From: Chelativorans sp. J32
GTDB taxonomy: Bacteria > Pseudomonadota > Alphaproteobacteria > Rhizobiales > Rhizobiaceae
DNA length: 64,000 nucleotides
Reading direction: 5' to 3'
NCBI RefSeq assembly: GCF_000518985.1
Contig: NZ_JAEQ01000011.1
Location: 62,001-126,000, forward strand
In this document: positions 1 to 64,000 of the stretch, in pieces
Layout of the letters: each line of letters starts with the position of its first letter
Position numbering within the stretch: the stretch's first letter is position 1
The notes under the pieces: model-generated
Told to the model about the DNA's origin: nothing
The model's database searches: none
The model's input: the letters and a program-made list of their open reading frames with translations, nothing else
Translations under genes and position numbers: made by a program

Positions 1-135
1 TCTTCCTCCGCCGCTGCATTCTCCGGAAGCGGGCTTCGGCTGGGCGTCGCGATGGCAGGATTCGGTGTAGCGGTGATCGCAGGCATGCTGGCGCGAGGCG
101 CTCTTTCGGCACGTTCCCTGCGCTCCAGACGCTGA
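1..135 (+). CDS. C-terminal end of an unidentified protein (cut by window start)
   Basis: An open frame enters from the left edge and stops at a TGA at 133-135, giving the last 44 residues of a protein. The visible part is small-residue rich, has one hydrophobic stretch (about residues 15-33) and ends in a basic tail rich in Arg and Ser, as in a protein with a C-terminal membrane anchor. I do not recognise the family. The SRPBCC gene follows 87 bp later on the same strand, so the two could be co-transcribed. The reading rests on frame continuity only, so it may not be a gene. Confidence 0.35.
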   Translation, partial: SSSAAAFSGSGLRLGVAMAGFGVAVIAGMLARGALSARSLRSRR

Positions 136-222
136 ACGAGCGGCGCCGAACCCTGCGGGAACAATCGACGCGGGCATAGGTTTGGGCCGCATCGCCTTTG
201 GCCTTACCCGAGGGAGCATCCG

Positions 223-882
223 ATGCATCATCGACATCACAACCACGGTGCCGGCCGTGCACTTGCGGCCGGTATGTTGGGCGCTGCCGCCGGCGCCATC
301 GTCTTGATGGCTGCCCGCAGCATGATGAGGGACAACCATCCAATGGGCCCTGAGGACTCACCGCGCCATGCCTGGCGCCGCCGCGCCGGCCGCCGCTGGC
401 GCGAGGGAGCAGTGGTCGGCCGGAGCATCACGGTGAACGCCCCGCGCGAGGAGGTCTATTCCCGCTGGCGCGACTTCTCGACCTTCCCGAATTTCATGGA
501 GAATGTCGTCTCCGTCACCCCCCTGGACCAGACAAGATCGCGCTGGGTCATCGAGGGCCCTGCCGGCAGCACGGTCGAATTCGAAACGAGGATCACCGAA
601 GATCGACCGAATGAGCTGATCGCCTGGGAATCGGACGAGGACGCCGAGGTGCGCAACAGCGGCCGGGTCACCTTCCGCGATGCACCAGGCGGCCGCGGCA
701 CCGAGATCGAGGCGGTGATCGCCTATGATCCGCCGGGAGGCGCGGTGGGTCGCATGGCTGCCAAGCTCTTCCAGAAGGAGCCCGGCGTTCAGGCCAAGCG
801 CGAGCTGCGTCGCTTCAAGCAGTTGATGGAGACCGGCGAGATCTCCACGGCCGCTTCCGGTTCAGCGTCTTCGCGCGCTTGA
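223..882 (+). CDS. SRPBCC-family (polyketide cyclase/dehydrase-like) membrane-anchored protein
   Basis: The protein has 219 residues. It begins with a His-rich segment, then a short Gly/Ala hydrophobic stretch (about residues 12-30) that may be a membrane anchor, then an Arg-rich linker. From about residue 65 to 205 there is an SRPBCC (START-like) domain. The typical start is seen (a short strand after 'VVGRSITVNAP', then 'YSRWRDFSTFPNFMENV'), followed by 'WVIEGPAG' and 'ITEDRPNELIAWES'. Such domains bind hydrophobic ligands, but the ligand here cannot be told. Only 12 bp separate it from the alcohol dehydrogenase, so it is probably the first known gene of a three-gene operon. The family call is firm; the function is unknown. 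Confidence 0.8.
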   Translation: MHHRHHNHGAGRALAAGMLGAAAGAIVLMAARSMMRDNHPMGPEDSPRHAWRRRAGRRWREGAVVGRSITVNAPREEVYSRWRDFSTFPNFMENVVSVTPLDQTRSRWVIEGPAGSTVEFETRITEDRPNELIAWESDEDAEVRNSGRVTFRDAPGGRGTEIEAVIAYDPPGGAVGRMAAKLFQKEPGVQAKRELRRFKQLMETGEISTAASGSASSRA

Positions 883-894
883 GGTCGACCAGGC

Positions 895-2088
895 ATGCGC
901 GCTCTCGTCTGGCACGGAAAACACGATGTTCGCGTCGATACGGTTGACGATCCCGAGATCGTCAACCCCCGCGACGCGATCATCAAGATCACCTCGACCG
1001 CAATCTGCGGGTCGGACCTTCACCTCTATGATGGGGTTATTCCAACCATGCGCCCGGGTGACATCCTGGGCCACGAATTCATGGGCGAAGTGGTCGAGGT
1101 GGGGAAAGGAAACACCCGGCTCAAAAAGGGAGACCGCGTCGTGGTCCCCTTCGTGATCGCCTGCGGAAAATGCTTCTTCTGCGAGAAGCAGCAATATTCC
1201 GCCTGCGACAACTCCAATCCGGCTGACAAGGCCGATATGTCCCAGATGCTCTATGGCCACCAGATGGCCGGCCTCTTCGGCTATTCGCATCTGACAGGCG
1301 GTTATGCCGGCGGGCAGGCGGAATATGTCCGCGTGCCCTATTCGGATATTGGCCCGATCGTCGTGCCCGACGACCTTGAGGATGACGAGGTTCTCTTCCT
1401 TTCCGATATCCTGCCGACAGGATGGATGGCGGCGGAAAACTGCGAGATCGAGGAGGGAGACACCGTTGCCGTCTGGGGCTGCGGACCGGTCGGGCTCTTC
1501 GCCATCCAAAGCGCGCTCATCATGGGCGCTGAGCAGGTGATCGCGATCGACCATTATCCGCACCGGCTGGAACTCGCGCGAAAGCTCGGGGCCAAGGTGA
1601 TCAATTACAAGAACGCCCGGGTCTACGAAGCCTTGATGGAAATGACAGGTGGGATCGGCCCGGATGCGGTCATCGATGCGGTCGGGCTGGAGAGCCACGG
1701 ATTCGCTCCGGACAATCTCTACGATTACGCCAAGCAGACGCTGAAATTGGAGACGGATCGTCCCCACGTGCTGCGGCAGGCGATCTATGCTTGCCGCAAG
1801 GGCGGCCGTGTCTCGGTCCCGGGTGTCTATGGCGGATTCGTCGACAAATTTCCCGTCGGCGCCTTTATGCAAAAGGGCCTCACCTTGCGGACGGGGCAGA
1901 CGCATGTGCAGAAATATCTGGCTCCGCTGCTCGAGATGATCCGCGAGCGCAAGATCGACACGACCTTCCTCATCAGTCACCGCCTGCCCCTGGAACAGGG
2001 CCCGGACGGCTATCGGAAATTTGCTTTCGAGCAGAACGATACGACGAAGGTCGTCCTGAAACCCGGATGGGAGAAGAGCAATGGCTGA
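895..2088 (+). CDS. Zinc-dependent alcohol dehydrogenase (formaldehyde dehydrogenase-like)
   Basis: A 397-residue medium-chain dehydrogenase. The catalytic zinc ligands are visible: Cys in '[10 protein letters not shown]' and the His-Glu pair in '[12 protein letters not shown]'. The structural zinc lobe is the Cys-rich '[15 protein letters not shown]'. The NAD(P)-binding glycine motif is '[11 protein letters not shown]', followed by an acidic residue after the second strand ('AIDHYPHR'), which favours NAD over NADP. The long insert around residues 105-140 resembles the glutathione-independent formaldehyde dehydrogenase branch. The substrate is not determinable. It overlaps the SDR gene downstream by 8 bp, so translation is coupled; a role in aldehyde or alcohol detoxification is inference. 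Confidence 0.9.
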
Positions 2089-2866
2089 CGAGCTAGGACT
2101 TGCAGTCGTAACCGGCGCGTCCACGGGCATTGGCTATGAGCTGGCGAGATGCTGCGCTGAGGCCGGCTATGATCTCGTCGTGGCTGCGGACGAGCCGGAA
2201 ATCGCGGCCGCAGCCGGTAATTTCCAGGCAATGGGCGTGAACGCCGAGCCGGTGGAGGCGGATCTTTCCACGGCCGAGGGCGTGGAGAAGCTTTATGTAA
2301 CGCTCGCAGGCCGGCCCGTGGATTTACTGCTCGCCAATGCAGGGCGCGGTCTCGGGCACGCCTTTCTCGATCAGGAGGTGGCCGACATCAGACATGTGAT
2401 CGACACGAATATCACAGGCACGGTTCTCCTGGTGCATCGAGTCGGCAGGGACATGCGGCTCAGGAACCGCGGGCGGATTCTCTTCACCGGCTCGATTGCC
2501 GGCTTTCTGCCGGGGAGCTTTCAGGCCGTCTACAATGCCACGAAAGCGTTTGTGGACAGTTTCTCCTGGGCGCTGCGCAACGAATTGAAGGACACCAATA
2601 TCACCGTGACCTGCTTGATGCCGGGTCCGACGGACACCGAATTTTTCGAACGCGCCGATATGACCGACACGAAAGTGGGTTCGGAACAAAAAATGGACCC
2701 GGCTAAGGTCGCCCGGATCGGCTTCGACGCGATGATGAAGGGCGAGGCTGGCGTTGTGGCGGGGTTCTCGAACAAGATCCAAGCCGCCATGGCCCATCTC
2801 ATGCCCGCCAGCCTGCTTGCGGAACAGCACCGCAAGATGGCGGAACCGGGAACCGCGAAGCGCTGA
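2081..2866 (+). CDS. SDR-family oxidoreductase
   Basis: A 261-residue classical short-chain dehydrogenase. It has the cofactor motif 'TGASTGIG' near the N-terminus, 'LLANAGRG' in the middle, and an intact active site: Ser in 'FTGSIAGF' and Tyr/Lys in 'YNATK'. The proline-rich '[12 protein letters not shown]' follows as expected. It starts inside the alcohol dehydrogenase gene (8-bp overlap) and its TGA directly abuts the convergent olsB stop codon. The SRPBCC / ADH / SDR grouping suggests one stress- or carbonyl-related operon, but the substrate is unknown. Confidence 0.88.
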
Positions 2867-3745
2867 TCAGGCGGCGAATCGCTGCGCTTCCGCGCCATAG
2901 TAGGCGATGTAGCGTTCCGAGATCGCTTCGACGGGGAGCACAACGAAAACATCCGTCGTGCAGAAATCCCAATCGATCACGCAGCCCTCCCCGAATTTCG
3001 CTCCGAGGCGCAAATAACCCTTGATCAGTGGCGGCATGCCGGAAAGCGCTGCCTTCGCGTCGATCGCTTCCAGCGGCATCAGGTCCATCGACACATAGCG
3101 CTTGCTCCTCGCCTGGATGGACCACGCCCCATCTGCCTGGCAGTAATGCGCGAGAAAAGAGAGCGCCTCTGCATGCGCGGCGGGCACGGTACCGTGGAAC
3201 GACGCGCAGCCCGTCATGACGTCGATCCTGTTGCGGCGGCAATAGGCCCAAATTCCCTGCCAGAGAAGCTCGATTGTTCGCTTCGAACGGTAAGCCGGCA
3301 AAACACAGGAGCGGCCGAGCTCGAGGAAGCGGCGATCGGGATGACGCGCGATGAGCTTTTCCAGCTCGAACTCCGCTTCGGAGTAGAATCCACCGGCCGC
3401 CAATGCCTGCTCCTGGGGAAGGAGCCGATAGGTGCCGACGATTCGATCACACTCCGTCCCCGGCAGGGTGGTGTCGATCACCAAAAGGTGGTCGCAAACG
3501 GCGTCGAAACGGTCGGCATCACGTTCTTCCGCGCTCTGGGAGGACGATCTTGCGCCCATTTCCTGATAGAAGACGCGGAAGCGAATCGCTTGCGCAGCAG
3601 CCACCTCCTCCGTATCGCGCGCCAGTCGCACCTCGAGCGGGCCGATCCTGCCCAGGATGGAATGATCGGAAATAGCAGCATTTACAAGGGCGGCCTTGTC
3701 GGCGCTATCGTGGCTCACGGTCGATTTCAGCATCAAGTTGTGCAC
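2867..3745 (-). CDS. olsB: L-ornithine N-alpha-acyltransferase (ornithine lipid synthesis)
   Basis: OlsB transfers a 3-hydroxyacyl group from acyl carrier protein to ornithine, giving lyso-ornithine lipid, the first step of phosphate-free ornithine lipid synthesis at the inner membrane. The 292-residue length fits the family. Diagnostic stretches are 'RIGPLEVRLARD', 'IRFRVFYQEMGA', 'DRFDAVCDHLLVID', 'VGTYRLLPQEQA' and 'FLELGRSCVLPAYR'. The start is a GTG at 3745, preceded by a GGAGGA ribosome binding site. No olsA lies next to it. A Pho box sits 48 bp upstream, consistent with induction during phosphate starvation as known for rhizobial olsB. Confidence 0.92.
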   Translation of the reverse strand: MHNLMLKSTVSHDSADKAALVNAAISDHSILGRIGPLEVRLARDTEEVAAAQAIRFRVFYQEMGARSSSQSAEERDADRFDAVCDHLLVIDTTLPGTECDRIVGTYRLLPQEQALAAGGFYSEAEFELEKLIARHPDRRFLELGRSCVLPAYRSKRTIELLWQGIWAYCRRNRIDVMTGCASFHGTVPAAHAEALSFLAHYCQADGAWSIQARSKRYVSMDLMPLEAIDAKAALSGMPPLIKGYLRLGAKFGEGCVIDWDFCTTDVFVVLPVEAISERYIAYYGAEAQRFAA

Positions 3746-3778
3746 GGCTGAGTCTCCTCCACGGCGCTGCGATCGGGA

Positions 3779-3810
3779 ATTAGAGAGAAGCTGCGACAGG
3801 ACGATGACAG
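3779..3810 (-). promoter_or_regulatory. Pho box and -10 element upstream of olsB
   Basis: Read on the minus strand, CTGTCAT (3810-3804) is followed four bases later by CTGTCGC (3799-3793). These are two near-perfect Pho half-sites at the canonical 11-bp period. Eight bases further on is TCTAAT (3784-3779), a plausible -10 hexamer, and the GTG start lies at 3745. PhoB binding here would make olsB phosphate-regulated. The match is seen in the sequence; binding is inferred. Confidence 0.75.
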
Positions 3811-3847
3811 GAAACTGGCCGGCTTACAATCTTTCTGTAAACAGTGT

Positions 3848-6076
3848 TCACGCTGTGGTGTGGACTTCGAGAGCAGTGAGAAGACGGCTGGGGTCTAGCG
3901 GTTTACTGATGAAGCCGGTGGCGCCATGGGCGAGCGCGGTGTGCCGTGTCTTCTCCTGGCCGTCTGCCGAAAGAACCAGGATCGGAATCGGCGCCAGCCC
4001 CGTCTCTTCTTCATAGCGGCGGATCTGAATAATGGCGTCCAGCCCATCCATAACAGGCATATGGAGATCCATAAGCACCATGTCGTAGTCACGGGCTGGA
4101 TGGGTTAGGATATCCACGGCCGCGCGGCCATTCGAGGCCACCACTACGGAATGCCCGGCCTTGCCGAGGGCAGCGCGCGCAAGCAAGGCGTTGATTTCAT
4201 TGTCTTCGGCCACCAGGATCTTGAGGCCGCGACCGGGCTGTTCCGGAGCTTTGCCCGTTATCTCGTCCACAGGTGGCGACCCCGCCATCTGCGGGTTGAG
4301 AAGCAGGCGCATAAGGGTGCGGTCGCGCGCCGGCCTCGCGATAAAGGCATCATAGCCGTTGAGGCGGAACTTGGTGAGCCGGCCACGATCGGTAGGCGCA
4401 ATCAGGGTGAGCGCCTGTTTTGAGCGCAGACCATTGCGGCGCAGCCGGCCGAGGAGGTCGCCTCTGTCGTTCTCGAGCGAGGCGTCGATGATGATGGCAT
4501 CGAACCCGGTTTTCCGCCGGCGCAGAAGCGAAAGCGTGCTTTTCTCGCCCTCAAAAACGCGGGCCTTTCCTCCATGCGACCGGACACTCATGGCGAGCGC
4601 CTCGCCTTCCACGGCATGTGGCGTCAGGATGGCGACATCGAAACCCTTGAGCACCAGCGATGTCTCGGCAGTCGAACCCTCGGGGTCGACGAGAGGGATG
4701 CAGACGGTAAAGGTGGCACCCTCACCGGGAGCGCTTTCCACGGTTATCGTGCCTTCCATGGCATCGACCAGCCGCTTCGTGATCGCCAGGCCAAGGCCCG
4801 CGCCGCCATGCTTGCGCGTCGAGCTCGTATCCGCTTGCTCGAATTCCTGGAAGATGCGCGACAGGCTATCCTGTTCGAGGCCTGGTCCCGTGTCATCGAC
4901 CTTGAAGGAGAGTTTCGGCGCTCCTCCGTTGTGGGTCAACACCGTCACCGTCACCAGAACGCCGCCTTCCTCCGTGAACTTGATCGCATTTCCAAGGAGA
5001 TTGAGCAGGATTTGACGGAGCCGGCCCGGATCGGCGACGATCGTGTCGGGCACTTCCGGCGCGATGTGGCAGCCTAGGCCGATCTTCTTCGTGAAGGCGC
5101 GTACGGCCATGAGTTCGACCACGCTTTCGACCAGTTCCCGGACCGCCATGCGCTGCGGCTCGAGTTCAAGCCGCCCGGCCTCGATCTTGGAGTAATCGAG
5201 CAGATCCTCGATAAGCGCCAGAAGCGCGCTGGCTGAAGTCGTGATCGCGCCCACATAAGTGCGCTGTTCGGAAGAAAGCCTTGTATCCGCGAGAAGCGTT
5301 GCCATCCCGATGATGCCATTCATCGGCGTGCGGATTTCATGGCTTACGGTCGCAAGAAAGCGCGATTTGGCTATGCTCGCCTGCTCCGCGCGCTCCCGCG
5401 CGTTGACAAGGGCGGTTTCGGCCCGTTTGCGGGCAGTGATGTCTCGCGCGATGGCCCAATGCGAGACCACCCCGCTTTCACGGTCACGCCGGGAGATTTC
5501 TGTCCAGGAAAACCACCGCAAGCCGCTCCTCGTGTGAATGGCCACGTCGATCGAGCTCAGCCGTTCTCCTTCCGCCAGCTCGTCGGCCGACATGGGTGAA
5601 ATGTCTATTCCCAGCTGATGCAGGGTCTTTCCGAAGATGTCGCCGGGTTCGCTTTCGATAAGCTCGGCGAAGATGCGGTTGGCATAGAGAATGCGCCCCT
5701 CGCCGTCGCGATGGATCACAAGGTCTCCGAGAGTTTCGAGCAAGCCATAGAAGCGTTGCTCCGCCTCCTCCATTTGCGAGACGCGATCGGCGAGCTCCTC
5801 CACATGATGTTCGTCGGTCGTTGCCTCTCGTGGTGCCTCGGCGAACCTTTCCTGGGGAAGGGCGATGGCCGCAACGAAAGCCGTTGCACCAAGGCCGACC
5901 AGCAGGAAAGTGAGGAGGGGATCGGAGCGAATGAAATGCGCCGCCCCTGCAATGAGAAGGGCTGCGACGGCGAAAATCAGCAAGATCATGCCTGCAAGCG
6001 AGGTGAATCCTCGCCGGGGCCGAGCCTGGCCCTGCCCAAACCATTTCCAGATCGGCTTCAAATCCCCAGCGCGCAT
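3848..6076 (-). CDS. Hybrid sensor histidine kinase (2 TM, PAS, HisKA, HATPase, pseudo-receiver, receiver)
   Basis: 742 residues, inner membrane. Two hydrophobic segments (about 27-47 and 53-73) enclose only a tiny periplasmic loop, so sensing is probably cytoplasmic through the PAS domain (about 105-220). HisKA has the phospho-acceptor His246 in '[15 protein letters not shown]'. The ATPase domain shows the N box '[11 protein letters not shown]', G1 'DDTGPGL' and G2 'GGAGLGLAI'. A degenerate receiver-like segment (about 475-595) precedes a true C-terminal receiver with '[13 protein letters not shown]' and phospho-acceptor Asp670 in '[13 protein letters not shown]'. There is no output domain and no response regulator beside it, so its partner is elsewhere. 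It lies 65 bp downstream of acuI on the same strand. Confidence 0.9.
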
Positions 6077-6141
6077 ACCCGAAGGGTAATTCGGGTATGA
6101 CTTATGGATCGTTACGATCCCGGCTGCTCTTCTTTCTTGCT

Positions 6142-7131
6142 TTACATTTGGATAACCAGCCGCCCGCGCACACGGCCGGCCACGATATCCTTTCCTGCCG
6201 CGATGACATCGCGGAAGGAAATGTCAGCAGAAAGGCTGGAAAGTTTGTCCCGGTCGAGATCCTTCGAAACGCGGCGCCAGGCTTCCAACCTCAGGGATTT
6301 GGGGGCCATGACCGAATCGATGCCGAGGAGCGAGATTCCCCGCAATATGAAGGGAGCCACCGTGGCGGGCAGGTCCATGCCTTGTGCGAGGCCACACGCG
6401 GCCACCGCACCGCCATAGCAGGTCATTGAAAGGACGTTGGCAAGCGTGTGGCTGCCGACTGCATCGATGCCGCCCGCCCAACGCTCTTTCCCGAGCGGGC
6501 GGCCGGCGCCGGAGAGTTCTTCGCGTGGAATGATCTCGCGCGCGCCCAGCCCCTTCAGATAGTCTTCCTCCGACATTCGCCCGGTGACCGCCACCACCTC
6601 GTATCCAAGCTTTGCAAGGAGCGAAACGGCGACAGAACCGACACCGCCGCTCGCGCCGGTGACGATCACAGGGCCCCGATCAGGCGAAATGCCGTGGCGC
6701 TGCAGCGCCATCACGCAGAGCATCGCGGTATAACCAGCGGTGCCGATGGCCATTGCTTCCCGGGACGACATGTCTTGGGGCAGCGGCACCAACCAGTCAC
6801 CGCTGACGCGGGCGCGGCCGGCATAGGCGCCGTAATGCGTCTCGCCCACGCCCCAGCCGTTGAGGATGACCTTGTCGCCAGCATACCAGTCGGGGTGGCT
6901 GGACCGGATCACCGTTCCCGCGAAATCCACTCCGGGGATCATGGGAAAGCGCCTTACGACCGGCGCTGCTCCGGTGATCGCCAGCCCATCCTTGTAGTTG
7001 ACGGTACTGGCTTCGACCGCGACGGTGACGTCACCGTCCATCAGGTCGTCCTCGGTCATCTGGACGAAATCGACGGATTGGTTCTTGTCTTCGTCACGGG
7101 TGATTAGAACGGCTTCGAAACGGTCGCTCAT
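6142..7131 (-). CDS. acuI: Acryloyl-CoA reductase (YhdH/AcuI-type MDR oxidoreductase)
   Basis: 329 residues, a zinc-free medium-chain reductase. AcuI reduces acryloyl-CoA to propionyl-CoA with NADPH, protecting against toxic acrylate derivatives. Family hallmarks are '[20 protein letters not shown]', '[12 protein letters not shown]', '[13 protein letters not shown]', '[13 protein letters not shown]', the dinucleotide motif '[16 protein letters not shown]' and '[16 protein letters not shown]'. The zinc-binding cysteines of alcohol dehydrogenases are absent, as expected. It reads toward the histidine kinase and away from lspA. The family assignment is strong; the physiological substrate is taken from the family. 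Confidence 0.87.
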
Positions 7132-7211
7132 GTCACAGCTCCACTGGCCTACAAGTCATGCTTGCTAGGCTTAGACTGCTCTGCGGCAGCACCCGGGTCA
7201 ATGGGCCGGCT

Positions 7212-7694
7212 TCACGACTCCTGCCGCTGGCGGCGAAGGCCCAGCACCTCCTCCAGGATGACGAGCATCGCACCTACGGTGATGAAGGCATCGGCCAGGT
7301 TGAAAATCGCGAAGGACCAAACCGGCGTGTGAAAGTAGATGTAATCGACGACATAGCCGCGAAGCGCCCGATCTATCAGGTTTCCAACCGCGCCGCCGAG
7401 GATCAGGGCAAAACCCAATCGCGCATAGATGTGGCTCGTATGAGTGCGGAACGCGAGCACTGCGATGAATATGATGATGCCGAGCACCAGCAAGCTCAGC
7501 CAGAAACCGCCGACGCCGGAAAGGAAGGAGAAGGCAACGCCAGTGTTCCGGGAATGCAGCAGGGCCAGGAAAGGCAGCATGTCGACGTGCTGATGCAGCG
7601 GCAAGCGCGCCTCCACGAGCGCCTTGACGAGCTGATCGAGAATGACGGCAATGATGGCGATGGTGGCATAGGGCGCGATCTGGCGCGATTTCAT
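7212..7694 (-). CDS. lspA: Lipoprotein signal peptidase (signal peptidase II)
   Basis: LspA is an inner-membrane aspartyl protease that removes signal peptides from prolipoproteins. The protein has 160 residues with four predicted membrane segments. The two catalytic aspartates lie in 'GGAVGNLIDRALRG' and 'FAIFNLADAFITVG', and the conserved 'LLHSRNTGVAFSFL' is present. The ATG overlaps the stop codon of the upstream rRNA methyltransferase gene (7691-7694), so it is the distal gene of a co-directional minus-strand group. Length and motifs are normal. Confidence 0.96.
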   Translation of the reverse strand: MKSRQIAPYATIAIIAVILDQLVKALVEARLPLHQHVDMLPFLALLHSRNTGVAFSFLSGVGGFWLSLLVLGIIIFIAVLAFRTHTSHIYARLGFALILGGAVGNLIDRALRGYVVDYIYFHTPVWSFAIFNLADAFITVGAMLVILEEVLGLRRQRQES

Positions 7695-8551
7695 GAGGAA
7701 GGTCCGTGGCTTGCAGGCAGGGCGGTGCGGCGGATCTCATAGAGCATGACGCCGGTGGCGACCGCCAGATTGAGCGAATCGGCGCGGCCCGCCTGCGGAA
7801 TGCGTACGAGCCGGTCGCAAGCTTCCGCCAGCTTTTCCGGCAGGCCCTGTTGTTCATTGCCCATGAGGAGGAGGACCGGCGTGCCGGAATAGTCCACGTT
7901 CCGATAGTCGACCGATCCTTTGAGATGGGTCCCGACCATGAGGCCCGAGAAGCCCTCCCGCCAGGAAAGGAATGCGCTCTCGTCAGCACGAGCAAGGGGA
8001 ACGGAAAAAACCGATCCCATGGTTGCGCGTACGGTTTCGAGAGAGAATGGATCGGTGCATTCTCCGACCAGCATCAGACCCTTGGCGCCCACTGCATCGA
8101 CCGTACGTATGATGGTGCCCAGATTGCCGGGATCGCGCACCCGGTCGAGCGCGACCCAGACATCCCCGCCTGCCGGCTGGATTTCGTGGAGCGGCAGCCA
8201 GCGCTGCTCGAAAATGCCGACCACCATCTGCGGGTTGTCGCGTCGGGTAATGGCGGAAAGCACTTTCTCGCTAACCTGGAGCACGAGTCCGCCGGCGGCC
8301 ACGGTCCGGGCAGCAGCTCTTTCTACGGTGGTGTTGCCGCCTGCGCTCTTGGCGTAAACAAGCGTCCGGATTGCCCAACCTGTATCGAGCGCGTCGAGCA
8401 CCAGCTTGAGGCCCTCGGCCATGAAAACGCCTTCGCGGTCCCGATATTTCTTGAGCGCAAGAGCCTTGATATCTTTGACGAGCGGATTCGAGAGGCTTGT
8501 CACCTCCTTCACACGTCCCGGCGTACGCATTGCCTTTTCCGGTCCGCTCAT
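7691..8551 (-). CDS. TrmH/SpoU-family RNA 2'-O-methyltransferase
   Basis: 286 residues when started at the ATG at 8551, whose ATGA overlaps the stop of the upstream methyltransferase gene. The N-terminal substrate-binding part begins 'EVTSLSNPLVKDIKALALKK' and includes 'FMAEGLKLVLDAL'. The SpoU catalytic knot domain shows 'LDRVRDPGNLGTIIRTVDAVG', 'LLLMGNEQQGLP' and 'IPQAGRADSLNLAVATGVMLYE', the three motifs of SPOUT enzymes that methylate rRNA or tRNA ribose. The exact nucleotide target cannot be inferred. An upstream TTG at 8563 is possible but less likely. Confidence 0.9.
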   Translation of the reverse strand: MSGPEKAMRTPGRVKEVTSLSNPLVKDIKALALKKYRDREGVFMAEGLKLVLDALDTGWAIRTLVYAKSAGGNTTVERAAARTVAAGGLVLQVSEKVLSAITRRDNPQMVVGIFEQRWLPLHEIQPAGGDVWVALDRVRDPGNLGTIIRTVDAVGAKGLMLVGECTDPFSLETVRATMGSVFSVPLARADESAFLSWREGFSGLMVGTHLKGSVDYRNVDYSGTPVLLLMGNEQQGLPEKLAEACDRLVRIPQAGRADSLNLAVATGVMLYEIRRTALPASHGPSS

Positions 8552-9621
8552 CGCGCTACCCAACGGGAAAAGAGCGAGGTGGAGAGCGCCCGCCCGGCTG
8601 ATTTCTCGCGGATCACCAGCTCGCCCGATTCGACGCGCCCGCCCATGCCCGCAAAAGTATCACGCATCAGCGCATGAATGGAAAAGAAGGAGGCGCGGAT
8701 CGAATAGGCGGTGAGCACCAATGCCAGCGGTTTCGGCGAAAGGATTTCACGGCATGTTTCCACCAGACCCGGCAAATCCTCGAACAATTGCCAGACTTCG
8801 CCCTTGGGGCCCCGCCCATAGGCCGGCGGATCGAGCAGGATGATGTCGTAGCCATTGCCGCGCCTGGCCTCGCGCTCAGCGAATTTCACGGCGTCCTCGA
8901 CGATCCAGCGGATCGGACGGTCCGTGAGCCCCGCCATTTCCTGATTCTCCCGCGCCCAGCCGATCGCCTTTTTGGAGGCGTCGACATGGGTTACCTGTGC
9001 GCCGGCTTCGGCAGCGACGAGGGACGCGAGACCTGTATAGCCAAAGAGATTGAGTACTTTGACCGGCCGTCGCGCCGATTCGATGAGGCCGCGCATATGC
9101 TCCCAATGGCTCGCCTGCTCCGGAAACACACCGACATGACGAAATGAGGTGAAGCGGCCGAGATACGAGATCCCGTCATGCCGCATAGGCCAGGTTTCAC
9201 CGAGCGGAATTCGCGGAAAGCGCCAGCGGCCCATTCCTTCCTCGTCCGTGTCGCCGGTGAAGATGGCGTCTGCCTTCTCCCATTCGGCCGCGTCCCAAGC
9301 GGGCTGCCAGATCGCCTGGCCTTCGGGGCGGATGATGCGGTACGGGCCATATTGCTCGAGCTTGCGACCGGCGCCGGAATCGAGCAGGGCGTAGTCTTCG
9401 TCTGGAAGCACCTCCAGGATGAGGGGTAGTCGCTCATCGGGGAGCGCGCCCGAGCGGCGCTCGGGAGTCCGGGTCGGCTTCGCCGGCTCTCGCCTCTCGC
9501 GGCCTTCGGTGTGCGGTCGATGCCGTTGGTTCTTCTCCCGTGAAGGCTTCAACAAGGGCTCCGGAATTGATGGTGCGTCTGCGGCTTCTGCCATAGCGGA
9601 AGAACGGGCGCAACACGGCAT
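8548..9621 (-). CDS. Class I SAM-dependent rRNA methyltransferase (RlmI-like)
   Basis: 357 residues. The N-terminal 60 residues are charged, basic and low-complexity, which suggests RNA contact. The SAM-binding motif I is 'VLNLFGYTGLASLVAAEAGA', motif II is 'VTHVDASKKAIGWARENQEM', and the catalytic motif IV is 'YDIILLDPPAYGRG'. This resembles the RlmI/RlmK 23S rRNA methyltransferases but lacks an N-terminal PUA domain. The ATG at 9621 directly follows the stop of the upstream gene; an alternative ATG at 9594 starts 'MAEAADAPS'. Coupled overlaps with trmH-like and lspA point to one operon. Confidence 0.88.
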   Translation of the reverse strand: MPCCARSSAMAEAADAPSIPEPLLKPSREKNQRHRPHTEGRERREPAKPTRTPERRSGALPDERLPLILEVLPDEDYALLDSGAGRKLEQYGPYRIIRPEGQAIWQPAWDAAEWEKADAIFTGDTDEEGMGRWRFPRIPLGETWPMRHDGISYLGRFTSFRHVGVFPEQASHWEHMRGLIESARRPVKVLNLFGYTGLASLVAAEAGAQVTHVDASKKAIGWARENQEMAGLTDRPIRWIVEDAVKFAEREARRGNGYDIILLDPPAYGRGPKGEVWQLFEDLPGLVETCREILSPKPLALVLTAYSIRASFFSIHALMRDTFAGMGGRVESGELVIREKSAGRALSTSLFSRWVAR

Positions 9622-10119
9622 TCAGGCATCGATCCGCCGGCGCATCAGAAGCACGGCCGAAACCATCGATGCGAAGCCGAGGAGCTTTACACAGGCGATG
9701 ACAATGTGTCCGGTCTCCCAACGCAGCCTTACGGCATCGAAGTCTTCCGGGAGAGGGCCAGGCTTCCAGCTGGCAAGCTCCGCATTGACCGGAGCCACCA
9801 CCGCGGCCCAGATCATAAGGCCTCCGAGATAGAGCATGCTGCCCGCCAGCGCCGGTTTGAACGCCCGTGGCTCTTTACGTCCCACAAGCAGGGTCACGGT
9901 GAACCCGAGCAGAATGGAGCCGAGCTCGATCGGGCCGCCCAGAATACCGAACAGAAGGAATTGCCCGTGAAAGACGGTCGCTTCCCGCCAGAGCTCGGGT
10001 GGCCAATTCGCGATTCGGGGCGGTGCCTCCAAAAGATGCGCAAAGGACAGACCAAGGCTGAGCGCCATGATGGTCAGCGACAGCAGGGAGCAGACGAACA
10101 ATGTGCGTGAGAGCGTCAT
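9622..10119 (-). CDS. Small integral membrane protein (DUF1772-like)
   Basis: 165 residues with four hydrophobic segments (about 5-27, 45-75, 88-112 and 133-157). The motif 'LSLGLSFAHLLEAPPRI' in the first helix, the 'VFHGQF' turn and the terminal 'RWETGHIV' pattern fit the anthrone-oxygenase-like DUF1772 group of bacterial membrane proteins. The biochemical role is not known. Its TGA abuts the ATG of the RlmI-like gene, so they share a transcript. The family placement is tentative, but the gene is clear from its membrane topology and tight packing. Confidence 0.72.
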   Translation of the reverse strand: MTLSRTLFVCSLLSLTIMALSLGLSFAHLLEAPPRIANWPPELWREATVFHGQFLLFGILGGPIELGSILLGFTVTLLVGRKEPRAFKPALAGSMLYLGGLMIWAAVVAPVNAELASWKPGPLPEDFDAVRLRWETGHIVIACVKLLGFASMVSAVLLMRRRIDA

Positions 10120-10246
10120 AAGCGACTCAAAAACGAGAACGGCATGATCGTTCCAGTCGCGCCTGTAGCAGCTCTCGATCGGGTATAAGCCCTTAGCTGC
10201 CCGATCGCTGTGACGCGATCTGAATAGCTGGGTCAGGCGCGTGGAC

Positions 10247-10582
10247 TTACGCCTGTGTGCGTGCGAGGCTCGTCGGGCTTCGTTCCGGGATGGCTGCCGC
10301 CTTCAATCGCTCCACCTCCTGCGCGCGGTCGCGTGCCAGACGGCGATACCGCCCCTGGCGAAACCAGGTGATCGCGCCGCCGATGGCCATGCCGAGGATG
10401 AGAGCGAGAAAAAGATAAACGAAGAGCGGCAATTCCACAGTGAGGGCCGGATTGCCCGGATTGAACGGATCGATTGTGAATGGTGTGAATGCCCGGTTTG
10501 CGACCGCAAGGGCGATCAGGATGACCGCCAGCGGCAATACGATAAGCACGAGCACGACCCGATGAACCATTTCGGGGCACAT
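10247..10582 (-). CDS. LapA-domain (DUF1049) inner-membrane protein
   Basis: 111 residues with two transmembrane helices (about 6-27 and 50-72), then a cytoplasmic amphipathic tail beginning 'WFRQGRYRRLARDRAQEVERL'. The glycine-rich second helix 'LILGMAIGGAI' followed by W-F-R is the LapA/DUF1049 signature. In enterobacteria LapA (YciS) works with LapB to control LpxC turnover and lipopolysaccharide assembly; whether that holds here is unknown. It lies 23 bp downstream of ihfB, the same neighbour as in gammaproteobacteria. A second ATG at 10570 is possible. Confidence 0.8.
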   Translation of the reverse strand: MCPEMVHRVVLVLIVLPLAVILIALAVANRAFTPFTIDPFNPGNPALTVELPLFVYLFLALILGMAIGGAITWFRQGRYRRLARDRAQEVERLKAAAIPERSPTSLARTQA

Positions 10583-10605
10583 CCTTCAGATAGAGTTGGA
10601 GCGGA

Positions 10606-10890
10606 CTATTCCTCCGCGTTCAACCGTTCACGCAGCTCTTTTCCGGTCTTGAAGAAAGGAACCCATTTCTCCTCGACGTGAACGGATTCCCCCGTGCGCG
10701 GGTTTCGCCCGGTACGCGCGGGGCGGTTTTTCACCGAGAAGGCACCAAAGCCGCGCAACTCCACCCGGTTGCCCTGGGCGAGTGCCTCCGTGATCTCATC
10801 AAAAATCGCATTGACGATATTTTCAACGTCGCGAAGAAACAGGTGCGGGTTGCGATTGGCAATCGTTTGCACAAGCTCGGACTTGATCAT
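10606..10890 (-). CDS. ihfB: Integration host factor subunit beta
   Basis: IhfB pairs with IhfA to bend DNA sharply for recombination, replication and sigma-54 promoter activation. The 94-residue length is standard. The protein opens '[17 protein letters not shown]', contains '[20 protein letters not shown]' with the DNA-intercalating proline region 'GRNPRTGE', and ends with the helix '[13 protein letters not shown]'. Its placement between sppA and lapA matches alphaproteobacterial synteny. rpoN lies about 3.5 kb away, but that need not imply co-regulation. Confidence 0.96.
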
Positions 10891-10944
10891 GTTCGTAACC
10901 GCCGCTCCGTTTGATCACATATTCCCCTGAATTTATTCTTTTTT

Positions 10945-11910
10945 TCACTTTTGCAACCCCGCTTTTTCAGGTTGCCAGAGGGACATGAGGCCGTCAAGGA
11001 AGATATGTTCCATTCCGAGACGGTCGAGCACGCCCCGCTGTGAGAGGCCAAGCATGCTCCCCAGCCACTCGGCCGCGGAGGTGGGGAAGAGAATGGAACC
11101 ATTGGAATTGCGCGGCTTCCACTCGACCACCTCGAGATCAGCGCTGAGGCCTTGGGCAGTGAGCCATGCCTGCGCCTCGCGCTCGCCGCCGAGCGCGTCC
11201 ACCAGCTTACGCTCCAGCGCCTGACGCCCCGTGAAGATCGAGCCGTCGGCCAGCGTCAACACCTGATCGCGCGGTAGTCTGCGTCGTTCGCTGATGAGAT
11301 CCACAAACCAGTTGTAGCTGTCGCTGATCATCGCGGCGAGCATTTGGCGTTCCGCGTCCGTCGTGGGATTGAAGGGGGACGGCTCGGCCTTGAGCGGAGA
11401 CGACTTCACCTCCTCCACCTTGACCCCAAGCTTGTTCAGCAACTCGCTGATTTCGGGATATTGAATGATGACGCCGATGGACCCAACGATCGAGGTCTGT
11501 CGCGCGACGATATGGTCGGCTGCGCTCGCCACCATGTAGCCGGCTGAAGCTGCAAGCGTTCCCACCTGCGCGACAACCGGCTTTGCGTCTGCCAGACGGC
11601 GGATGGCGTCGTAGATGGCCTCGCCGCCTGCGGTGGTGCCGCCGGGAGAATCGACGGTGAGGATTACACCCCTGACGGCGTTTGATTCGCGCACGTCTTC
11701 CAGAAGGTCCAGGAGATCCTTGTCTTCCAGGATCGTGCCTTCGACCCGGACCTGCGCAATGTGCGGCCCGGCTGCCAGCGTATCGCCGAACACCCAACGC
11801 CCGGCGGCGATGATGGCGAGGGCCAGCACCAGAAGCGCTGCGGCACGCCAGAAAGTGAGCTTGCGCCTAAGGCGCCTGCGGTCAATCAGATCGTCGGCAC
11901 GGGTGGACAT
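10945..11910 (-). CDS. sppA: Signal peptide peptidase (S49 family)
   Basis: SppA degrades cleaved signal peptides in the inner membrane. It is 321 residues from the ATG at 11910; a GTG at 11925 would add five, and neither has a strong ribosome binding site. One N-terminal transmembrane segment (about 22-42) follows an Arg-rich cytoplasmic start. The S49 core has 'GVILTVDSPGGTTAGGEAIY', then 'GTLAASAGYMVASAADHIVA' carrying the nucleophilic Ser, and 'SIVGSIGVIIQYPEIS'. 'ADGSIFTGRQALERKLVD' completes the fold. This is the short single-domain form (about 36 kDa). It is followed 54 bp later by ihfB. Confidence 0.92.
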   Translation of the reverse strand: MSTRADDLIDRRRLRRKLTFWRAAALLVLALAIIAAGRWVFGDTLAAGPHIAQVRVEGTILEDKDLLDLLEDVRESNAVRGVILTVDSPGGTTAGGEAIYDAIRRLADAKPVVAQVGTLAASAGYMVASAADHIVARQTSIVGSIGVIIQYPEISELLNKLGVKVEEVKSSPLKAEPSPFNPTTDAERQMLAAMISDSYNWFVDLISERRRLPRDQVLTLADGSIFTGRQALERKLVDALGGEREAQAWLTAQGLSADLEVVEWKPRNSNGSILFPTSAAEWLGSMLGLSQRGVLDRLGMEHIFLDGLMSLWQPEKAGLQK

Positions 11911-12191
11911 TGGAGGCTCTTGCACTCACATAAAGGTCACTTGCCTTTTAGACGAAGCTGCGCATATGAGCTACCCATCTTCGCATCACTGCATCGCGTG
12001 CACCGGTTCATTTGCCGCTAACCCTTTGAGGCCAACCCGAAATCGGCCATAATATCGTGAGACGGGAAGAGGGGCGGGGAAACCCGATGCAGGGTTTGAG
12101 CGACGGCGGCGAAAACGGTGATGTTGCGGAAGGCGCGAACAGGCCGGCTAACGGCTACAAAGCGCCTTTTTCGTTCGTCAGGAGTAAAGCG

Positions 12192-12899
12192 TTGAACAGC
12201 ATTGCCAAAGCGGAAGTGAGCGGGATGAGCACGCCCGGGCTTAGCCGCAGCGAGCGCGGAGCCGAGGCGTTCGCCCGTGCGGCGCGCCATTCCCGTCGCG
12301 TGCGCGTCCTCAAGATCGTGCTGCCGATCGCGGCTTTGGTGATTTCCGGCCTGTTCCTGGGTTACTCCGTCTTTGCGCCGGCAGGGGTGAAGGCGTTGAA
12401 CCTCGATTCGGCAACGATAGAGGGCGGCAATCTCGTAATGCACAATCCGTCCCTGAACGGCTTCACCAGCGAAAACCTGCCCTACAGCGTCACGGCAGCG
12501 CTGGCGCGCCAGGCGATCGGTTCGGATTCGGGTCCTATCGAGCTTGAGAAGATCCAGGCAACGCTGCCGATCGGCGATGACCGGCAGGCGACGGTTACTG
12601 CCGGCGGGGGCATTTTCAATCAGCAGACCAATCGGTTGACGCTGAACAGCGCCATCACGGTCGAATCGAACGCGGGTATTTTTGCGCAGCTGAATTCGGC
12701 CGATGTCGATATCGCCTCGGGTAATTTGAGCACCAACGAGCCGGTTAATATCGAAGTGAACGGAATGCGTGTGAAGGCCAAAAGCTTTCACACAGTTGAC
12801 GGTCTTGAAAGACTTGTGTTCGAAAATGGGGTCCGGCTGGAAATTGATCCGGCCAGGGTGAGAAAGGCGCAGGAAGAGGGGACTGCGGGCGATGGGTAA
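12192..12899 (+). CDS. lptC: LPS export periplasmic anchor protein LptC
   Basis: LptC is the bitopic inner-membrane partner of LptB2FG that receives lipopolysaccharide and hands it to LptA. I chose a TTG start at 12192 because AGGAG lies seven bases upstream. An ATG at 12225 ('MSTPGLSRSERGAEAF') and upstream in-frame starts at 12087 and 12057 are alternatives. After the basic 'ARAARHSRRVRVLKIVLPIA' comes one transmembrane helix, then a periplasmic beta-jellyroll ('ALNLDSATIEGGNLVMHNPS', 'TVTAGGGIFNQQTNRLTL'). It overlaps lptA by 8 bp and opens the lptC-lptA-lptB-rpoN run. Confidence 0.88.
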   Translation: MNSIAKAEVSGMSTPGLSRSERGAEAFARAARHSRRVRVLKIVLPIAALVISGLFLGYSVFAPAGVKALNLDSATIEGGNLVMHNPSLNGFTSENLPYSVTAALARQAIGSDSGPIELEKIQATLPIGDDRQATVTAGGGIFNQQTNRLTLNSAITVESNAGIFAQLNSADVDIASGNLSTNEPVNIEVNGMRVKAKSFHTVDGLERLVFENGVRLEIDPARVRKAQEEGTAGDG

Positions 12900-13449
12900 G
12901 TTTCTGGGCTTGGCCCTCGCAATGGGCCTTTTGATTCTGTGGCCGGGAGAAGGATTCGCGCAAAACAGCGAATCCAGGCCGAGCCAGCTTGGTCTGAATT
13001 TATCGAGTGACGAGCCCATCCAGATCGATGGTGCCCGCGTCGAGGTGGATCAGACACAAAATCTCGCTACATTGACTGGCGACGTGCAGGTCGTGCAGGG
13101 GCCGACCCTGCTCAAGGCTGCACGCTTGAGGATCTATTACGCCGAGGGCAGCGGTCTGCCCACCAACGGCGCTGCCAACATCAAGCGGCTGGAAGCAGAT
13201 GGGGGGGTCTATGTGAAATCGGAGACCCAGGTGGCGACGGGCGATCAGGGCTCCTTCGACATGGGGACGGAAGTGCTGGTGCTCTCCGGCGATGAAGTCG
13301 TCCTCTCCGAAGGGGACAATGTCATCGTCGGCTGCAAGCTTACGGTGCACATGAAAACAGGTCAGGCGACGCTGGAGAGTTGCAAGGGCAAGGGATCCAA
13401 CGGCCGCGTCCGAATGCTCCTTACCCCGAACTCCCAGACCAGCCAGTAA
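12892..13449 (+). CDS. lptA: LPS transport periplasmic protein LptA (OstA-like)
   Basis: 185 residues. A cleavable signal peptide (hydrophobic about 5-22, cleavage near '[10 protein letters not shown]') precedes an OstA/LptA beta-jellyroll. Repeating short strands are visible, such as '[20 protein letters not shown]', '[20 protein letters not shown]' and '[20 protein letters not shown]'. LptA oligomers bridge the periplasm and carry lipopolysaccharide from LptC to LptD. It lies between lptC (8-bp overlap) and lptB (8 bp apart), the standard order. A Ser/Gly/Gln-rich tail ends the protein. Confidence 0.92.
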
Positions 13450-13457
13450 GGACGCCC

Positions 13458-14252
13458 GTGGCATTTCTCCAGTCGCGTGGGAACAGAGGTTCCGGCAAGC
13501 CAGAATCGAATGCGGTCCCCGAGCCTTACAAGGGTACGCTGATCGCGCGCGGCCTCACGAAATCCTACAAGAATCGCCAGGTGGTCAGCGGGGTTTCGCT
13601 GGGCGTTCGGGCGGGCGAAGCGGTCGGCCTGCTTGGGCCGAACGGTGCCGGCAAGACCACCTGCTTCTACATGGTCACCGGGCTCGTGCCTGTGGATCAA
13701 GGTACGATCCATATCGATGGCTATGACGTGACCTCCATGCCCATGTATCGCAGGGCACGGCTGGGCATCGGCTATCTCCCGCAGGAGGCCTCGATATTTC
13801 GTGGCCTGACGGTTGAAGCCAATATCCGTGCCATCCTCGAAGTGGTCGAGAAAAGCCGCAAGGAACGCGAGCGCACGCTCGATGCCCTGCTGGAAGAGTT
13901 TCATATAAGCCACTTGCGCAAGTCTCCGGCCATAGCGCTTTCGGGCGGCGAGAGGCGGCGGTTGGAGATCGCCCGCGCATTGGCGAGCAAGCCCAATTTC
14001 ATGCTGCTGGACGAACCCTTCGCCGGAATTGACCCGATTGCGGTCACGGACATCCAGCAATTGGTGCGCCATCTGACTGCGCGCGGCATCGGAGTGCTCA
14101 TCACCGACCACAATGTCCGCGAAACGCTGGGCCTGATCGACCGCGCCTATATCATCCACGCCGGCCAGGTCCTCACGCATGGTCGGCCGGAGGATATCGT
14201 CGGCAATGCCGATGTGCGCCGCCTCTATCTGGGCGAAGGCTTCACGCTCTAG
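13458..14252 (+). CDS. lptB: LPS export ABC transporter ATPase LptB
   Basis: LptB powers extraction of lipopolysaccharide from the inner membrane with LptF and LptG, which are not in this window. I take a GTG start at 13458, with AAGGA a few bases upstream; this gives 264 residues with a roughly 25-residue extension before the ATPase domain. Walker A is '[19 protein letters not shown]', the Q-loop region '[18 protein letters not shown]', the ABC signature '[16 protein letters not shown]', Walker B '[15 protein letters not shown]' and the switch His '[10 protein letters not shown]'. All catalytic elements are intact. rpoN follows 138 bp later. Confidence 0.95.
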
Positions 14253-14390
14253 CCGGCTATGCCCTCAAGCAAACATGCGGCTATGTTACGCTTCCCTGAC
14301 GGCAGGTGTTGCGCGTTGATTCCTTGACAAGCAAATATCGGGCCAGTTTTATCGTTCTTGCGGATATCCGCGAGAAGGACCAGGGCGGAA

Positions 14391-15869
14391 ATGGCACTTT
14401 CACCCGGCATACAGCTGCGGCAGGCTCAGTCGCTGGTGATGACACCCCAGCTGCTGCAATCGATCCGGCTTTTGCAGCTCACGCATGTGGAACTCGAGCA
14501 GTTCATAGCTTCTGAGATCGAGCGCAACCCGCTTCTCGAGCGTGATCGCCCAAGCTCGGAAGCCTTCGCCGCCGGCGACGAGGGACCGACTTCCTCCAGC
14601 ACCGCGGAGGCGATTGCGGAGCGCCTGGACAGCTCCCTCGAGAACCTGTTCCCGGACGATCCGGGTGTGAGGGACGCGATAGGGCCCGATCTTGCGGCTC
14701 AGTGGCGCTCGGCCGCCGGAAGTGGGGTGGTCGCCGCCGGCGAGGACTGGAATCTCGAGGCCCTAGCGGCTGCGCCCGTGACCCTGCGGGACCATGTTCG
14801 GGAGCAGATTGCGCTTACATTCTCCGATCCGGCTTCCCGATTGGTCGCCGAGGAGCTTGCCGAGGGCCTCGATGACGCGGGCTATTTTACCGGGGGACTC
14901 CCTGAAATCGCCGAACGGCTCGCGGTGGATCTGCCGACGCTTGAGCGCGTCCTTGCCAAGTGCCAGACCTTCGATCCCCCCGGCCTGTTCGGCCGCAGCC
15001 TTTCCGAATGCCTGGCGCTGCAATTGAAGGCGCGCGACCGCCTGGATCCGGCCATGCAGGCGCTCCTCTCTCATCTCGATCTGCTGTCGAAACGCGACTT
15101 TCATGCACTCAAGAAGCTTTGCGGTGTCGACGAAGAAGATCTTATCGACATGCTGGCGGAAATCCGCTCACTTGATCCCAAACCCGGCGCGGCCTTCACG
15201 TCCGCACCGGCCGAGCCGGTCGAACCGGATGTGATCGTCCGTCCCTCCGCCGATGGGAGCTGGGCTGTGGAGCTCAATCAGGAGGCGCTGCCGCGCGTGC
15301 TTGTCAACGAGGCCTATTTTGCCACTGTCTCCAGCCACGCGAACAAGGAAGAGAAAATCTTTCTGTCAGAATGCTTGCAGAGCGCCAACTGGCTCACACG
15401 CAGTTTGGAGCAACGGGCACGGACGATTTTGAAGGTTGCCGTCGAGATCGTGCGTCAGCAGGATGCTTTTCTCGTGCACGGTGTGCAGCACCTGCGGCCC
15501 CTCACGCTGAAAATGGTTGCCGAGGCCATCGACATGCACGAATCCACCATCAGCCGCGTGGCGGCGAACAAATTCATGATGACACCGCGCGGTCTCTTCG
15601 AGCTGCGTTATTTCTTTACGACCGCGATCGCAGCCGCCGATGGAGGCGATGCACATTCGGCGGAGGCCGTCCGCGACCGGATCCGGCGCCTTGTCGAGGC
15701 GGAAGATCCGAATGATGTCCTCTCCGATGACACCATAGTAGACGTGCTGCGCAAAGAGGGTATCGATATAGCCCGCCGCACCGTCGCCAAGTACCGGGAG
15801 GGGATGAACATTCCATCGTCGGTACAACGCCGGCGCGAAAAGAGGGCGCTTGCCGGCATTGGTGCATAA
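14391..15869 (+). CDS. rpoN: RNA polymerase sigma-54 factor
   Basis: Sigma-54 recognises -24/-12 promoters and needs AAA+ activators; in rhizobia it serves nitrogen assimilation and dicarboxylate transport. The ATG at 14391 has AGAAGGA upstream and gives 492 residues. The Gln/Leu-rich activator region I reads 'LRQAQSLVMTPQLLQSIRLL' and 'IERNPLLERD'. The core-binding region is in the middle, and the C-terminal RpoN box, 'ARRTVAKYREGMNIPSS', contacts the -24 element; the helix-turn-helix 'MHESTISRVAANKF' precedes it. hpf and ptsN follow, the classical rpoN neighbourhood. Confidence 0.97.
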   Translation: MALSPGIQLRQAQSLVMTPQLLQSIRLLQLTHVELEQFIASEIERNPLLERDRPSSEAFAAGDEGPTSSSTAEAIAERLDSSLENLFPDDPGVRDAIGPDLAAQWRSAAGSGVVAAGEDWNLEALAAAPVTLRDHVREQIALTFSDPASRLVAEELAEGLDDAGYFTGGLPEIAERLAVDLPTLERVLAKCQTFDPPGLFGRSLSECLALQLKARDRLDPAMQALLSHLDLLSKRDFHALKKLCGVDEEDLIDMLAEIRSLDPKPGAAFTSAPAEPVEPDVIVRPSADGSWAVELNQEALPRVLVNEAYFATVSSHANKEEKIFLSECLQSANWLTRSLEQRARTILKVAVEIVRQQDAFLVHGVQHLRPLTLKMVAEAIDMHESTISRVAANKFMMTPRGLFELRYFFTTAIAAADGGDAHSAEAVRDRIRRLVEAEDPNDVLSDDTIVDVLRKEGIDIARRTVAKYREGMNIPSSVQRRREKRALAGIGA

Positions 15870-16008
15870 CGCTCCGGCTCGCTAAGCTTACCCAGCGTCC
15901 GATTGACAACAGTCTGGGAACCCACTAGAAGCCCGCCCCCAAGAGGACGGCGGGTCGGCCACCTACCTTCTTGCAGAAGCGGATAGGCGGAAACTCCACT
16001 GGACGGAT

Positions 16009-16038
16009 TTGATTTTGCTGCCGCAGAACCTTGTATAC
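16009..16038 (+). promoter_or_regulatory. Possible sigma-70-type promoter for hpf-ptsN
   Basis: TTGATT (16009-16014) and GTATAC (16033-16038) are separated by 18 bp and lie 60 bp before the hpf ATG, in the 229-bp gap after rpoN. The same gap holds a weak hairpin (15931-15937 pairing with 15949-15955) with no T-run. The match to consensus is partial, so this is only a candidate. Confidence 0.3.
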
Positions 16039-16098
16039 GCGGGCCACGAGTATAAACTCGGATCTGTTGGTATCCTGACCAGGAAAGGTCGTTCTCTC

Positions 16099-16677
16099 AT
16101 GAGCCTCCGGATTTCTGGCAAGCATATGGACATCGGCGAAGCGTTCCGGGCGCGCATCGAGGGCCGGATCAGCGAAGCGGTCGAGAAGTATTTCGATGGT
16201 GGGTTTTCTGGTCGGGTGACCGTTGAAAAATCAAAAGGACGCTTTGGCGCCGATTGCTCGATCCATCTTGATACCGGCATTGTCCTCCAAGCAACCGGCG
16301 AAGCGCAGGATCCTCAGCTGGCCTTTGACATGGCGGCCGAGCGCATCGAGAAGCGACTGAGGCGGTACAAACGTAAGTTGAAATCGCGCGGAGCAGCCCA
16401 GAATGGAAACGGCTCGTTTGACGCCGCCTATCGCATCATGGAGCCCATCGCAGACGATCAGGATGAAATCCCGGAGGATTTTGCACCCACAGTGGTGGCC
16501 GAGTCCAGCGTGGCGCTTAGAGCCATGACCGTCGCCTCCGCCGTAATGGAACTCGATATGAAGGACAGCCCCGTCTTCGTCTTCCGCAATTCCGGGAGCA
16601 ACATGGTGAACATCGTCTATCGGCGTGCCGATGGAAATATCGGCTGGATCGATCCTTCAGCCACGACAAACGGATAG
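16099..16677 (+). CDS. hpf: Ribosome hibernation promoting factor, long form
   Basis: 192 residues from the ATG at 16099. The N-terminal domain (about 1-100) is the S30AE/YfiA fold that binds the 30S A/P sites: 'LRISGKHMDIGEAFRARIEG', 'GRVTVEKSKGRFGADCSIHL'. The C-terminal domain (about 135-190), with 'SPVFVFRNSGSNMVNIVYRR' and 'GNIGWIDP', is the dimerisation tail of long HPF that joins 70S ribosomes into 100S dimers. Long HPF downstream of rpoN is typical of alphaproteobacteria. Stationary-phase or nitrogen-related control is inferred from that linkage. Confidence 0.94.
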   Translation: MSLRISGKHMDIGEAFRARIEGRISEAVEKYFDGGFSGRVTVEKSKGRFGADCSIHLDTGIVLQATGEAQDPQLAFDMAAERIEKRLRRYKRKLKSRGAAQNGNGSFDAAYRIMEPIADDQDEIPEDFAPTVVAESSVALRAMTVASAVMELDMKDSPVFVFRNSGSNMVNIVYRRADGNIGWIDPSATTNG

Positions 16678-16725
16678 GGCTGGCCGCCGGCTCTCGCCGG
16701 AAGGGGCACGGCAAGCAGAGGAATC

Positions 16726-17196
16726 ATGAAAATGGATCTGAGCGATCTTATCGCGGTTTCGGCAATCCTGCCGGCCTTGAAGGCAAATTCAAAGAAGCAG
16801 GTCTTGCAGCTGCTTGCGGAGAAGGCGGCGGAGCAGACGAGCCTGCCGGAGCGCGAAATCTTCGAAACGATCCTGCAGCGGGAAAAGCTGGGTTCTACGG
16901 GTGTGGGCAATGGGATCGCCATTCCTCACGGAAAGCTGCCCGGCATCAAACAGATCACCGGCGTCTTCGCGCGGCTGGAAACACCAGTGGACTTCGATTC
17001 GCTGGATGACCTTCCGGTCGATCTCGTCTTCCTGCTGCTCGCCCCCGAAGGCGCGGGCGCCGATCACCTGAAAGCACTGTCGCGGATCGCGCGTGTGCTG
17101 CGCGACGCAGACACCACCGCAAAGATCCGCGGTACCCGGGACGCCGCTGCCATCCACACCTTCCTGTCGGAAGCTCCCGCTTCAAACGCGGCTTGA
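16726..17196 (+). CDS. ptsN: Nitrogen-related PTS IIA protein
   Basis: EIIA-Ntr is the output protein of the nitrogen phosphotransferase chain PtsP-PtsO-PtsN and adjusts potassium uptake, carbon/nitrogen balance and stress responses by protein contacts. The 156-residue protein has the phospho-acceptor His in 'GNGIAIPHGKLPGI', preceded by 'REKLGSTGVG', and the EIIA core 'ITGVFARLETPVDFDSLDD' with 'VDLVFLLLAPEGAGADHLKA'. The ribosome binding site AGAGGA precedes the ATG. It sits 48 bp after hpf and ends at a strong terminator. PtsP and PtsO are not in the window. Confidence 0.95.
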   Translation: MKMDLSDLIAVSAILPALKANSKKQVLQLLAEKAAEQTSLPEREIFETILQREKLGSTGVGNGIAIPHGKLPGIKQITGVFARLETPVDFDSLDDLPVDLVFLLLAPEGAGADHLKALSRIARVLRDADTTAKIRGTRDAAAIHTFLSEAPASNAA

Positions 17197-17211
17197 CGTG
17201 AAGCTTTCAAG

Positions 17212-17248
17212 CGCCACGCAAGTCTCTTGCGTGGCGTGATTGTTTTCT
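17212..17248 (+). terminator. Rho-independent terminator after ptsN
   Basis: An 11-bp perfect inverted repeat, CGCCACGCAAG (17212-17222) with CTTGCGTGGCG (17226-17236), has a 3-base loop and is followed by TGATTGTTTTCTC. It lies 15 bp past the ptsN stop and separates it from the convergent DUF1150 gene. Confidence 0.85.
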
Positions 17249-17257
17249 CGGTTGGCC

Positions 17258-17515
17258 TTAATGGAGGCTGACCGGCTTGAGATCGTTCTGAAAGGCCCCG
17301 GCCAGGGCTGCATCGCGTTGATCGGCCAGCAGGATCGGCTGCCCGTTTGCCGCAAACAGCGCCCATAGCTTCGTGCCCGGAACCATGTCGGGCATTCCCG
17401 GAAACTTCACCTTGAGCTCCTCGGCGTCCATCTCGCGCATATAGGCGATCGCGCCTTCGCCCAAATTGGCAAGCTGCTGCGGGGTAAGCGTGAACTTCGT
17501 TGTGTTGTTCGTCAT
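17258..17515 (-). CDS. DUF1150 family protein
   Basis: 85 residues, no signal or membrane segment. Characteristic text is 'LTPQQLANLGEGAIAYMREM' and 'GTKLWALFAANGQPILLADQ', the DUF1150 pattern found in alphaproteobacteria. Its function is unknown. It lies 82 bp downstream of the small heat-shock gene on the same strand, an association seen repeatedly in Rhizobiales, so it may be co-transcribed with hsp20 and heat-responsive. That functional link is inference. Confidence 0.85.
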   Translation of the reverse strand: MTNNTTKFTLTPQQLANLGEGAIAYMREMDAEELKVKFPGMPDMVPGTKLWALFAANGQPILLADQRDAALAGAFQNDLKPVSLH

Positions 17516-17597
17516 ATCAGCCTCCTATCCAGCGGGCCGTCTTGAAAGACCAACCCACTCAAGAGCTTTGTGGTTCCGGTCGAAACGCCCCGGATCG

Positions 17598-18023
17598 TCA
17601 TTCCTTCACCGAAATGTTTATTTTGCGCACCAGCCGTTCGGGCTCGGGCCTGTCGAGATCAACGGAAAGCAGGCCGTTCTTGAGCTCCGCCCCGAGCACC
17701 CGCATGCCATCCGCAAGCACGAAGACTCGCTGGAACTGCCGCGATGCTATGCCCCGATGCAGGAATTCGCGCTCCGTCTCGTCGTTCTGCCGGCCGCGTA
17801 CCACGAGCTGGTTTTCCTCGGTGGTCACCTCGAGGTCCTGCTCCGAAAAGCCGGCTACGGCGAGCGTGATCCGCAGACGCTCGCCGCGTCCATCGGTATT
17901 GCGGATACGTTCTATATTGTATGGAGGATAGCTGTCGCCCGACTTGGCGATGCGTTCGAGCGTCTTTTCCATACTGTCGAACCCCAACAAGAGCGGGTTC
18001 GAAAACGGCGTCATGCGCGTCAT
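17598..18023 (-). CDS. Small heat-shock protein (Hsp20/IbpA family)
   Basis: 141 residues. Small heat-shock proteins bind unfolding proteins and keep them refoldable by DnaK/ClpB. The N-terminus 'MTRMTPFSNPLLLGFDSMEK' and 'SGDSYPPYNIERI' match class A rhizobial Hsp20. The alpha-crystallin domain spans about 37-130 with 'LRITLAVAGFSEQDLEVTTE' and 'LHRGIASRQFQRVFVLADGM'. The C-terminal region lacks a clear I-x-I/V motif beyond 'RKINISV', which may serve as it. It is controlled by a sigma-32-type promoter and a ROSE-like leader immediately upstream. Confidence 0.94.
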   Translation of the reverse strand: MTRMTPFSNPLLLGFDSMEKTLERIAKSGDSYPPYNIERIRNTDGRGERLRITLAVAGFSEQDLEVTTEENQLVVRGRQNDETEREFLHRGIASRQFQRVFVLADGMRVLGAELKNGLLSVDLDRPEPERLVRKINISVKE

Positions 18024-18084
18024 GTGTTCCTGTCCTCAAAGAGCGACGTGGACAGGCGAAAACCCGATTGGCGCTTCCGCCTGC
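18024..18084 (-). ncRNA. ROSE-like RNA thermometer in the hsp20 leader
   Basis: On the mRNA strand UCGCU is followed by AGGA nine bases before the ATG. GTC-g-CTC (18047-18041) pairs with GAGGAC (18037-18032) across a UUU loop, leaving a single bulged G opposite the Shine-Dalgarno sequence. This is the signature of ROSE elements (U-Y-G-C-U facing AGGA). An alternative 7-bp stem, 18029-18035 with 18050-18056, hides the same site, and a small GGCG/CGCC hairpin lies upstream. Heat-melting control of translation is inferred from the family. Confidence 0.72.
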
Positions 18085-18091
18085 GACATTG

Positions 18092-18120
18092 ATATGGTCG
18101 ATCCGATAAATGAGTTCAAG
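18092..18120 (-). promoter_or_regulatory. Sigma-32 (RpoH)-type promoter of hsp20
   Basis: Read on the minus strand, CTTGAA (18120-18115) and CCATAT (18097-18092) are 17 bp apart, matching the alphaproteobacterial RpoH pattern. Transcription would begin near 18085, giving a leader of about 60 nt that is just the ROSE-like element. The -35 region is only 15 bp from the start of the divergent nucleoside hydrolase gene. Confidence 0.7.
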
Positions 18121-18134
18121 AAGGTAAAGAGATC

Positions 18135-19076
18135 GTGGCGCAGCGGAGAAAAATCATCATCGATACGGATCCGGGACAGGACGACGCCGTTGCCATTCTG
18201 CTTGCTCTTGCGAGCCCGGAGCTTGAAATCCTCGGCATCGCCACCGTTGCGGGGAATGTCCCTCTGGCGCTTACGGAGAAGAACGCGCGCAAGATCTGCG
18301 AACTGGCGGGCCGGCCGGATGTGCCGGTCTATGCCGGAGCGGTTCGCCCCATGGTGAACGACTTGGTAACCGCGGAACATGTGCACGGCAAAACAGGTCT
18401 GGATGGGCCGGATCTTCCGGACCCCCGCATGCCACTGCAAGCCAAGCACGCGGTCGACTGGATCATAGAAACGCTGATGGCCCATGAGGCCGGCGAGGTG
18501 ACCCTCTGCACCCTCGGACCGTTGACGAACATCGCTCTCGCGCTCGTGCGGGAGCCTGCCATAGCCTCGCGAGTCCGTGAAATCGTCATGATGGGCGGTG
18601 GATTTTTCGAAGGGGGCAATGTGACGCCCGCGGCAGAATTCAACATCTATGTGGATCCACATGCAGCCGATGTCGTGTTCCGTTCCGGCATTCCAATTGT
18701 CATGATGCCGTTGGACGTCACCCATAAGGCGCTGACCACCTCCGCCCGCATTGCGGCTTTCCGCAATTTAGGCACACATGTGGGCAGTGCGACCGCGGAA
18801 ATGCTGGAATTCTTCGAGCGCTTCGACGAGGAGAAATACGGTTCGGACGGTGGCCCTCTGCATGATCCCTGCGTGATCGCCTATCTGCTGCAACCCGAGC
18901 TTTTCAGCGGGCGCTTGTGCAACGTTTCCATCGAAACGGCCTCGGAACTTACTCTCGGCATGACGGTGATCGATTGGTGGCGCGTGACGGACCGGCCTGC
19001 GAACGCGCATGTGATGCGCGACATCGATCATGAAGGTTTTTTCCGGCTTCTGGTCGAGAGGTTGGGGAGACTTTGA
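18135..19076 (+). CDS. Inosine-uridine-preferring nucleoside hydrolase
   Basis: 313 residues from a GTG start. The enzyme splits ribonucleosides into base and ribose. The N-terminal calcium- and ribose-binding motif 'KIIIDTDPGQDDAVAILLAL' is complete, and further family landmarks are 'EVTLCTLGPLTNIALAL', 'EIVMMGGGFFEGGNVTPAAE' and 'FNIYVDPHAADVVF' (calcium site). 'GPLHDPCVIAYLL' supplies the active-site His-Asp pair. Substrate preference (purine or pyrimidine) cannot be read off. It is divergent from hsp20 and followed by the Pho-box-driven phosphonate operon 138 bp later. It adds to the salvage genes further along the window. Confidence 0.92.
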   Translation: MAQRRKIIIDTDPGQDDAVAILLALASPELEILGIATVAGNVPLALTEKNARKICELAGRPDVPVYAGAVRPMVNDLVTAEHVHGKTGLDGPDLPDPRMPLQAKHAVDWIIETLMAHEAGEVTLCTLGPLTNIALALVREPAIASRVREIVMMGGGFFEGGNVTPAAEFNIYVDPHAADVVFRSGIPIVMMPLDVTHKALTTSARIAAFRNLGTHVGSATAEMLEFFERFDEEKYGSDGGPLHDPCVIAYLLQPELFSGRLCNVSIETASELTLGMTVIDWWRVTDRPANAHVMRDIDHEGFFRLLVERLGRL

Positions 19077-19116
19077 ATTCGCCGCGCCCGCCTGCAAGGG
19101 AAGGGGCGATTGTGAA

Positions 19117-19156
19117 TTGTAAGAAAACTGACATCTCGACGACATGCCAGCTTCAT
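19117..19156 (+). promoter_or_regulatory. Four-unit Pho box upstream of phnC
   Basis: Four 7-mers at an exact 11-bp period resemble the Pho half-site CTGTCAT: TTGTAAG (19117), CTGACAT (19128), ACGACAT (19139) and GCTTCAT (19150). They lie 58-98 bp before the phnC ATG. PhoB-dependent induction under phosphate starvation is expected for phosphonate uptake genes. Individual units are imperfect; the period and location carry the argument. Confidence 0.68.
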
Positions 19157-19214
19157 GTGTGAGCTTTAGGCCATATTCCCGACAAGGGCTGAAAGCCCGA
19201 ACGGGGAGAAGCTC

Positions 19215-20051
19215 ATGCTTCAACTGCGAGAAGTCACGCGACGCTTTGGAACCAATGTCGCGGTGAAGAACGTAGACATCGAAATCGGCGACGGTGAGAT
19301 GGTCGGCATCATCGGCCGTTCCGGTGCCGGCAAATCCACGCTGCTGCGCATGATCAACCGCCTCATCGATCCGAGCGATGGGGCGATTCTTTTTGATGGA
19401 GTCGAGGTTTCGGCCCTTAGCGGCGCGGCGCTTCGGCGGTGGCAGCGCGATTGTGCGATGATCTTCCAGCAGTTCAATCTCGTGCCTCGGCTCGATGTGC
19501 TCACGAATGTTCTGCTTGGACGCCTCAACCATCGTTCTACCGCCCGCAACCTCCTCGGTCTCTATTCACGCGAGGAGCGCCTGCAGGCGATCGCCGCTTT
19601 GGAGCGCCTCGACATTGCCAGGACGGCATTGCAGAGAGCAGGCACTCTCTCGGGAGGGCAGCAGCAGCGTGTTGCGATCGCGCGTGCCCTGATGCAGGAG
19701 CCGAAGGTCATCCTTGCCGACGAGCCGATAGCTTCGCTCGATCCGCTCAACGCCAAGGTGGTGATGGATTCGCTGGCCGATATCAACGCCCGCGAGGGCA
19801 TCACCGTCATCACCAACCTGCACACGCTGGACACTGCGCGCCACTACTGCTCGCGGATCATCGGCATGGCCCAGGGAGCCGTGGTCTTCGACGGCACGCC
19901 GGCGCAACTGACCAGTGAAGCCGTGCGCCGGGTTTACGGGGCGGAAGGGACGGACGCGATTGCCGAGGCGATCACATCGACCAGCATAAACAAGCCGGCC
20001 CGACCGCCCCAAGCCAAGCCGCGCCTGGAGCCGGCCGTGCTCGCCGGCTGA
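19215..20051 (+). CDS. phnC: Phosphonate ABC transporter ATP-binding protein
   Basis: 278 residues, cytoplasmic ATPase of the PhnCDE importer. Walker A is '[20 protein letters not shown]', the Q loop '[20 protein letters not shown]', the signature '[16 protein letters not shown]', Walker B '[14 protein letters not shown]' and the switch His is in '[12 protein letters not shown]'. '[19 protein letters not shown]' is typical of PhnC. The C-terminus extends about 30 residues in a proline-rich tail. The ribosome binding site GGGGAGAA precedes the ATG. First gene of the Pho-box-controlled run; equivalent to phoC of Sinorhizobium meliloti. Confidence 0.95.
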
Positions 20052-20136
20052 ACCGGCGGCGTAGTCCACGTAACGGACCTGAAATCCCAGAACGACCAAA
20101 CGGAGCCGGCGCTGCCGGCCAGCAGGAGAGACGATC

Positions 20137-21045
20137 ATGTTGAAGCACATCTTCTTGGGTGCTGTGGCTTTCGGCGCTATCCTCGTGGGAAGCGCGCGGG
20201 CAGAAGATCTCAAGGAATTCCGTATCGGCCTTATCGGCGGCGAGAACGAATCCGATCGGCTGCGCAACTTTCAATGCATGGTGGAGAAGCTGCCTGCTGT
20301 CCTGGGCGTCGAGAAGGTCTCGCTCTTTCCGGCCGCGGATTATGACGGCACCATCCAGGGCCTTCTTGGCGGCACGCTCGACTACGCCGAACTTGGCGCT
20401 TCGGGCTACGCCAAGATCTATCTGGAGGACCCGAACGCGGTCGAACCGATCCTGACCACGGTGCAGACGGACGGCTCCGCCGGCTATTACTCGATCATGG
20501 TCGCCCGCAAGGATTCCGGCATTCGTACGGTCGAGGACCTGAAGGGCAAGAAGCTCGGCTTTGCCGATCCGGATTCCACGTCCGGCTATCTCATCCCGAT
20601 GGTCACGCTGCCGCAGGCGATCGGAACGGATGTTAAGAGCTATTTTGGCGAGACCGGCTTCGGCGGCGGCCACGAGAATCTCGTTCTCGAGGTGCTGAAG
20701 GGCACGTTCGATGCAGGCACGACCTTCGGCTCCGGCGTCGGCGAATTCGCCGACGGCTACAGCTCCGGCAATCTGCACAAGATGGTCGAAAAAGGCATTC
20801 TCGACATGGACGACCTCGTCGAGGTCTGGAAATCGCCGCTCATCCCGAACGGCCCGGTGGTCGTCCGTTCCAGCATGAACCAGGAAATGAAGGATACCTT
20901 CAAGCAGTTCATGATGGATCTGCCCAAGAGCGACCCGGAATGCTTCTCAGCCATTCAGGGCGGCGACTTTTCCGGTTTTATCGAAGTGACGCCCGAGTTC
21001 TATCAGCCGATCATCGACGCCCGCAAAGCCCAGATCGGCTCATAA
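20137..21045 (+). CDS. phnD: Phosphonate/phosphate ABC transporter substrate-binding protein
   Basis: 302 residues, periplasmic. A Sec signal peptide ends near 'GSARAEDLKE'. The PhnD/PhoD fold shows 'RIGLIGGENESDRLRNFQCM', 'GTLDYAELGASGYAKIY', 'GSAGYYSIMVARKDSGIR', 'VEDLKGKKLGFADPDSTSGY' and 'GGHENLVLEVLKGTFDAGTT', the ligand-phosphonate pocket strands. Ligand breadth (phosphonate, phosphite, phosphate) is not decidable. It is separated from phnC by 85 bp and from phnE by a GC-rich hairpin, which usually lets the binding protein be made in excess. Confidence 0.95.
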   Translation: MLKHIFLGAVAFGAILVGSARAEDLKEFRIGLIGGENESDRLRNFQCMVEKLPAVLGVEKVSLFPAADYDGTIQGLLGGTLDYAELGASGYAKIYLEDPNAVEPILTTVQTDGSAGYYSIMVARKDSGIRTVEDLKGKKLGFADPDSTSGYLIPMVTLPQAIGTDVKSYFGETGFGGGHENLVLEVLKGTFDAGTTFGSGVGEFADGYSSGNLHKMVEKGILDMDDLVEVWKSPLIPNGPVVVRSSMNQEMKDTFKQFMMDLPKSDPECFSAIQGGDFSGFIEVTPEFYQPIIDARKAQIGS

Positions 21046-21062
21046 GGAACGATGCTCTAATC

Positions 21063-21092
21063 GCGCCGCCGGTTTTCCGGCGGCGCTTTCAT
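21063..21092 (+). terminator. GC-rich hairpin between phnD and phnE
   Basis: GCGCCGCCGG (21063-21072) and CCGGCGGCGC (21077-21086) form a perfect 10-bp stem with a TTTT loop, followed by TTTCATT. It begins 17 bp after the phnD stop. It is either a partial terminator or a 3' stabiliser for the phnCD message; the T-run is short, so read-through into phnE is expected. Confidence 0.7.
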
Positions 21093-21102
21093 TGAGGGAC
21101 CA

Positions 21103-22071
21103 ATGAGCGTTACCAATCGCCCCCCAGTATCCCTGTCCCCGGGACATGCGATCGAAGTGCATTGGCAGGCGCTCGCAGCGCGACGCCGCTTCTACACGAT
21201 TGGCGGCCTTCTCTTGATGTTCGCGGCCCTGAGCGGTTCGCTTTGGTTCGCAAATGAATCGAATGCCGGCAAGTTTTTCGATCGGCTTCCCTATTTCTTC
21301 GATTTCGTCGGCCAGCTCATGCCGCGAGACGGCTGGGAAGTGTGGCGGGCCCTTTTCGATCTCCCGTCGCCCTATGACGATGGCAGCCTGAAGTTCGACT
21401 ATCCGGATGGAAGAGTCTATGTGACCGATGGCTTCTACATACCGGAATATTTCTATGACATGCTGGAGACGATCAATATCGCGCTCGTTTCCACGCTCAT
21501 CGGTTTCGGTTTCGGCTTCGTCCTTTGCTTTCTCGCCGCTTCCAATCTCACTTCGCGACGGTGGCTGCGCTGGTTTGTGCGCCGCTTCATGGAAATCCTC
21601 CGCGCATTCCCGGAGATCGTCATTGCCGGTTTTTTCCTGGCGGTACTCTCGATCGGAGCTGTTCCCGCGATCATCGCTGTCGCCATCCATACGATTGGAG
21701 CATTGGGCAAACTGTTCTTTGAAGTGGTGGAGAATGCCGACTTGCGCCCGGAGGAGGGTCTGCGTGCGGTGGGCGCCAATTGGGTCGAGCGGGTCTGGTT
21801 CGGCATCGTGCCCCAAGTCCTTCCCAATTTCCTGAGCTATGGACTGCTTCGCCTGGAAATCAATGTACGCGCTTCCACCATAATCGGTGCTGTGGGTGGC
21901 GGCGGCATAGGCGAGGCGCTCCGGCTTTCCATCAGCCGCGGACACGAGGCAAAGACACTCGCCATCGTGCTTCTGCTTTTCTGCACGATTACCGCGGTCG
22001 ACCAGTTTTCCGCGTGGCTGCGCCGCCGCATCGTCGGCAGCCAGAGCTTCGATTTCGGGCGGGGAGATTGA
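21103..22071 (+). CDS. phnE: Phosphonate ABC transporter permease (first PhnE)
   Basis: 322 residues, inner membrane. One helix (about 30-50) precedes a periplasmic loop ('SPYDDGSLKFDYPDGRVYVT'), then the BPD-transporter domain. Permease helices begin 'MLETINIALVSTLIGFGFGF' and include the coupling-helix EAA-type loop around 'LRPEEGLRAVGANWVERVWF' and 'GAVGGGGIGEALRLSISRGH'. Ends one base before the second phnE start, so the two are translated together. Corresponds to phoE in S. meliloti. Confidence 0.94.
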   Translation: MSVTNRPPVSLSPGHAIEVHWQALAARRRFYTIGGLLLMFAALSGSLWFANESNAGKFFDRLPYFFDFVGQLMPRDGWEVWRALFDLPSPYDDGSLKFDYPDGRVYVTDGFYIPEYFYDMLETINIALVSTLIGFGFGFVLCFLAASNLTSRRWLRWFVRRFMEILRAFPEIVIAGFFLAVLSIGAVPAIIAVAIHTIGALGKLFFEVVENADLRPEEGLRAVGANWVERVWFGIVPQVLPNFLSYGLLRLEINVRASTIIGAVGGGGIGEALRLSISRGHEAKTLAIVLLLFCTITAVDQFSAWLRRRIVGSQSFDFGRGD

Positions 22072-22072
22072 A

Positions 22073-23623
22073 ATGGCGACGTTGACGGCATCCGAGGCGG
22101 AATCCCTCGCAGAACGCCATCCGGATATCTTCGCGGTACCGTTGCGCAAGCGTCTTGCCGGGTGGCTGATCGGCTTCGGGATCGTTGCTTATCTCTCCTT
22201 TGCCTGGTGGTTCTTTTCCGTAGGGCAGGTTTTGTCCGGCGCGAATTGGGAAATCGCAGATGCCTATATGGCCGACTGGATATCCTATGAAATCCAGCCC
22301 AGCCTCGCCTTGAAGGGCAATCATCTCGAGATCACCTATCCGCGCTTCTCGCCGCTTGGCGACAATCCCGACCCGGATTGGGTGGAGAAGCGTATGGGAA
22401 CGGTGGAGATCCCCGAACGGGGCACACCGGTGACCCCGGACAATGGGGCTGCGAAGGCAGGCGCGGGCTTCCTTGGAAATATGAATTCTTCAAATTCCGG
22501 CGGCTTCCTGGGCCAGCTTGGCACCAGCGCTCCCGGCGCGGCTACCACGGCTCCCGCCAATACTCCACAGGAACCGGTGCGCCGCGAGGAGGCCGTTTTA
22601 GAGGCCACCGTGCATTTCGGCGGAGAAAAGAGCGTGGAGATCCTTCCCGGTCTTGTGCGCGTGCAGCGGGGCGAGGAAATGCTGACGTTCGAAATCGAGG
22701 ACGGGCGGGTGATTGCGCGCGATCCTCTCCCCGACTGGGCGATCCAGCGTGAGCCGGGCGCCAAGGTCACGGCGTATCTCGGCTTTGCCGGCCGCGTGGA
22801 AATCCGCGACGATGTCGTCAAGATCCGCCGCCGTTTCCTTGGCTGGGAAAACTTTTTCTTCGATACGCGCTCGGCGTTTTTCGGCCGGTCGGTGGGGGAG
22901 GTGGCCCATCTCGTCTTCTTCGGCGAGAGGCTCGATCCCGATAGCTCCAACACGGCGCTCGCCTGGCAGGATTTTCTCAACAATACCGAATGGCAGCACG
23001 GCGATGTCTGGCTCAAGCTCTTCCAGACGATCGTGATGGCCTTTGTCGGCACGGTATTCGCGACTTTGCTGGCGTTTCCGCTCGCCTTTGCCGCCGCACG
23101 GAACATAAACCCCAACAGAGCCGTCAATTTCCTATTGAAGCGCTTCTTCGATTTCCTCCGTTCGGTCGACATGCTGATCTGGGCGCTCTTCTTCACACGC
23201 GCCTTCGGTCCCGGGCCGCTCGCCGGTATTTCGGCGATCTTCGTCACCGATACGGGCACCTTCGGAAAACTCTATTCCGAGACGCTGGAAAATATCGATG
23301 ACAAGCAGCGAGAGGGCGTGCGTTCGGTTGGGGCGGGACCGGCTGAAGTGCAGCGTTACGGCGTGATGCCCCAGGTCCTGCCGGTCTTCATCAGCCAATC
23401 GCTCTACTTCTGGGAATCGAACACGCGCTCTGCCACCATCATCGGGGCTGTGGGCGCCGGCGGTATCGGCCTTAAGCTTTGGGAGGCCATGCGCACCAAC
23501 TCCGACTGGGAGAATGTGGCCTATATGGTCCTGCTCATCCTCCTTGTGGTTTTCATCTTCGACAATATATCCAATCTATTGCGTCGGAAGCTCATCGGTA
23601 CGGATGCTGCCGGAACGCGATGA
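22073..23623 (+). CDS. phnE2: Phosphonate ABC transporter permease with large periplasmic insert (second PhnE)
   Basis: 516 residues, much longer than its 322-residue partner. After one membrane helix (about 28-50) there is a soluble, beta-rich region of about 260 residues. It contains a low-complexity Gly/Ala/Ser/Thr/Pro linker near residues 130-165 and strands such as 'TVHFGGEKSVEILPGLVRVQ'. The permease domain starts near 315 ('WLKLFQTIVMAFVGTVFATL'), with the coupling loop 'REGVRSVGAGPAEVQRYGVM' and 'GAVGAGGIGLKLWEAM'. The long form resembles rhizobial PhoT. The role of the insert is unknown; a dock for PhnD is a guess. Confidence 0.93.
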   Translation: MATLTASEAESLAERHPDIFAVPLRKRLAGWLIGFGIVAYLSFAWWFFSVGQVLSGANWEIADAYMADWISYEIQPSLALKGNHLEITYPRFSPLGDNPDPDWVEKRMGTVEIPERGTPVTPDNGAAKAGAGFLGNMNSSNSGGFLGQLGTSAPGAATTAPANTPQEPVRREEAVLEATVHFGGEKSVEILPGLVRVQRGEEMLTFEIEDGRVIARDPLPDWAIQREPGAKVTAYLGFAGRVEIRDDVVKIRRRFLGWENFFFDTRSAFFGRSVGEVAHLVFFGERLDPDSSNTALAWQDFLNNTEWQHGDVWLKLFQTIVMAFVGTVFATLLAFPLAFAAARNINPNRAVNFLLKRFFDFLRSVDMLIWALFFTRAFGPGPLAGISAIFVTDTGTFGKLYSETLENIDDKQREGVRSVGAGPAEVQRYGVMPQVLPVFISQSLYFWESNTRSATIIGAVGAGGIGLKLWEAMRTNSDWENVAYMVLLILLVVFIFDNISNLLRRKLIGTDAAGTR

Positions 23624-23691
23624 GCATGCCTGCAGCAAAAAAACCATCTAAGAGGACGCCGTGCATGGTTTTCCGCGGCGGCTTCGTTAAT

Positions 23692-23698
23692 CTGTCAT
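23692..23698 (+). promoter_or_regulatory. Isolated perfect Pho half-site before the DUF1045 gene
   Basis: CTGTCAT occurs 44 bp before the ATG of the DUF1045 gene, in the 118-bp gap after phnE2. The 7-mers 11 bp either side match the consensus at only about three positions, so this may be chance or a weak internal Pho box. Confidence 0.25.
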
Positions 23699-23741
23699 GC
23701 AAATCACCTAATCCATCGCGATCTGCGAGGGCCGTTTGACA

Positions 23742-24449
23742 ATGCGATATGCAATCTATTTCACGCCTCAAAAGGATGACCCGCTCACCCGCGCTGCGGA
23801 GCGTTGGCTGGGGCGGAGCGCTTTCGGAGGGCATCAGATTACGCCCACGGCAGCAGGATCCTTTTCCGCCGCTGAGATTGCGTTCCATACCGCCGCTGCG
23901 CGGCGTTACGGTTTCCATGCAACCTTGAAGGCGCCCTTCCGCCTCGCGGAGGGGAAGAGCGAAGCGGAATTGATCGCTGCGCTGGAAAATCTCGCCGCGT
24001 CGCGTGAGCCTTTCCTGGTCGAGCCGGTGAAACTTGCCCGGCTTGGAGGCTTTTTCGCGCTCGTGCCGGCTGTTGCATCGCGGGAACTCGACCAGCTTGC
24101 GGCCGATGTGGTCACCGAGTTCGAACCCTATCGCGCTCCGCTCACACAGGACGAGATCGCAAGGCGCAATCCCGATGGGCTTTCCCCGGCGCAGCTGAAA
24201 AATCTCTATAAGTGGGGTTACCCGCACGTATTCGAGGAATTTCGGTTCCACATGACGCTCACAGGGCGCATCCCTGCCGCCGAAGCCGAGCGGATGCAGC
24301 AGGCTATCGAGGAATTCTTCGGCCCGTTGCTTCTGCAAGCGCTTCAGGTATCAACACTTGCCCTGTTCGCGGAGCCCGAGGCAGGTGCTCCGTTCCACAT
24401 AATGTCCCTTCATGCCCTGGGCGGCGAGAGGGAAAGGAAGTTTGCCTGA
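23742..24449 (+). CDS. DUF1045 / TIGR03223 phosphonate-metabolism protein, 2H phosphoesterase fold
   Basis: 235 residues from the ATG at 23742 (a TTG two codons upstream is possible). The family is found in phosphonate operons but is poorly characterised. Two H-x-T-L motifs are present: His59 in 'YGFHATLKAPFRL' and His170 in 'FRFHMTLTGRI'. This is the signature of 2H phosphoesterases, which open cyclic phosphates. Since phnP is absent here, the protein could hydrolyse the 5-phosphoribosyl 1,2-cyclic phosphate left by C-P lyase. That substrate is inference; the fold call rests on the two motifs. phnM starts 2 bp after its stop codon. Confidence 0.85.
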   Translation: MRYAIYFTPQKDDPLTRAAERWLGRSAFGGHQITPTAAGSFSAAEIAFHTAAARRYGFHATLKAPFRLAEGKSEAELIAALENLAASREPFLVEPVKLARLGGFFALVPAVASRELDQLAADVVTEFEPYRAPLTQDEIARRNPDGLSPAQLKNLYKWGYPHVFEEFRFHMTLTGRIPAAEAERMQQAIEEFFGPLLLQALQVSTLALFAEPEAGAPFHIMSLHALGGERERKFA

Positions 24450-24450
24450 A

Positions 24451-25590
24451 ATGCCGACTGAATTGATTTTGAAGAACGCTCGTATCGTGCTGGCCGATGA
24501 AGTGGTGAGCGGCAGCATCGCCATTCGCGACGGGCGCATTACCGATGTTTCGCGTGACGACATCGCTGGCGGCGAGGATATGGAAGGCGACTTCCTTATT
24601 CCCGGGCTCGTGGAACTCCATACCGACCACCTGGAGCGTCATTATTCCCCGCGTCCCAAGGTCCGATGGAACCCGATCGCCGCAGTTCTCGCCCACGACG
24701 CACAGATCGCGGCTTCCGGCATAACAACCGTGTTCGACGCCCTTCGTGTGGGCATGGATGAGGATGCGGATCTGGAATCCAGCGAGATGCGCCGCCTGGC
24801 GGACGCCATAGAAGAGAGCATCGCAGCCGAGCGCCTGCGCGCCGACCACTTCCTGCATCTTCGCTGCGAGGTCTCCGCGCCCGACTGCCTCGACGGCTTC
24901 AAGCTGTTCGAGAATGATTCGCGTGTGAAGCTTGCCTCACTGATGGACCATTCCCCGGGTCAGCGGCAGTTCACGGATCTTGAGACCTACGCGACCTATT
25001 ACAAGGTGAAGATGAAGCTGTCGGATGACGAGTTCCGACGCTTCTGCGAGCGCCGCATGGCCCAATCAGAAAAGAATTCCGCGCCGAACCGTCGTGCGAT
25101 TTCCGAAGCCTGCCGGGCAAACGGAATCATACTGGCGAGCCACGACGACGCCACGCTGGAGCACGTGCGCGAGGCGGAAGCCGACGGTGTGCGCGTGGCC
25201 GAGTTTCCCACCACCGCTGCGGCGGCGCGCGCGTCCAAGGATGCCGGGATGGCCGTTCTCATGGGCGCACCCAATGTGGTGCGCGGCAGTTCTCATTCCG
25301 GCAATGTCTCCGCACGAGAGCTTGCGGAAGCGGGCGACCTGGACATCCTATCTTCGGACTATATCCCCTTCAGCCTTGTCCAGGCGGCGTTCTTTCTGAG
25401 CGAAGCTGTCGAGGGCATCACGCTTCCGGAGGCCGTCGCAAAGGTCTCCAAGAATCCGGCGGAGGCCGTTGGTCTCAGCGACCGCGGCGTGATCGAGCCC
25501 GGTCGCCGGGCCGATCTGGTGCGCGTCCGGCTCGATGATGGCATCCCGGTGGTCCGTACCGTCTGGCGCGAAGGACGCCGCGTCGCGTGA
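24451..25590 (+). CDS. phnM: Alpha-D-ribose 1-methylphosphonate 5-triphosphate diphosphatase
   Basis: PhnM removes pyrophosphate from ribose-1-methylphosphonate 5-triphosphate in the C-P lyase pathway. The ATG at 24451 gives 379 residues, the usual size. It is an amidohydrolase-fold enzyme: 'DFLIPGLVELHTDHLERHYS' carries the metal-binding His-x-Asp-His, later ligands are in 'FLHLRCEVSAPD', 'SLMDHSPGQRQF' and 'ILASHDDATLEHV', and 'MGAPNVVRGSSHSGNVSARE' closes the site. The stop overlaps the phnN GTG. The core lyase genes phnG-L are not in this window. Confidence 0.95.
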   Translation: MPTELILKNARIVLADEVVSGSIAIRDGRITDVSRDDIAGGEDMEGDFLIPGLVELHTDHLERHYSPRPKVRWNPIAAVLAHDAQIAASGITTVFDALRVGMDEDADLESSEMRRLADAIEESIAAERLRADHFLHLRCEVSAPDCLDGFKLFENDSRVKLASLMDHSPGQRQFTDLETYATYYKVKMKLSDDEFRRFCERRMAQSEKNSAPNRRAISEACRANGIILASHDDATLEHVREAEADGVRVAEFPTTAAAARASKDAGMAVLMGAPNVVRGSSHSGNVSARELAEAGDLDILSSDYIPFSLVQAAFFLSEAVEGITLPEAVAKVSKNPAEAVGLSDRGVIEPGRRADLVRVRLDDGIPVVRTVWREGRRVA

Positions 25591-26219
25591 TCGTTTCCGC
25601 CTCTATCCAGCGCGCTCAGGACGAGGCGCCCTTTCCGATAAGGCAGGGTGTGTTTGTCGCCGTCGTGGGGCCTTCGGGCGGCGGTAAGGATTCGGTGATG
25701 CGCTATGCGAAAGAGCGTCTCGGCTCTCTCGAAGCCGATATCATCTTCGCCCGGCGTGTCATCACCCGCCCGATGGAGCCGGGCAGTGAGGAACATGACA
25801 CACTGGACGAAGCGGGCTTCGAACGACGGAAGGCGGCCGGCGGCTTCGCTCTTTCCTGGTGCGCCAACGGGTTGAGCTATGGTCTGCCCGCAAGCGTGGA
25901 CGAGGCGATGCGGCAAGGAAAGGTCGTCGTGGCGAATGGCTCGCGCGCCGTGATCCCCGAGATCAGGGCGCGTTATGTCCACGTCTTGCCCGTGGTCATT
26001 ACCGCACCTCGCGAGGTGTTGGCGGAGCGTCTTTCCAGCCGTGGCCGCGAAACGCGCGAAGAGATGCTGGCTCGGCTCGCTCGCGGTACCGCAAGCGAAC
26101 TCGCGGTAACCGACGGCCACGTCATCGACAATTCCGGCCCGTTGGAGGTGGCCGGGGAGCGTTTCCTCGAAACGCTACGCAAGGCTGCTGCCTGGAGCGA
26201 TGTTTGTGATATGGTCTGA
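25587..26219 (+). CDS. phnN: Ribose 1,5-bisphosphate phosphokinase
   Basis: PhnN phosphorylates ribose 1,5-bisphosphate to PRPP, the last step of ribose recovery in the C-P lyase route. 210 residues from a GTG overlapping the phnM stop. The guanylate-kinase-like fold shows the P-loop 'GPSGGGKDSVMRY', 'IIFARRVITRPMEPGSEEHD' and the lid region 'LSSRGRETREEMLARLARG'. Product PRPP could feed the uracil phosphoribosyltransferase 1.1 kb downstream. Only 21 bp separate it from add. Confidence 0.94.
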   Translation: MIVSASIQRAQDEAPFPIRQGVFVAVVGPSGGGKDSVMRYAKERLGSLEADIIFARRVITRPMEPGSEEHDTLDEAGFERRKAAGGFALSWCANGLSYGLPASVDEAMRQGKVVVANGSRAVIPEIRARYVHVLPVVITAPREVLAERLSSRGRETREEMLARLARGTASELAVTDGHVIDNSGPLEVAGERFLETLRKAAAWSDVCDMV

Positions 26220-26240
26220 CCCCCAAACGGGGCAGGCCGA

Positions 26241-27212
26241 ATGGTGCTTAAAGCTGAACTCCATTGTCATATAGAGGGCGCCGCCTCGCCCGCGCTCGTC
26301 GAAGCCCAGGCGCGGAAGTACGGCGCCGACGTTTCTTCCTTCATCCGCGACGGCGCTTACTGCTGGCGGGATTTCACCACTTTCCTGATCGCCTATGATC
26401 GGGCCGCCAGCCTGTTCCGGACAGCGGAGGATTATGCACTTCTGGCGGAAACCCATCTGACGGAGCTCGCCCGACAAGGCGCGATCTATTCTGAATTCTT
26501 CACCTCGCCCGACCATGCCGAACGCGCCGGCCTTTCGCCACAAGCCTACACGGAAGGGCTTGGCGAGGGCATCGCCCGGGCAAAGCGTGCGGCCGGCATA
26601 GAGGCGCGCATGATCGTCACCGGTGTGCGTCACTTCGGCCCGGAAGCGGTGGAGAAGGCCGCCCGTTTTGCCGTCACCTGTGGCCACCCTCTGGTGACCG
26701 GCTTTGGCGTGGCCGGCGACGAACGTGTCGGCCATCCCCGCGATTTCGTGCGCGCGTTCGATATTGCCCGCGAAGCGGGGCTCGGCATCACCATTCACGC
26801 AGGCGAGTTCGGCGGGGCCGACAGTGTCGAAGCGGCACTTGATCACCTGAGACCATCCCGGATCGGCCACGGCGTGCGCGCGATCGAGCAGCCGGACCTC
26901 CTGCGCCGGATCGCCGAGGAGGGGATCGTCCTGGAAGTCTGCCCTGTGTCCAACATCGTGCTTAAGGTCTTCCCGGATTTCGCGCGGCATCCGTTCTTGC
27001 AGCTCCGGGCCGCCGGGTGCCGGCTGACGCTCAATTCGGATGACCCGCCCCATTTCCGCACCCGCCTGGCGCGGGAATATGAGGTCGCTGCCGAGCATTT
27101 CGGACTTCGCGAGGCTGCGCTCCTGGCTCTGACCCGGACGGCGGTCGAGGCGGCGTTCGTAGACGAGGAAACCCGCGCGGCGCTGCTGGCCCGGATCGAG
27201 GCCGGCTCCTGA
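26241..27212 (+). CDS. add: Adenosine deaminase family protein
   Basis: 323 residues. The zinc-dependent enzyme converts adenosine to inosine and ammonia; a related branch acts on adenine. Metal and catalytic motifs are '[13 protein letters not shown]' (two His), '[18 protein letters not shown]' (His and Glu), '[11 protein letters not shown]' (catalytic His) and '[13 protein letters not shown]' (two Asp). It lies 21 bp after phnN with its own weak ribosome binding site, so it is probably part of the phosphonate transcript. PhnI of the lyase complex releases adenine, so a purine-salvage deaminase here makes sense; that link is inference. Confidence 0.9.
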
Positions 27213-27305
27213 TTTCATAAATCTGTGACAGGAATTTACCTCCGTCTGGCGGCCGGACGCATAAGCGTTATTGTTTCGGCTAGCAGAGTTCGCGGAGTAA
27301 AAGCC

Positions 27306-27935
27306 ATGCAGGGCGTAACCGTCGTCGATCACCCGCTTGTCCAGCACAAGCTCACCATCATGCGCGACAAGGAGACGTCGACCGCCGGTTTCCGCCGCCT
27401 GTTGCGCGAGATTTCGCTGCTGCTTTGCTACGAAGTCACGCGCGACCTTGAGCTCACGACGCGTATCATCGAGACACCGCTGACGACGATGGAAGCGCCG
27501 ACCTTGGAAGGCAAGAAGCTGGTATTTGCCTCGGTCCTGCGCGCCGGCAACGGTTTGCTCGATGGTATGCTCGACCTGGTGCCCGCAGCCCGCGTCGCCC
27601 ATATCGGGCTCTATCGCGATCACGAGACCCTGCAGGCGGTGGAATATTTCTTCAAGGCGCCGAGCGATCTCGAGAACCGGCTGGTGATCGTGGTGGACCC
27701 CATGCTTGCCACCGCCAATTCCGCCGTCGCTGCCGTTGATAAGCTGAAGGCGCGCGGTGCTGGCAATATCCGTTTTCTATGCCTGCTCGCCGCGCCGGAA
27801 GGTATCCAGCATTTCCGTGAAGCGCACCCGGACGTACCGATCTTCACGGCATCGATTGACGAGCGCCTCAACGAGCAAGGCTATATCGTGCCTGGGCTGG
27901 GCGATGCCGGCGATCGCATGTACGGCACGAAATAG
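27306..27935 (+). CDS. upp: Uracil phosphoribosyltransferase
   Basis: Upp makes UMP from uracil and PRPP. The ATG at 27306 gives 209 residues, the family size; an upstream in-frame GTG at 27225 is unlikely because homologues begin 'V-x-V-x-D-H-P-L-V-x-H-K'. Seen here are '[20 protein letters not shown]', '[20 protein letters not shown]', '[11 protein letters not shown]', the PRPP loop '[19 protein letters not shown]' and '[14 protein letters not shown]' at the C-terminus. It follows add by 93 bp and may share its transcript. Convergent with deoA. Confidence 0.96.
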
Positions 27936-27988
27936 CCGCTCCCGTTAACGTAAAGCCGGGACCGAGCTTGTCGCAACCGCCGGCATGA

Positions 27989-29302
27989 TCATCCCGTAAT
28001 CTTGTCGAGAACAGGCGATTTCGTCTGAGGCATCTCGTCGGAAATCCTGTAGGCATGGCGGACAGCCTGCGCGGCCCGTTCCGCTTCCGCTGAACTGCGG
28101 GCATGAACAATCGCGAGCGGATCGCCGACCCGTACCGGGGTTCCAATGGGCAAGGTTTCCGTCAAGCCGACGCTGTGGTCGATCGAATCCTCCGGCTTGC
28201 GCCGGCCGCCTCCGAGTTCGACCACCGCAACACCCAACGCGCGCGTATCGACGCCGGCAATGAACCCCTCCCGCTCGGCTTTGACTTGAACCTGCTCCGG
28301 GGCAGGGGACAGATAATCGTCCATCCTCTCCACGAAATCGGTCGGGCCGCCCAGTGTCGCAACCATTATGCCGAACCGGTCCGCTGCGGCCCCGCTGTCG
28401 AGCGCGTCGCCGGCGCGTGCAAGAGCATCCTGCTCATCGGCCGCTATAGAGGCCGCGACCAACATCTCCGCCGCGAGCGCCAGCGTGACCTGTTCGAGGC
28501 GCTTGTCGCGCGCCTTCCCGGTGAGGAAATCGACTGCGTTCCGCACCTCCACCGCGTTGCCGGCGGCGGTGGCGAGCGGCTCGTTCATATCGGTGATGAG
28601 GGCGCTGGCCGAAAGCCCCGCGCCCTGAGCCACCTGAACCAGGCTCGCCGCAAGGTCGACGGCATCGCGCTGTTCGGCCATGAAAGCGCCGTTGCCGGAC
28701 TTCACATCGAGTACCAGCGATTGCAGGCCGGCAGCGAGTTTTTTGGAAAGGATGGATGCGGTGATGAGCGGGATGGATTCTACGGTTCCGGTCACGTCGC
28801 GGATGGCGTAGAACCGCCGGTCCGCTGGCGCAAGGTCTCCCGTCTGGCCGATGATGGCGCAGCCTGACGCCCGCACGGCCCGTTCGAACTCTTCCTGGGT
28901 CGGCTGGCTGCGATATCCGGGAATGGAATCCATCTTGTCGAGCGTGCCGCCCGTGTGGCCGAGCCCGCGGCCCGAGATCATCGGCACATAGGCGCCGCAG
29001 GCGGCCACGATGGGCGCCAGCATCAGCGAGACATTGTCACCCACGCCGCCGGTGGAATGCTTGTCGGTGACCGGGCCCGGCAGGGATGACCAATCGAGCA
29101 CATCGCCGGAATCGCGCATGGAGAGTGTCAGAGCGACGGTCTCCTCCCGCTCCATGCCGTTCAACAGGATCGCCATTGCGAGCGCGGCTACCTGCCCTTC
29201 GCTCCACTGGCCGGAAGCAAGACCGGCGGCAAATTCGGCGATTTCGGCCGGGGAGAGCGACTTGCGATCGCGCTTCCTGCGAATGATTTCCTGCGGGAGC
29301 AT
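27989..29302 (-). CDS. deoA: Thymidine phosphorylase
   Basis: DeoA splits thymidine and deoxyuridine with phosphate. 437 residues. The N-terminal 'MLPQEIIRRKRDRKSLSPAE' and 'FAAGLASGQWSEGQVAALAM' form the helical domain. The signature 'DKHSTGGVGDNVSLMLAPIV', 'SGRGLGHTGGTLDKMDSIPG' and 'LVLDVKSGNGAFM' follow. It is the last gene of the minus-strand nucleoside importer/salvage operon, 72 bp after punA. The deoxyribose 1-phosphate made would need deoB and deoC, which are not in the window. Confidence 0.95.
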   Translation of the reverse strand: MLPQEIIRRKRDRKSLSPAEIAEFAAGLASGQWSEGQVAALAMAILLNGMEREETVALTLSMRDSGDVLDWSSLPGPVTDKHSTGGVGDNVSLMLAPIVAACGAYVPMISGRGLGHTGGTLDKMDSIPGYRSQPTQEEFERAVRASGCAIIGQTGDLAPADRRFYAIRDVTGTVESIPLITASILSKKLAAGLQSLVLDVKSGNGAFMAEQRDAVDLAASLVQVAQGAGLSASALITDMNEPLATAAGNAVEVRNAVDFLTGKARDKRLEQVTLALAAEMLVAASIAADEQDALARAGDALDSGAAADRFGIMVATLGGPTDFVERMDDYLSPAPEQVQVKAEREGFIAGVDTRALGVAVVELGGGRRKPEDSIDHSVGLTETLPIGTPVRVGDPLAIVHARSSAEAERAAQAVRHAYRISDEMPQTKSPVLDKITG

Positions 29303-29374
29303 CGTCAGTTCGCTTCCTGCTTGAGGCGGCGCGGTGCAGTGCAGACGGGCATAAGCGGGCCAGAATGCCGGCTG

Positions 29375-30181
29375 TCAAACATCCGGCATTTCCTCCGTGA
29401 GAAACTGCCGAAGGACCCTGGCAAGCTTTTCGCCGCCCACGGGAGCCATGTCCTTGGTCTCCTCATGAGAGAGTTCGCCCGCTGCCATACCGGCAGCGAG
29501 ATTGGTGATAACGGAGCAGGCGGCCACGCGCAGGCCGAGGAAGCGGGCGAGGATTACCTCCGGCACGGTGGACATGCCCACGGCATCGGCACCCAGGATG
29601 CGCGCCATGCGGATCTCGGCCGGCGTTTCGAAGCTGGGACCGGAAAACCACATATAGACACCCTTGTGCAGCGTCTCGCCGGCTTTGATCGCAGCGCGTT
29701 CCAGCGCCTCGCGCAGCTCCCGGTCATAGGCCTCGTTCATGCCGACAAACCGCGCCTCTGCCTGTTCGCCGATGAGCGGGTTCATGCCGGAGAAATTGAT
29801 GTGGTCCTGCACCAGCATGACCGAGCCTGCCGGCATTTCTGCCTTCAACGAACCGGCAGCATTGGTGAGGACGATCGCCGCGATGCCGATGCCGGCCAGC
29901 ACTTCAAGCGCAGGGCGCATAGCGGCGGCATTCCCGTGCTCGTAATAATGCGCGCGGCCGGCGAGCATGATCACCGGAACGCTGCCGAAATAGCCTGCAA
30001 CCAGCTCGCCCGCATGGCCGGTGACGCCGCTTCGCGGAAAACCGGGCAAGTCTTCATAGGGAATGCGCACGGGCTTGCTTACCTCGTTCGCCAGCCGGCC
30101 GAGACCCGATCCCAGCACGATAGCAATCCGCGGAGCCAGGCCGCCGAGCCGCTCGATGAGGATGTCGATCGTTTCCTTCAT
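29375..30181 (-). CDS. punA: Purine-nucleoside phosphorylase
   Basis: 268 residues from the ATG at 30181, whose ATGA overlaps the cdd stop. Trimeric PNP type (inosine/guanosine): 'IAIVLGSGLGRLANEV' binds phosphate, 'MLAGRAHYYEHG' has the phosphate-contacting residues, 'VLTNAAGSLKAEMPAGSVML' and 'YMWFSGPSFETPAEIRM' surround the nucleoside site, and 'AVGMSTVPEVILARFLGLRV' is the conserved core. Together with cdd and deoA it converts imported nucleosides to bases and sugar phosphates. Confidence 0.95.
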   Translation of the reverse strand: MKETIDILIERLGGLAPRIAIVLGSGLGRLANEVSKPVRIPYEDLPGFPRSGVTGHAGELVAGYFGSVPVIMLAGRAHYYEHGNAAAMRPALEVLAGIGIAAIVLTNAAGSLKAEMPAGSVMLVQDHINFSGMNPLIGEQAEARFVGMNEAYDRELREALERAAIKAGETLHKGVYMWFSGPSFETPAEIRMARILGADAVGMSTVPEVILARFLGLRVAACSVITNLAAGMAAGELSHEETKDMAPVGGEKLARVLRQFLTEEMPDV

Positions 30182-30573
30182 GTGCCGGGCTCCAGGTCGA
30201 AGGCATGCGGGAAAACCGTCGAGAATGGTACGGTCTCGACCACGCCGTTCATGTCGCAGAGATGCAGTTTCGCGTTCGATGTCACGAATTCGGAAAGCCG
30301 CTGGCGACAGCCGCCGCACGGCATGATCTTCGGCATTTTTTCCGCCACGACCGCGATCTCGGAGACGCGGCCGCCACCCGCCATGATCATATGGCCGAGC
30401 GCCGTGGTCTCCGCACACCAGCCCTCCGGGTATGAGGCGTTCTCGATGTTGCAGCCGGCATGGATCGCGCCGGTCTCGGTGCGGATGGCGGCGCCCACGG
30501 GAAAGCGCGAATAGGGGGCATAAGCCCTTTCCATCGCCCCCTTCGCGGCGGTGAAGATGTCATTCGTAGTCAT
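30178..30573 (-). CDS. cdd: Cytidine deaminase
   Basis: 131 residues, the short homotetrameric form. Zinc and catalytic motifs are complete: 'CNIENASYPEGWCAETTALG' supplies the first Cys and the catalytic Glu, and 'KIMPCGGCRQRLSEF' the other two Cys. 'YSRFPVGAAIRTETG' binds the substrate. The ATG overlaps the stop of the permease gene by one base (TGATG), and its own stop overlaps punA, so the operon is translationally coupled. It deaminates cytidine/deoxycytidine to uridine forms for phosphorolysis or for UMP synthesis through Upp. Confidence 0.95.
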   Translation of the reverse strand: MTTNDIFTAAKGAMERAYAPYSRFPVGAAIRTETGAIHAGCNIENASYPEGWCAETTALGHMIMAGGGRVSEIAVVAEKMPKIMPCGGCRQRLSEFVTSNAKLHLCDMNGVVETVPFSTVFPHAFDLEPGT

Positions 30574-31544
30574 CAGCGTTCCTTCACATAGGGGATGCCG
30601 CCGGCCCGTGGCGGTTCGGCCCTGCCGATGAAGCCCGCAAGCAGGATGACGGTGAGAATGTAGGGCAGCGCCTGCATGAACTGCACCGGGAGTTGGCCGA
30701 CGAGCGGCAGCGGAGTGCCCTGAATCCGGATGGAGAAGGCGTCGAGGAAGCCGAAGAGCAGGCAGGCGAACATCACCGGTACTGGCCGCCATTTTGCAAA
30801 GATGAGCGCCGCGAGCGCGATATATCCGCGACCGGCGGTCATGTCCTTAACGAATCCGGCGTTCTGGGAAAGTGCCAGATAGGTGCCGGCAAGTCCGGTG
30901 AGGATGCCGGTGCAGATCACCGCGCGATAACGCAGCCAGGCGACGGAGATGCCGGCGGTATCCACCGCGGCGGGGTTCTCGCCCACCGCGCGCAGGCGCA
31001 GGCCGAAGCGGGTGCGGAACAGGACCCACCAGGTAAAGGGCACAAGGAGGAAGGCGACATAGGCGATAAGGGAGTGGCCGGAGAGCAGGTCCGAATAAAG
31101 GTCGCCGATGATCGGCACATCGCTCAGCGTTTCCGCGAAAGGCAACTGGATGGCGCCGAACCGCGCATCCCCGCCAAGCAATGGGGTGCGTCCGCCCTGG
31201 CTGAACCAAGCCTGGCCGAGAATGATCGTGGAGCCGGCGGCGATGAAGTTGATCGCCACGCCCGAGACGATCTGGTTGCCGCGATGAGTGATCGAGGCGA
31301 AGCCGTGCACGAGCGAAAGGAAGACGGCGATAAGGACTGCGGCCGCGAGCCCCGCCCAGGCGGAGCCGGAGACGGCGGCCGCGGCGCCGGCAGCGAATGC
31401 ACCGGCAAGCATCTTTCCCTCGAGCCCGATGTCGAAGACGCCGGAACGTTCCGAATAGAGCCCGGCGAGCGCGGCCAGAAGCAGCGGCACCGAGACGCGG
31501 ATGGTAGAATCGAGCAGAAAGACCAGCGTGTTGAAGAAATCCAT
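30573..31544 (-). CDS. Nucleoside ABC transporter permease (second permease)
   Basis: 323 residues with about eight to nine hydrophobic helices. The pattern 'LLLAALAGLYSERSGVFDIG' followed by 'LEGKMLAGAFAAGAAAAVSG', and 'RAVGENPAAVDTAGISVAWL' with 'AGTYLALSQNAGFVKDMTAG', is the BPD-2 permease type paired with basic membrane protein (Bmp) nucleoside importers (NupQ/YufQ type). 'GRGYIALAALIFAKWRPV' is the usual C-terminal coupling region. It overlaps both neighbours by one base. Inner membrane. Confidence 0.9.
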   Translation of the reverse strand: MDFFNTLVFLLDSTIRVSVPLLLAALAGLYSERSGVFDIGLEGKMLAGAFAAGAAAAVSGSAWAGLAAAVLIAVFLSLVHGFASITHRGNQIVSGVAINFIAAGSTIILGQAWFSQGGRTPLLGGDARFGAIQLPFAETLSDVPIIGDLYSDLLSGHSLIAYVAFLLVPFTWWVLFRTRFGLRLRAVGENPAAVDTAGISVAWLRYRAVICTGILTGLAGTYLALSQNAGFVKDMTAGRGYIALAALIFAKWRPVPVMFACLLFGFLDAFSIRIQGTPLPLVGQLPVQFMQALPYILTVILLAGFIGRAEPPRAGGIPYVKER

Positions 31545-32683
31545 CAGGCACGCTCCCCCTGCTTTGCTTCGACTCCGACCGAACTTGGTCGGATGTTTGC
31601 GAAGAGCGCCTGGAGGCTGGGCCGGAACATGTTTTCCAGCGCGCCGGCGAAGAGGATGACGAGGCCCTGGATGATGACGATCATGTCGCGGGATATGCCC
31701 GGCATTTCGAAGGCGAGCTCCGCACCGCCCTGATAGAGGATGCCGAAGAGGATGGCCGCTGGGACGATACCCGCCGGATGCGAGCGGCCCATCAACGCCA
31801 CGGCAATGCCGACGAAGCCTGCACCGGTGACGAAATCGATCTGCAGCCGGTTCTGGTCGCCCATTACGGGGTTGAGTGCCATCATACCGGCAAGGGCCCC
31901 GGAGACCAGCATCGTGATGATGATAATGCGCGTCTCGCTCACGCCGGCATAGCGGGCGGCCTTTGGGCTATGGCCGCGCGTGCGGATCTCGTAGCCGAGC
32001 CGCGTACGCCAGATCAGCACCCAAACGAGAAAGGCTGCGAGCAGCGCCAGCAGGAACGACACGTTGAAAGGCGAGGAGCGCACGGTAAGCCCGATGGCAT
32101 CGAACAGGAAATTGAGCTTGGGAAGCTGCCCGCCTTCCAGGAAGGTGCGCGTCTGCGGCGCCTGGCTGGCCGCAGGCTTGAGCACGTTCACCAGAAGATA
32201 GACCATCAGGCTCGCCGCAATGAAGTTGAACATGATGGTGGTGATGACGATGTGCGAGCCTCGCCTGGCTTGCAGATAGGCCGGAATGAACGCCCAAGCG
32301 GCGCCAAAGACCGCCGCGCCGACGATAGCGATCGGGAAGGTGAGCCACCACGGCAGAATACTGTCGAAGGCGAGGCAGACAAGCGCTACGCCGAGCCCCC
32401 CGACATAAGCCTGCCCCTCCCCGCCGATGTTGAAGAGACCGCAATGGAAGGCGACTGCGACCGCGAGCCCGGTGAAGATGAAACTCGTCGCGTAATAGAG
32501 CGTATAGGCGATGGCCTGCCCGCGCCCCAACGCACCTTCGACCAGGATGGCAGCCGCCCGGAAAGGATTTTCGCCGATCAGCAGGACGACGAGGCCCGCG
32601 ACGATGAAGGCGACGAACAGGTTGATAAGGGGGATCAGCCCGTAATCAGCCCAGGCCGGCAGCTTTGCATAAGGCGTGCTCAC
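31544..32683 (-). CDS. Nucleoside ABC transporter permease (first permease)
   Basis: 379 residues from a GTG at 32683 overlapping the ATPase stop (GTGA). Multiple membrane helices; 'ILVEGALGRGQAIAYTLYYA' and 'AVAFHCGLFNIGGEGQAYVG' are typical of the NupP/YufP permease. 'TRGHSPKAARYAGVSETRII' forms the cytoplasmic coupling loop and 'GDQNRLQIDFVTGAGFVGIA' the Bmp-type signature. It pairs with the shorter permease downstream to form the channel. No membrane-anchored binding domain is fused. Confidence 0.9.
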   Translation of the reverse strand: MSTPYAKLPAWADYGLIPLINLFVAFIVAGLVVLLIGENPFRAAAILVEGALGRGQAIAYTLYYATSFIFTGLAVAVAFHCGLFNIGGEGQAYVGGLGVALVCLAFDSILPWWLTFPIAIVGAAVFGAAWAFIPAYLQARRGSHIVITTIMFNFIAASLMVYLLVNVLKPAASQAPQTRTFLEGGQLPKLNFLFDAIGLTVRSSPFNVSFLLALLAAFLVWVLIWRTRLGYEIRTRGHSPKAARYAGVSETRIIIITMLVSGALAGMMALNPVMGDQNRLQIDFVTGAGFVGIAVALMGRSHPAGIVPAAILFGILYQGGAELAFEMPGISRDMIVIIQGLVILFAGALENMFRPSLQALFANIRPSSVGVEAKQGERA

Positions 32684-34212
32684 GCCGCCGTCTCCCTTTC
32701 GTCCACGCCGGCCATGAGCAGGCCGAGCTCGCCTTCGGTGGCATCTCCGGCACGCTCGCCGACAATACGACCTGCGAACATCACCAGAATGCGGTCGGAC
32801 AGGGAGCGGATCTCGTCAAGCTCGACGGAGACAAGAAGCACGGCTTTGCCGCGATCTCGCATCTCGATCAGCCGCTTGTGGATGAACTCTATCCCACCGA
32901 CATCGACGCCGCGCGTCGGCTGGCCGACGATGAGGACTTTCGGGTCCTGCTCCATCTCGCGCGCAAGCACGATCTTTTGCTGGTTGCCGCCGGAGAAATT
33001 GGCAGTCTTGAGCTGCGGGTTGGGCGGGCGGATGTCGTATTTGCGGATCTTCTCCTCGGCATCATTGCGGATCGCGTCAACGTCGAGGATCGGTCCCTTG
33101 GCGTATTTCTCCTGCCGGTGATAGCCGAGGATGGAGTTCTCGCTTTCGTCGAAGGGCAGGACGAGGCCCATGTGATGCCGGTCCTCCGGCACATGGGCGA
33201 GGCCGCGGGCACGGAGCTCCGACGGGTCTGCCGCACCCGTCAGGTCTATGGGAATTCCATCGAGTGTCACGGTGCCGGAGACCGCCTTGCGGATGCCGGT
33301 AATGGTTTCGAGGAGTTCCGACTGGCCGTTACCCGCCACGCCGGCGATGCCCACGATCTCGCCCGTACGCAGATCGAAGGAGACATCGTCGACCATCGTC
33401 ACGCCGCGCGAATCCTTGACGGTGAGGTTCTTCACCGAAAGCAGCACGTCGCCAGGGGCGGCCGGCCCCTTCTCGACACGCAACAGGACGCGGCGGCCGA
33501 CCATGAGTTCGGCGAGTTCCTCGACGGTGGTTTCGCTCGTCTTGCTGGTGGCGACCAGTGCCCCCTGCCGCATGACGGAGACATTGTCGGTGACGGCCAT
33601 GATCTCGCGCAGCTTGTGCGTGATGAGGACAACGGTTTTGCCCTCCTCCTTGAGCTGGCGAAGGATGCGGAAGAGATGATCAGCCTCGGCAGGCGTCAAC
33701 ACCCCGGTGGGCTCGTCGAGGATGAGGATCTCCGCGCCGCGATAAAGGGCCTTCAGGATCTCCACGCGTTGCTGCAGGCCCACTGGGAGGTCTTCCACTA
33801 TGGCATCCGGATCGACCTCCAGCCCGTATTCCCGCTCAAGGCGCTGCAGTTCAGCCCTCGCCTTGGCGATGGAGGTGTTGAGCAAGGGCTCGCCCTCGGC
33901 GCCCAGGATAATGTTTTCGAGGACCGTGAAGTTGTGCACGAGCATGAAATGCTGGTGCACCATGCCGATGCCTCGCGCGATGGCGTCGCTCGGCGTCTCG
34001 ATCTTGGCCTTCTCGCCATGGATGAGGATTTCGCCGCGGTCGGCCTGGTAAAAGCCGTAGAGGATTGACATCAGGGTCGATTTCCCGGCGCCGTTCTCGC
34101 CGATAATGCCGTGAATGGTTCCGGCGGGGATTTTTAGGCTGATATCCCTGTTGGCGCGGACCAAGCCGAAGCTCTTGTCGATGCCAATCAGCTCGATCGC
34201 AGCGTTCCCCAT
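32680..34212 (-). CDS. Nucleoside ABC transporter ATP-binding protein (two ABC domains)
   Basis: 510 residues with tandem ATPase domains. The first has Walker A '[19 protein letters not shown]', signature 'DLPVGLQQRVEILKALY' and Walker B 'ILILDEPTGVLTPAEADHLF'. The second has a changed Walker A, 'GIAGVAGNGQSELLETITG', and a complete signature 'NFSGGNQQKIVLAREME', as normal for this family (NupO/YufO, RbsA-like). First gene of the minus-strand operon; the divergent stress-protein gene starts 168 bp away. The expected Bmp-family binding protein gene is not adjacent. Confidence 0.93.
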   Translation of the reverse strand: MGNAAIELIGIDKSFGLVRANRDISLKIPAGTIHGIIGENGAGKSTLMSILYGFYQADRGEILIHGEKAKIETPSDAIARGIGMVHQHFMLVHNFTVLENIILGAEGEPLLNTSIAKARAELQRLEREYGLEVDPDAIVEDLPVGLQQRVEILKALYRGAEILILDEPTGVLTPAEADHLFRILRQLKEEGKTVVLITHKLREIMAVTDNVSVMRQGALVATSKTSETTVEELAELMVGRRVLLRVEKGPAAPGDVLLSVKNLTVKDSRGVTMVDDVSFDLRTGEIVGIAGVAGNGQSELLETITGIRKAVSGTVTLDGIPIDLTGAADPSELRARGLAHVPEDRHHMGLVLPFDESENSILGYHRQEKYAKGPILDVDAIRNDAEEKIRKYDIRPPNPQLKTANFSGGNQQKIVLAREMEQDPKVLIVGQPTRGVDVGGIEFIHKRLIEMRDRGKAVLLVSVELDEIRSLSDRILVMFAGRIVGERAGDATEGELGLLMAGVDERETAA

Positions 34213-34380
34213 CAGCCTGCCGTCTTCCCTGACGTTTTATCGTTTGGTCAACAGGTAGCACGCAGCTTTTGGGCTGCCAACCAGGACGGCTGTGCGGGAC
34301 AGAAGCGCACTGCCCTCTTAAGGAACAAGCCTGCTCGGCGGTGGTTGTTGGAAAAAGCCCGAGCCGATGGAGAATGCCCT

Positions 34381-34860
34381 ATGGCAGAAATGGACAAGGA
34401 AGAACGCGTATGGGAGCTGATCCGGAAGATCGGCATCTGCATGCTTGCGAGCCGTGACGGCGAGGTGCTTCGCTCCCGGCCGATGGCCGCCTATTTCGAC
34501 CGCGAGACCCATATCATCTATTTCCTGACCGATGCGGATAGCCACAAGAAGGAAGAACTCGACAAGGATCCGCATGTGGTGCTCGCCTTCGCGGATACGA
34601 GCAGCCAGACCTACCTTTCCCTGAGTGGAGTTGCCGAGGTCCTGAACGATCGTGCCAAGGTGCGTGAGCTCTGGTCGACGCCGGCGAAGGCCTGGTGGGA
34701 CAGCCCCGACGACCCCAATATCCGCGTCCTGAAGGTTGTCCCGCAGGATGCACAATATTGGGATAGCCCGGGAACGGTCATCAGCTATGTGAAGATGGCC
34801 GCCGCCGCCGTTTCCAACACGCGGCCAGCCATGGGCGAAAACGTAAAGGTCAGTTTCTGA
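34381..34860 (+). CDS. Pyridoxamine 5'-phosphate oxidase-like stress protein (general stress protein 26 family)
   Basis: 159 residues from the ATG at 34381, with GGAGA eight bases before it; an in-frame TTG at 34345 is less likely. A split-barrel flavin-binding fold: 'ERVWELIRKIGICMLASRDG', 'LRSRPMAAYFDRETHIIYFL', 'DADSHKKEELDKDPHVVLAF' and 'TYLSLSGVAEVLNDRAKVRE', then 'WDSPDDPNIRVLKVVPQDAQYW'-type sequence that marks the Gsp26 branch. It probably binds FMN or F420-like cofactors; no substrate is known. It is monocistronic, ending at a clear terminator. Confidence 0.86.
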   Translation: MAEMDKEERVWELIRKIGICMLASRDGEVLRSRPMAAYFDRETHIIYFLTDADSHKKEELDKDPHVVLAFADTSSQTYLSLSGVAEVLNDRAKVRELWSTPAKAWWDSPDDPNIRVLKVVPQDAQYWDSPGTVISYVKMAAAAVSNTRPAMGENVKVSF

Positions 34861-34882
34861 GCCGAATGGTGCAATGGAAACG

Positions 34883-34911
34883 CGGGGCGCGCACAGCGCC
34901 CCGTTGTTTTT
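34883..34911 (+). terminator. Rho-independent terminator after the stress-protein gene
   Basis: CGGGGCGC (34883-34890) pairs with GCGCCCCG (34896-34903) around a GCACA loop and runs directly into TTGTTTTT (34904-34911). It starts 23 bp after the stop codon. Confidence 0.88.
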
Positions 34912-34993
34912 GGTCGCCTCGACACAATCCTCGCCTTGACCTAACCGGCAAAAAGGATTTAGCTGGTTGACGATCCGGCGGAGATGAAGATCC

Positions 34994-35620
34994 ATGAGTT
35001 CGCCACGGCTGGAAGCCGGCCCCGTGCCCTTCTTTCTGGGAGGCCGGCTCTGCCTCGATTTCGTCAACACGGTGAACAGCCGGTCGAGACCCGCCACCAG
35101 GAACTATCTGCCCGGCTTTGACGAGGTGATTGGCTGGGGTCGGCAGACCGGACTATTCGGCCCTGGCGCAATCGACCGGCTGGAAGAGCGCGCACGGGCT
35201 TTTCCCTCGCAGGCGGCGGAGGCGCACGGCGCGATAATCGCCTTTCGCGAGGCGCTTTACCGGATTTTCCGCAGCGTCATCGACGAGACTCCCGCACCCG
35301 AGGCCGATATGCGCCGCCTCAGTGATTGGCTGCGCGAGGCGCGCAATCAGCAAGTCCTTTCCGGGACTGGCCGCCTTTTCTCTTGGGCATGGGACGAGAG
35401 CCGGCTGGATTTCCGTTCGCCCGCTTGCGCCGTTGCGGTTTCGGCAGAGCATCTGCTCACCCACGAGGACCTCAAGCGGGTTAAGGAATGCCCCGGTCCC
35501 GAAGGCTGCGGCTGGCTCTTCTACGACGAGACCAAGAACGTATCGCGGCGCTGGTGCAGCATGGAGCATTGCGGCGGAGCGGCAAAGGCGCGCCGCTATG
35601 CCGAGCGGCATCGCCATTGA
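34994..35620 (+). CDS. ABATE/CGNR zinc-finger transcription regulator-like protein
   Basis: 208 residues. The N-terminal ABATE domain contains 'FFLGGRLCLDFVNTVNSR' and 'LPGFDEVIGWGRQTGLF'. The C-terminal zinc-finger segment has Cys in 'ECPGPEGCGWLFYDETKNVS' and 'RRWCSMEHCGGAAKARRYAE'. Members are predicted stress-induced regulators. The family's defining Cys-Gly-Asn-Arg is Cys-Gly-Gly-Ala here, while the metal-binding cysteines remain. It lies 11 bp before the next membrane protein gene, so the two form a pair. The regulated genes are not known. Confidence 0.85.
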   Translation: MSSPRLEAGPVPFFLGGRLCLDFVNTVNSRSRPATRNYLPGFDEVIGWGRQTGLFGPGAIDRLEERARAFPSQAAEAHGAIIAFREALYRIFRSVIDETPAPEADMRRLSDWLREARNQQVLSGTGRLFSWAWDESRLDFRSPACAVAVSAEHLLTHEDLKRVKECPGPEGCGWLFYDETKNVSRRWCSMEHCGGAAKARRYAERHRH

Positions 35621-35631
35621 GGGAGGAGGAG

Positions 35632-36150
35632 ATGCGCTGGAAATGGTCGGAGAAGCAAGTCCTCGTCACCGCCCTAGCGCTCTGCGCGGTGCTTTTCGTG
35701 GCCGGGTGGTTCACCCGCGAGGACCTGTCGGAGCAGCCCTATCTCGAAATCCTGGGTGGCGGCTTCATGTTCAATTACCGCAACACTGATGTTTATTACG
35801 GCTTCACCGCTCAGGTGAAGCGGCCGCTGGCGAGCGGGTCGATTATCGAGGCGAGCTTCGAGGATCCGCGGGGCGGCCCTCCGCATGTTGTGTCGGAGCG
35901 CGTGAGCACCATGACGGACCGCTACGCCCTGCGCTCTCCCTCGATTCGCGGTGTGGAGGCCGGCAAGCCGTATCACGTGGCGATCAAGGTCTATGACCGG
36001 GAGCGCAAGCAGGTAATCTGGCAGACCGAGAGAAGCTATCGAAGCCAGATCAGCGACAAGATCGTGCCGGCAAAGCCATTGACCATCGGTCCGGGATATC
36101 ACCGGAATCCCGAAGCCGTGAAGTCGCAGTCCTCACTGCCGAGGCAGTGA
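35632..36150 (+). CDS. Membrane-anchored protein of unknown function
   Basis: 172 residues from the ATG at 35632 behind a strong GGAGGAGGA. One N-terminal hydrophobic helix (about 9-27) serves as an anchor or signal. The rest is predicted periplasmic and beta-rich: 'YLEILGGGFMFNYRNTDVYY', 'VKRPLASGSIIEASFEDPRG', 'GKPYHVAIKVYDRERKQVIW'. The alternating strands and the repeated mention of a basic loop suggest a single Ig-like or fibronectin-like sandwich. I do not recognise the family by name. It is coupled to the CGNR-type gene upstream and precedes a sugar transporter operon by 194 bp. Confidence 0.72.
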   Translation: MRWKWSEKQVLVTALALCAVLFVAGWFTREDLSEQPYLEILGGGFMFNYRNTDVYYGFTAQVKRPLASGSIIEASFEDPRGGPPHVVSERVSTMTDRYALRSPSIRGVEAGKPYHVAIKVYDRERKQVIWQTERSYRSQISDKIVPAKPLTIGPGYHRNPEAVKSQSSLPRQ

Positions 36151-36344
36151 TATATCTGATGGCGCTCTGAATAAATTCCTGTTGCATATCGCCCGCGCAA
36201 GTGGATCATATGCCTGCAAGCAGGTTGACCGGGGTCTCCGCCTCGGTCGGGAGGAGACCGGCAGATGCATTCGGACGGGAGGCGGATGGCTTCATCCGCC
36301 GTGCAGCCGTTTCCGCGCCCATGCCCGCACCCAAGGGAGGCAGC

Positions 36345-37919
36345 ATGAGCGCGCATTCTTCCGCACTGGGTGCGTCGGTATCCGACACCCCGCGCGTGCC
36401 CGTCGTCACGATGAGCGGTATCGAAAAGCATTTTCCGGGCGTCCACGCGCTGAAGCAGGTGCATTTCGAACTTCTGCCGGGCGAGGTGCACGCCCTCATG
36501 GGCGAGAACGGCGCGGGCAAATCCACGCTGATGAAGATCCTCGCCGGTATCTACCACAAGGACGACGGCACGATCCTGATCGATGGCGAGCCGAAGGAGA
36601 TCGTGAGCCCACGCGCCGCGCAGGATCTGGGCATCAGCATCATTCACCAGGAACTGAGCCTGATGAATGATCTGATCACCGCACAGAATATCTTCATCGG
36701 CCGCGAGCCGCGCCTGCGCTTCGGCAGAATCGACGAGGCGCAGTTGACCCGGCAAGCGGCCGAGATCTTTGCTTCCATGAACCTCTCGCTCGATCCGCGC
36801 GCGCTGGTGGGAAACCTCACCATCGCCAAGCAGCAGATGGTGGAAATCGCCAAGGCGCTGTCGTTCAATGCGCGCGTACTCATCATGGACGAGCCGACCG
36901 CGGCGCTGAACAAGGCCGAGATCGAGGAACTCTTCGTCATCATCCGCCGGCTGAAGGCGGATGGCGTCGGCATTGTCTATATCTCGCACAAGATGGACGA
37001 GCTGAAGGAGATCGCCGACCGCGTGACGGTGATGCGCGACGGTCAATATGTAGGGACCGTCTCGGCTGCCGACACGCCGACGAGCCGCATCATTGCCATG
37101 ATGGTGGGCCGCGCACTCACGGACACGACGGTGGAGATCCCCGATCTGAGCGGTGCAGAAATCGCCCTGGACGTGCGTGGCCTGAGCCGCGGGCGGGAGA
37201 TCCGCAATGTGAGCTTCAAGGTCAGGAAGGGTGAGATTCTGGGCTTTGCCGGGCTCATGGGCGCGGGCCGAACCGAGGTGGCGCGGGCCATCTTCGGAGC
37301 CGACCCGCGCGATGCCGGCGAGATCCGCGTCAACGGAAAGCTTTGCGATATCCGAACGCCTACGGACGCAGTGCGCGCGGGCATCGGTTATCTGTCGGAG
37401 GACAGGAAGCGCTTTGGCCTTTGTCTCGGCATGGATGTGCGCGCCAATATTGCCATGGCCAGCATGAAGCGTTTCACGCGGGGCGTCGGTGCCATCGACG
37501 AAGGCGATATGCGGAAAGTGGCCGAGCGCTACATCGCGCAGCTTTCGATCCGCACCCCTTCCGACCGCCAGGAGGTGCGGTTCCTCTCGGGCGGCAACCA
37601 GCAGAAGGTGGTCATCGCCAAATGGCTGCTGCGCGATTGCGACGTGCTGATTTTCGATGAACCGACCCGCGGCATCGATGTCGGCGCCAAGAGCGAAATC
37701 TACAAGCTTCTGGCAAGCCTCGCTGCCCAGGGGCGCGCCATCATCGTCATATCGTCCGAGCTGCCGGAGATACTTCGCCTCAGCCATCGCATCGCCGTGA
37801 TGTGCGAGGGGCGGCTGACCGGCATCCTGCCCGGCGGGCCGGGAACGAGCCAGGAGGAGATCATGCATTTGGCAACCCTGCGCGAGAGCGCCATGATACC
37901 GACGGAAGCCGCCCCATGA
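36345..37919 (+). CDS. Sugar ABC transporter ATP-binding protein (RbsA-like)
   Basis: 524 residues from the ATG at 36345 (GGGAGG upstream); in-frame starts back to 36201 exist but give an unusual N-terminus. Tandem ABC domains: the first with Walker A '[19 protein letters not shown]', signature '[17 protein letters not shown]' (altered) and Walker B '[11 protein letters not shown]'; the second with degenerate Walker A '[19 protein letters not shown]' and intact signature '[17 protein letters not shown]' and '[16 protein letters not shown]'. This is the carbohydrate uptake transporter-2 family. The stop overlaps the permease ATG. Sugar unknown. Confidence 0.93.
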
Positions 37920-38923
37920 GCACTGTCGAAGCAGCACCGCGCCCGCGTCTTGCCGCCCGCCTCTTCGCTTCCGGCGCGCATCAGCGACTGCTTGCCTTCG
38001 CGAGCCTCATCATCCTCCTGGTGGGGTTTTCGCTCGCCTCTCCGAATTTCATGCAGATGTCGAACATCATTGCCATCCTGCAGGCGACTTCGGTGAATGG
38101 CGTGCTGGCGGTTGCGGCGACGCTTGTCATCATCACCGGCGGCATCGATCTGTCCGTCGGCACGCTGATGACCTTCTGCGCAGTCATCGCCGGCGTCGTG
38201 CTCACCTATTGGGGCATGCCCATGCCGCTCGGCATCCTCGCGGCGGTCGCGGCGGGCGCCCTCTGCGGGCTCACCTCCGGCACCTTCATCGCCAAGATGA
38301 AGATCCCGCCCTTCATTGCCACGCTCGGCATGATGCTGATGCTGAAAGGGTTGTCGCTGGTGATTTCGGGCACGCGGCCCATTTACTTCAACGACACGCC
38401 GGGTTTCACCGAGATCGCCAGCGGTTCGGTCATAGGCGCCGTCATTCCGGCGCTGCCCGTCCCGAACGGCGTGCTCATCCTTTTCCTGGTGGCAATCGGC
38501 GCGAGCTATATCCTCGGCCGCACGGTGCTCGGCCGCTACACCTTCGCGCTCGGGTCGAATGAGGAGGCGGTGCGCCTTTCCGGCGTCAATGTCGACGCGT
38601 GGAAGATGGCCGTCTACGCGCTTGCGGGCGGCATATGCGGCATTGCGGGCCTGTTGATCGCTTCTCGGCTCAATTCCGCCCAGCCGGCGCTCGGTCTCGG
38701 CTACGAGCTGGAGGCGATCGCCGCGGTCGTGATCGGCGGGACGTCGCTTGCCGGCGGCCGCGGCACGATCCTTGGCACGCTGATCGGCGCGCTCATCATG
38801 TCGGTGCTCACAAATGGACTGCGCATCCTTTCCGTCACCCAGGAATGGCAGACGGTGGTCACCGGCGCGATCATCATCCTGGCCGTCTATATCGACATGA
38901 TGCGGAGACGAAGAACCGTTTGA
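37916..38923 (+). CDS. Sugar ABC transporter permease (RbsC-like)
   Basis: 335 residues from the ATG at 37916 (ATGA overlap). About nine to ten hydrophobic segments. Family landmarks are '[20 protein letters not shown]', '[19 protein letters not shown]', '[20 protein letters not shown]' and '[20 protein letters not shown]', the CUT2 permease signature next to '[20 protein letters not shown]'. Homodimer in the inner membrane with the RbsA-like ATPase. The binding protein follows 63 bp later. Confidence 0.93.
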
Positions 38924-38986
38924 ATCAACGAGAAGGGCTCCAGGCCCCGAGGCTTCCAATCCGAAGAAGAACCAAGTGGAGGAGAC

Positions 38987-39934
38987 ATGTTCACGAGACG
39001 ATTGTTCCTAGGCGCCATCAGCGCCGCGGCCCTGCTGGCGAGCGGATTTTCCGCCAGCTCGCAGGACAAGATGTATATCGCCCTCATCTCGAAGGGGTTC
39101 CAGCACCAGTTCTGGCAGGCCGTGAAGGCCGGGGCCGACAAGGCCGCCGCCGAACTCGGTGTGGAGGTCACCTTCGAGGGCCCGGATAATGAAACCATGG
39201 TCGACCGGCAGATCGACATGCTCTCGGCCGCACTTGCCAAGAAGCCGGCGGCGATCGGCTTTGCGGCCCTCGACAGCCAGGCGGCTATTCCGCTCTTGAA
39301 GCAGGCGGACGAGGCGGGCATCCCGATCATCGCCTTCGACTCGGGCGTCGACAGCGATATCCCGACGGCCACTGCGGCCACGGACAATCTTGCCGCGGCA
39401 GCACTCGCCGCCGACAAGATGGCGGAACTGATCGGTGGCAGTGGCAAGGTGGCGATCGTCGCCCACGACCAGACCAGCCGAACCGGCATCGATCGTGTCG
39501 AAGGCTTCCAGAAGCAGGTTGAGGAGAAATACCCCGATATCGAGATCGTCACCGTGCAGTATGGCGGCGGAGATCACCTGAAATCGACGGAGATCACCAA
39601 GTCGATCCTGCAGGCCAATCCGGACCTGAAGGGAATCTTCGGCGCAAATGAAGGCTCCGCGATCGGCGTCGTCAACGGCGTGCGTGAAATGAACCGGACG
39701 GACGTGGTGGTCATCGGCTACGATTCAGGCGCTCAGCAGAAGCAGGCGATCAAAGACGGGCTTATGGCCGGCGCCATCACCCAGAACCCGGTGGGAATCG
39801 GCTACGAGACGGTAAAGGCTGCCGTAGCAGCCGCTAAGGGCGAGCCGGTCCAGAAGGAGATCGATACGGGCTTCTACTATTACGACAAGAACAATATAGA
39901 CGACCCGGAGATCGCCGCCGTTCTCTACGATTGA
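38987..39934 (+). CDS. Sugar ABC transporter substrate-binding protein (RbsB-like)
   Basis: 315 residues, periplasmic. The signal peptide begins 'MFTRRLFLGAISAAALLASG' and is cleaved near the Ser-rich 'SASSQ'. The type I periplasmic fold shows 'YIALISKGFQHQFWQAVKAG', 'RQIDMLSAALAKKPAAIGFA', 'IPIIAFDSGVDSD', 'KGIFGANEGSAIGVVNGVRE' and 'DVVVIGYDSGAQQKQAI'. Strong GGAGGAGA ribosome binding site. Placing the binding protein last in the operon, followed by a terminator, is less usual than first. No sugar kinase, isomerase or regulator lies beside it, so the substrate is unknown. Confidence 0.92.
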   Translation: MFTRRLFLGAISAAALLASGFSASSQDKMYIALISKGFQHQFWQAVKAGADKAAAELGVEVTFEGPDNETMVDRQIDMLSAALAKKPAAIGFAALDSQAAIPLLKQADEAGIPIIAFDSGVDSDIPTATAATDNLAAAALAADKMAELIGGSGKVAIVAHDQTSRTGIDRVEGFQKQVEEKYPDIEIVTVQYGGGDHLKSTEITKSILQANPDLKGIFGANEGSAIGVVNGVREMNRTDVVVIGYDSGAQQKQAIKDGLMAGAITQNPVGIGYETVKAAVAAAKGEPVQKEIDTGFYYYDKNNIDDPEIAAVLYD

Positions 39935-39941
39935 TACGCGT

Positions 39942-39973
39942 GGCGTCGGGGAGCTTCTTTCCCGACGCCCTTT
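39942..39973 (+). terminator. Terminator-like hairpin after the sugar transporter operon
   Basis: GGCGTCGGG (39942-39950) and CCCGACGCC (39961-39969) form a 9-bp stem with a 10-base loop, followed by CTTTC. It starts 8 bp after the stop codon. Confidence 0.7.
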
Positions 39974-40063
39974 CAGCTGACGTCATTTGGACGATGGCCA
40001 GCCATGACATCCTGATTGTCGTGGCTGCTCGGCAAATTAGGGCTTCGTTCTGACTGTCTGGCG

Positions 40064-40273
40064 CTAGCGGCCCAACGCCTGTTTCGCGAGCGTGGTCAGT
40101 TCCTCTTCGTCGGTAATCCCGGCGAGGTAATAGCCGAGTATGCGGGAGGCGCGTGTCTCGCGCTCGTGCTCGCTTTCCCCCGGCACGCCAGTCTTATCGA
40201 AGACGCGCCCGAGGAGCTCGACCTCCGCCGGGTTGAAGATGCCTGCTTCTTTTGCTTTGCGACGATAAGGCAT
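40064..40273 (-). CDS. Small conserved hypothetical protein
   Basis: 69 residues, soluble, highly charged and helical. It begins 'MPYRRKAKEAGIFNPAEVEL' and continues with 'LGRVFDKTGVPGESEHERET' and 'RASRILGYYLAGITDEEELT'. I believe this short protein recurs in Rhizobiales but know no function. Its frame is free of rare-codon features and an ATG is present. It marks the last typical high-G+C gene before the A+T-richer segment to its right. Confidence 0.65.
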   Translation of the reverse strand: MPYRRKAKEAGIFNPAEVELLGRVFDKTGVPGESEHERETRASRILGYYLAGITDEEELTTLAKQALGR

Positions 40274-40281
40274 ATGCCACG

Positions 40282-40389
40282 CTAGCGGATTAATTCTTTG
40301 AAGGTCAACATTTTTTGAAAACCGATGATTTCGTCGCGCAGCTCCTGCGGCATCTGAATAATCGTCGCCGCGTGCAGGTAATGAAGCGG
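40282..40389 (-). pseudogene. Possible C-terminal remnant of an unidentified gene
   Basis: In the 277-bp gap 40274-40550 the minus strand has 35 open codons between a TAA (40392-40390) and a TAG (40284-40282), with no start codon at the front. The translation looks protein-like ('HAATIIQMPQELRDEIIGFQ', then 'KMLTFKELIR'). It may be the tail of a gene lost when the neighbouring segment arrived. Chance cannot be excluded. The rest of the gap is A+T-rich with no further feature seen. Confidence 0.25.
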
Positions 40390-40550
40390 TTATTCGCGGA
40401 GAACTTTCGATTGCGGTAATCGATTTCGCAAACGATTTTTGGCTGCGTTGGAAAAGGCTGATGCATTTAGGGGCTGACCAACGGCGGATGCCAAGATCTA
40501 TAGAGCGGCGTCGAAACGCTGCTATTTCCGCTTTATTTGAGAGATTTTAA

Positions 40551-41489
40551 ATGGCCTCGGATCTTATCGCGGCGATTCTGCCAGTTATTGTCACATTGTT
40601 GTTGGGGTATTTTGCTGGCTGGCATCACGACTTCGACATCAAGCGAGCGGCTGTGCTCATCCAGATGGTGATGTCGTATGCTCTTCCGATCACCCTTTTC
40701 AGCGGACTGCTGGCAATGCCCCGTCAACAGATTGCCGCGCAATGGAGCCTGGCGTTAACGATTGCCGTGGCCATGGTGGCAGCCTACGGCATCGTCCTCT
40801 TTCTCTCTCGGATCATATTCAAACGGGACATCATGACTGCGTCCCTACAGTCGCTGATGGTGTCAACTCCTTCCACCTTCGTTGGCGTACCGGTGCTGGG
40901 TCACCTTTTCGGAAATGAGCACACCATTCTGATTGCGGTCGTAGGTATGGTGTTCAGTTTGATACTTCTCCCCACGACCATGATCTTGCTCGCTGCCGGC
41001 AGGGCGAAAACGTCACCCGCTTCGGAAAACGGTTCGGAACTGAGTGGCGAGATCATCCACGCGCTCCGCCAACCGCTGGTTTGGGCGCCCCTGTTGGCCG
41101 TTGTGTTCGTACTCACTGGCTTGCAGCTTCCCTTACCGCTTCGGCAATCCTTCCTGCTGCTTGGCAACACGACGGGCGGAGTGGCACTGTTTGGGTGCGG
41201 GATTTACCTTTATTCCATCCGCATCACAGTCGGTACCGAGGCTGCACTGCTGGTTGCAGGGCGTAACATAATCGTTCCGGCAGCGAGTCTGGTGGCGATG
41301 CTTCTTCTGAGCTTTGAGGCAAATCCCGTGCGTGAGATTGTCGTTACCCTCGCGCTACCGGTTGTTGTGGTGGGCCTTGCGCTAGCCGTTCGATATGGCG
41401 TGGCTGAGCAGCAGATGGCATCAATATTATTTTTCAGCACTGTCCTTTCATTTCTGACCATCGCTGCCTTTTTTTGGGTGTCTCCATAA
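40551..41489 (+). CDS. AEC-family transporter (MdcF-like)
   Basis: 312 residues with about ten hydrophobic segments. The auxin-efflux-carrier fold shows 'AAILPVIVTLLLGYFAGWHH', 'YALPITLFSGLLAMPRQQIA', 'QSLMVSTPSTFVGVPVLGHL' and 'IHALRQPLVWAPLLAVVFVL'; the crossover-type segment 'LLGNTTGGVALFGCGIYLYS' is typical of AEC proteins, including the malonate carrier MdcF. Secondary transport of a small carboxylate is likely. Base composition is visibly more A+T-rich than the neighbours. The CoA-transferase gene follows on the same strand after 185 bp of A+T-rich DNA containing a TATAAT near 41615. Confidence 0.86.
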   Translation: MASDLIAAILPVIVTLLLGYFAGWHHDFDIKRAAVLIQMVMSYALPITLFSGLLAMPRQQIAAQWSLALTIAVAMVAAYGIVLFLSRIIFKRDIMTASLQSLMVSTPSTFVGVPVLGHLFGNEHTILIAVVGMVFSLILLPTTMILLAAGRAKTSPASENGSELSGEIIHALRQPLVWAPLLAVVFVLTGLQLPLPLRQSFLLLGNTTGGVALFGCGIYLYSIRITVGTEAALLVAGRNIIVPAASLVAMLLLSFEANPVREIVVTLALPVVVVGLALAVRYGVAEQQMASILFFSTVLSFLTIAAFFWVSP

Positions 41490-41674
41490 ATTCAATATTG
41501 TTGCCAATTTTGTTGGCCGGTCTCAAAACAAAGATTGTATGCGAAGTCCTCTATCAATTTATCGACTGGGGAAGTTTGGTTTTAATACCCGAGAGGCATC
41601 GTAATCGGCGGCAAGGCTGATGTATAATCAGGTCAGCGCCTGCTGTATTATTGTTTATTTTAGGACGTATTTTA

Positions 41675-42853
41675 ATGAGTATGGCGCCGCAAGTTACCGA
41701 TGGCCTTCTTAAAGGCATAACAATTCTCGACCTTTCGCGTGTCCTGGCGGGACCGTTTGCGACGATGATCCTTGCCAATCTTGGCGCCCGGGTCATCAAA
41801 GTGGAAATCCCGGGCACCGGCGATGATTCTCGTGCATTCGGGCCGTTCAGCAACGGCAAGTCACTCTATTATTCCGCCATCAACTGCAACAAGGAGAGCA
41901 TAGCGCTCAACCTGAAGAACGCCGGTGACCTTGCCATCTTTCACAAGCTCGCGGCAAAGGCGGATGTCTTGGTTGAAAACTACCGTCCGGGAACCATGGA
42001 AAAGCTCGGCCTCGGATGGGATGTGCTTCACGCGCGCTATCCCCGCCTCGTCTATGGCGCGGCATCGGGCTTTGGCGATAGCGGGCCATTCTCGCAGAGA
42101 GCCGCCTACGACATCGTCGTCCAGGGAATGGGCGGCATCATGAGCTTGACGGGATATCCGGATTCCCCGCCGGCACGGGTGGGTGTTTCGATCGGCGATA
42201 TGGCAGCAGGTCTCTATCTTGCCATCGGCATTAACGCGGCGCTCTATCGGCGTACGATCACGGGCAAGGGCTGCAAGATCGATATAGCCATGCTTGATTG
42301 CCAGGTCGCGATCCTGGAGGACGCAATCACCAGCTACGCCAAGACAGGTGTTATCCCGGGACGCCTTGGGACCCGACATCCCACCGTTGCTCCCTTTCAA
42401 GCCTATAAGGCGAAGGACGGTCACTTCATTATCGCCGCTGGCAACGACCATCTTTTCGGCTTGTTGACGGAGGTGTTGGGGCGTCCGGATCTAGCAACGG
42501 ACCCGCGCTTCAAGACCAACGATCTGCGCCACGATAATGTCGATGCGCTTCAGACCGAGATCGAGAAGGCGCTTGCGAGCAGGACGGTGTCCGACTGGAT
42601 CGACGCCTTGGATGCCAAGGGTGTGCCTTGCTCAAGGATCAACGACATACCGCATGTGATGGCGGATCCGCAGGTGGCGGCGCGCCATATGGTGGTGTCC
42701 GTGAATGACCCAGTCGCAGGGCAGATCAAAGTCGCCGGAAACCCGATCAAAATCGTGGGCATGGCAGAGCCGACAACGTTCCGGCCCGCGCCGGGCCTCG
42801 ATGCCGACAGGAGCTCCATTCTCGCTGAGATCGCAGGAGAATCCGATGAGTAG
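41675..42853 (+). CDS. CaiB/BaiF family CoA-transferase
   Basis: 392 residues from the ATG at 41675 (TAGGA upstream). Class III CoA-transferases move CoA between carboxylic acids. Family marks are 'ILDLSRVLAGPFATMILANL', 'VIKVEIPGTGDDSRAFGPF', 'YYSAINCNKESIALNLKN' and 'LVENYRPGTMEKLGLGWDVL'; the catalytic Asp is Asp175 in 'GVSIGDMAAGLYLAIG'. 'FKTNDLRHDNVDALQTEIEK' and 'GVPCSRINDIPHVMADPQV' complete the C-terminal lobe. It overlaps the decarboxylase gene by 8 bp, so its CoA product is probably the decarboxylase substrate (methylmalonyl-CoA). That substrate is inference. Confidence 0.92.
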   Translation: MSMAPQVTDGLLKGITILDLSRVLAGPFATMILANLGARVIKVEIPGTGDDSRAFGPFSNGKSLYYSAINCNKESIALNLKNAGDLAIFHKLAAKADVLVENYRPGTMEKLGLGWDVLHARYPRLVYGAASGFGDSGPFSQRAAYDIVVQGMGGIMSLTGYPDSPPARVGVSIGDMAAGLYLAIGINAALYRRTITGKGCKIDIAMLDCQVAILEDAITSYAKTGVIPGRLGTRHPTVAPFQAYKAKDGHFIIAAGNDHLFGLLTEVLGRPDLATDPRFKTNDLRHDNVDALQTEIEKALASRTVSDWIDALDAKGVPCSRINDIPHVMADPQVAARHMVVSVNDPVAGQIKVAGNPIKIVGMAEPTTFRPAPGLDADRSSILAEIAGESDE

Positions 42854-43643
42854 CGCTACTGTGTCCCAGGAACTCGTCCATTCGGAGCTTCGGGGCGAAG
42901 TGGGTATCCTCACCCTGGACAATTATGCCAAGCGCAACGCTCTCAGCCGGGAGCTGCTCAGGGGCTTGGTCGATGGTCTGCAGGGATTTTCAGGAAAGGT
43001 GAGGGCCGTGATCTTGCGGGCTGAGCAGGACGTCAAGGTTTGGTCCGCCGGGCACGATGTCACTGAGCTGGCGCACGATAAATCCGACCCGCTCGCTTAT
43101 GGAGATCCGCTTGAGGTCGCGCTCCGGGCCATCCGGAACTTTCCGGCACCCGTCATCGCCATGGTGCAAGGGTCCGTGTGGGGCGGAGCCTTCGATCTCG
43201 TGATGTCCTGCGACATCGTGATCGCCGACGAGACGGCGAGCTTTGCGATCACCCCGGCCAATCTGGGCCTGCCCTACAACACCGCCGGTCTACTTCATTT
43301 CATAGGACGGCTGCCGCTCAATCTGATCAAGGAAATGTTCTTCACGGCCGCTCCCATAAAGGCGCAGGACTCGGCCCGGTGGGGAATCGTGAATCATCTT
43401 GTCTCCTCAACCGACATAGACAATTTCACGTTCGCCATGGCTCAGGAAATCTGCACCAAGGCACCTTTGGCTATAGCGGTCGTCAAGGAGCAACTGACGG
43501 TTCTCAGCGATTATGAGCCGATCGCCGCGCAAATCTTCGAACACATCGAGGATCTGCGCCGGAAGGTTTATGACAGCGAGGATTTCCAGGAAGGACTCAG
43601 TGCCTTCCTCCAGAAGCGCCGTCCTTCCTTCCAGGGAAAATAA
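42846..43643 (+). CDS. scpB: Methylmalonyl-CoA decarboxylase (ScpB/YgfG-like crotonase)
   Basis: 265 residues, crotonase fold. It matches the YgfG pattern closely: 'KVWSAGHDVTEL' (His70, equal to YgfG His66), 'DPLAYGDPLE', 'GSVWGGAFDLVMSCDIVIA' (oxyanion hole), 'ITPANLGLPYN' (Tyr144, equal to YgfG Tyr140) and the C-terminal 'VYDSEDFQEGLSAFLQKR'. YgfG turns methylmalonyl-CoA into propionyl-CoA plus CO2. No methylmalonyl-CoA mutase is beside it, unlike the E. coli sbm operon, so the substrate must come from the CoA-transferase. It starts inside that gene. Confidence 0.87.
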   Translation: MSSATVSQELVHSELRGEVGILTLDNYAKRNALSRELLRGLVDGLQGFSGKVRAVILRAEQDVKVWSAGHDVTELAHDKSDPLAYGDPLEVALRAIRNFPAPVIAMVQGSVWGGAFDLVMSCDIVIADETASFAITPANLGLPYNTAGLLHFIGRLPLNLIKEMFFTAAPIKAQDSARWGIVNHLVSSTDIDNFTFAMAQEICTKAPLAIAVVKEQLTVLSDYEPIAAQIFEHIEDLRRKVYDSEDFQEGLSAFLQKRRPSFQGK

Positions 43644-43736
43644 CGTTTCTCGGGGGGGACGGGCAGACACTCAGCGCTTGCTGGCCCGGCACATGACTGA
43701 GCCTGCCGGTTAGCGATCAGAATTGCGGTGAGAAAT

Positions 43737-43812
<76 letters not shown>

Positions 43813-43955
43813 ACACTTGGCCCGTTCAGGCCACCGCCGTCTCCGGCGGAAGAGGTCTCTTCGGTTTAGGATCACCGAAGTTGCTGGCGGCTTCTAAACC
43901 CGACCGCCGCCGGAATCAAGCCCGCATATGACGCGGGCTTGATCATTTTTTCCGC

Positions 43956-44330
43956 TTAATGTTCCTCGTCCTCGTCGCCGACGCCGATGATGCCGGTAAC
44001 GTCGTCATCATCTTCCTCTTCCTCCTCGAGGAAAGTATCGTCGTCATCGCCGAGGTCGACGTCTTCGTCCAGATCCGGCAGGTCGGCGTCATCGCCCTTT
44101 GCCTCTTCGTCTGCATCTTCCAGCGAGACGATCTCCGCGCCCTCTTCGACGTCGAGTTCCTTGTCCTCCAGATCGTCCTCTTCCTCCATCACCTCCGCAC
44201 CGGATTCGAAATAGCTGCGCGGATAGGAGATGCCGGTATAGGGCGATACGATCGGATCCCTATTCAGATCATAGAATTTTCGGCCCGTCTCCGGGCATAT
44301 GCGTTTCGTGCCGAGTTCGGGTTTAGCCAC
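43956..44330 (-). CDS. TIGR02300 family protein (acidic, low-complexity tail)
   Basis: 124 residues from a GTG start with AGAGG upstream. The conserved N-terminal 45 residues hold two cysteine/aromatic landmarks ('GTKRICPETGRKFYDLNRDP', then 'IVSPYTGISYPRSYFES'), which define TIGR02300. The remaining 75 residues are almost all Asp and Glu with a short 'VTGIIGVGDE' segment near the end. Function is unknown. Its position upstream of and divergent from aroA is conserved in Rhizobiales. Confidence 0.92.
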   Translation of the reverse strand: MAKPELGTKRICPETGRKFYDLNRDPIVSPYTGISYPRSYFESGAEVMEEEDDLEDKELDVEEGAEIVSLEDADEEAKGDDADLPDLDEDVDLGDDDDTFLEEEEEDDDDVTGIIGVGDEDEEH

Positions 44331-44501
44331 CGTTTTGCCTCTTGTCTTTCCTGGCCGGCCCGATGAACCGGCAATCCGGCGGAGCGGCGCCTGCCGCCAC
44401 TTGCCGTGTTTTGGGTCCCATAGCTACAGATCGCGCGCCTGTCAAAGCCTAATGAAGGCCCGAGTCGAAGGCGATGCGCAAGCCCTGTTCTTGGGGGATG
44501 A

Positions 44502-45899
<1,398 letters not shown>

Positions 45900-45909
45900 G
45901 CGAGAGACC

Positions 45910-46614
45910 ATGACGGACGCGAAAGTGGCGATGATCGTCGGCGGCGGCAGCGGTATGGGAGCTGCGGCTGCTCGCAGGATGGCGGAAGACGGGTTTTCGG
46001 TGGCCGTACTCTCCTCCTCCGGCAAAGGTGAGGCACTCGCAAAGGAACTCGGCGGCTTGGGCTTCACCGGATCGAACCGGTCCGTCGAGGATCTGCAACG
46101 CTTTACGGCATCGGTCCTCGATCGCTTCGGGAGGATCGATGCGGTGGTCAATAGCGCCGGTCATGGGCCGAAGGGCGATCTGCTTGAGATTTCCGATGCC
46201 GACTGGCAGCTCGGCATGGAATTCTACCTGCTCAACGTCATTCGTATCGCCCGCCTCGTCACGCCTGTGATGCAGGCGCAGAAATCCGGCGCAATCGTCA
46301 ACATATCGACCTATGCCGTCTTCGAGCCCGAGGCGGATTTCCCCACTTCGGGGGTTTTCCGTTCGGGCCTTGCAGCCTTCACCAAGCTGTTTGCCGACAA
46401 ATACGCATCCGACAACATACGCATGAACAATGTGCTTCCCGGCTTCGTTGATAGCCTGCCGGAAAAGGAGGAGCGCCGCAGCCGCATTCCGATGAAGCGC
46501 TACGGCACGGCGGAAGAAGTGGCCGAACTCATCCTGTTCCTGGCGTCCGAGAGGTCGAGCTATATCACCGGCCAGAACATCCGCATCGACGGCGGAATAA
46601 CGCGGTCCGTATGA
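45910..46614 (+). CDS. SDR-family protein with degenerate active site
   Basis: 234 residues. The cofactor motif '[20 protein letters not shown]' and '[16 protein letters not shown]' are well kept, as is the C-terminal '[16 protein letters not shown]'. The catalytic Tyr-x-x-x-Lys is missing: at those positions are Ser147 and Arg151 ('[20 protein letters not shown]'). The catalytic Ser ('NIST') remains. It may bind NAD(P) without classical reductase activity, or use a different mechanism. It lies between aroA (10 bp) and cmk (4-bp overlap), where many relatives have aroA next to cmk directly. Function unknown. Confidence 0.88.
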
Positions 46615-47264
46615 TGGCGGGGTACCTGGTCATCGCCATTGACGGACCCGCCGCTTCAGGCAAGGGCACGCTCGCGCGCCGGCTGGCCGAGCATTTCGGC
46701 CTCGACCATCTCGACACGGGCCTGACCTACAGGGCCGTTGCCAAGGCGCTGCTTGACGCCGGCCTTCCGCTCGACGACGAAGCGGAGGCGCAGAAGGTTG
46801 CCTTGGCCGTCGACCTGGCGAAACTGGACCGCGACGTGCTCTCCACGCACGAGGTGGGCGAGGCAGCGTCGAGAATAGCGGTCATGCCATCTGTGCGCCG
46901 CGCGCTTGTCGAAAAGCAGCGGGAGTTTGCACGTCGGGCCCCGGGTGCCGTGCTCGACGGCCGCGATATCGGCACCGTCGTTTGCCCTGACGCCGACGTG
47001 AAACTATATATAACGGCGACCGCTCCCGTGCGGGCCGATCGTCGCTGGCGCGAGATCCTGGCCGGTGGGGGGCAGGCCGAATATGCCGATATCCTCGCCG
47101 ATGTGGAAAGACGTGACGCCAGGGACATGAGCCGAACAGACAGCCCGCTCAAGCCTGCCCCTGACGCGCACTTGCTAGATACCAGCGAAATGGATATAGA
47201 AACGGCGTTTCTCACTGCTCGCGCTTTCGTGGAGAAGGAGCTGGCAAGGAGAAGCAAAGCCTGA
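46611..47264 (+). CDS. cmk: Cytidylate kinase
   Basis: Cmk phosphorylates CMP and dCMP. 217 residues; P-loop '[20 protein letters not shown]', substrate region '[19 protein letters not shown]', '[20 protein letters not shown]' and the lid '[20 protein letters not shown]'. The C-terminal '[13 protein letters not shown]' is typical. Two adjacent ATG codons (46611 and 46614) are possible starts; the first overlaps the SDR stop. rpsA follows after a 203-bp leader, the conserved cmk-rpsA order. Confidence 0.95.
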
Positions 47265-47467
47265 TCGAAAGCGGCGCTGGCAACTTCCCGGAAGGAAGCG
47301 GCAGGCGCTTTTTCGATATTGATGAACAGGTCTGCCCGCATCCCCTGCGCCGGATTTGCCGCAGAACGCGGCCTTGGCCCGAAAGGGCCGGATGCTTGGG
47401 CAAGGCCAGATGCAACGCTAACCGCCCGGCGCTCGCCCTGCATGTCAGGGTATTTTCAGGAGATTCA

Positions 47468-49174
47468 ATGTCGCAACTTAACCCCTCTCGCGATGATTTC
47501 GCGAGCCTTCTCGAAGAATCCTTTTCCGAGCGCGATGCCGTCGAGGGATCCGTCGTCAAGGGCACCATCACCGCAATCGAAAAGGACATGGCCATCATCG
47601 ATGTTGGCCTGAAGGTCGAAGGCCGCGTCCCGCTCAAGGAATTCGGCGCCAAGGCCAAGGACGGCCAGCTCAAGCCCGGTGACGAGGTCGAGGTCTATGT
47701 CGAGCGCATCGAGAATGCGCTGGGCGAGGCCATCCTGTCGCGCGAGAAGGCGCGCCGCGAGGAGAGCTGGACCAAGCTCGAGGAGAAGTTCAACAAGGGT
47801 GAGCGCGTCGAAGGCGTCATCTTCAACCAGGTCAAGGGCGGTTTCACCGTCGATCTGGATGGGGCCGTGGCCTTCCTGCCGCGCAGCCAGGTGGACATCC
47901 GGCCGATCCGCGATGTTTCCCCGCTCATGCACACGCCGCAGCCCTTCGAAATCCTCAAGATGGACAAGCGTCGCGGCAATATCGTCGTGTCCCGCCGTAC
48001 CGTGCTCGAGGAGAGCCGCGCCGAGCAGCGCTCGGAGATCGTGCAGAACCTCGAGGAAGGCCAGGTGGTCGAGGGTGTGGTCAAGAACATCACCGACTAT
48101 GGTGCCTTCGTGGATCTGGGTGGCATCGACGGCCTGCTGCACGTCACCGACATGGCATGGAGGCGCGTCAACCATCCGACCGAGATTCTGAATATCGGTC
48201 AGACGGTGAAGGTGCAGATCATCCGCATCAACCAGGAAACGCACCGCATCTCGCTCGGCATGAAGCAGCTCGAAGCCGACCCGTGGGAAGGCATCGGCGC
48301 GAAGTATCCGCTGGGCAAGAAGGTGCAGGGCCGCGTCACCAACATCACCGACTACGGCGCCTTCGTAGAGCTGGAGCCGGGCATCGAGGGCCTCATCCAC
48401 GTTTCCGAGATGTCCTGGACCAAGAAGAACGTGCACCCCGGCAAGATCCTGTCCACGACGCAGGAAGTCGAGGTGGTCGTACTCGAGGTCGACCCGGTCA
48501 AGCGTCGCATTTCGCTCGGTCTCAAGCAGACGCTGGAGAACCCGTGGGAAGCCTTCGCCCGCAACCATCCGGTTGGATCGGTGGTCGAGGGCGAGGTCAA
48601 GAACAAGACCGAGTTCGGCCTGTTCATCGGCCTCGAAGGCGATGTGGACGGCATGGTGCACCTGTCGGACCTCGACTGGTCACGTCCTGGCGAGCAGGTG
48701 ATCGAGGAGTACAACCGCGGCGACGTGGTGAAGGCGCAGGTTCTCGATGTGGACATCGAGAAGGAGCGCATATCGCTCGGCATCAAGCAACTCGGCCGTG
48801 ACGTTGTCGGCGAAGCGGTCGCTTCCGGCGAACTCCGCAAGAACGCGGTGGTCACCTGCGAAGTTACCGCCATCAAGGACGGCGGCATCGAGGTGCGCCT
48901 GGTCGATCACGACCTCGACGCGTTCATCAAGCGCTCCGACCTGTCGCGCGATCGCGACGAGCAGCGCCCCGAGCGCTTTGCGGTGGGCCAGAAGGTGGAT
49001 GCCCGCGTGATCTCCTTCGATAAGAAGACGCGCAAGATCGCAGTGTCCATCAAGGCGCTGGAAATCGCCGAGGAGAAGGAGGCCGTGGCTCAGTACGGCT
49101 CGACCGACTCCGGCGCTTCCCTGGGCGATATTCTTGGCGCTGCGCTCAAGAAGCAGAGCGGAGGCAAGGAGTAA
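47468..49174 (+). CDS. rpsA: 30S ribosomal protein S1
   Basis: S1 binds mRNA and helps its docking on the 30S subunit. 568 residues with six S1/OB repeats, starting at about 28, 115, 199, 285, 372 and 460. Repeats are visible through 'GTITAIEKDMAIIDVGLKVE', 'GVIFNQVKGGFTVDLDGAVA', 'GVVKNITDYGAFVDLGGIDG', 'GRVTNITDYGAFVELEPGIE' and 'GEVKNKTEFGLFIGLEGDVD'. The sixth, before the C-terminal 'GASLGDILGAALKKQ', is more divergent. The 203-bp leader from cmk may hold the S1 autoregulation site, but no specific structure was identified. Ends at a strong terminator. Confidence 0.97.
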   Translation: MSQLNPSRDDFASLLEESFSERDAVEGSVVKGTITAIEKDMAIIDVGLKVEGRVPLKEFGAKAKDGQLKPGDEVEVYVERIENALGEAILSREKARREESWTKLEEKFNKGERVEGVIFNQVKGGFTVDLDGAVAFLPRSQVDIRPIRDVSPLMHTPQPFEILKMDKRRGNIVVSRRTVLEESRAEQRSEIVQNLEEGQVVEGVVKNITDYGAFVDLGGIDGLLHVTDMAWRRVNHPTEILNIGQTVKVQIIRINQETHRISLGMKQLEADPWEGIGAKYPLGKKVQGRVTNITDYGAFVELEPGIEGLIHVSEMSWTKKNVHPGKILSTTQEVEVVVLEVDPVKRRISLGLKQTLENPWEAFARNHPVGSVVEGEVKNKTEFGLFIGLEGDVDGMVHLSDLDWSRPGEQVIEEYNRGDVVKAQVLDVDIEKERISLGIKQLGRDVVGEAVASGELRKNAVVTCEVTAIKDGGIEVRLVDHDLDAFIKRSDLSRDRDEQRPERFAVGQKVDARVISFDKKTRKIAVSIKALEIAEEKEAVAQYGSTDSGASLGDILGAALKKQSGGKE

Positions 49175-49286
49175 TTCTCCCGCTGGCAGTGCCGCGCGTC
49201 CGTTCGGACTTGCGGTACTGCAGGCAGCCGACCTGAACATCGCTGCGGAAGTTCGATCAGAACTTCGAACCGATGCCAGCCTTCAG

Positions 49287-49326
49287 AGCCCCGCGTGCAA
49301 ACCACGCGGGGCTTACTTATTCGGTT
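49287..49326 (+). terminator. Rho-independent terminator after rpsA
   Basis: AGCCCCGCGTG (49287-49297) and CACGCGGGGCT (49303-49313) form a perfect 11-bp stem with a CAAAC loop, followed by TACTTATTCGGTTT. It lies 112 bp after the rpsA stop in an otherwise featureless gap of 289 bp (49175-49463). Confidence 0.82.
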
Positions 49327-49463
49327 TCAACGCGAACCAAATATTTCCGCGAGATCGGGCTGCCTTAAAGGTGATTTAATCTTGTCCGTCAATTTAGGAC
49401 TTTCGATATTGTGGGTTAGCCATATAGGGGCTGGCCAAATCGCGTGAAGGTTTGAGATCCCGA

Positions 49464-51416
49464 ATGGAGCGAAGCGGCCACTATTCGGCGTCCGGAGATC
49501 CGGACATCTTGAGGGTCAAGATACTTCGGGATCAGCTTCTTGATATCCGGAGTGGTATTTTCTTTTCCATACCGATCAGCACCATCCTTTCGGCGCTGAT
49601 CCTGTCGATTCATTTCGTTTCCAGCCCGGCCATTCTTCCCGCCCTCATATGGTTTCTTGCCGTCACCGTGATCAACGGCACGCGCATCGTGCTTGCGCTT
49701 TCGCTCCGGGACGAGGGGGTGGGGCAGGAAACTGATCTGTCGGAAATTTCCACAAGTCTCACACGCTTCAAGCTCCTTGCCTTCCTCTCCGGTATAGCCT
49801 GGTCCTTTCTTGCTTTTTTGACGGATGGCTACACTTCTCCCCAATCCGAGGTGCATCTGATCATCCTTGCCGGAATATCGGCTGGAGCGGTGGTGTATGG
49901 TTCTTCCTGCGCAGCGGTTCCCATTTACTTCATAGCCCCGCCGCTCGTCGTCGCCGCGGCATGCCTATTGCCGCAGGGCGGGTTCGAAACGCATGTCCTC
50001 GTGTTCTCCGTCGTGCTCTTTCTCGCTGGTCTGGCTCGAGGCACCTTGCTCGGGCAGGCGCGGTTCATTGAAGCAAGCCGCCTGAGGCACGAGGCGGAAC
50101 AGCTCGCCGGCGAAATGGAGCAAAGCTCGCGTCAGGATCCCCTGAGCGGGCTGCTCAACAGGCGTGGTCTCGAACATGCCATCGATAAGCTCGCCCGCTC
50201 CGATGGGCCGTTCGTGGCGATGTTGATCGATCTGGACGGCTTCAAGTCGGTGAACGACACCTATGGCCATAAGGTCGGCGACGATCTGCTTGTCAGGATC
50301 GCCCACCGGATATCCAAACAAGCCCCCGCAGGATCGATGCTGGCACGCATCGGCGGCGACGAGTTCGTCCTTCTTTATCCGGAAAAGGCCGCTCAGGAGC
50401 CGCGCCGGCTCGCGCAGGATATTATCGGCGCGATTGCCAAACCTTACCCCCCAGTGGCTTCCGTGCGCGTCGGTGCATGCGTGGGAATATACAGATCCGA
50501 TACGCCAACCCTGACGGAGATGCTGCTTCGCGCCGATATGGCGCTTTACGCAGCAAAAAGGCGCGGAAGGAACGAGTGCTGCGAGTTCGACGGTCATCTT
50601 CAGCGGGAACTCGAGCGCCGGCAGTGCGTCGAGCGCGATCTTCCAGGCGCCATCGAGAAGGGAGAACTCGGCAACTCGTTCCAGCCGATCGTCAGTCTGG
50701 AGACTGGAGTGGTGATCGGCTTCGAGGCGCTGCTGCGCTGGCGCCACCCGCGCCACGGTGAGATCTCACCGCCGGAAATGGTGGAGGCGGCGCGGAAGAT
50801 GGGTTTGCTCTTGCAGCTCACGGAAACCGTTTTCGGCAACTGCTGCAAGATGATGGAACGGCTTCGGGCGGTGGGGCTGCCCGAGCTTCGCGTGGCCATG
50901 AATCTTTCGCCGCGTGAGATCGAGAACAGCAATGTCGATGAAATGATCATTTCCGGGCTGAGGGAACGGAAACTGCCCGCTCCCATGCTGGAAATCGAAA
51001 TCACCGAAGAGGCGCCGGTCGATCGCCTTCGGATCGGCGGTAAGTTGAAGCGCCTTTCGGACAGCGGCGTTTCAATCGCTCTGGACGATTTCGGTACCGG
51101 GTTCTCGACCCTCGCCTGGCTGAAGAGCAGCCGGATCCGGAAAGTGAAGATCGACAAGGATTTCATTGGCGGCATCTCAATGTCGCCGGACGATCAGTTG
51201 CTCGTCAAAACCGTGATCGATCTCAGCCTGGCCTTGGAAATCGAGGTCATGGCAGAGGGGGTCGAGACGGAAGAGGATTGCCAGACCCTGCGTGATCTCG
51301 GCTGCAAGACAGCTCAGGGTTTTCTGTTCTCCCCGGCGCTGCCGATGGACGACGCCATCCAACTGGCGTTTGCAAGGCTGCCAGGAATGCCAGCCTCGCC
51401 TCATCCTGCGGGTTAG
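49464..51416 (+). CDS. Membrane-bound GGDEF/EAL cyclic-di-GMP protein
   Basis: 650 residues from the ATG at 49464. The N-terminal 180 residues hold about five to six hydrophobic helices in a compact membrane sensor with no large periplasmic loop. The diguanylate cyclase domain (about 205-370) has an intact 'RIGGDEFVLLYP', with 'DLDGFKSVNDTYGHKVGDDL'. The phosphodiesterase domain (about 385-640) has 'GFEALLRWRHP' (EAL), 'NLSPREIEN', 'EIEITEEAP', 'LDDFGTGFSTLAWLKS' and 'KIDKDFI', so its metal sites look complete. It may both make and break cyclic-di-GMP. The signal is unknown. It is convergent with slyX. Confidence 0.92.
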   Translation: MERSGHYSASGDPDILRVKILRDQLLDIRSGIFFSIPISTILSALILSIHFVSSPAILPALIWFLAVTVINGTRIVLALSLRDEGVGQETDLSEISTSLTRFKLLAFLSGIAWSFLAFLTDGYTSPQSEVHLIILAGISAGAVVYGSSCAAVPIYFIAPPLVVAAACLLPQGGFETHVLVFSVVLFLAGLARGTLLGQARFIEASRLRHEAEQLAGEMEQSSRQDPLSGLLNRRGLEHAIDKLARSDGPFVAMLIDLDGFKSVNDTYGHKVGDDLLVRIAHRISKQAPAGSMLARIGGDEFVLLYPEKAAQEPRRLAQDIIGAIAKPYPPVASVRVGACVGIYRSDTPTLTEMLLRADMALYAAKRRGRNECCEFDGHLQRELERRQCVERDLPGAIEKGELGNSFQPIVSLETGVVIGFEALLRWRHPRHGEISPPEMVEAARKMGLLLQLTETVFGNCCKMMERLRAVGLPELRVAMNLSPREIENSNVDEMIISGLRERKLPAPMLEIEITEEAPVDRLRIGGKLKRLSDSGVSIALDDFGTGFSTLAWLKSSRIRKVKIDKDFIGGISMSPDDQLLVKTVIDLSLALEIEVMAEGVETEEDCQTLRDLGCKTAQGFLFSPALPMDDAIQLAFARLPGMPASPHPAG

Positions 51417-51452
51417 CGGGCCAGAACATTGCACCGGACAAGCCGGCGCAGA

Positions 51453-51656
51453 TCACCAGTGCGGAGGTTTGCTAACCGGAATTTCCGGCGCCGTGCGTTC
51501 CTCAAGCGCCAGAAAACGTTCCGTCAGCCGGTCGAGCTTCCTCTGCATCCGTTCGATCTGCTCCCACTGCAGGGCGATCTGATCGGAAAGTTCTCCAAGC
51601 GCCCTTTCCTGCTCAGCAGCGAGAATTTCCAGTTTTACCAGTCGATCCTCGTGCAT
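51453..51656 (-). CDS. slyX: SlyX family protein
   Basis: 67 residues from the ATG at 51656. It is a coiled-coil: 'LVKLEILAAEQERALGELSD', 'QIALQWEQIERMQRKLDRLT', ending in the diagnostic Pro-Pro-His-aromatic tail ('KPPHW'; E. coli SlyX ends PPHY). Function is unknown. It lies 81 bp downstream of gyrB on the same strand. A longer frame back to 51707 adds a poorly conserved N-terminus and is not preferred. Confidence 0.85.
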   Translation of the reverse strand: MHEDRLVKLEILAAEQERALGELSDQIALQWEQIERMQRKLDRLTERFLALEERTAPEIPVSKPPHW

Positions 51657-51737
51657 GACTAACTCCGCTGGACGGTGCGCCGGGGGTATAAGGATGCCCG
51701 CGCGCATTCGCTAGGCATCCTACGGCAGTACTGACGC

Positions 51738-54197
<2,460 letters not shown>

Positions 54198-54401
54198 CTA
54201 GAAGGAGCCCCTCATGGGCGTCTTGGGATGCTGCGAATCAGCAGCGAGATATGGCTAAAATATAGGCGTTCCAACACATTTTTCCAAGTTTGAGGGTGGG
54301 AACGGCCTGGGGATGAACTGCGGAGCGGGGCGCTCTTTGCCTTTGTCCCGAAAGGGGCTAAGAAGCGCCACTTGAAAGCGTAACCAGGACCCGAGACGTA
54401 G

Positions 54402-55373
54402 ATGGCCATCATAAGCGAGAAACCCAAGCTCGTCACCGTGTTCGGCGGCTCCGGCTTCCTTGGCCGGCATGTGGTGCGGGCGCTGACGCACAGAGGTTAT
54501 CGCGTGCGTGTCGCCTGCCGCAACCCGCACACCGCGATCCATGTGAATACCCTCGGCAATATGGGCCAGGTTCACGCGATACAGGCGAATGTCCGCTATC
54601 GATGGTCCGTGGACCGCGCCGTGGAAGGCGCCGATCACGTCATCAATCTGGTGGGCATCCTGTACGAGGCGGGCAAGCAGCGCTTCGATGCCGTTCAGGC
54701 GCATGGCGCGCGCGCGGTCGCTGAAGCGGCACGGGCCGCCGGTGCCGGGCTCACCCAGGCTTCCGCCATCGGCGCAGATCCGGACTCTCCGAGCGCTTAT
54801 GGCCGCACGAAGGCCGCCGGAGAACAGGCCGCGCTGGAAACGGTGAAGAATGCGGTGGTCATCCGCCCGTCCATAATTTTCGGGCCGGAGGACAAGTTCT
54901 TCAACCGCTTCGCCAATATGGCGCGCTTTTCGCCTTTTCTGCCGCTGGTCGGGGGCGGACGTAACCGCTTGCAGCCTGTCTATGTTGGCGACGTGGCCGA
55001 AGTCTATGCGCGCTCCGTGGACGGCACGCTCAAGCCAGGCGCGATCTACGAGTTGGGCGGTCCCCAGGTGCTTACCTTCCGGGAATGCATGGAAGAAATG
55101 CTGGAGGTAATCGAGCGCAAGCGGGCCTTCATCTCCGTTCCATGGCCCCTGGCGCGTCTGCAGGCCCGCGTACTGGGTCTTCTTCCCAATCCGCTCCTGA
55201 CGCTCGATCAGGTCCGCATGCTGGCAGTGGACAATGTCGTTTCGGAGGAAGCAAGTCGCCGGGGATTGACGCTCGAAGGCTTGGGGATTTCCCGCCATGC
55301 GCTTGCCACCATATTGCCCACCTATCTTTGGACGTACCGGCCGGCTGGCCAATTCACCCAGCCGCAGATGTGA
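54402..55373 (+). CDS. NDUFA9-like NAD(P)-binding protein (atypical SDR)
   Basis: 323 residues. An extended Rossmann SDR with 'VTVFGGSGFLGRHVVRALTH', 'VACRNPHTAIHVNTLGNMGQ', 'GADHVINLVGILYEAGKQRF' and 'VIRPSIIFGPEDKFFNRFAN', which is the complex I NDUFA9 family pattern. The Tyr-x-x-x-Lys is present as 'YGRTKAAGE', so it may be active. In alphaproteobacteria it is often called a complex I associated protein; its function in bacteria is not settled. It overlaps no neighbour; the TauE/SafE gene starts 10 bp downstream. Confidence 0.88.
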   Translation: MAIISEKPKLVTVFGGSGFLGRHVVRALTHRGYRVRVACRNPHTAIHVNTLGNMGQVHAIQANVRYRWSVDRAVEGADHVINLVGILYEAGKQRFDAVQAHGARAVAEAARAAGAGLTQASAIGADPDSPSAYGRTKAAGEQAALETVKNAVVIRPSIIFGPEDKFFNRFANMARFSPFLPLVGGGRNRLQPVYVGDVAEVYARSVDGTLKPGAIYELGGPQVLTFRECMEEMLEVIERKRAFISVPWPLARLQARVLGLLPNPLLTLDQVRMLAVDNVVSEEASRRGLTLEGLGISRHALATILPTYLWTYRPAGQFTQPQM

Positions 55374-55383
55374 GGCGTCGCGC

Positions 55384-56151
55384 GTGAACGCCTTCGCCGC
55401 GTTCCTGCCGGATGGGCTGGGGCTGATCCCGGCCGCGCTCCTGATCATCGCCAGCTTCTTCACATCGGCTCTCACGGCCTCATTCGGCATCGGCGGCGGA
55501 GTCGCGCTCCTGGCGCTGCTTGGGATGTTCATTCCCGTATCGGCGCTCATCCCCGTGCATGGTGCAATTCAGATTGGCTCGAACACGGGCCGCGCCTGGC
55601 AACTGAGAAGCCATATCGTCCATCAGATCGTCTGGCCGTTCGTTGCGGGCAGTCTTCTTGGCGCACTCATCGGCGCGTTTTTCGTGGTTCAACTGCCCGA
55701 CGCCATCCTGAAACTGGTTCTGGGCACCTTCGTCCTCGTAATCACCTGGGCGAAGATTCCAGGCCTTGGAAAGCTCGGCAGTGCGGGACTGGCGGTCGGC
55801 AGCACGGTCCTGGCGGTTCTGAGCATGTTTTTCGGCGCCACCGGCCCGCTTTTGTCCTCTTTCTTTGCGCATCTCATTCCCGATAATCGCAAGGCGCTGA
55901 TCGCCACCCATGCGGCAGGCATGACGGTGCAGCACGCGCTGAAGGTTGTGGTGTTCGCAATCGCCGGCTTCGCTTTCGGAGAATGGCTCCCTCTCATTCT
56001 CCTGATGGTCGCTTCGGGTTATCTCGGCACGATCTACGGCACCCGACTTCTTGAAAAGCTTCCCGAAGAAAGTTTTCGCCGCTGGTTCAAGATCGGGCTG
56101 ACGCTGCTTGCGCTCAATCTTGTCCGCGAAGGCATCGTGGGCTTCTTCTAA
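55384..56151 (+). CDS. TauE/SafE family sulfite/sulfonate exporter-like membrane protein
   Basis: 255 residues from a GTG at 55384; longer in-frame starts extend into the previous gene and are not preferred. About eight membrane helices in two repeats with the conserved 'LTASFGIGGGVALLALLGMF' and 'AVLSMFFGATGPLLSSFFAH' glycine-rich segments. Members move sulfite, sulfoacetate, sulfolactate or other organic anions across the inner membrane. The substrate is unknown. It follows the NDUFA9-like gene by 10 bp and converges with uppP. Confidence 0.9.
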   Translation: MNAFAAFLPDGLGLIPAALLIIASFFTSALTASFGIGGGVALLALLGMFIPVSALIPVHGAIQIGSNTGRAWQLRSHIVHQIVWPFVAGSLLGALIGAFFVVQLPDAILKLVLGTFVLVITWAKIPGLGKLGSAGLAVGSTVLAVLSMFFGATGPLLSSFFAHLIPDNRKALIATHAAGMTVQHALKVVVFAIAGFAFGEWLPLILLMVASGYLGTIYGTRLLEKLPEESFRRWFKIGLTLLALNLVREGIVGFF

Positions 56152-56234
56152 GTCAGGACTGGCCGCCGGCAGTTATCTCTTTGCGAATATCGCAAGCTTG
56201 TTTGTCGGCAAAGACGGCAAACTGAAGGCCGCTA

Positions 56235-57041
56235 TTAGCCCCAGGCGAGAAGAGCGACCAGACCGAGCACGCCGACAAGGATTCGCCACCAGCCGAAAAG
56301 CGCATAACCGCGGCGCGAGACGAAATTCAGCAGCGAGCGCACCACGAACAGCGCCGCTACAAAGGCGGCGATGAAACCTACTCCGATAATCTGCAGATCG
56401 GCCGCGCTGAGCTGCGCGTAGTTCTTGTAGAGATCGTAGGCGAAAGCTCCGGCCATTGTCGGCATGGCGAGGAAGAACGAAAACTCCGCCGCAGCACGTT
56501 TGTCGACCCCCAGGAGCAGCGCGCCCACAATGGTGGACCCCGAGCGGGATGTGCCCGGGATCATGGCAAGACACTGGAACAAGCCTATCTTCAGATACAC
56601 GGAAAGGGGAAATTGCGTGATGTCGCGATAAATCGGCTTTCTGGCCCATCGATCGACCCAAAGGAGGACGATGCCGCCAAGGATAAGCATAACGCAAATC
56701 AGCAACGGCGTCTCGAAAAGCACCGTTTTGATGATTTTATAGGCGAGAACGCCGATGACGGCGGCAGGAAGGAAAGCGATGAGAATGCCCAGCACGAAGC
56801 GCCGCGTCGCCGGATCGCGCGGCAGATCGACGAGCATCTTCCAGAGCCGGCCCGCATAGACGCTGAGGATCGCCAATATGGCGCCGAGCTGGATCAGGAT
56901 TTCGAAGGCCTTGCCTGTCGATTGGAAGCCGAGGAAATGGCCTGCGAGCAGGATATGACCAGTAGAGGAGACGGGAATGAATTCGGTAAGTCCCTCCAGA
57001 ATGCCGAGCAGGAGCGCTTCCGCGATGGTCTGTTCAGCCAC
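56235..57041 (-). CDS. uppP: Undecaprenyl-diphosphatase
   Basis: UppP (BacA) recycles undecaprenyl pyrophosphate for peptidoglycan synthesis and gives low-level bacitracin resistance. 268 residues from a GTG at 57041. Motifs are '[20 protein letters not shown]' (active-site Glu and Ser) and '[20 protein letters not shown]' (Arg and Ser of the second repeat), in a multi-helix inner-membrane fold. '[20 protein letters not shown]' is usual. It is convergent with the TauE/SafE gene, and divergent from the GST gene 131 bp away. Confidence 0.95.
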
Positions 57042-57172
57042 GATTTCTCCTTGCGGGGTTTGCTTGTCAGACTTGGCGTCTCCCCCTATAGCTCGGGCGG
57101 AGATCCTGGGAATCAGGCTATCTGAGGATTACCGTTGCGGCCAGAAAATGGCCAGAGCCGAGTAGTGCGACA

Positions 57173-57862
57173 ATGCTGACGCTATTCCACCATCCGCTTT
57201 ATGCCTCCTGCCGTTTCATCCGCCTGACCTTCGGCGAGTATGGCGAGGAGATTGCCCTTATCGAGGAGCGGCCTTGGGCGAGGCGCAAGGAGTTCTTGGC
57301 GCTCAATCCGGCGGGCACTATTCCGGTGCTGCTGGCCGAGGGCGATCACGCTATTGTCGGCGCGACAGTCATCGCCGAATATGTGGACGAGACACGTGGC
57401 GCTCTGCAGCGCCAGCGGCGGCTTATGGCCGAGGACTCGATGGCGCGGGCAGAGATACGGCGCCTGGTGGACTGGTATCTGGTCAAGATGGACAATGAGG
57501 TCACCAAGCATCTGGTGCGTGAGCGGGCGCTCAAGCCTCTGATGGGCGGGGAGGGCGGCGGCTCGCCCGATTCCACCGCCATTCGCGCCGCGCGCGCCAA
57601 TGTGCGCCAGCATCTGAAATACACCAACTGGCTTGCCGCGACGCGTGACTGGCTGGCGGGACCGCGCCTCTCCTATGCCGATGTGGCTGCGGCGGGCGCG
57701 CTTTCGGTTCTCGATTATCTCGGCGAAATCGAGTGGCGGGAGTTCGAAGCGGCGCGCGATTGGTATAGCCGCATGAAATCTCGGCCTTCCTTCCGCTCAC
57801 TCATCAACGACCGCGTGCGCGGGCTGTCACCCGCCTCCCATTACGCGGACCTGGATTTCTGA
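57173..57862 (+). CDS. Glutathione S-transferase family protein
   Basis: 229 residues. The N-terminal thioredoxin-like domain '[20 protein letters not shown]' and '[20 protein letters not shown]' holds the glutathione site, with the active-site Ser in 'YASCRF'; the Pro before the third strand is kept. The C-terminal helical domain ends in '[20 protein letters not shown]', the N-capping motif. Substrate unknown. Its stop codon shares a base with the queG start (TGATG). queG and an epimerase-like gene follow in one operon. Confidence 0.9.
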
Positions 57863-59013
57863 TGCGTGCCGCGCAGGCCCAGCCGGAACGGCTGCGCGCC
57901 TTTGTCGAGCTGGAGGCGCGCGCCGTCGGTTTCGATGCGATTGCGTTCACGACGCCCGATAGCATGCCAGCGGCCCCGGCACGTTTGGCCGAGTTTCTGA
58001 GCAAGGGGCGTCACGGCACAATGGAGTGGATGGCGGAGACCGCAATGCGGCGGGCTCATCCGCGCACGCTCTGGCCGGAGGTCCGCTCCATCATCATGCT
58101 CGGCATGAATTACGGGCCGGAGGAAAATCCCCTCGCGCTTCTCGACCGAAAGGAGAAGGGTGCGATCTCCGTCTATGCGCGCAATCGGGATTACCACGAT
58201 GTGATCAAGGGCAGGCTGAAGCAGCTCGCCGGAAAGATTGCCGCTAGAACGGGCGAGGACGTGAAGGTCTTTGTCGATACGGCACCGGTCATGGAGAAGC
58301 CCCTCGCCGCCGCAGCGGGGCTTGGCTGGCAAGGCAAGCATACGAATCTGGTCAGCCGCCAATTCGGCTCATGGCTCTTTCTCGGCTCGATCTTCACGAC
58401 TGCCGAAATCGCGCCGGACCTGCCGGACGTCGATCATTGCGGATCCTGCCGCGCCTGCCTCGACATCTGCCCCACCGACGCGTTTCCGGCGCCCTATCAG
58501 CTCGATGCGCGCCGATGCATTTCCTACCTGACCATCGAACACAAGGGGCCGATCCCCCGTGAATTCCGCCCGAAGATGGGAAACCGGATCTATGGCTGCG
58601 ACGACTGCCTGGCAGTCTGCCCATGGAACAAGTTCGCCCAGCAAGCCTCGGAAACGAAACTTCAGGCACGGGAGGATCTGAAAGCTCCCGCCCTGGCCGA
58701 TCTTCTGAACCTCGACGACCCGGCGTTCCGCACCCTTTTTTCCGGCTCGCCGGTTAAGCGGATCGGCCGCGACCGCTTCATCCGCAATGTCCTGATCGCA
58801 GCCGGCAATTCCGGTGAGAAAGAGCTTGTTCCGGCCTGCGAGAGGCTTCTGCACGACGCGTCGCCGTTGGTTCGCGGTGCCGCCGTCTGGGCGCTTTCGC
58901 AGCTCATGGAGCGGCGTGTTTTTGCCGCGCTGGCGCTCGCTCTGCGGTCTTCCGAAGAAGATCCCGAAGTGTTGGCGGAATGGGAAGAAGCCCTGCCGCA
59001 GGTGCCCGCGTGA
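57862..59013 (+). CDS. queG: Epoxyqueuosine reductase
   Basis: QueG reduces epoxyqueuosine to queuosine in tRNA, using cobalamin and two [4Fe-4S] clusters. 383 residues. Both cluster motifs are complete: '[20 protein letters not shown]' (with the Cys in 'DARRCISYL') and '[14 protein letters not shown]'. '[15 protein letters not shown]' and '[20 protein letters not shown]' form the N-terminal fold, and '[20 protein letters not shown]' lies in the cobalamin domain. The C-terminal HEAT-like helices are shortened but present. It shares a base with the next gene start (TGATG). Confidence 0.95.
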
Positions 59014-59888
59014 TGACGCGCGCACTCATTCTCGGCGCGGGCTATAGCGGCCAAGCGATCGCTCGCGAGCTGATCGAAGAGGTGGAGTTCGTCGCGGGCA
59101 CCACGCGCAGTACCGAAAAGGCGGCCGCATTTGCCGCCATAGGAATCGAGCCGCTTCTCTACGCGGGCGAGGGATTCAGCCCGGAACTGGCAGACATCCT
59201 GCGGGAGGCGACATGTGTTGTGGTCTCCATAGCGCCCGATAAGGGTGGCGATCCCGTGATGGCGGACCTGCGCAGGCTTGGCGGCGAGACGATGCCGGAG
59301 CTTCGCTGGATTTGCTATCTCTCGACCGTCGGCGTTTATGGCGACCACGGCTGCGCCTGGGTTGACGAAGAGAGCCCGTGCCGCCCCACCTCGGCCCGCT
59401 CGCGCTGGCGCCTCGAAGCGGAGGGGGCCTGGACCGCCTTCGGTCGCGACAGGAACATCCCTGTCACGATACTTCGGCTGCCGGGAATCTATGGACCCGG
59501 CCGTAACGCATTCGTGAACCTCGTTGAGGGAACGGCAAGGCGCATCGTCAAGCCGGGCCAGGTTTTCAACCGCATTCATGTGGCCGACATAGCGGGCGCT
59601 GTCTGCTATTTGATGCGTGCGAAACCCGATGGCATCTTCAACCTGTCGGATGACGAACCCTCGCCGCCGCAGGATGTAGTGGCCTTCGCTGCCGGATTGA
59701 TGGGCATCGAGCCGCCGCCGGAAATCCCGTTCGAAGAGGCGAATTTAAGTCCGATGGGGCGCTCCTTCTATTCCGAATGCAAGCGCGTTTCGAACGGCAA
59801 GCTGAAGACCTCCGGCTATCGCCTGCGCTATTCAAGCTATCGTGAGGCGCTGGCCTCTATGTGGCGTGAGAATGTCTGGAGAGGCTAA
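59013..59888 (+). CDS. NAD-dependent epimerase/dehydratase-like SDR protein
   Basis: 291 residues from the ATG at 59013, overlapping the queG stop. The NAD-binding motif is 'LILGAGYSGQAIARELIEEV'; 'CYLSTVGVYGDHGCAWVDEE' follows with Ser-Thr and Tyr of the extended SDR site, though the Lys four residues on is His. The 'VTILRLPGIYGPGRNAF' and 'RIHVADIAGAVCYLMRAKPD' segments are typical. The protein belongs to the YeeZ-like group found after queG in alphaproteobacteria. Substrate unknown. Confidence 0.85.
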   Translation: MTRALILGAGYSGQAIARELIEEVEFVAGTTRSTEKAAAFAAIGIEPLLYAGEGFSPELADILREATCVVVSIAPDKGGDPVMADLRRLGGETMPELRWICYLSTVGVYGDHGCAWVDEESPCRPTSARSRWRLEAEGAWTAFGRDRNIPVTILRLPGIYGPGRNAFVNLVEGTARRIVKPGQVFNRIHVADIAGAVCYLMRAKPDGIFNLSDDEPSPPQDVVAFAAGLMGIEPPPEIPFEEANLSPMGRSFYSECKRVSNGKLKTSGYRLRYSSYREALASMWRENVWRG

Positions 59889-59957
59889 GCCGCCGCAAAT
59901 GTGCTATGATTCGTATCCAGTTTGGGGCCTCGGCGAGGGGGTTCGCAAGGAGGCAAG

Positions 59958-61001
59958 ATGCGGCGTTTTTCCTTGATGCGATTGATGGGGGCTGGCCTTC
60001 TGCTGGGCCTCGCCTGGGCTAACCCGGCCAAGGCGGAACCGCTGGCAAAAGATCTTTTCGGCGCGCAGAAATTGCCGGCAGCCGCGGCGCCGGCATCCTA
60101 CGGCTTCTATTCGAAGGGCTGTTTTGCCGGGGGAATTGCGATCGCCCCCGATGGCGATCATTGGCAGGCCATGCGGCTCTCACGCAACCGGCGCTGGGGC
60201 CATCCTGATCTCATCCGGCTGCTCGAGCGCTTCTCGCGCGACGCGGCGGCTGACGGCTGGTCCGGGCTCCTGATCGGCGACATCTCGCAGCCCCGCGGCG
60301 GGCCGATGCTGACGGGCCACGCCTCGCACCAGATCGGGCTCGATGCGGACATCTGGTTCACGCCCATGCCGAACCGCCGGATGAGCGTGGAAGAGCGTGA
60401 GAAGATCAGCGCGGTCTCGATGATCAAGAAGGATTCCCTCTATGTCGACGACAGCCGCTGGACCGCGGCGCACGCCAACCTGCTTCGCCGGGCGGCGAGC
60501 TATCCGCAGGTGGAGCGAATCCTGGTGCATCCCGGCATCAAAAAGAAGCTGTGCGATACGGTGCAGGGTGACCGGAGCTGGCTTCATAAGGTCCGCCCCT
60601 TTTGGGGCCATGATTATCACTTCCATATCCGCATCGGCTGCCCGAAGGGGTCGGTAGACTGCAAGAGGCAGGATCCCACACCGAAAAGTGAAGGCTGCGA
60701 CAAGTCACTCGCCTGGTGGTTCACCGAGGAGCCCTGGAGACCGGCAACCGGGCCGGCGAAGCCGAAGGCGCGCGACATCATGACCATGGCCGCCTTGCCG
60801 GCAGCCTGCCAGGCGGTGCTGGCAGCACCATCTCCCCAATCGGAAGCGGCCGTTACGCTGGTGGATGCCGGGCCTCTGCCTTCTCATGCCGGCGCGGCGC
60901 CCCTGGCGCAGGATGCGGGGGACCCGGGCTCACAGCTCCTTTCGCTGCAGCCGACGAAGATCCCGCGCCCGACGCCCAGGCCCGCCGCCGATTTGCGTTA
61001 A
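59958..61001 (+). CDS. mepA: Penicillin-insensitive murein endopeptidase
   Basis: MepA is a periplasmic zinc metallopeptidase that cuts D-Ala-meso-diaminopimelate cross-links in peptidoglycan. 347 residues from the ATG at 59958 (AAGGAGG upstream). A signal peptide ends near 'PAKAEPLAK'. The LAS-fold zinc ligands are in 'LTGHASHQIGLDADIWF' (two His, one Asp) and 'GHDYHFHIRIGCP'. The C-terminal 95 residues are a proline- and alanine-rich extension not seen in E. coli MepA (274 residues). It starts 69 bp after the epimerase-like gene. Confidence 0.93.
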   Translation: MRRFSLMRLMGAGLLLGLAWANPAKAEPLAKDLFGAQKLPAAAAPASYGFYSKGCFAGGIAIAPDGDHWQAMRLSRNRRWGHPDLIRLLERFSRDAAADGWSGLLIGDISQPRGGPMLTGHASHQIGLDADIWFTPMPNRRMSVEEREKISAVSMIKKDSLYVDDSRWTAAHANLLRRAASYPQVERILVHPGIKKKLCDTVQGDRSWLHKVRPFWGHDYHFHIRIGCPKGSVDCKRQDPTPKSEGCDKSLAWWFTEEPWRPATGPAKPKARDIMTMAALPAACQAVLAAPSPQSEAAVTLVDAGPLPSHAGAAPLAQDAGDPGSQLLSLQPTKIPRPTPRPAADLR

Positions 61002-61085
61002 CGGCAAGGGAAGCGCTTTTCAGGGCAGCTTCCCTCGCCTATAGAGCTTCAACCGATTTAGAACCTCGCGAGCCGGGGGAGTGTT

Positions 61086-61499
61086 GTGGCACGCAAGCGT
61101 GTGGCGCTTATCGCGCATGATCAGAAGAAGGACGATCTGGTTGCGTTTGCGCGCGACCATCGAGCGTGGCTCGCCAAATGCGATCTGGTCGCCACCGGCA
61201 CGACGGGGGGAAGGATCGCGGATGCCTGCCCCGGACTGGAGATCAAGCGCTTGAAAAGCGGTCCATTGGGCGGGGATCAGCAGATCGGCGCCTTGATCGC
61301 AGAGCGTGCCATCGACCTTCTTATCTTTTTTGTCGATCCGCTCACACCCATGCCGCACGACGTGGACGTGAAGGCGCTCATGCGGCTCGCCATCGTCTAC
61401 GATATTCCGATGGCATTGAACCGGGCCACGGCTGAAAACATTCTAGCGTTGGAAGAAGCGGGAACTCCGCACGAGAGAGCTGAGCGAGGAGGCTCATAG
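61086..61499 (+). CDS. mgsA: Methylglyoxal synthase
   Basis: MgsA turns dihydroxyacetone phosphate into methylglyoxal and phosphate, a bypass that relieves phosphate limitation and sugar phosphate stress. 137 residues from a GTG at 61086. '[17 protein letters not shown]', the phosphate loop '[13 protein letters not shown]', '[18 protein letters not shown]' with the catalytic Asp, and '[19 protein letters not shown]' with the catalytic His are all present. Five bases separate it from glk, so they form an operon that probably continues into the ABC exporter. Confidence 0.96.
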
Positions 61500-61504
61500 G
61501 CCCG

Positions 61505-62533
61505 ATGGCATATTCCACCGATCATGATGTGGTGCTCGATTTCCCGATCCTGATCGGCGATATCGGGGGCACCAATGCGCGTTTCGCGATTGTGGTCGAT
61601 TCCTACGCCGAGCCCAAGGAATTCCCGGTGGTCCAGACGGCGGAATTTCCCACGGTGGAGGACGCGATCCAGTCCGCCATTCTGGACCAGACCCATCTCA
61701 TTCCGCGCTCCGCCGTTCTGGCGGTTGCCGGCCCGGTCGACGGTGATGAGATAGACCTGACCAACTCCCATTGGATTGTCCGCCCGCGCGAGATGATGGC
61801 CAATCTTGGCTTTAGCGACGTCGTGGTGCTCAACGATTTTGAGGCTCAGGCCTTGGCAGTCGTGGCGCTTGGCGAGGAGCATCTGGAGAAAATCGGCGGC
61901 GGGAATGCGGAGACCGTCGGGAGCCGCGTCGTGCTCGGCCCCGGAACCGGCCTCGGTGTCGCCGGGCTCGTGCACGCTCGCCGGACCTGGATCCCCATTC
62001 CCGGGGAGGGTGGCCATGTGGATCTCGGGCCGCGAACGGCTCGGGATGAGCAGATTTTTCCGCATCTGGAACGCATCGGCGGGCGGGTCTCCGGCGAGCA
62101 GGTGCTTTGCGGACGCGGCCTCGTCAATCTCTACCTCGCCATCGTCAAAGCAGACGGCAAGGAGCCTAAGCTTTCGACGCCCGCCGAAATCACGACGGCA
62201 GGCCTTGCCGGGACCGATGAGGCGGCGGTGGAGACGCTCGATCTGTTTGTCACCTATCTGGGGCGCCTCGCGGGAGACCTCGGCCTCGTTTTCATGAGCC
62301 GGGGCGGCGTGTTCCTCACCGGCGGCATCGCCCAGAAGATCGTGCCTGCGTTGAAGAACGGGCTGTTCCGCGCCGCATTCGAGGACAAGGCGCCGCACAA
62401 CGCGCTGATGGCCGCCATGCCTGTCTACGTCATCACGCATCCGATGGCGGCGCTGCACGGCCTTGCGGCCTATGCGCGCACGCCCGCCCGCTTCGGCGTG
62501 GAGACGGCGGGCCGGCGCTGGCGCTTGCGCTGA
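61505..62533 (+). CDS. glk: Glucokinase
   Basis: 342 residues, ATP-dependent glucose phosphorylation at the cytoplasmic entry to sugar metabolism. The phosphate-binding motif '[18 protein letters not shown]', '[20 protein letters not shown]', the catalytic Asp in '[20 protein letters not shown]' and '[14 protein letters not shown]' identify the Glk family. '[19 protein letters not shown]' is the C-terminal adenosine motif. Adjacent mgsA suggests control of triose-phosphate excess. This is the long alphaproteobacterial form. Confidence 0.94.
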
Positions 62534-62647
62534 GCGAAGCTCCGCCTGTTGCTCACCTGCGATTGCATCTGTGCCGTTGATCAGGCATAGGGCTGCTGCG
62601 AGCGAAAGCGCCTGCTCCAGAGCGGGCTCAGCGATACGGACGGTCAG

Positions 62648-64000
62648 TTGGGCGAGAGGCAGCGGAAAGCCGAAGCAGGCGAGATCATAGCGGTGATCCG
62701 CCGCGTGCTTGCGGAAAACGGCCGCGATTTCATCCCGCAATATCTGCTGGCCGGGTTGTGCATGCTGGCGATCGCCGGCACCACCGCCTTCAGCGCGTGG
62801 ATCATGAAATACATCATCGACGACGTCTTCTATCGCCAGCAATGGGAGCTCGTTGGAGTCATCTGCGCGGCTATCATCGCGGCCTTTGCACTGCGCGGTT
62901 TCGCGACCTATGGCCAGGCGGTGCTGCTCGCGAAGGTGGGCAACAATATCGTTGCGCGATATCAGCGGCGCATCTTTGATCACCTGATGCGGCTCGACAT
63001 AGCCTTTTTCACCACGACGCGCTCGGGCCAGCTCGCAGCGCAGGTTGCCCAGAACGTAACCGGTATTCGCGACCTCCTGAATATGACGCTCGCCGCGGTT
63101 GCCCGGGATCTCGTCTCGCTGGTAGGTCTGGTCGGGGTCATGATCCTTCAGGACCCGGTGCTCTCGCTGTCGGCTCTGATTATCGGTCCGCCTCTCATCT
63201 ACACCGTCAACTATCTGATGCGGAGGCTCAGGCGCGTCACACGCGAGGCCGTCGAGATCAACTCTCGGCTACTCGGCGCGATGCAGGAGGCGGTTCAGGG
63301 CATTTCGATCATCAAGGCATTCACGATGGAAGAGGTGCTTGCCTGCAAAATTGCGCATCTGATCCAGAATGCCGAAGCCCGCTCCAACAAGATCGCGCGC
63401 GTGTCGGAGCGGCTGAACCCGATCAGCGAGGTTTTAGCGGGTTTCGCCATTGCAGCCGTCATCGCTTATGCGGGGTGGCGTGCGGCTACCCATGCGGAGC
63501 CGCCTGGAAATGTCTTCGCCTTCATCACGGCCCTTCTGCTCGCCTATGATCCCGCCCGGCGCCTTGCGCGCGTGCAGGTGGGCCTTGAGCGGGCGCTCGT
63601 CAACGCCAGGATGATCTACGAAATCCTCGATCTTGAGCCGCAGCAAGGTGATGCGCAGGACGCAAAACCGCTGGAGGTAGCCACCGGAAACGTGCGCTTT
63701 ACGGATGTGCGTTTTTCCTATGCCGATGGCCAATCCGTGTTGCACGGCGTGAGCTTCGAGGCGAAGGCCGGCCGGACCACGGCGATCGTCGGTCCATCCG
63801 GCGCCGGGAAATCCACGCTTTTTGCGCTTGTCCAGCGCTTCTACGATGTCGATGCGGGAAAGATCACGATCGACGGGCAGGACATCTCGAAGGTGACGAA
63901 GCGCTCACTGCGTTCCAACATCGCCTATGTTTCGCAGCATCCTTATCTCTTCGAAGGGACGATCCGCGATAATATCCGATACGGGCGGCCGGATGCGACC
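62648..64000 (+). CDS. ABC exporter, fused permease-ATPase (MsbA-like; cut by window end)
   Basis: The frame is open from 62591 to the window end. I favour a TTG at 62648 ('GERQRKAEAGEIIAVIRRVL'); a GTG at 62693 is the alternative. The visible 451 residues hold a six-helix exporter domain, with 'FFTTTRSGQLAAQVAQNVTG' in the linking loop and 'MQEAVQGISIIKAFTMEEVL', then an ATPase domain with Walker A '[20 protein letters not shown]' and the Q loop 'IAYVSQHPYLFEGTIRDNI'. The signature, Walker B and switch lie beyond the edge. The mgsA-glk-exporter order is common in Rhizobiales; the substrate may be lipid A or another lipid. Confidence 0.9.
   Translation, partial: MGERQRKAEAGEIIAVIRRVLAENGRDFIPQYLLAGLCMLAIAGTTAFSAWIMKYIIDDVFYRQQWELVGVICAAIIAAFALRGFATYGQAVLLAKVGNNIVARYQRRIFDHLMRLDIAFFTTTRSGQLAAQVAQNVTGIRDLLNMTLAAVARDLVSLVGLVGVMILQDPVLSLSALIIGPPLIYTVNYLMRRLRRVTREAVEINSRLLGAMQEAVQGISIIKAFTMEEVLACKIAHLIQNAEARSNKIARVSERLNPISEVLAGFAIAAVIAYAGWRAATHAEPPGNVFAFITALLLAYDPARRLARVQVGLERALVNARMIYEILDLEPQQGDAQDAKPLEVATGNVRFTDVRFSYADGQSVLHGVSFEAKAGRTTAIVGPSGAGKSTLFALVQRFYDVDAGKITIDGQDISKVTKRSLRSNIAYVSQHPYLFEGTIRDNIRYGRPDAT

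Follow-up and report, generated by a model that had tools for sequence, protein, structure and literature searches.

The window, the whole stretch of 64,000 nucleotides of Chelativorans sp. J32 DNA analysed here, carries genes in the order phnC, phnD, phnE1, phnE2, DUF1045, phnM, phnN, an adenosine deaminase family gene and a uracil phosphoribosyltransferase gene (Table 1). An in-frame ATG of phnM lies 1 nt past the stop codon of DUF1045, and the last 4 nt of phnM are shared with phnN, which confirms the position directly before phnM and phnN given to the DUF1045 gene by a sequence-only reading of this DNA.

Table 1. Features of the phn operon and of its DUF1045 product, with positions counted from the first nucleotide of the window.
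Feature	Position	Strand	Evidence
phnC, phosphonate ABC transporter ATPase	19215..20051	+	TIGR02315, 323.1 bits, over cut-off
phnD, phosphonate-binding protein	20137..21045	+	TIGR03431, 330.2 bits, over cut-off
phnE1, permease	21103..22071	+	TIGR01097, 244.7 bits, over cut-off
phnE2, permease, long N-terminal extension	22073..23623	+	TIGR01097, 251.3 bits, residues 293-507 of 516
DUF1045 / TIGR03223 protein, proposed 2H-type 5-phosphoribosyl 1,2-cyclic phosphate phosphodiesterase	23742..24449	+	family models, fold, co-occurrence
first 2H motif, H59-A-T-L	23916..23927	+	H59 in 75/75 and T61 in 75/75 phn-linked copies, window included
second 2H motif, H170-M-T-L	24249..24260	+	H170 in 75/75 and T172 in 73/75 phn-linked copies, S in the other two
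phnM	24451..25590	+	TIGR02318, 509.3 bits, over cut-off; start inferred from sequence
phnN, ribose 1,5-bisphosphokinase	25587..26219	+	TIGR02322, 215.2 bits, over cut-off

The same reading linked the operon to the C-P lyase pathway; phn genes do surround DUF1045, but the C-P lyase core genes are absent from the window. They are found elsewhere in the genome, on contig C1, which carries phnF, phnGHIJKL and a gene for a hexapeptide-repeat transferase (PhnF, G, H, K, L and the transferase assigned by NCBIfam models, PhnI and PhnJ by Pfam). The reported absence of phnP from the operon was borne out and extends to the whole genome, where nothing exceeds the PhnP cut-off of 272.25 bits and the highest-scoring six-frame hit of the PhnP model reaches 32.4 bits. 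A hidden PhnP elsewhere in the genome was considered and rejected: the best-matching gene scores 58.4 bits over its full ORF, and generic MBL-fold models fit it better. Genes are thus present for every step from uptake to PhnN except that of PhnP.

Downstream, at 26241-27935, the adenosine deaminase family gene begins 21 nt after phnN and the uracil phosphoribosyltransferase gene follows 12 nt further. Since the C-P lyase pathway releases adenine and makes PRPP, the link of these genes to the phn operon could be functional. Among 80 named DUF1045 loci, which are the best of a longer list and all close to the window, one (L145) has a match to the deaminase gene behind phnN.

The DUF1045 gene encodes a protein of 235 residues with the N terminus MRYAIYF. 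The TTG at 23736 is merely the mechanical start of the open reading frame; the ATG at 23742 is likely the start codon because M1 and R2 are invariant across two alignments of relatives. The product matches PF06299 (DUF1045) with 210.3 bits (curated cut-off 24.3), TIGR03223 with 282.8 bits (curated cut-off 248.95) and PF13563, the 2'-5' RNA ligase superfamily, with 41.3 bits over residues 47-209, a region containing both motifs. The PhnP model TIGR03307 gave no match at E 0.001; the protein does not belong to the PhnP family, though it may work like PhnP. In sequence, length and operon neighbours it is alike to the TIGR03223 / PF06299 family, and no feature setting it apart from this family was found. 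Its closest named relative among the matches listed is from Chelativorans intermedius (71% identity).

The window protein contains the two H-x-[TS] motifs of the 2H phosphoesterase superfamily (H59-A-T and H170-M-T), as the sequence-only reading had noted. Conservation was assessed in an alignment of 98 DUF1045 proteins, comprising the window protein and those of 97 loci; locus L144 of genome G170, with broken copies, was left out of both alignment and tree. H59 occurs in 96/98 aligned proteins, as does H170, and every phn-linked copy has both (75/75); with this conservation, the motifs are not a chance occurrence. The pattern H-T...H-[TS] is kept in 71/71 phn-linked copies of genomes with PhnJ. 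The lone copies also retain H59 and H170 (15/15), five of them differing at one of Y6, K63 or R142.

An AlphaFold model of the window protein (40-row alignment, mean pLDDT 91.5, pTM 0.86) has a two-lobed 2H fold, and its best structure matches are 2H phosphoesterases, including YjcG of Bacillus subtilis (Z 15.6), an Arabidopsis cyclic phosphodiesterase (1jh6; Z 14.3, rmsd 3.0, 165 residues aligned) and LigT of Escherichia coli (Z 13.5). A sequence search for relatives with solved structures returned none at E < 0.3. LigT and YjcG have the 2H fold in common with the window protein; neither is known to be linked to phosphonate genes. The Arabidopsis enzyme opens Appr>p (ADP-ribose 1'',2''-cyclic phosphate) to the 1''-phosphate, and Appr>p is named in a PDB title of this enzyme (structures 1fsi, 1jh6, 1jh7). 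Such chemistry is what the present step requires, with the ribose 1,2-ring opened and the phosphate remaining on carbon 1 for PhnN. The Arabidopsis protein shares the 2H fold but just 12% identity with the window protein, and its substrate carries ADP, unlike the plain 5-phosphate.

In a classification of 98 fetched DUF1045 loci by genomic setting, which does not include the window, 75 have phn genes as neighbours (69 of these with phnM nearby in the sequence fetched), 8 have an FAD oxidoreductase gene next to them and 15 stand alone. At least one flank has phnM as its nearest matched gene in 64/98 loci, and phnM or phnN takes this place on one or both sides in 73/98. Of the best 80 named loci, 72 have phnM as the next matched gene after DUF1045, 7 belong to the oxidoreductase kind and one to neither. 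The linkage to phn genes is common and not required, because seven genomes with PhnJ (G245, G265, G267, G271, G338, G387 and G395) have their sole DUF1045 copy away from phn genes; the phn clusters read in four of them (L231-L234) contain neither DUF1045 nor phnP. No neighbour consistently common to the 15 lone genes was found, the related genomes of L064 and L091 sharing theirs. In the excluded locus L144 (G170:C103), two phn gene sets lie close together and the DUF1045 copies are split into pieces.

In a midpoint-rooted tree whose bootstrap had not settled, the eight copies linked to the oxidoreductase gene group in a single clade (support 100/100) that falls within the phn-linked proteins of the window's own family. 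None of the eight keeps the full set Y6, Y56, H59, T61, R142, Y160, H170 and T172; two retain both H-x-T motifs and lack Y56, R142 and Y160. If the phn role maintains the active site, such decay of a duplicate outside the operon is expected. In these loci (L046, L057-L060, L106, L107 and L117), DUF1045 follows the FAD oxidoreductase gene, which is transcribed divergently from a gene for an mnmC2-like tRNA methyltransferase; 7/8 of them also have matches to genes of the PuuE-like, OHCU-decarboxylase and AllA kinds, L046 being the locus that ends early. Having lost residues of the active site or pocket, the duplicate that left the phn operon and now stands by FAD oxidoreductase and ureide genes may have become something else.

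The co-occurrence of DUF1045 with PhnP was examined in two samples. In a phylum sample of 397 genomes, for each of which at most six PhnP, nine DUF1045 and four PhnM first-look candidates were scored, PhnJ exceeds the cut-off in 103 genomes, all of which have a PhnM match (103/103). DUF1045 exceeds the cut-off in 90 genomes, 87 of them strong once three weak ones are dropped (G180, G234 and G349; 27.6-37.8 bits, over the Pfam cut-off and far from the rest), and PhnP in 25, all 25 with PhnJ. Also left out were G317 from the DUF1045 count (below the cut-off) and G040 from the PhnJ count (18.9 bits, internal stops). The 103 PhnJ genomes comprise 76 with DUF1045 only, 25 with PhnP only, none with both and two with neither. 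The second sample consisted of 200 genomes of the order to which genome G204 belongs; 20 of these have PhnJ (DUF1045 in 15, PhnP in 3, both in 0, neither in 2), including three with DUF1045 already counted (G204, G206 and G210), so that 17 are new (12, 3, 0 and 2, respectively). Sub-cut-off PhnP matches were dropped, the best reaching 108 bits in the phylum and 111 bits in the order sample, versus at least 296 and at least 330 bits, respectively, for those above the cut-off.

Combined, the 120 PhnJ genomes include 88 with DUF1045 only, 28 with PhnP only and four with neither. The sequence-only reading had named regular co-occurrence with phnP beforehand as the observation that would speak against it; 0/120 PhnJ genomes have both genes. 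In two of the four genomes with neither, contigs end in or beside the cluster: the G566 contig ends just past phnM, where relatives carry DUF1045, and that of G477 starts inside phnI, the surroundings being cut off. In the other two, phnN is split or is followed by rearranged DNA: G320 has its phnN broken into two pieces, the smaller of which contains a stop, and phnP does not follow, whereas in G323 a repeat-like sequence separates phnN from phnC. The ORFs listed for these two genomes, which represent part of each locus, showed no third candidate enzyme.

The fold, the motif conservation, the place by phnM and phnN and the mutual exclusion with PhnP agree, and DUF1045 is proposed to be a 2H phosphodiesterase that takes over from PhnP the step linking C-P lyase to PhnN, a reading of sequences and a structure model to which we assign a probability of about 0.85. 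The non-orthologous replacement put forward by the sequence-only reading is thereby supported, and DUF1045 is proposed to stand in PhnP's place in 88/120 PhnJ genomes sampled. For the substrate, the bond cut and the roles of single residues we infer the following scheme. PhnJ cleaves the C-P bond to give 5-phosphoribosyl 1,2-cyclic phosphate, DUF1045 would add water and open the ring to ribose 1,5-bisphosphate, and PhnN would convert the latter to PRPP. H59 and H170 would act as the acid-base pair and T61 and T172 would hold the phosphate, with no metals involved. The proposed reaction and pathway step are those of E. coli PhnP (TIGR03307). PhnP, in contrast, uses metals; its metal-dependent fold is of the metallo-beta-lactamase type and is unrelated to the 2H fold.

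The exclusion might be a by-product of ancestry, two old operon versions having been inherited with genes that do different jobs. The split between DUF1045 and PhnP mostly tracks deep lineages, and the 120 genomes therefore represent far fewer independent events; most families are of one kind, and the window's own class has no PhnP over the cut-off in the phylum sample. However, both kinds of genome, those with DUF1045 and those with PhnP, occur within each of two families (f46 and f89), in different genera. Of the operons read in these families, the two with PhnP (L227 and L228) end phnM-phnN-phnP, the two DUF1045 operons of f89 (L229 and L230) read phnM-DUF1045-phnN, and the two of f46 (L136 and L138) read phnF-DUF1045-phnN. 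The exclusion also appears inside the single order of G204 (p = 0.009; Fisher's test, which, like all those on gene co-occurrence here, ignores kinship), and shared ancestry with different jobs is considered improbable. Slightly less probable still is an action on another cyclic phosphodiester, such as an RNA or nucleotide 2',3'-cyclic phosphate, with the place in the phn operon being secondary. Many of the nearest solved folds are indeed RNA-ligase-like or nucleotide-binding 2H proteins (YjcG, LigT and Usb1), but such a substrate leaves unexplained both the regular place by phnM or phnN and the fact that none of the 88 PhnJ genomes with DUF1045 has a PhnP over the cut-off.

DUF1045 could also have a wider housekeeping or repair function on ribose 1,2-cyclic phosphates, which arise as well when PRPP decays by itself, C-P lyase merely being their richest source. 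Strong DUF1045 without PhnJ is found in 11/397 genomes, near other phn genes in four and alone in seven, where no consistently shared neighbour was found. H-T...H-T is intact in one copy of each of the 11, G393 having one degraded duplicate in addition. A PhnM-model match occurs in 9 of these 11 and in 2 of the other 283 PhnJ-less genomes; in terms of all 294, nine have both DUF1045 and a PhnM match, two DUF1045 only and two PhnM only (kinship ignored). These intact copies and their association with PhnM hint at a second role outside C-P lyase. On the other hand, PhnN exceeds the cut-off in just 3/11, so that in the remaining 8 the product would not return to PRPP via PhnN; six of the nine PhnM matches are over the cut-off and three are only a distant paralogue near purE and purK; most DUF1045 genes (75/98 loci) are phn-linked; and some of the PhnJ-less copies could be remnants of operons that were lost, the counts ignoring kinship. 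A general housekeeping role is thus regarded as possible but rather doubtful. A joint reading is more tentative: DUF1045 would clear ribose 1,2-cyclic phosphates without C-P lyase, would often persist alongside PhnM or a PhnM-like protein once PhnJ is lost, and in one duplicate clade would perhaps have changed function, which we consider unlikely. The PhnM-like paralogue, 32-34% identical to window PhnM, has a shared neighbourhood in five PhnJ-less genomes (L235-L239); in the one scanned (L236), purK and purE are close by, together with two conserved neighbours without a family match. No positional link of these paralogues to DUF1045 was found in the five stretches read.

The role of DUF1045 as a replacement of PhnP is already known as a proposal, in print since 2013. 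Passages of PMC3840354 (2013) state that a 2H protein 'RcsF', a name given to DUF1045 in some phosphonate papers, likely plays the role of PhnP, and cite Huang 2005 for clusters without phnP. They also describe a Rhodobacteraceae fosmid with a DUF1045 gene and without phnP that enables E. coli lacking phnHIJKLMNOP to grow on methylphosphonate. As the whole fosmid was used, the contribution of DUF1045 itself is not separated and the in vivo support is indirect; the view of the sequence-only reading that the family is annotated only by association is therefore nearly, not entirely, true. The idea is repeated in a portion of PMC5649143, DUF1045 is termed a putative phosphoribosyl cyclic phosphodiesterase in part of PMC8235418 (2021), and the Phaeobacter protein appears in a phosphate-stress proteome table of PMC10132767 alongside PhnI, J, L and M. 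In excerpts of the review PMC10574752 (2023), DUF1045 (rcsF) is stated to replace PhnP, and 54 operons with PhnM are reported, with PhnP in 27 and rcsF within 16 lacking phnP (citing Podzelinska 2009); the exclusion described here rests on a larger genome set than this survey as quoted there. A passage of PMC10708946 that names phnP in a Bradyrhizobium phn cluster counts against the proposal, a true PhnP and DUF1045 both being possible. Neither a direct enzyme assay of DUF1045 nor a single-gene rescue of a phnP deletion by it was found in the literature searched, most subscription papers lying outside the search.

If the replacement of PhnP by DUF1045 is true, this protein catalyzes the cyclic-phosphate step in 88 of the 120 PhnJ genomes sampled. 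Confirmation would put a name to a Pfam family still listed as of 'unknown function', would let annotation stop scoring such genomes as missing the cyclic-phosphate step, and would complete the pathway for many phosphonate-using (and methane-releasing) bacteria.
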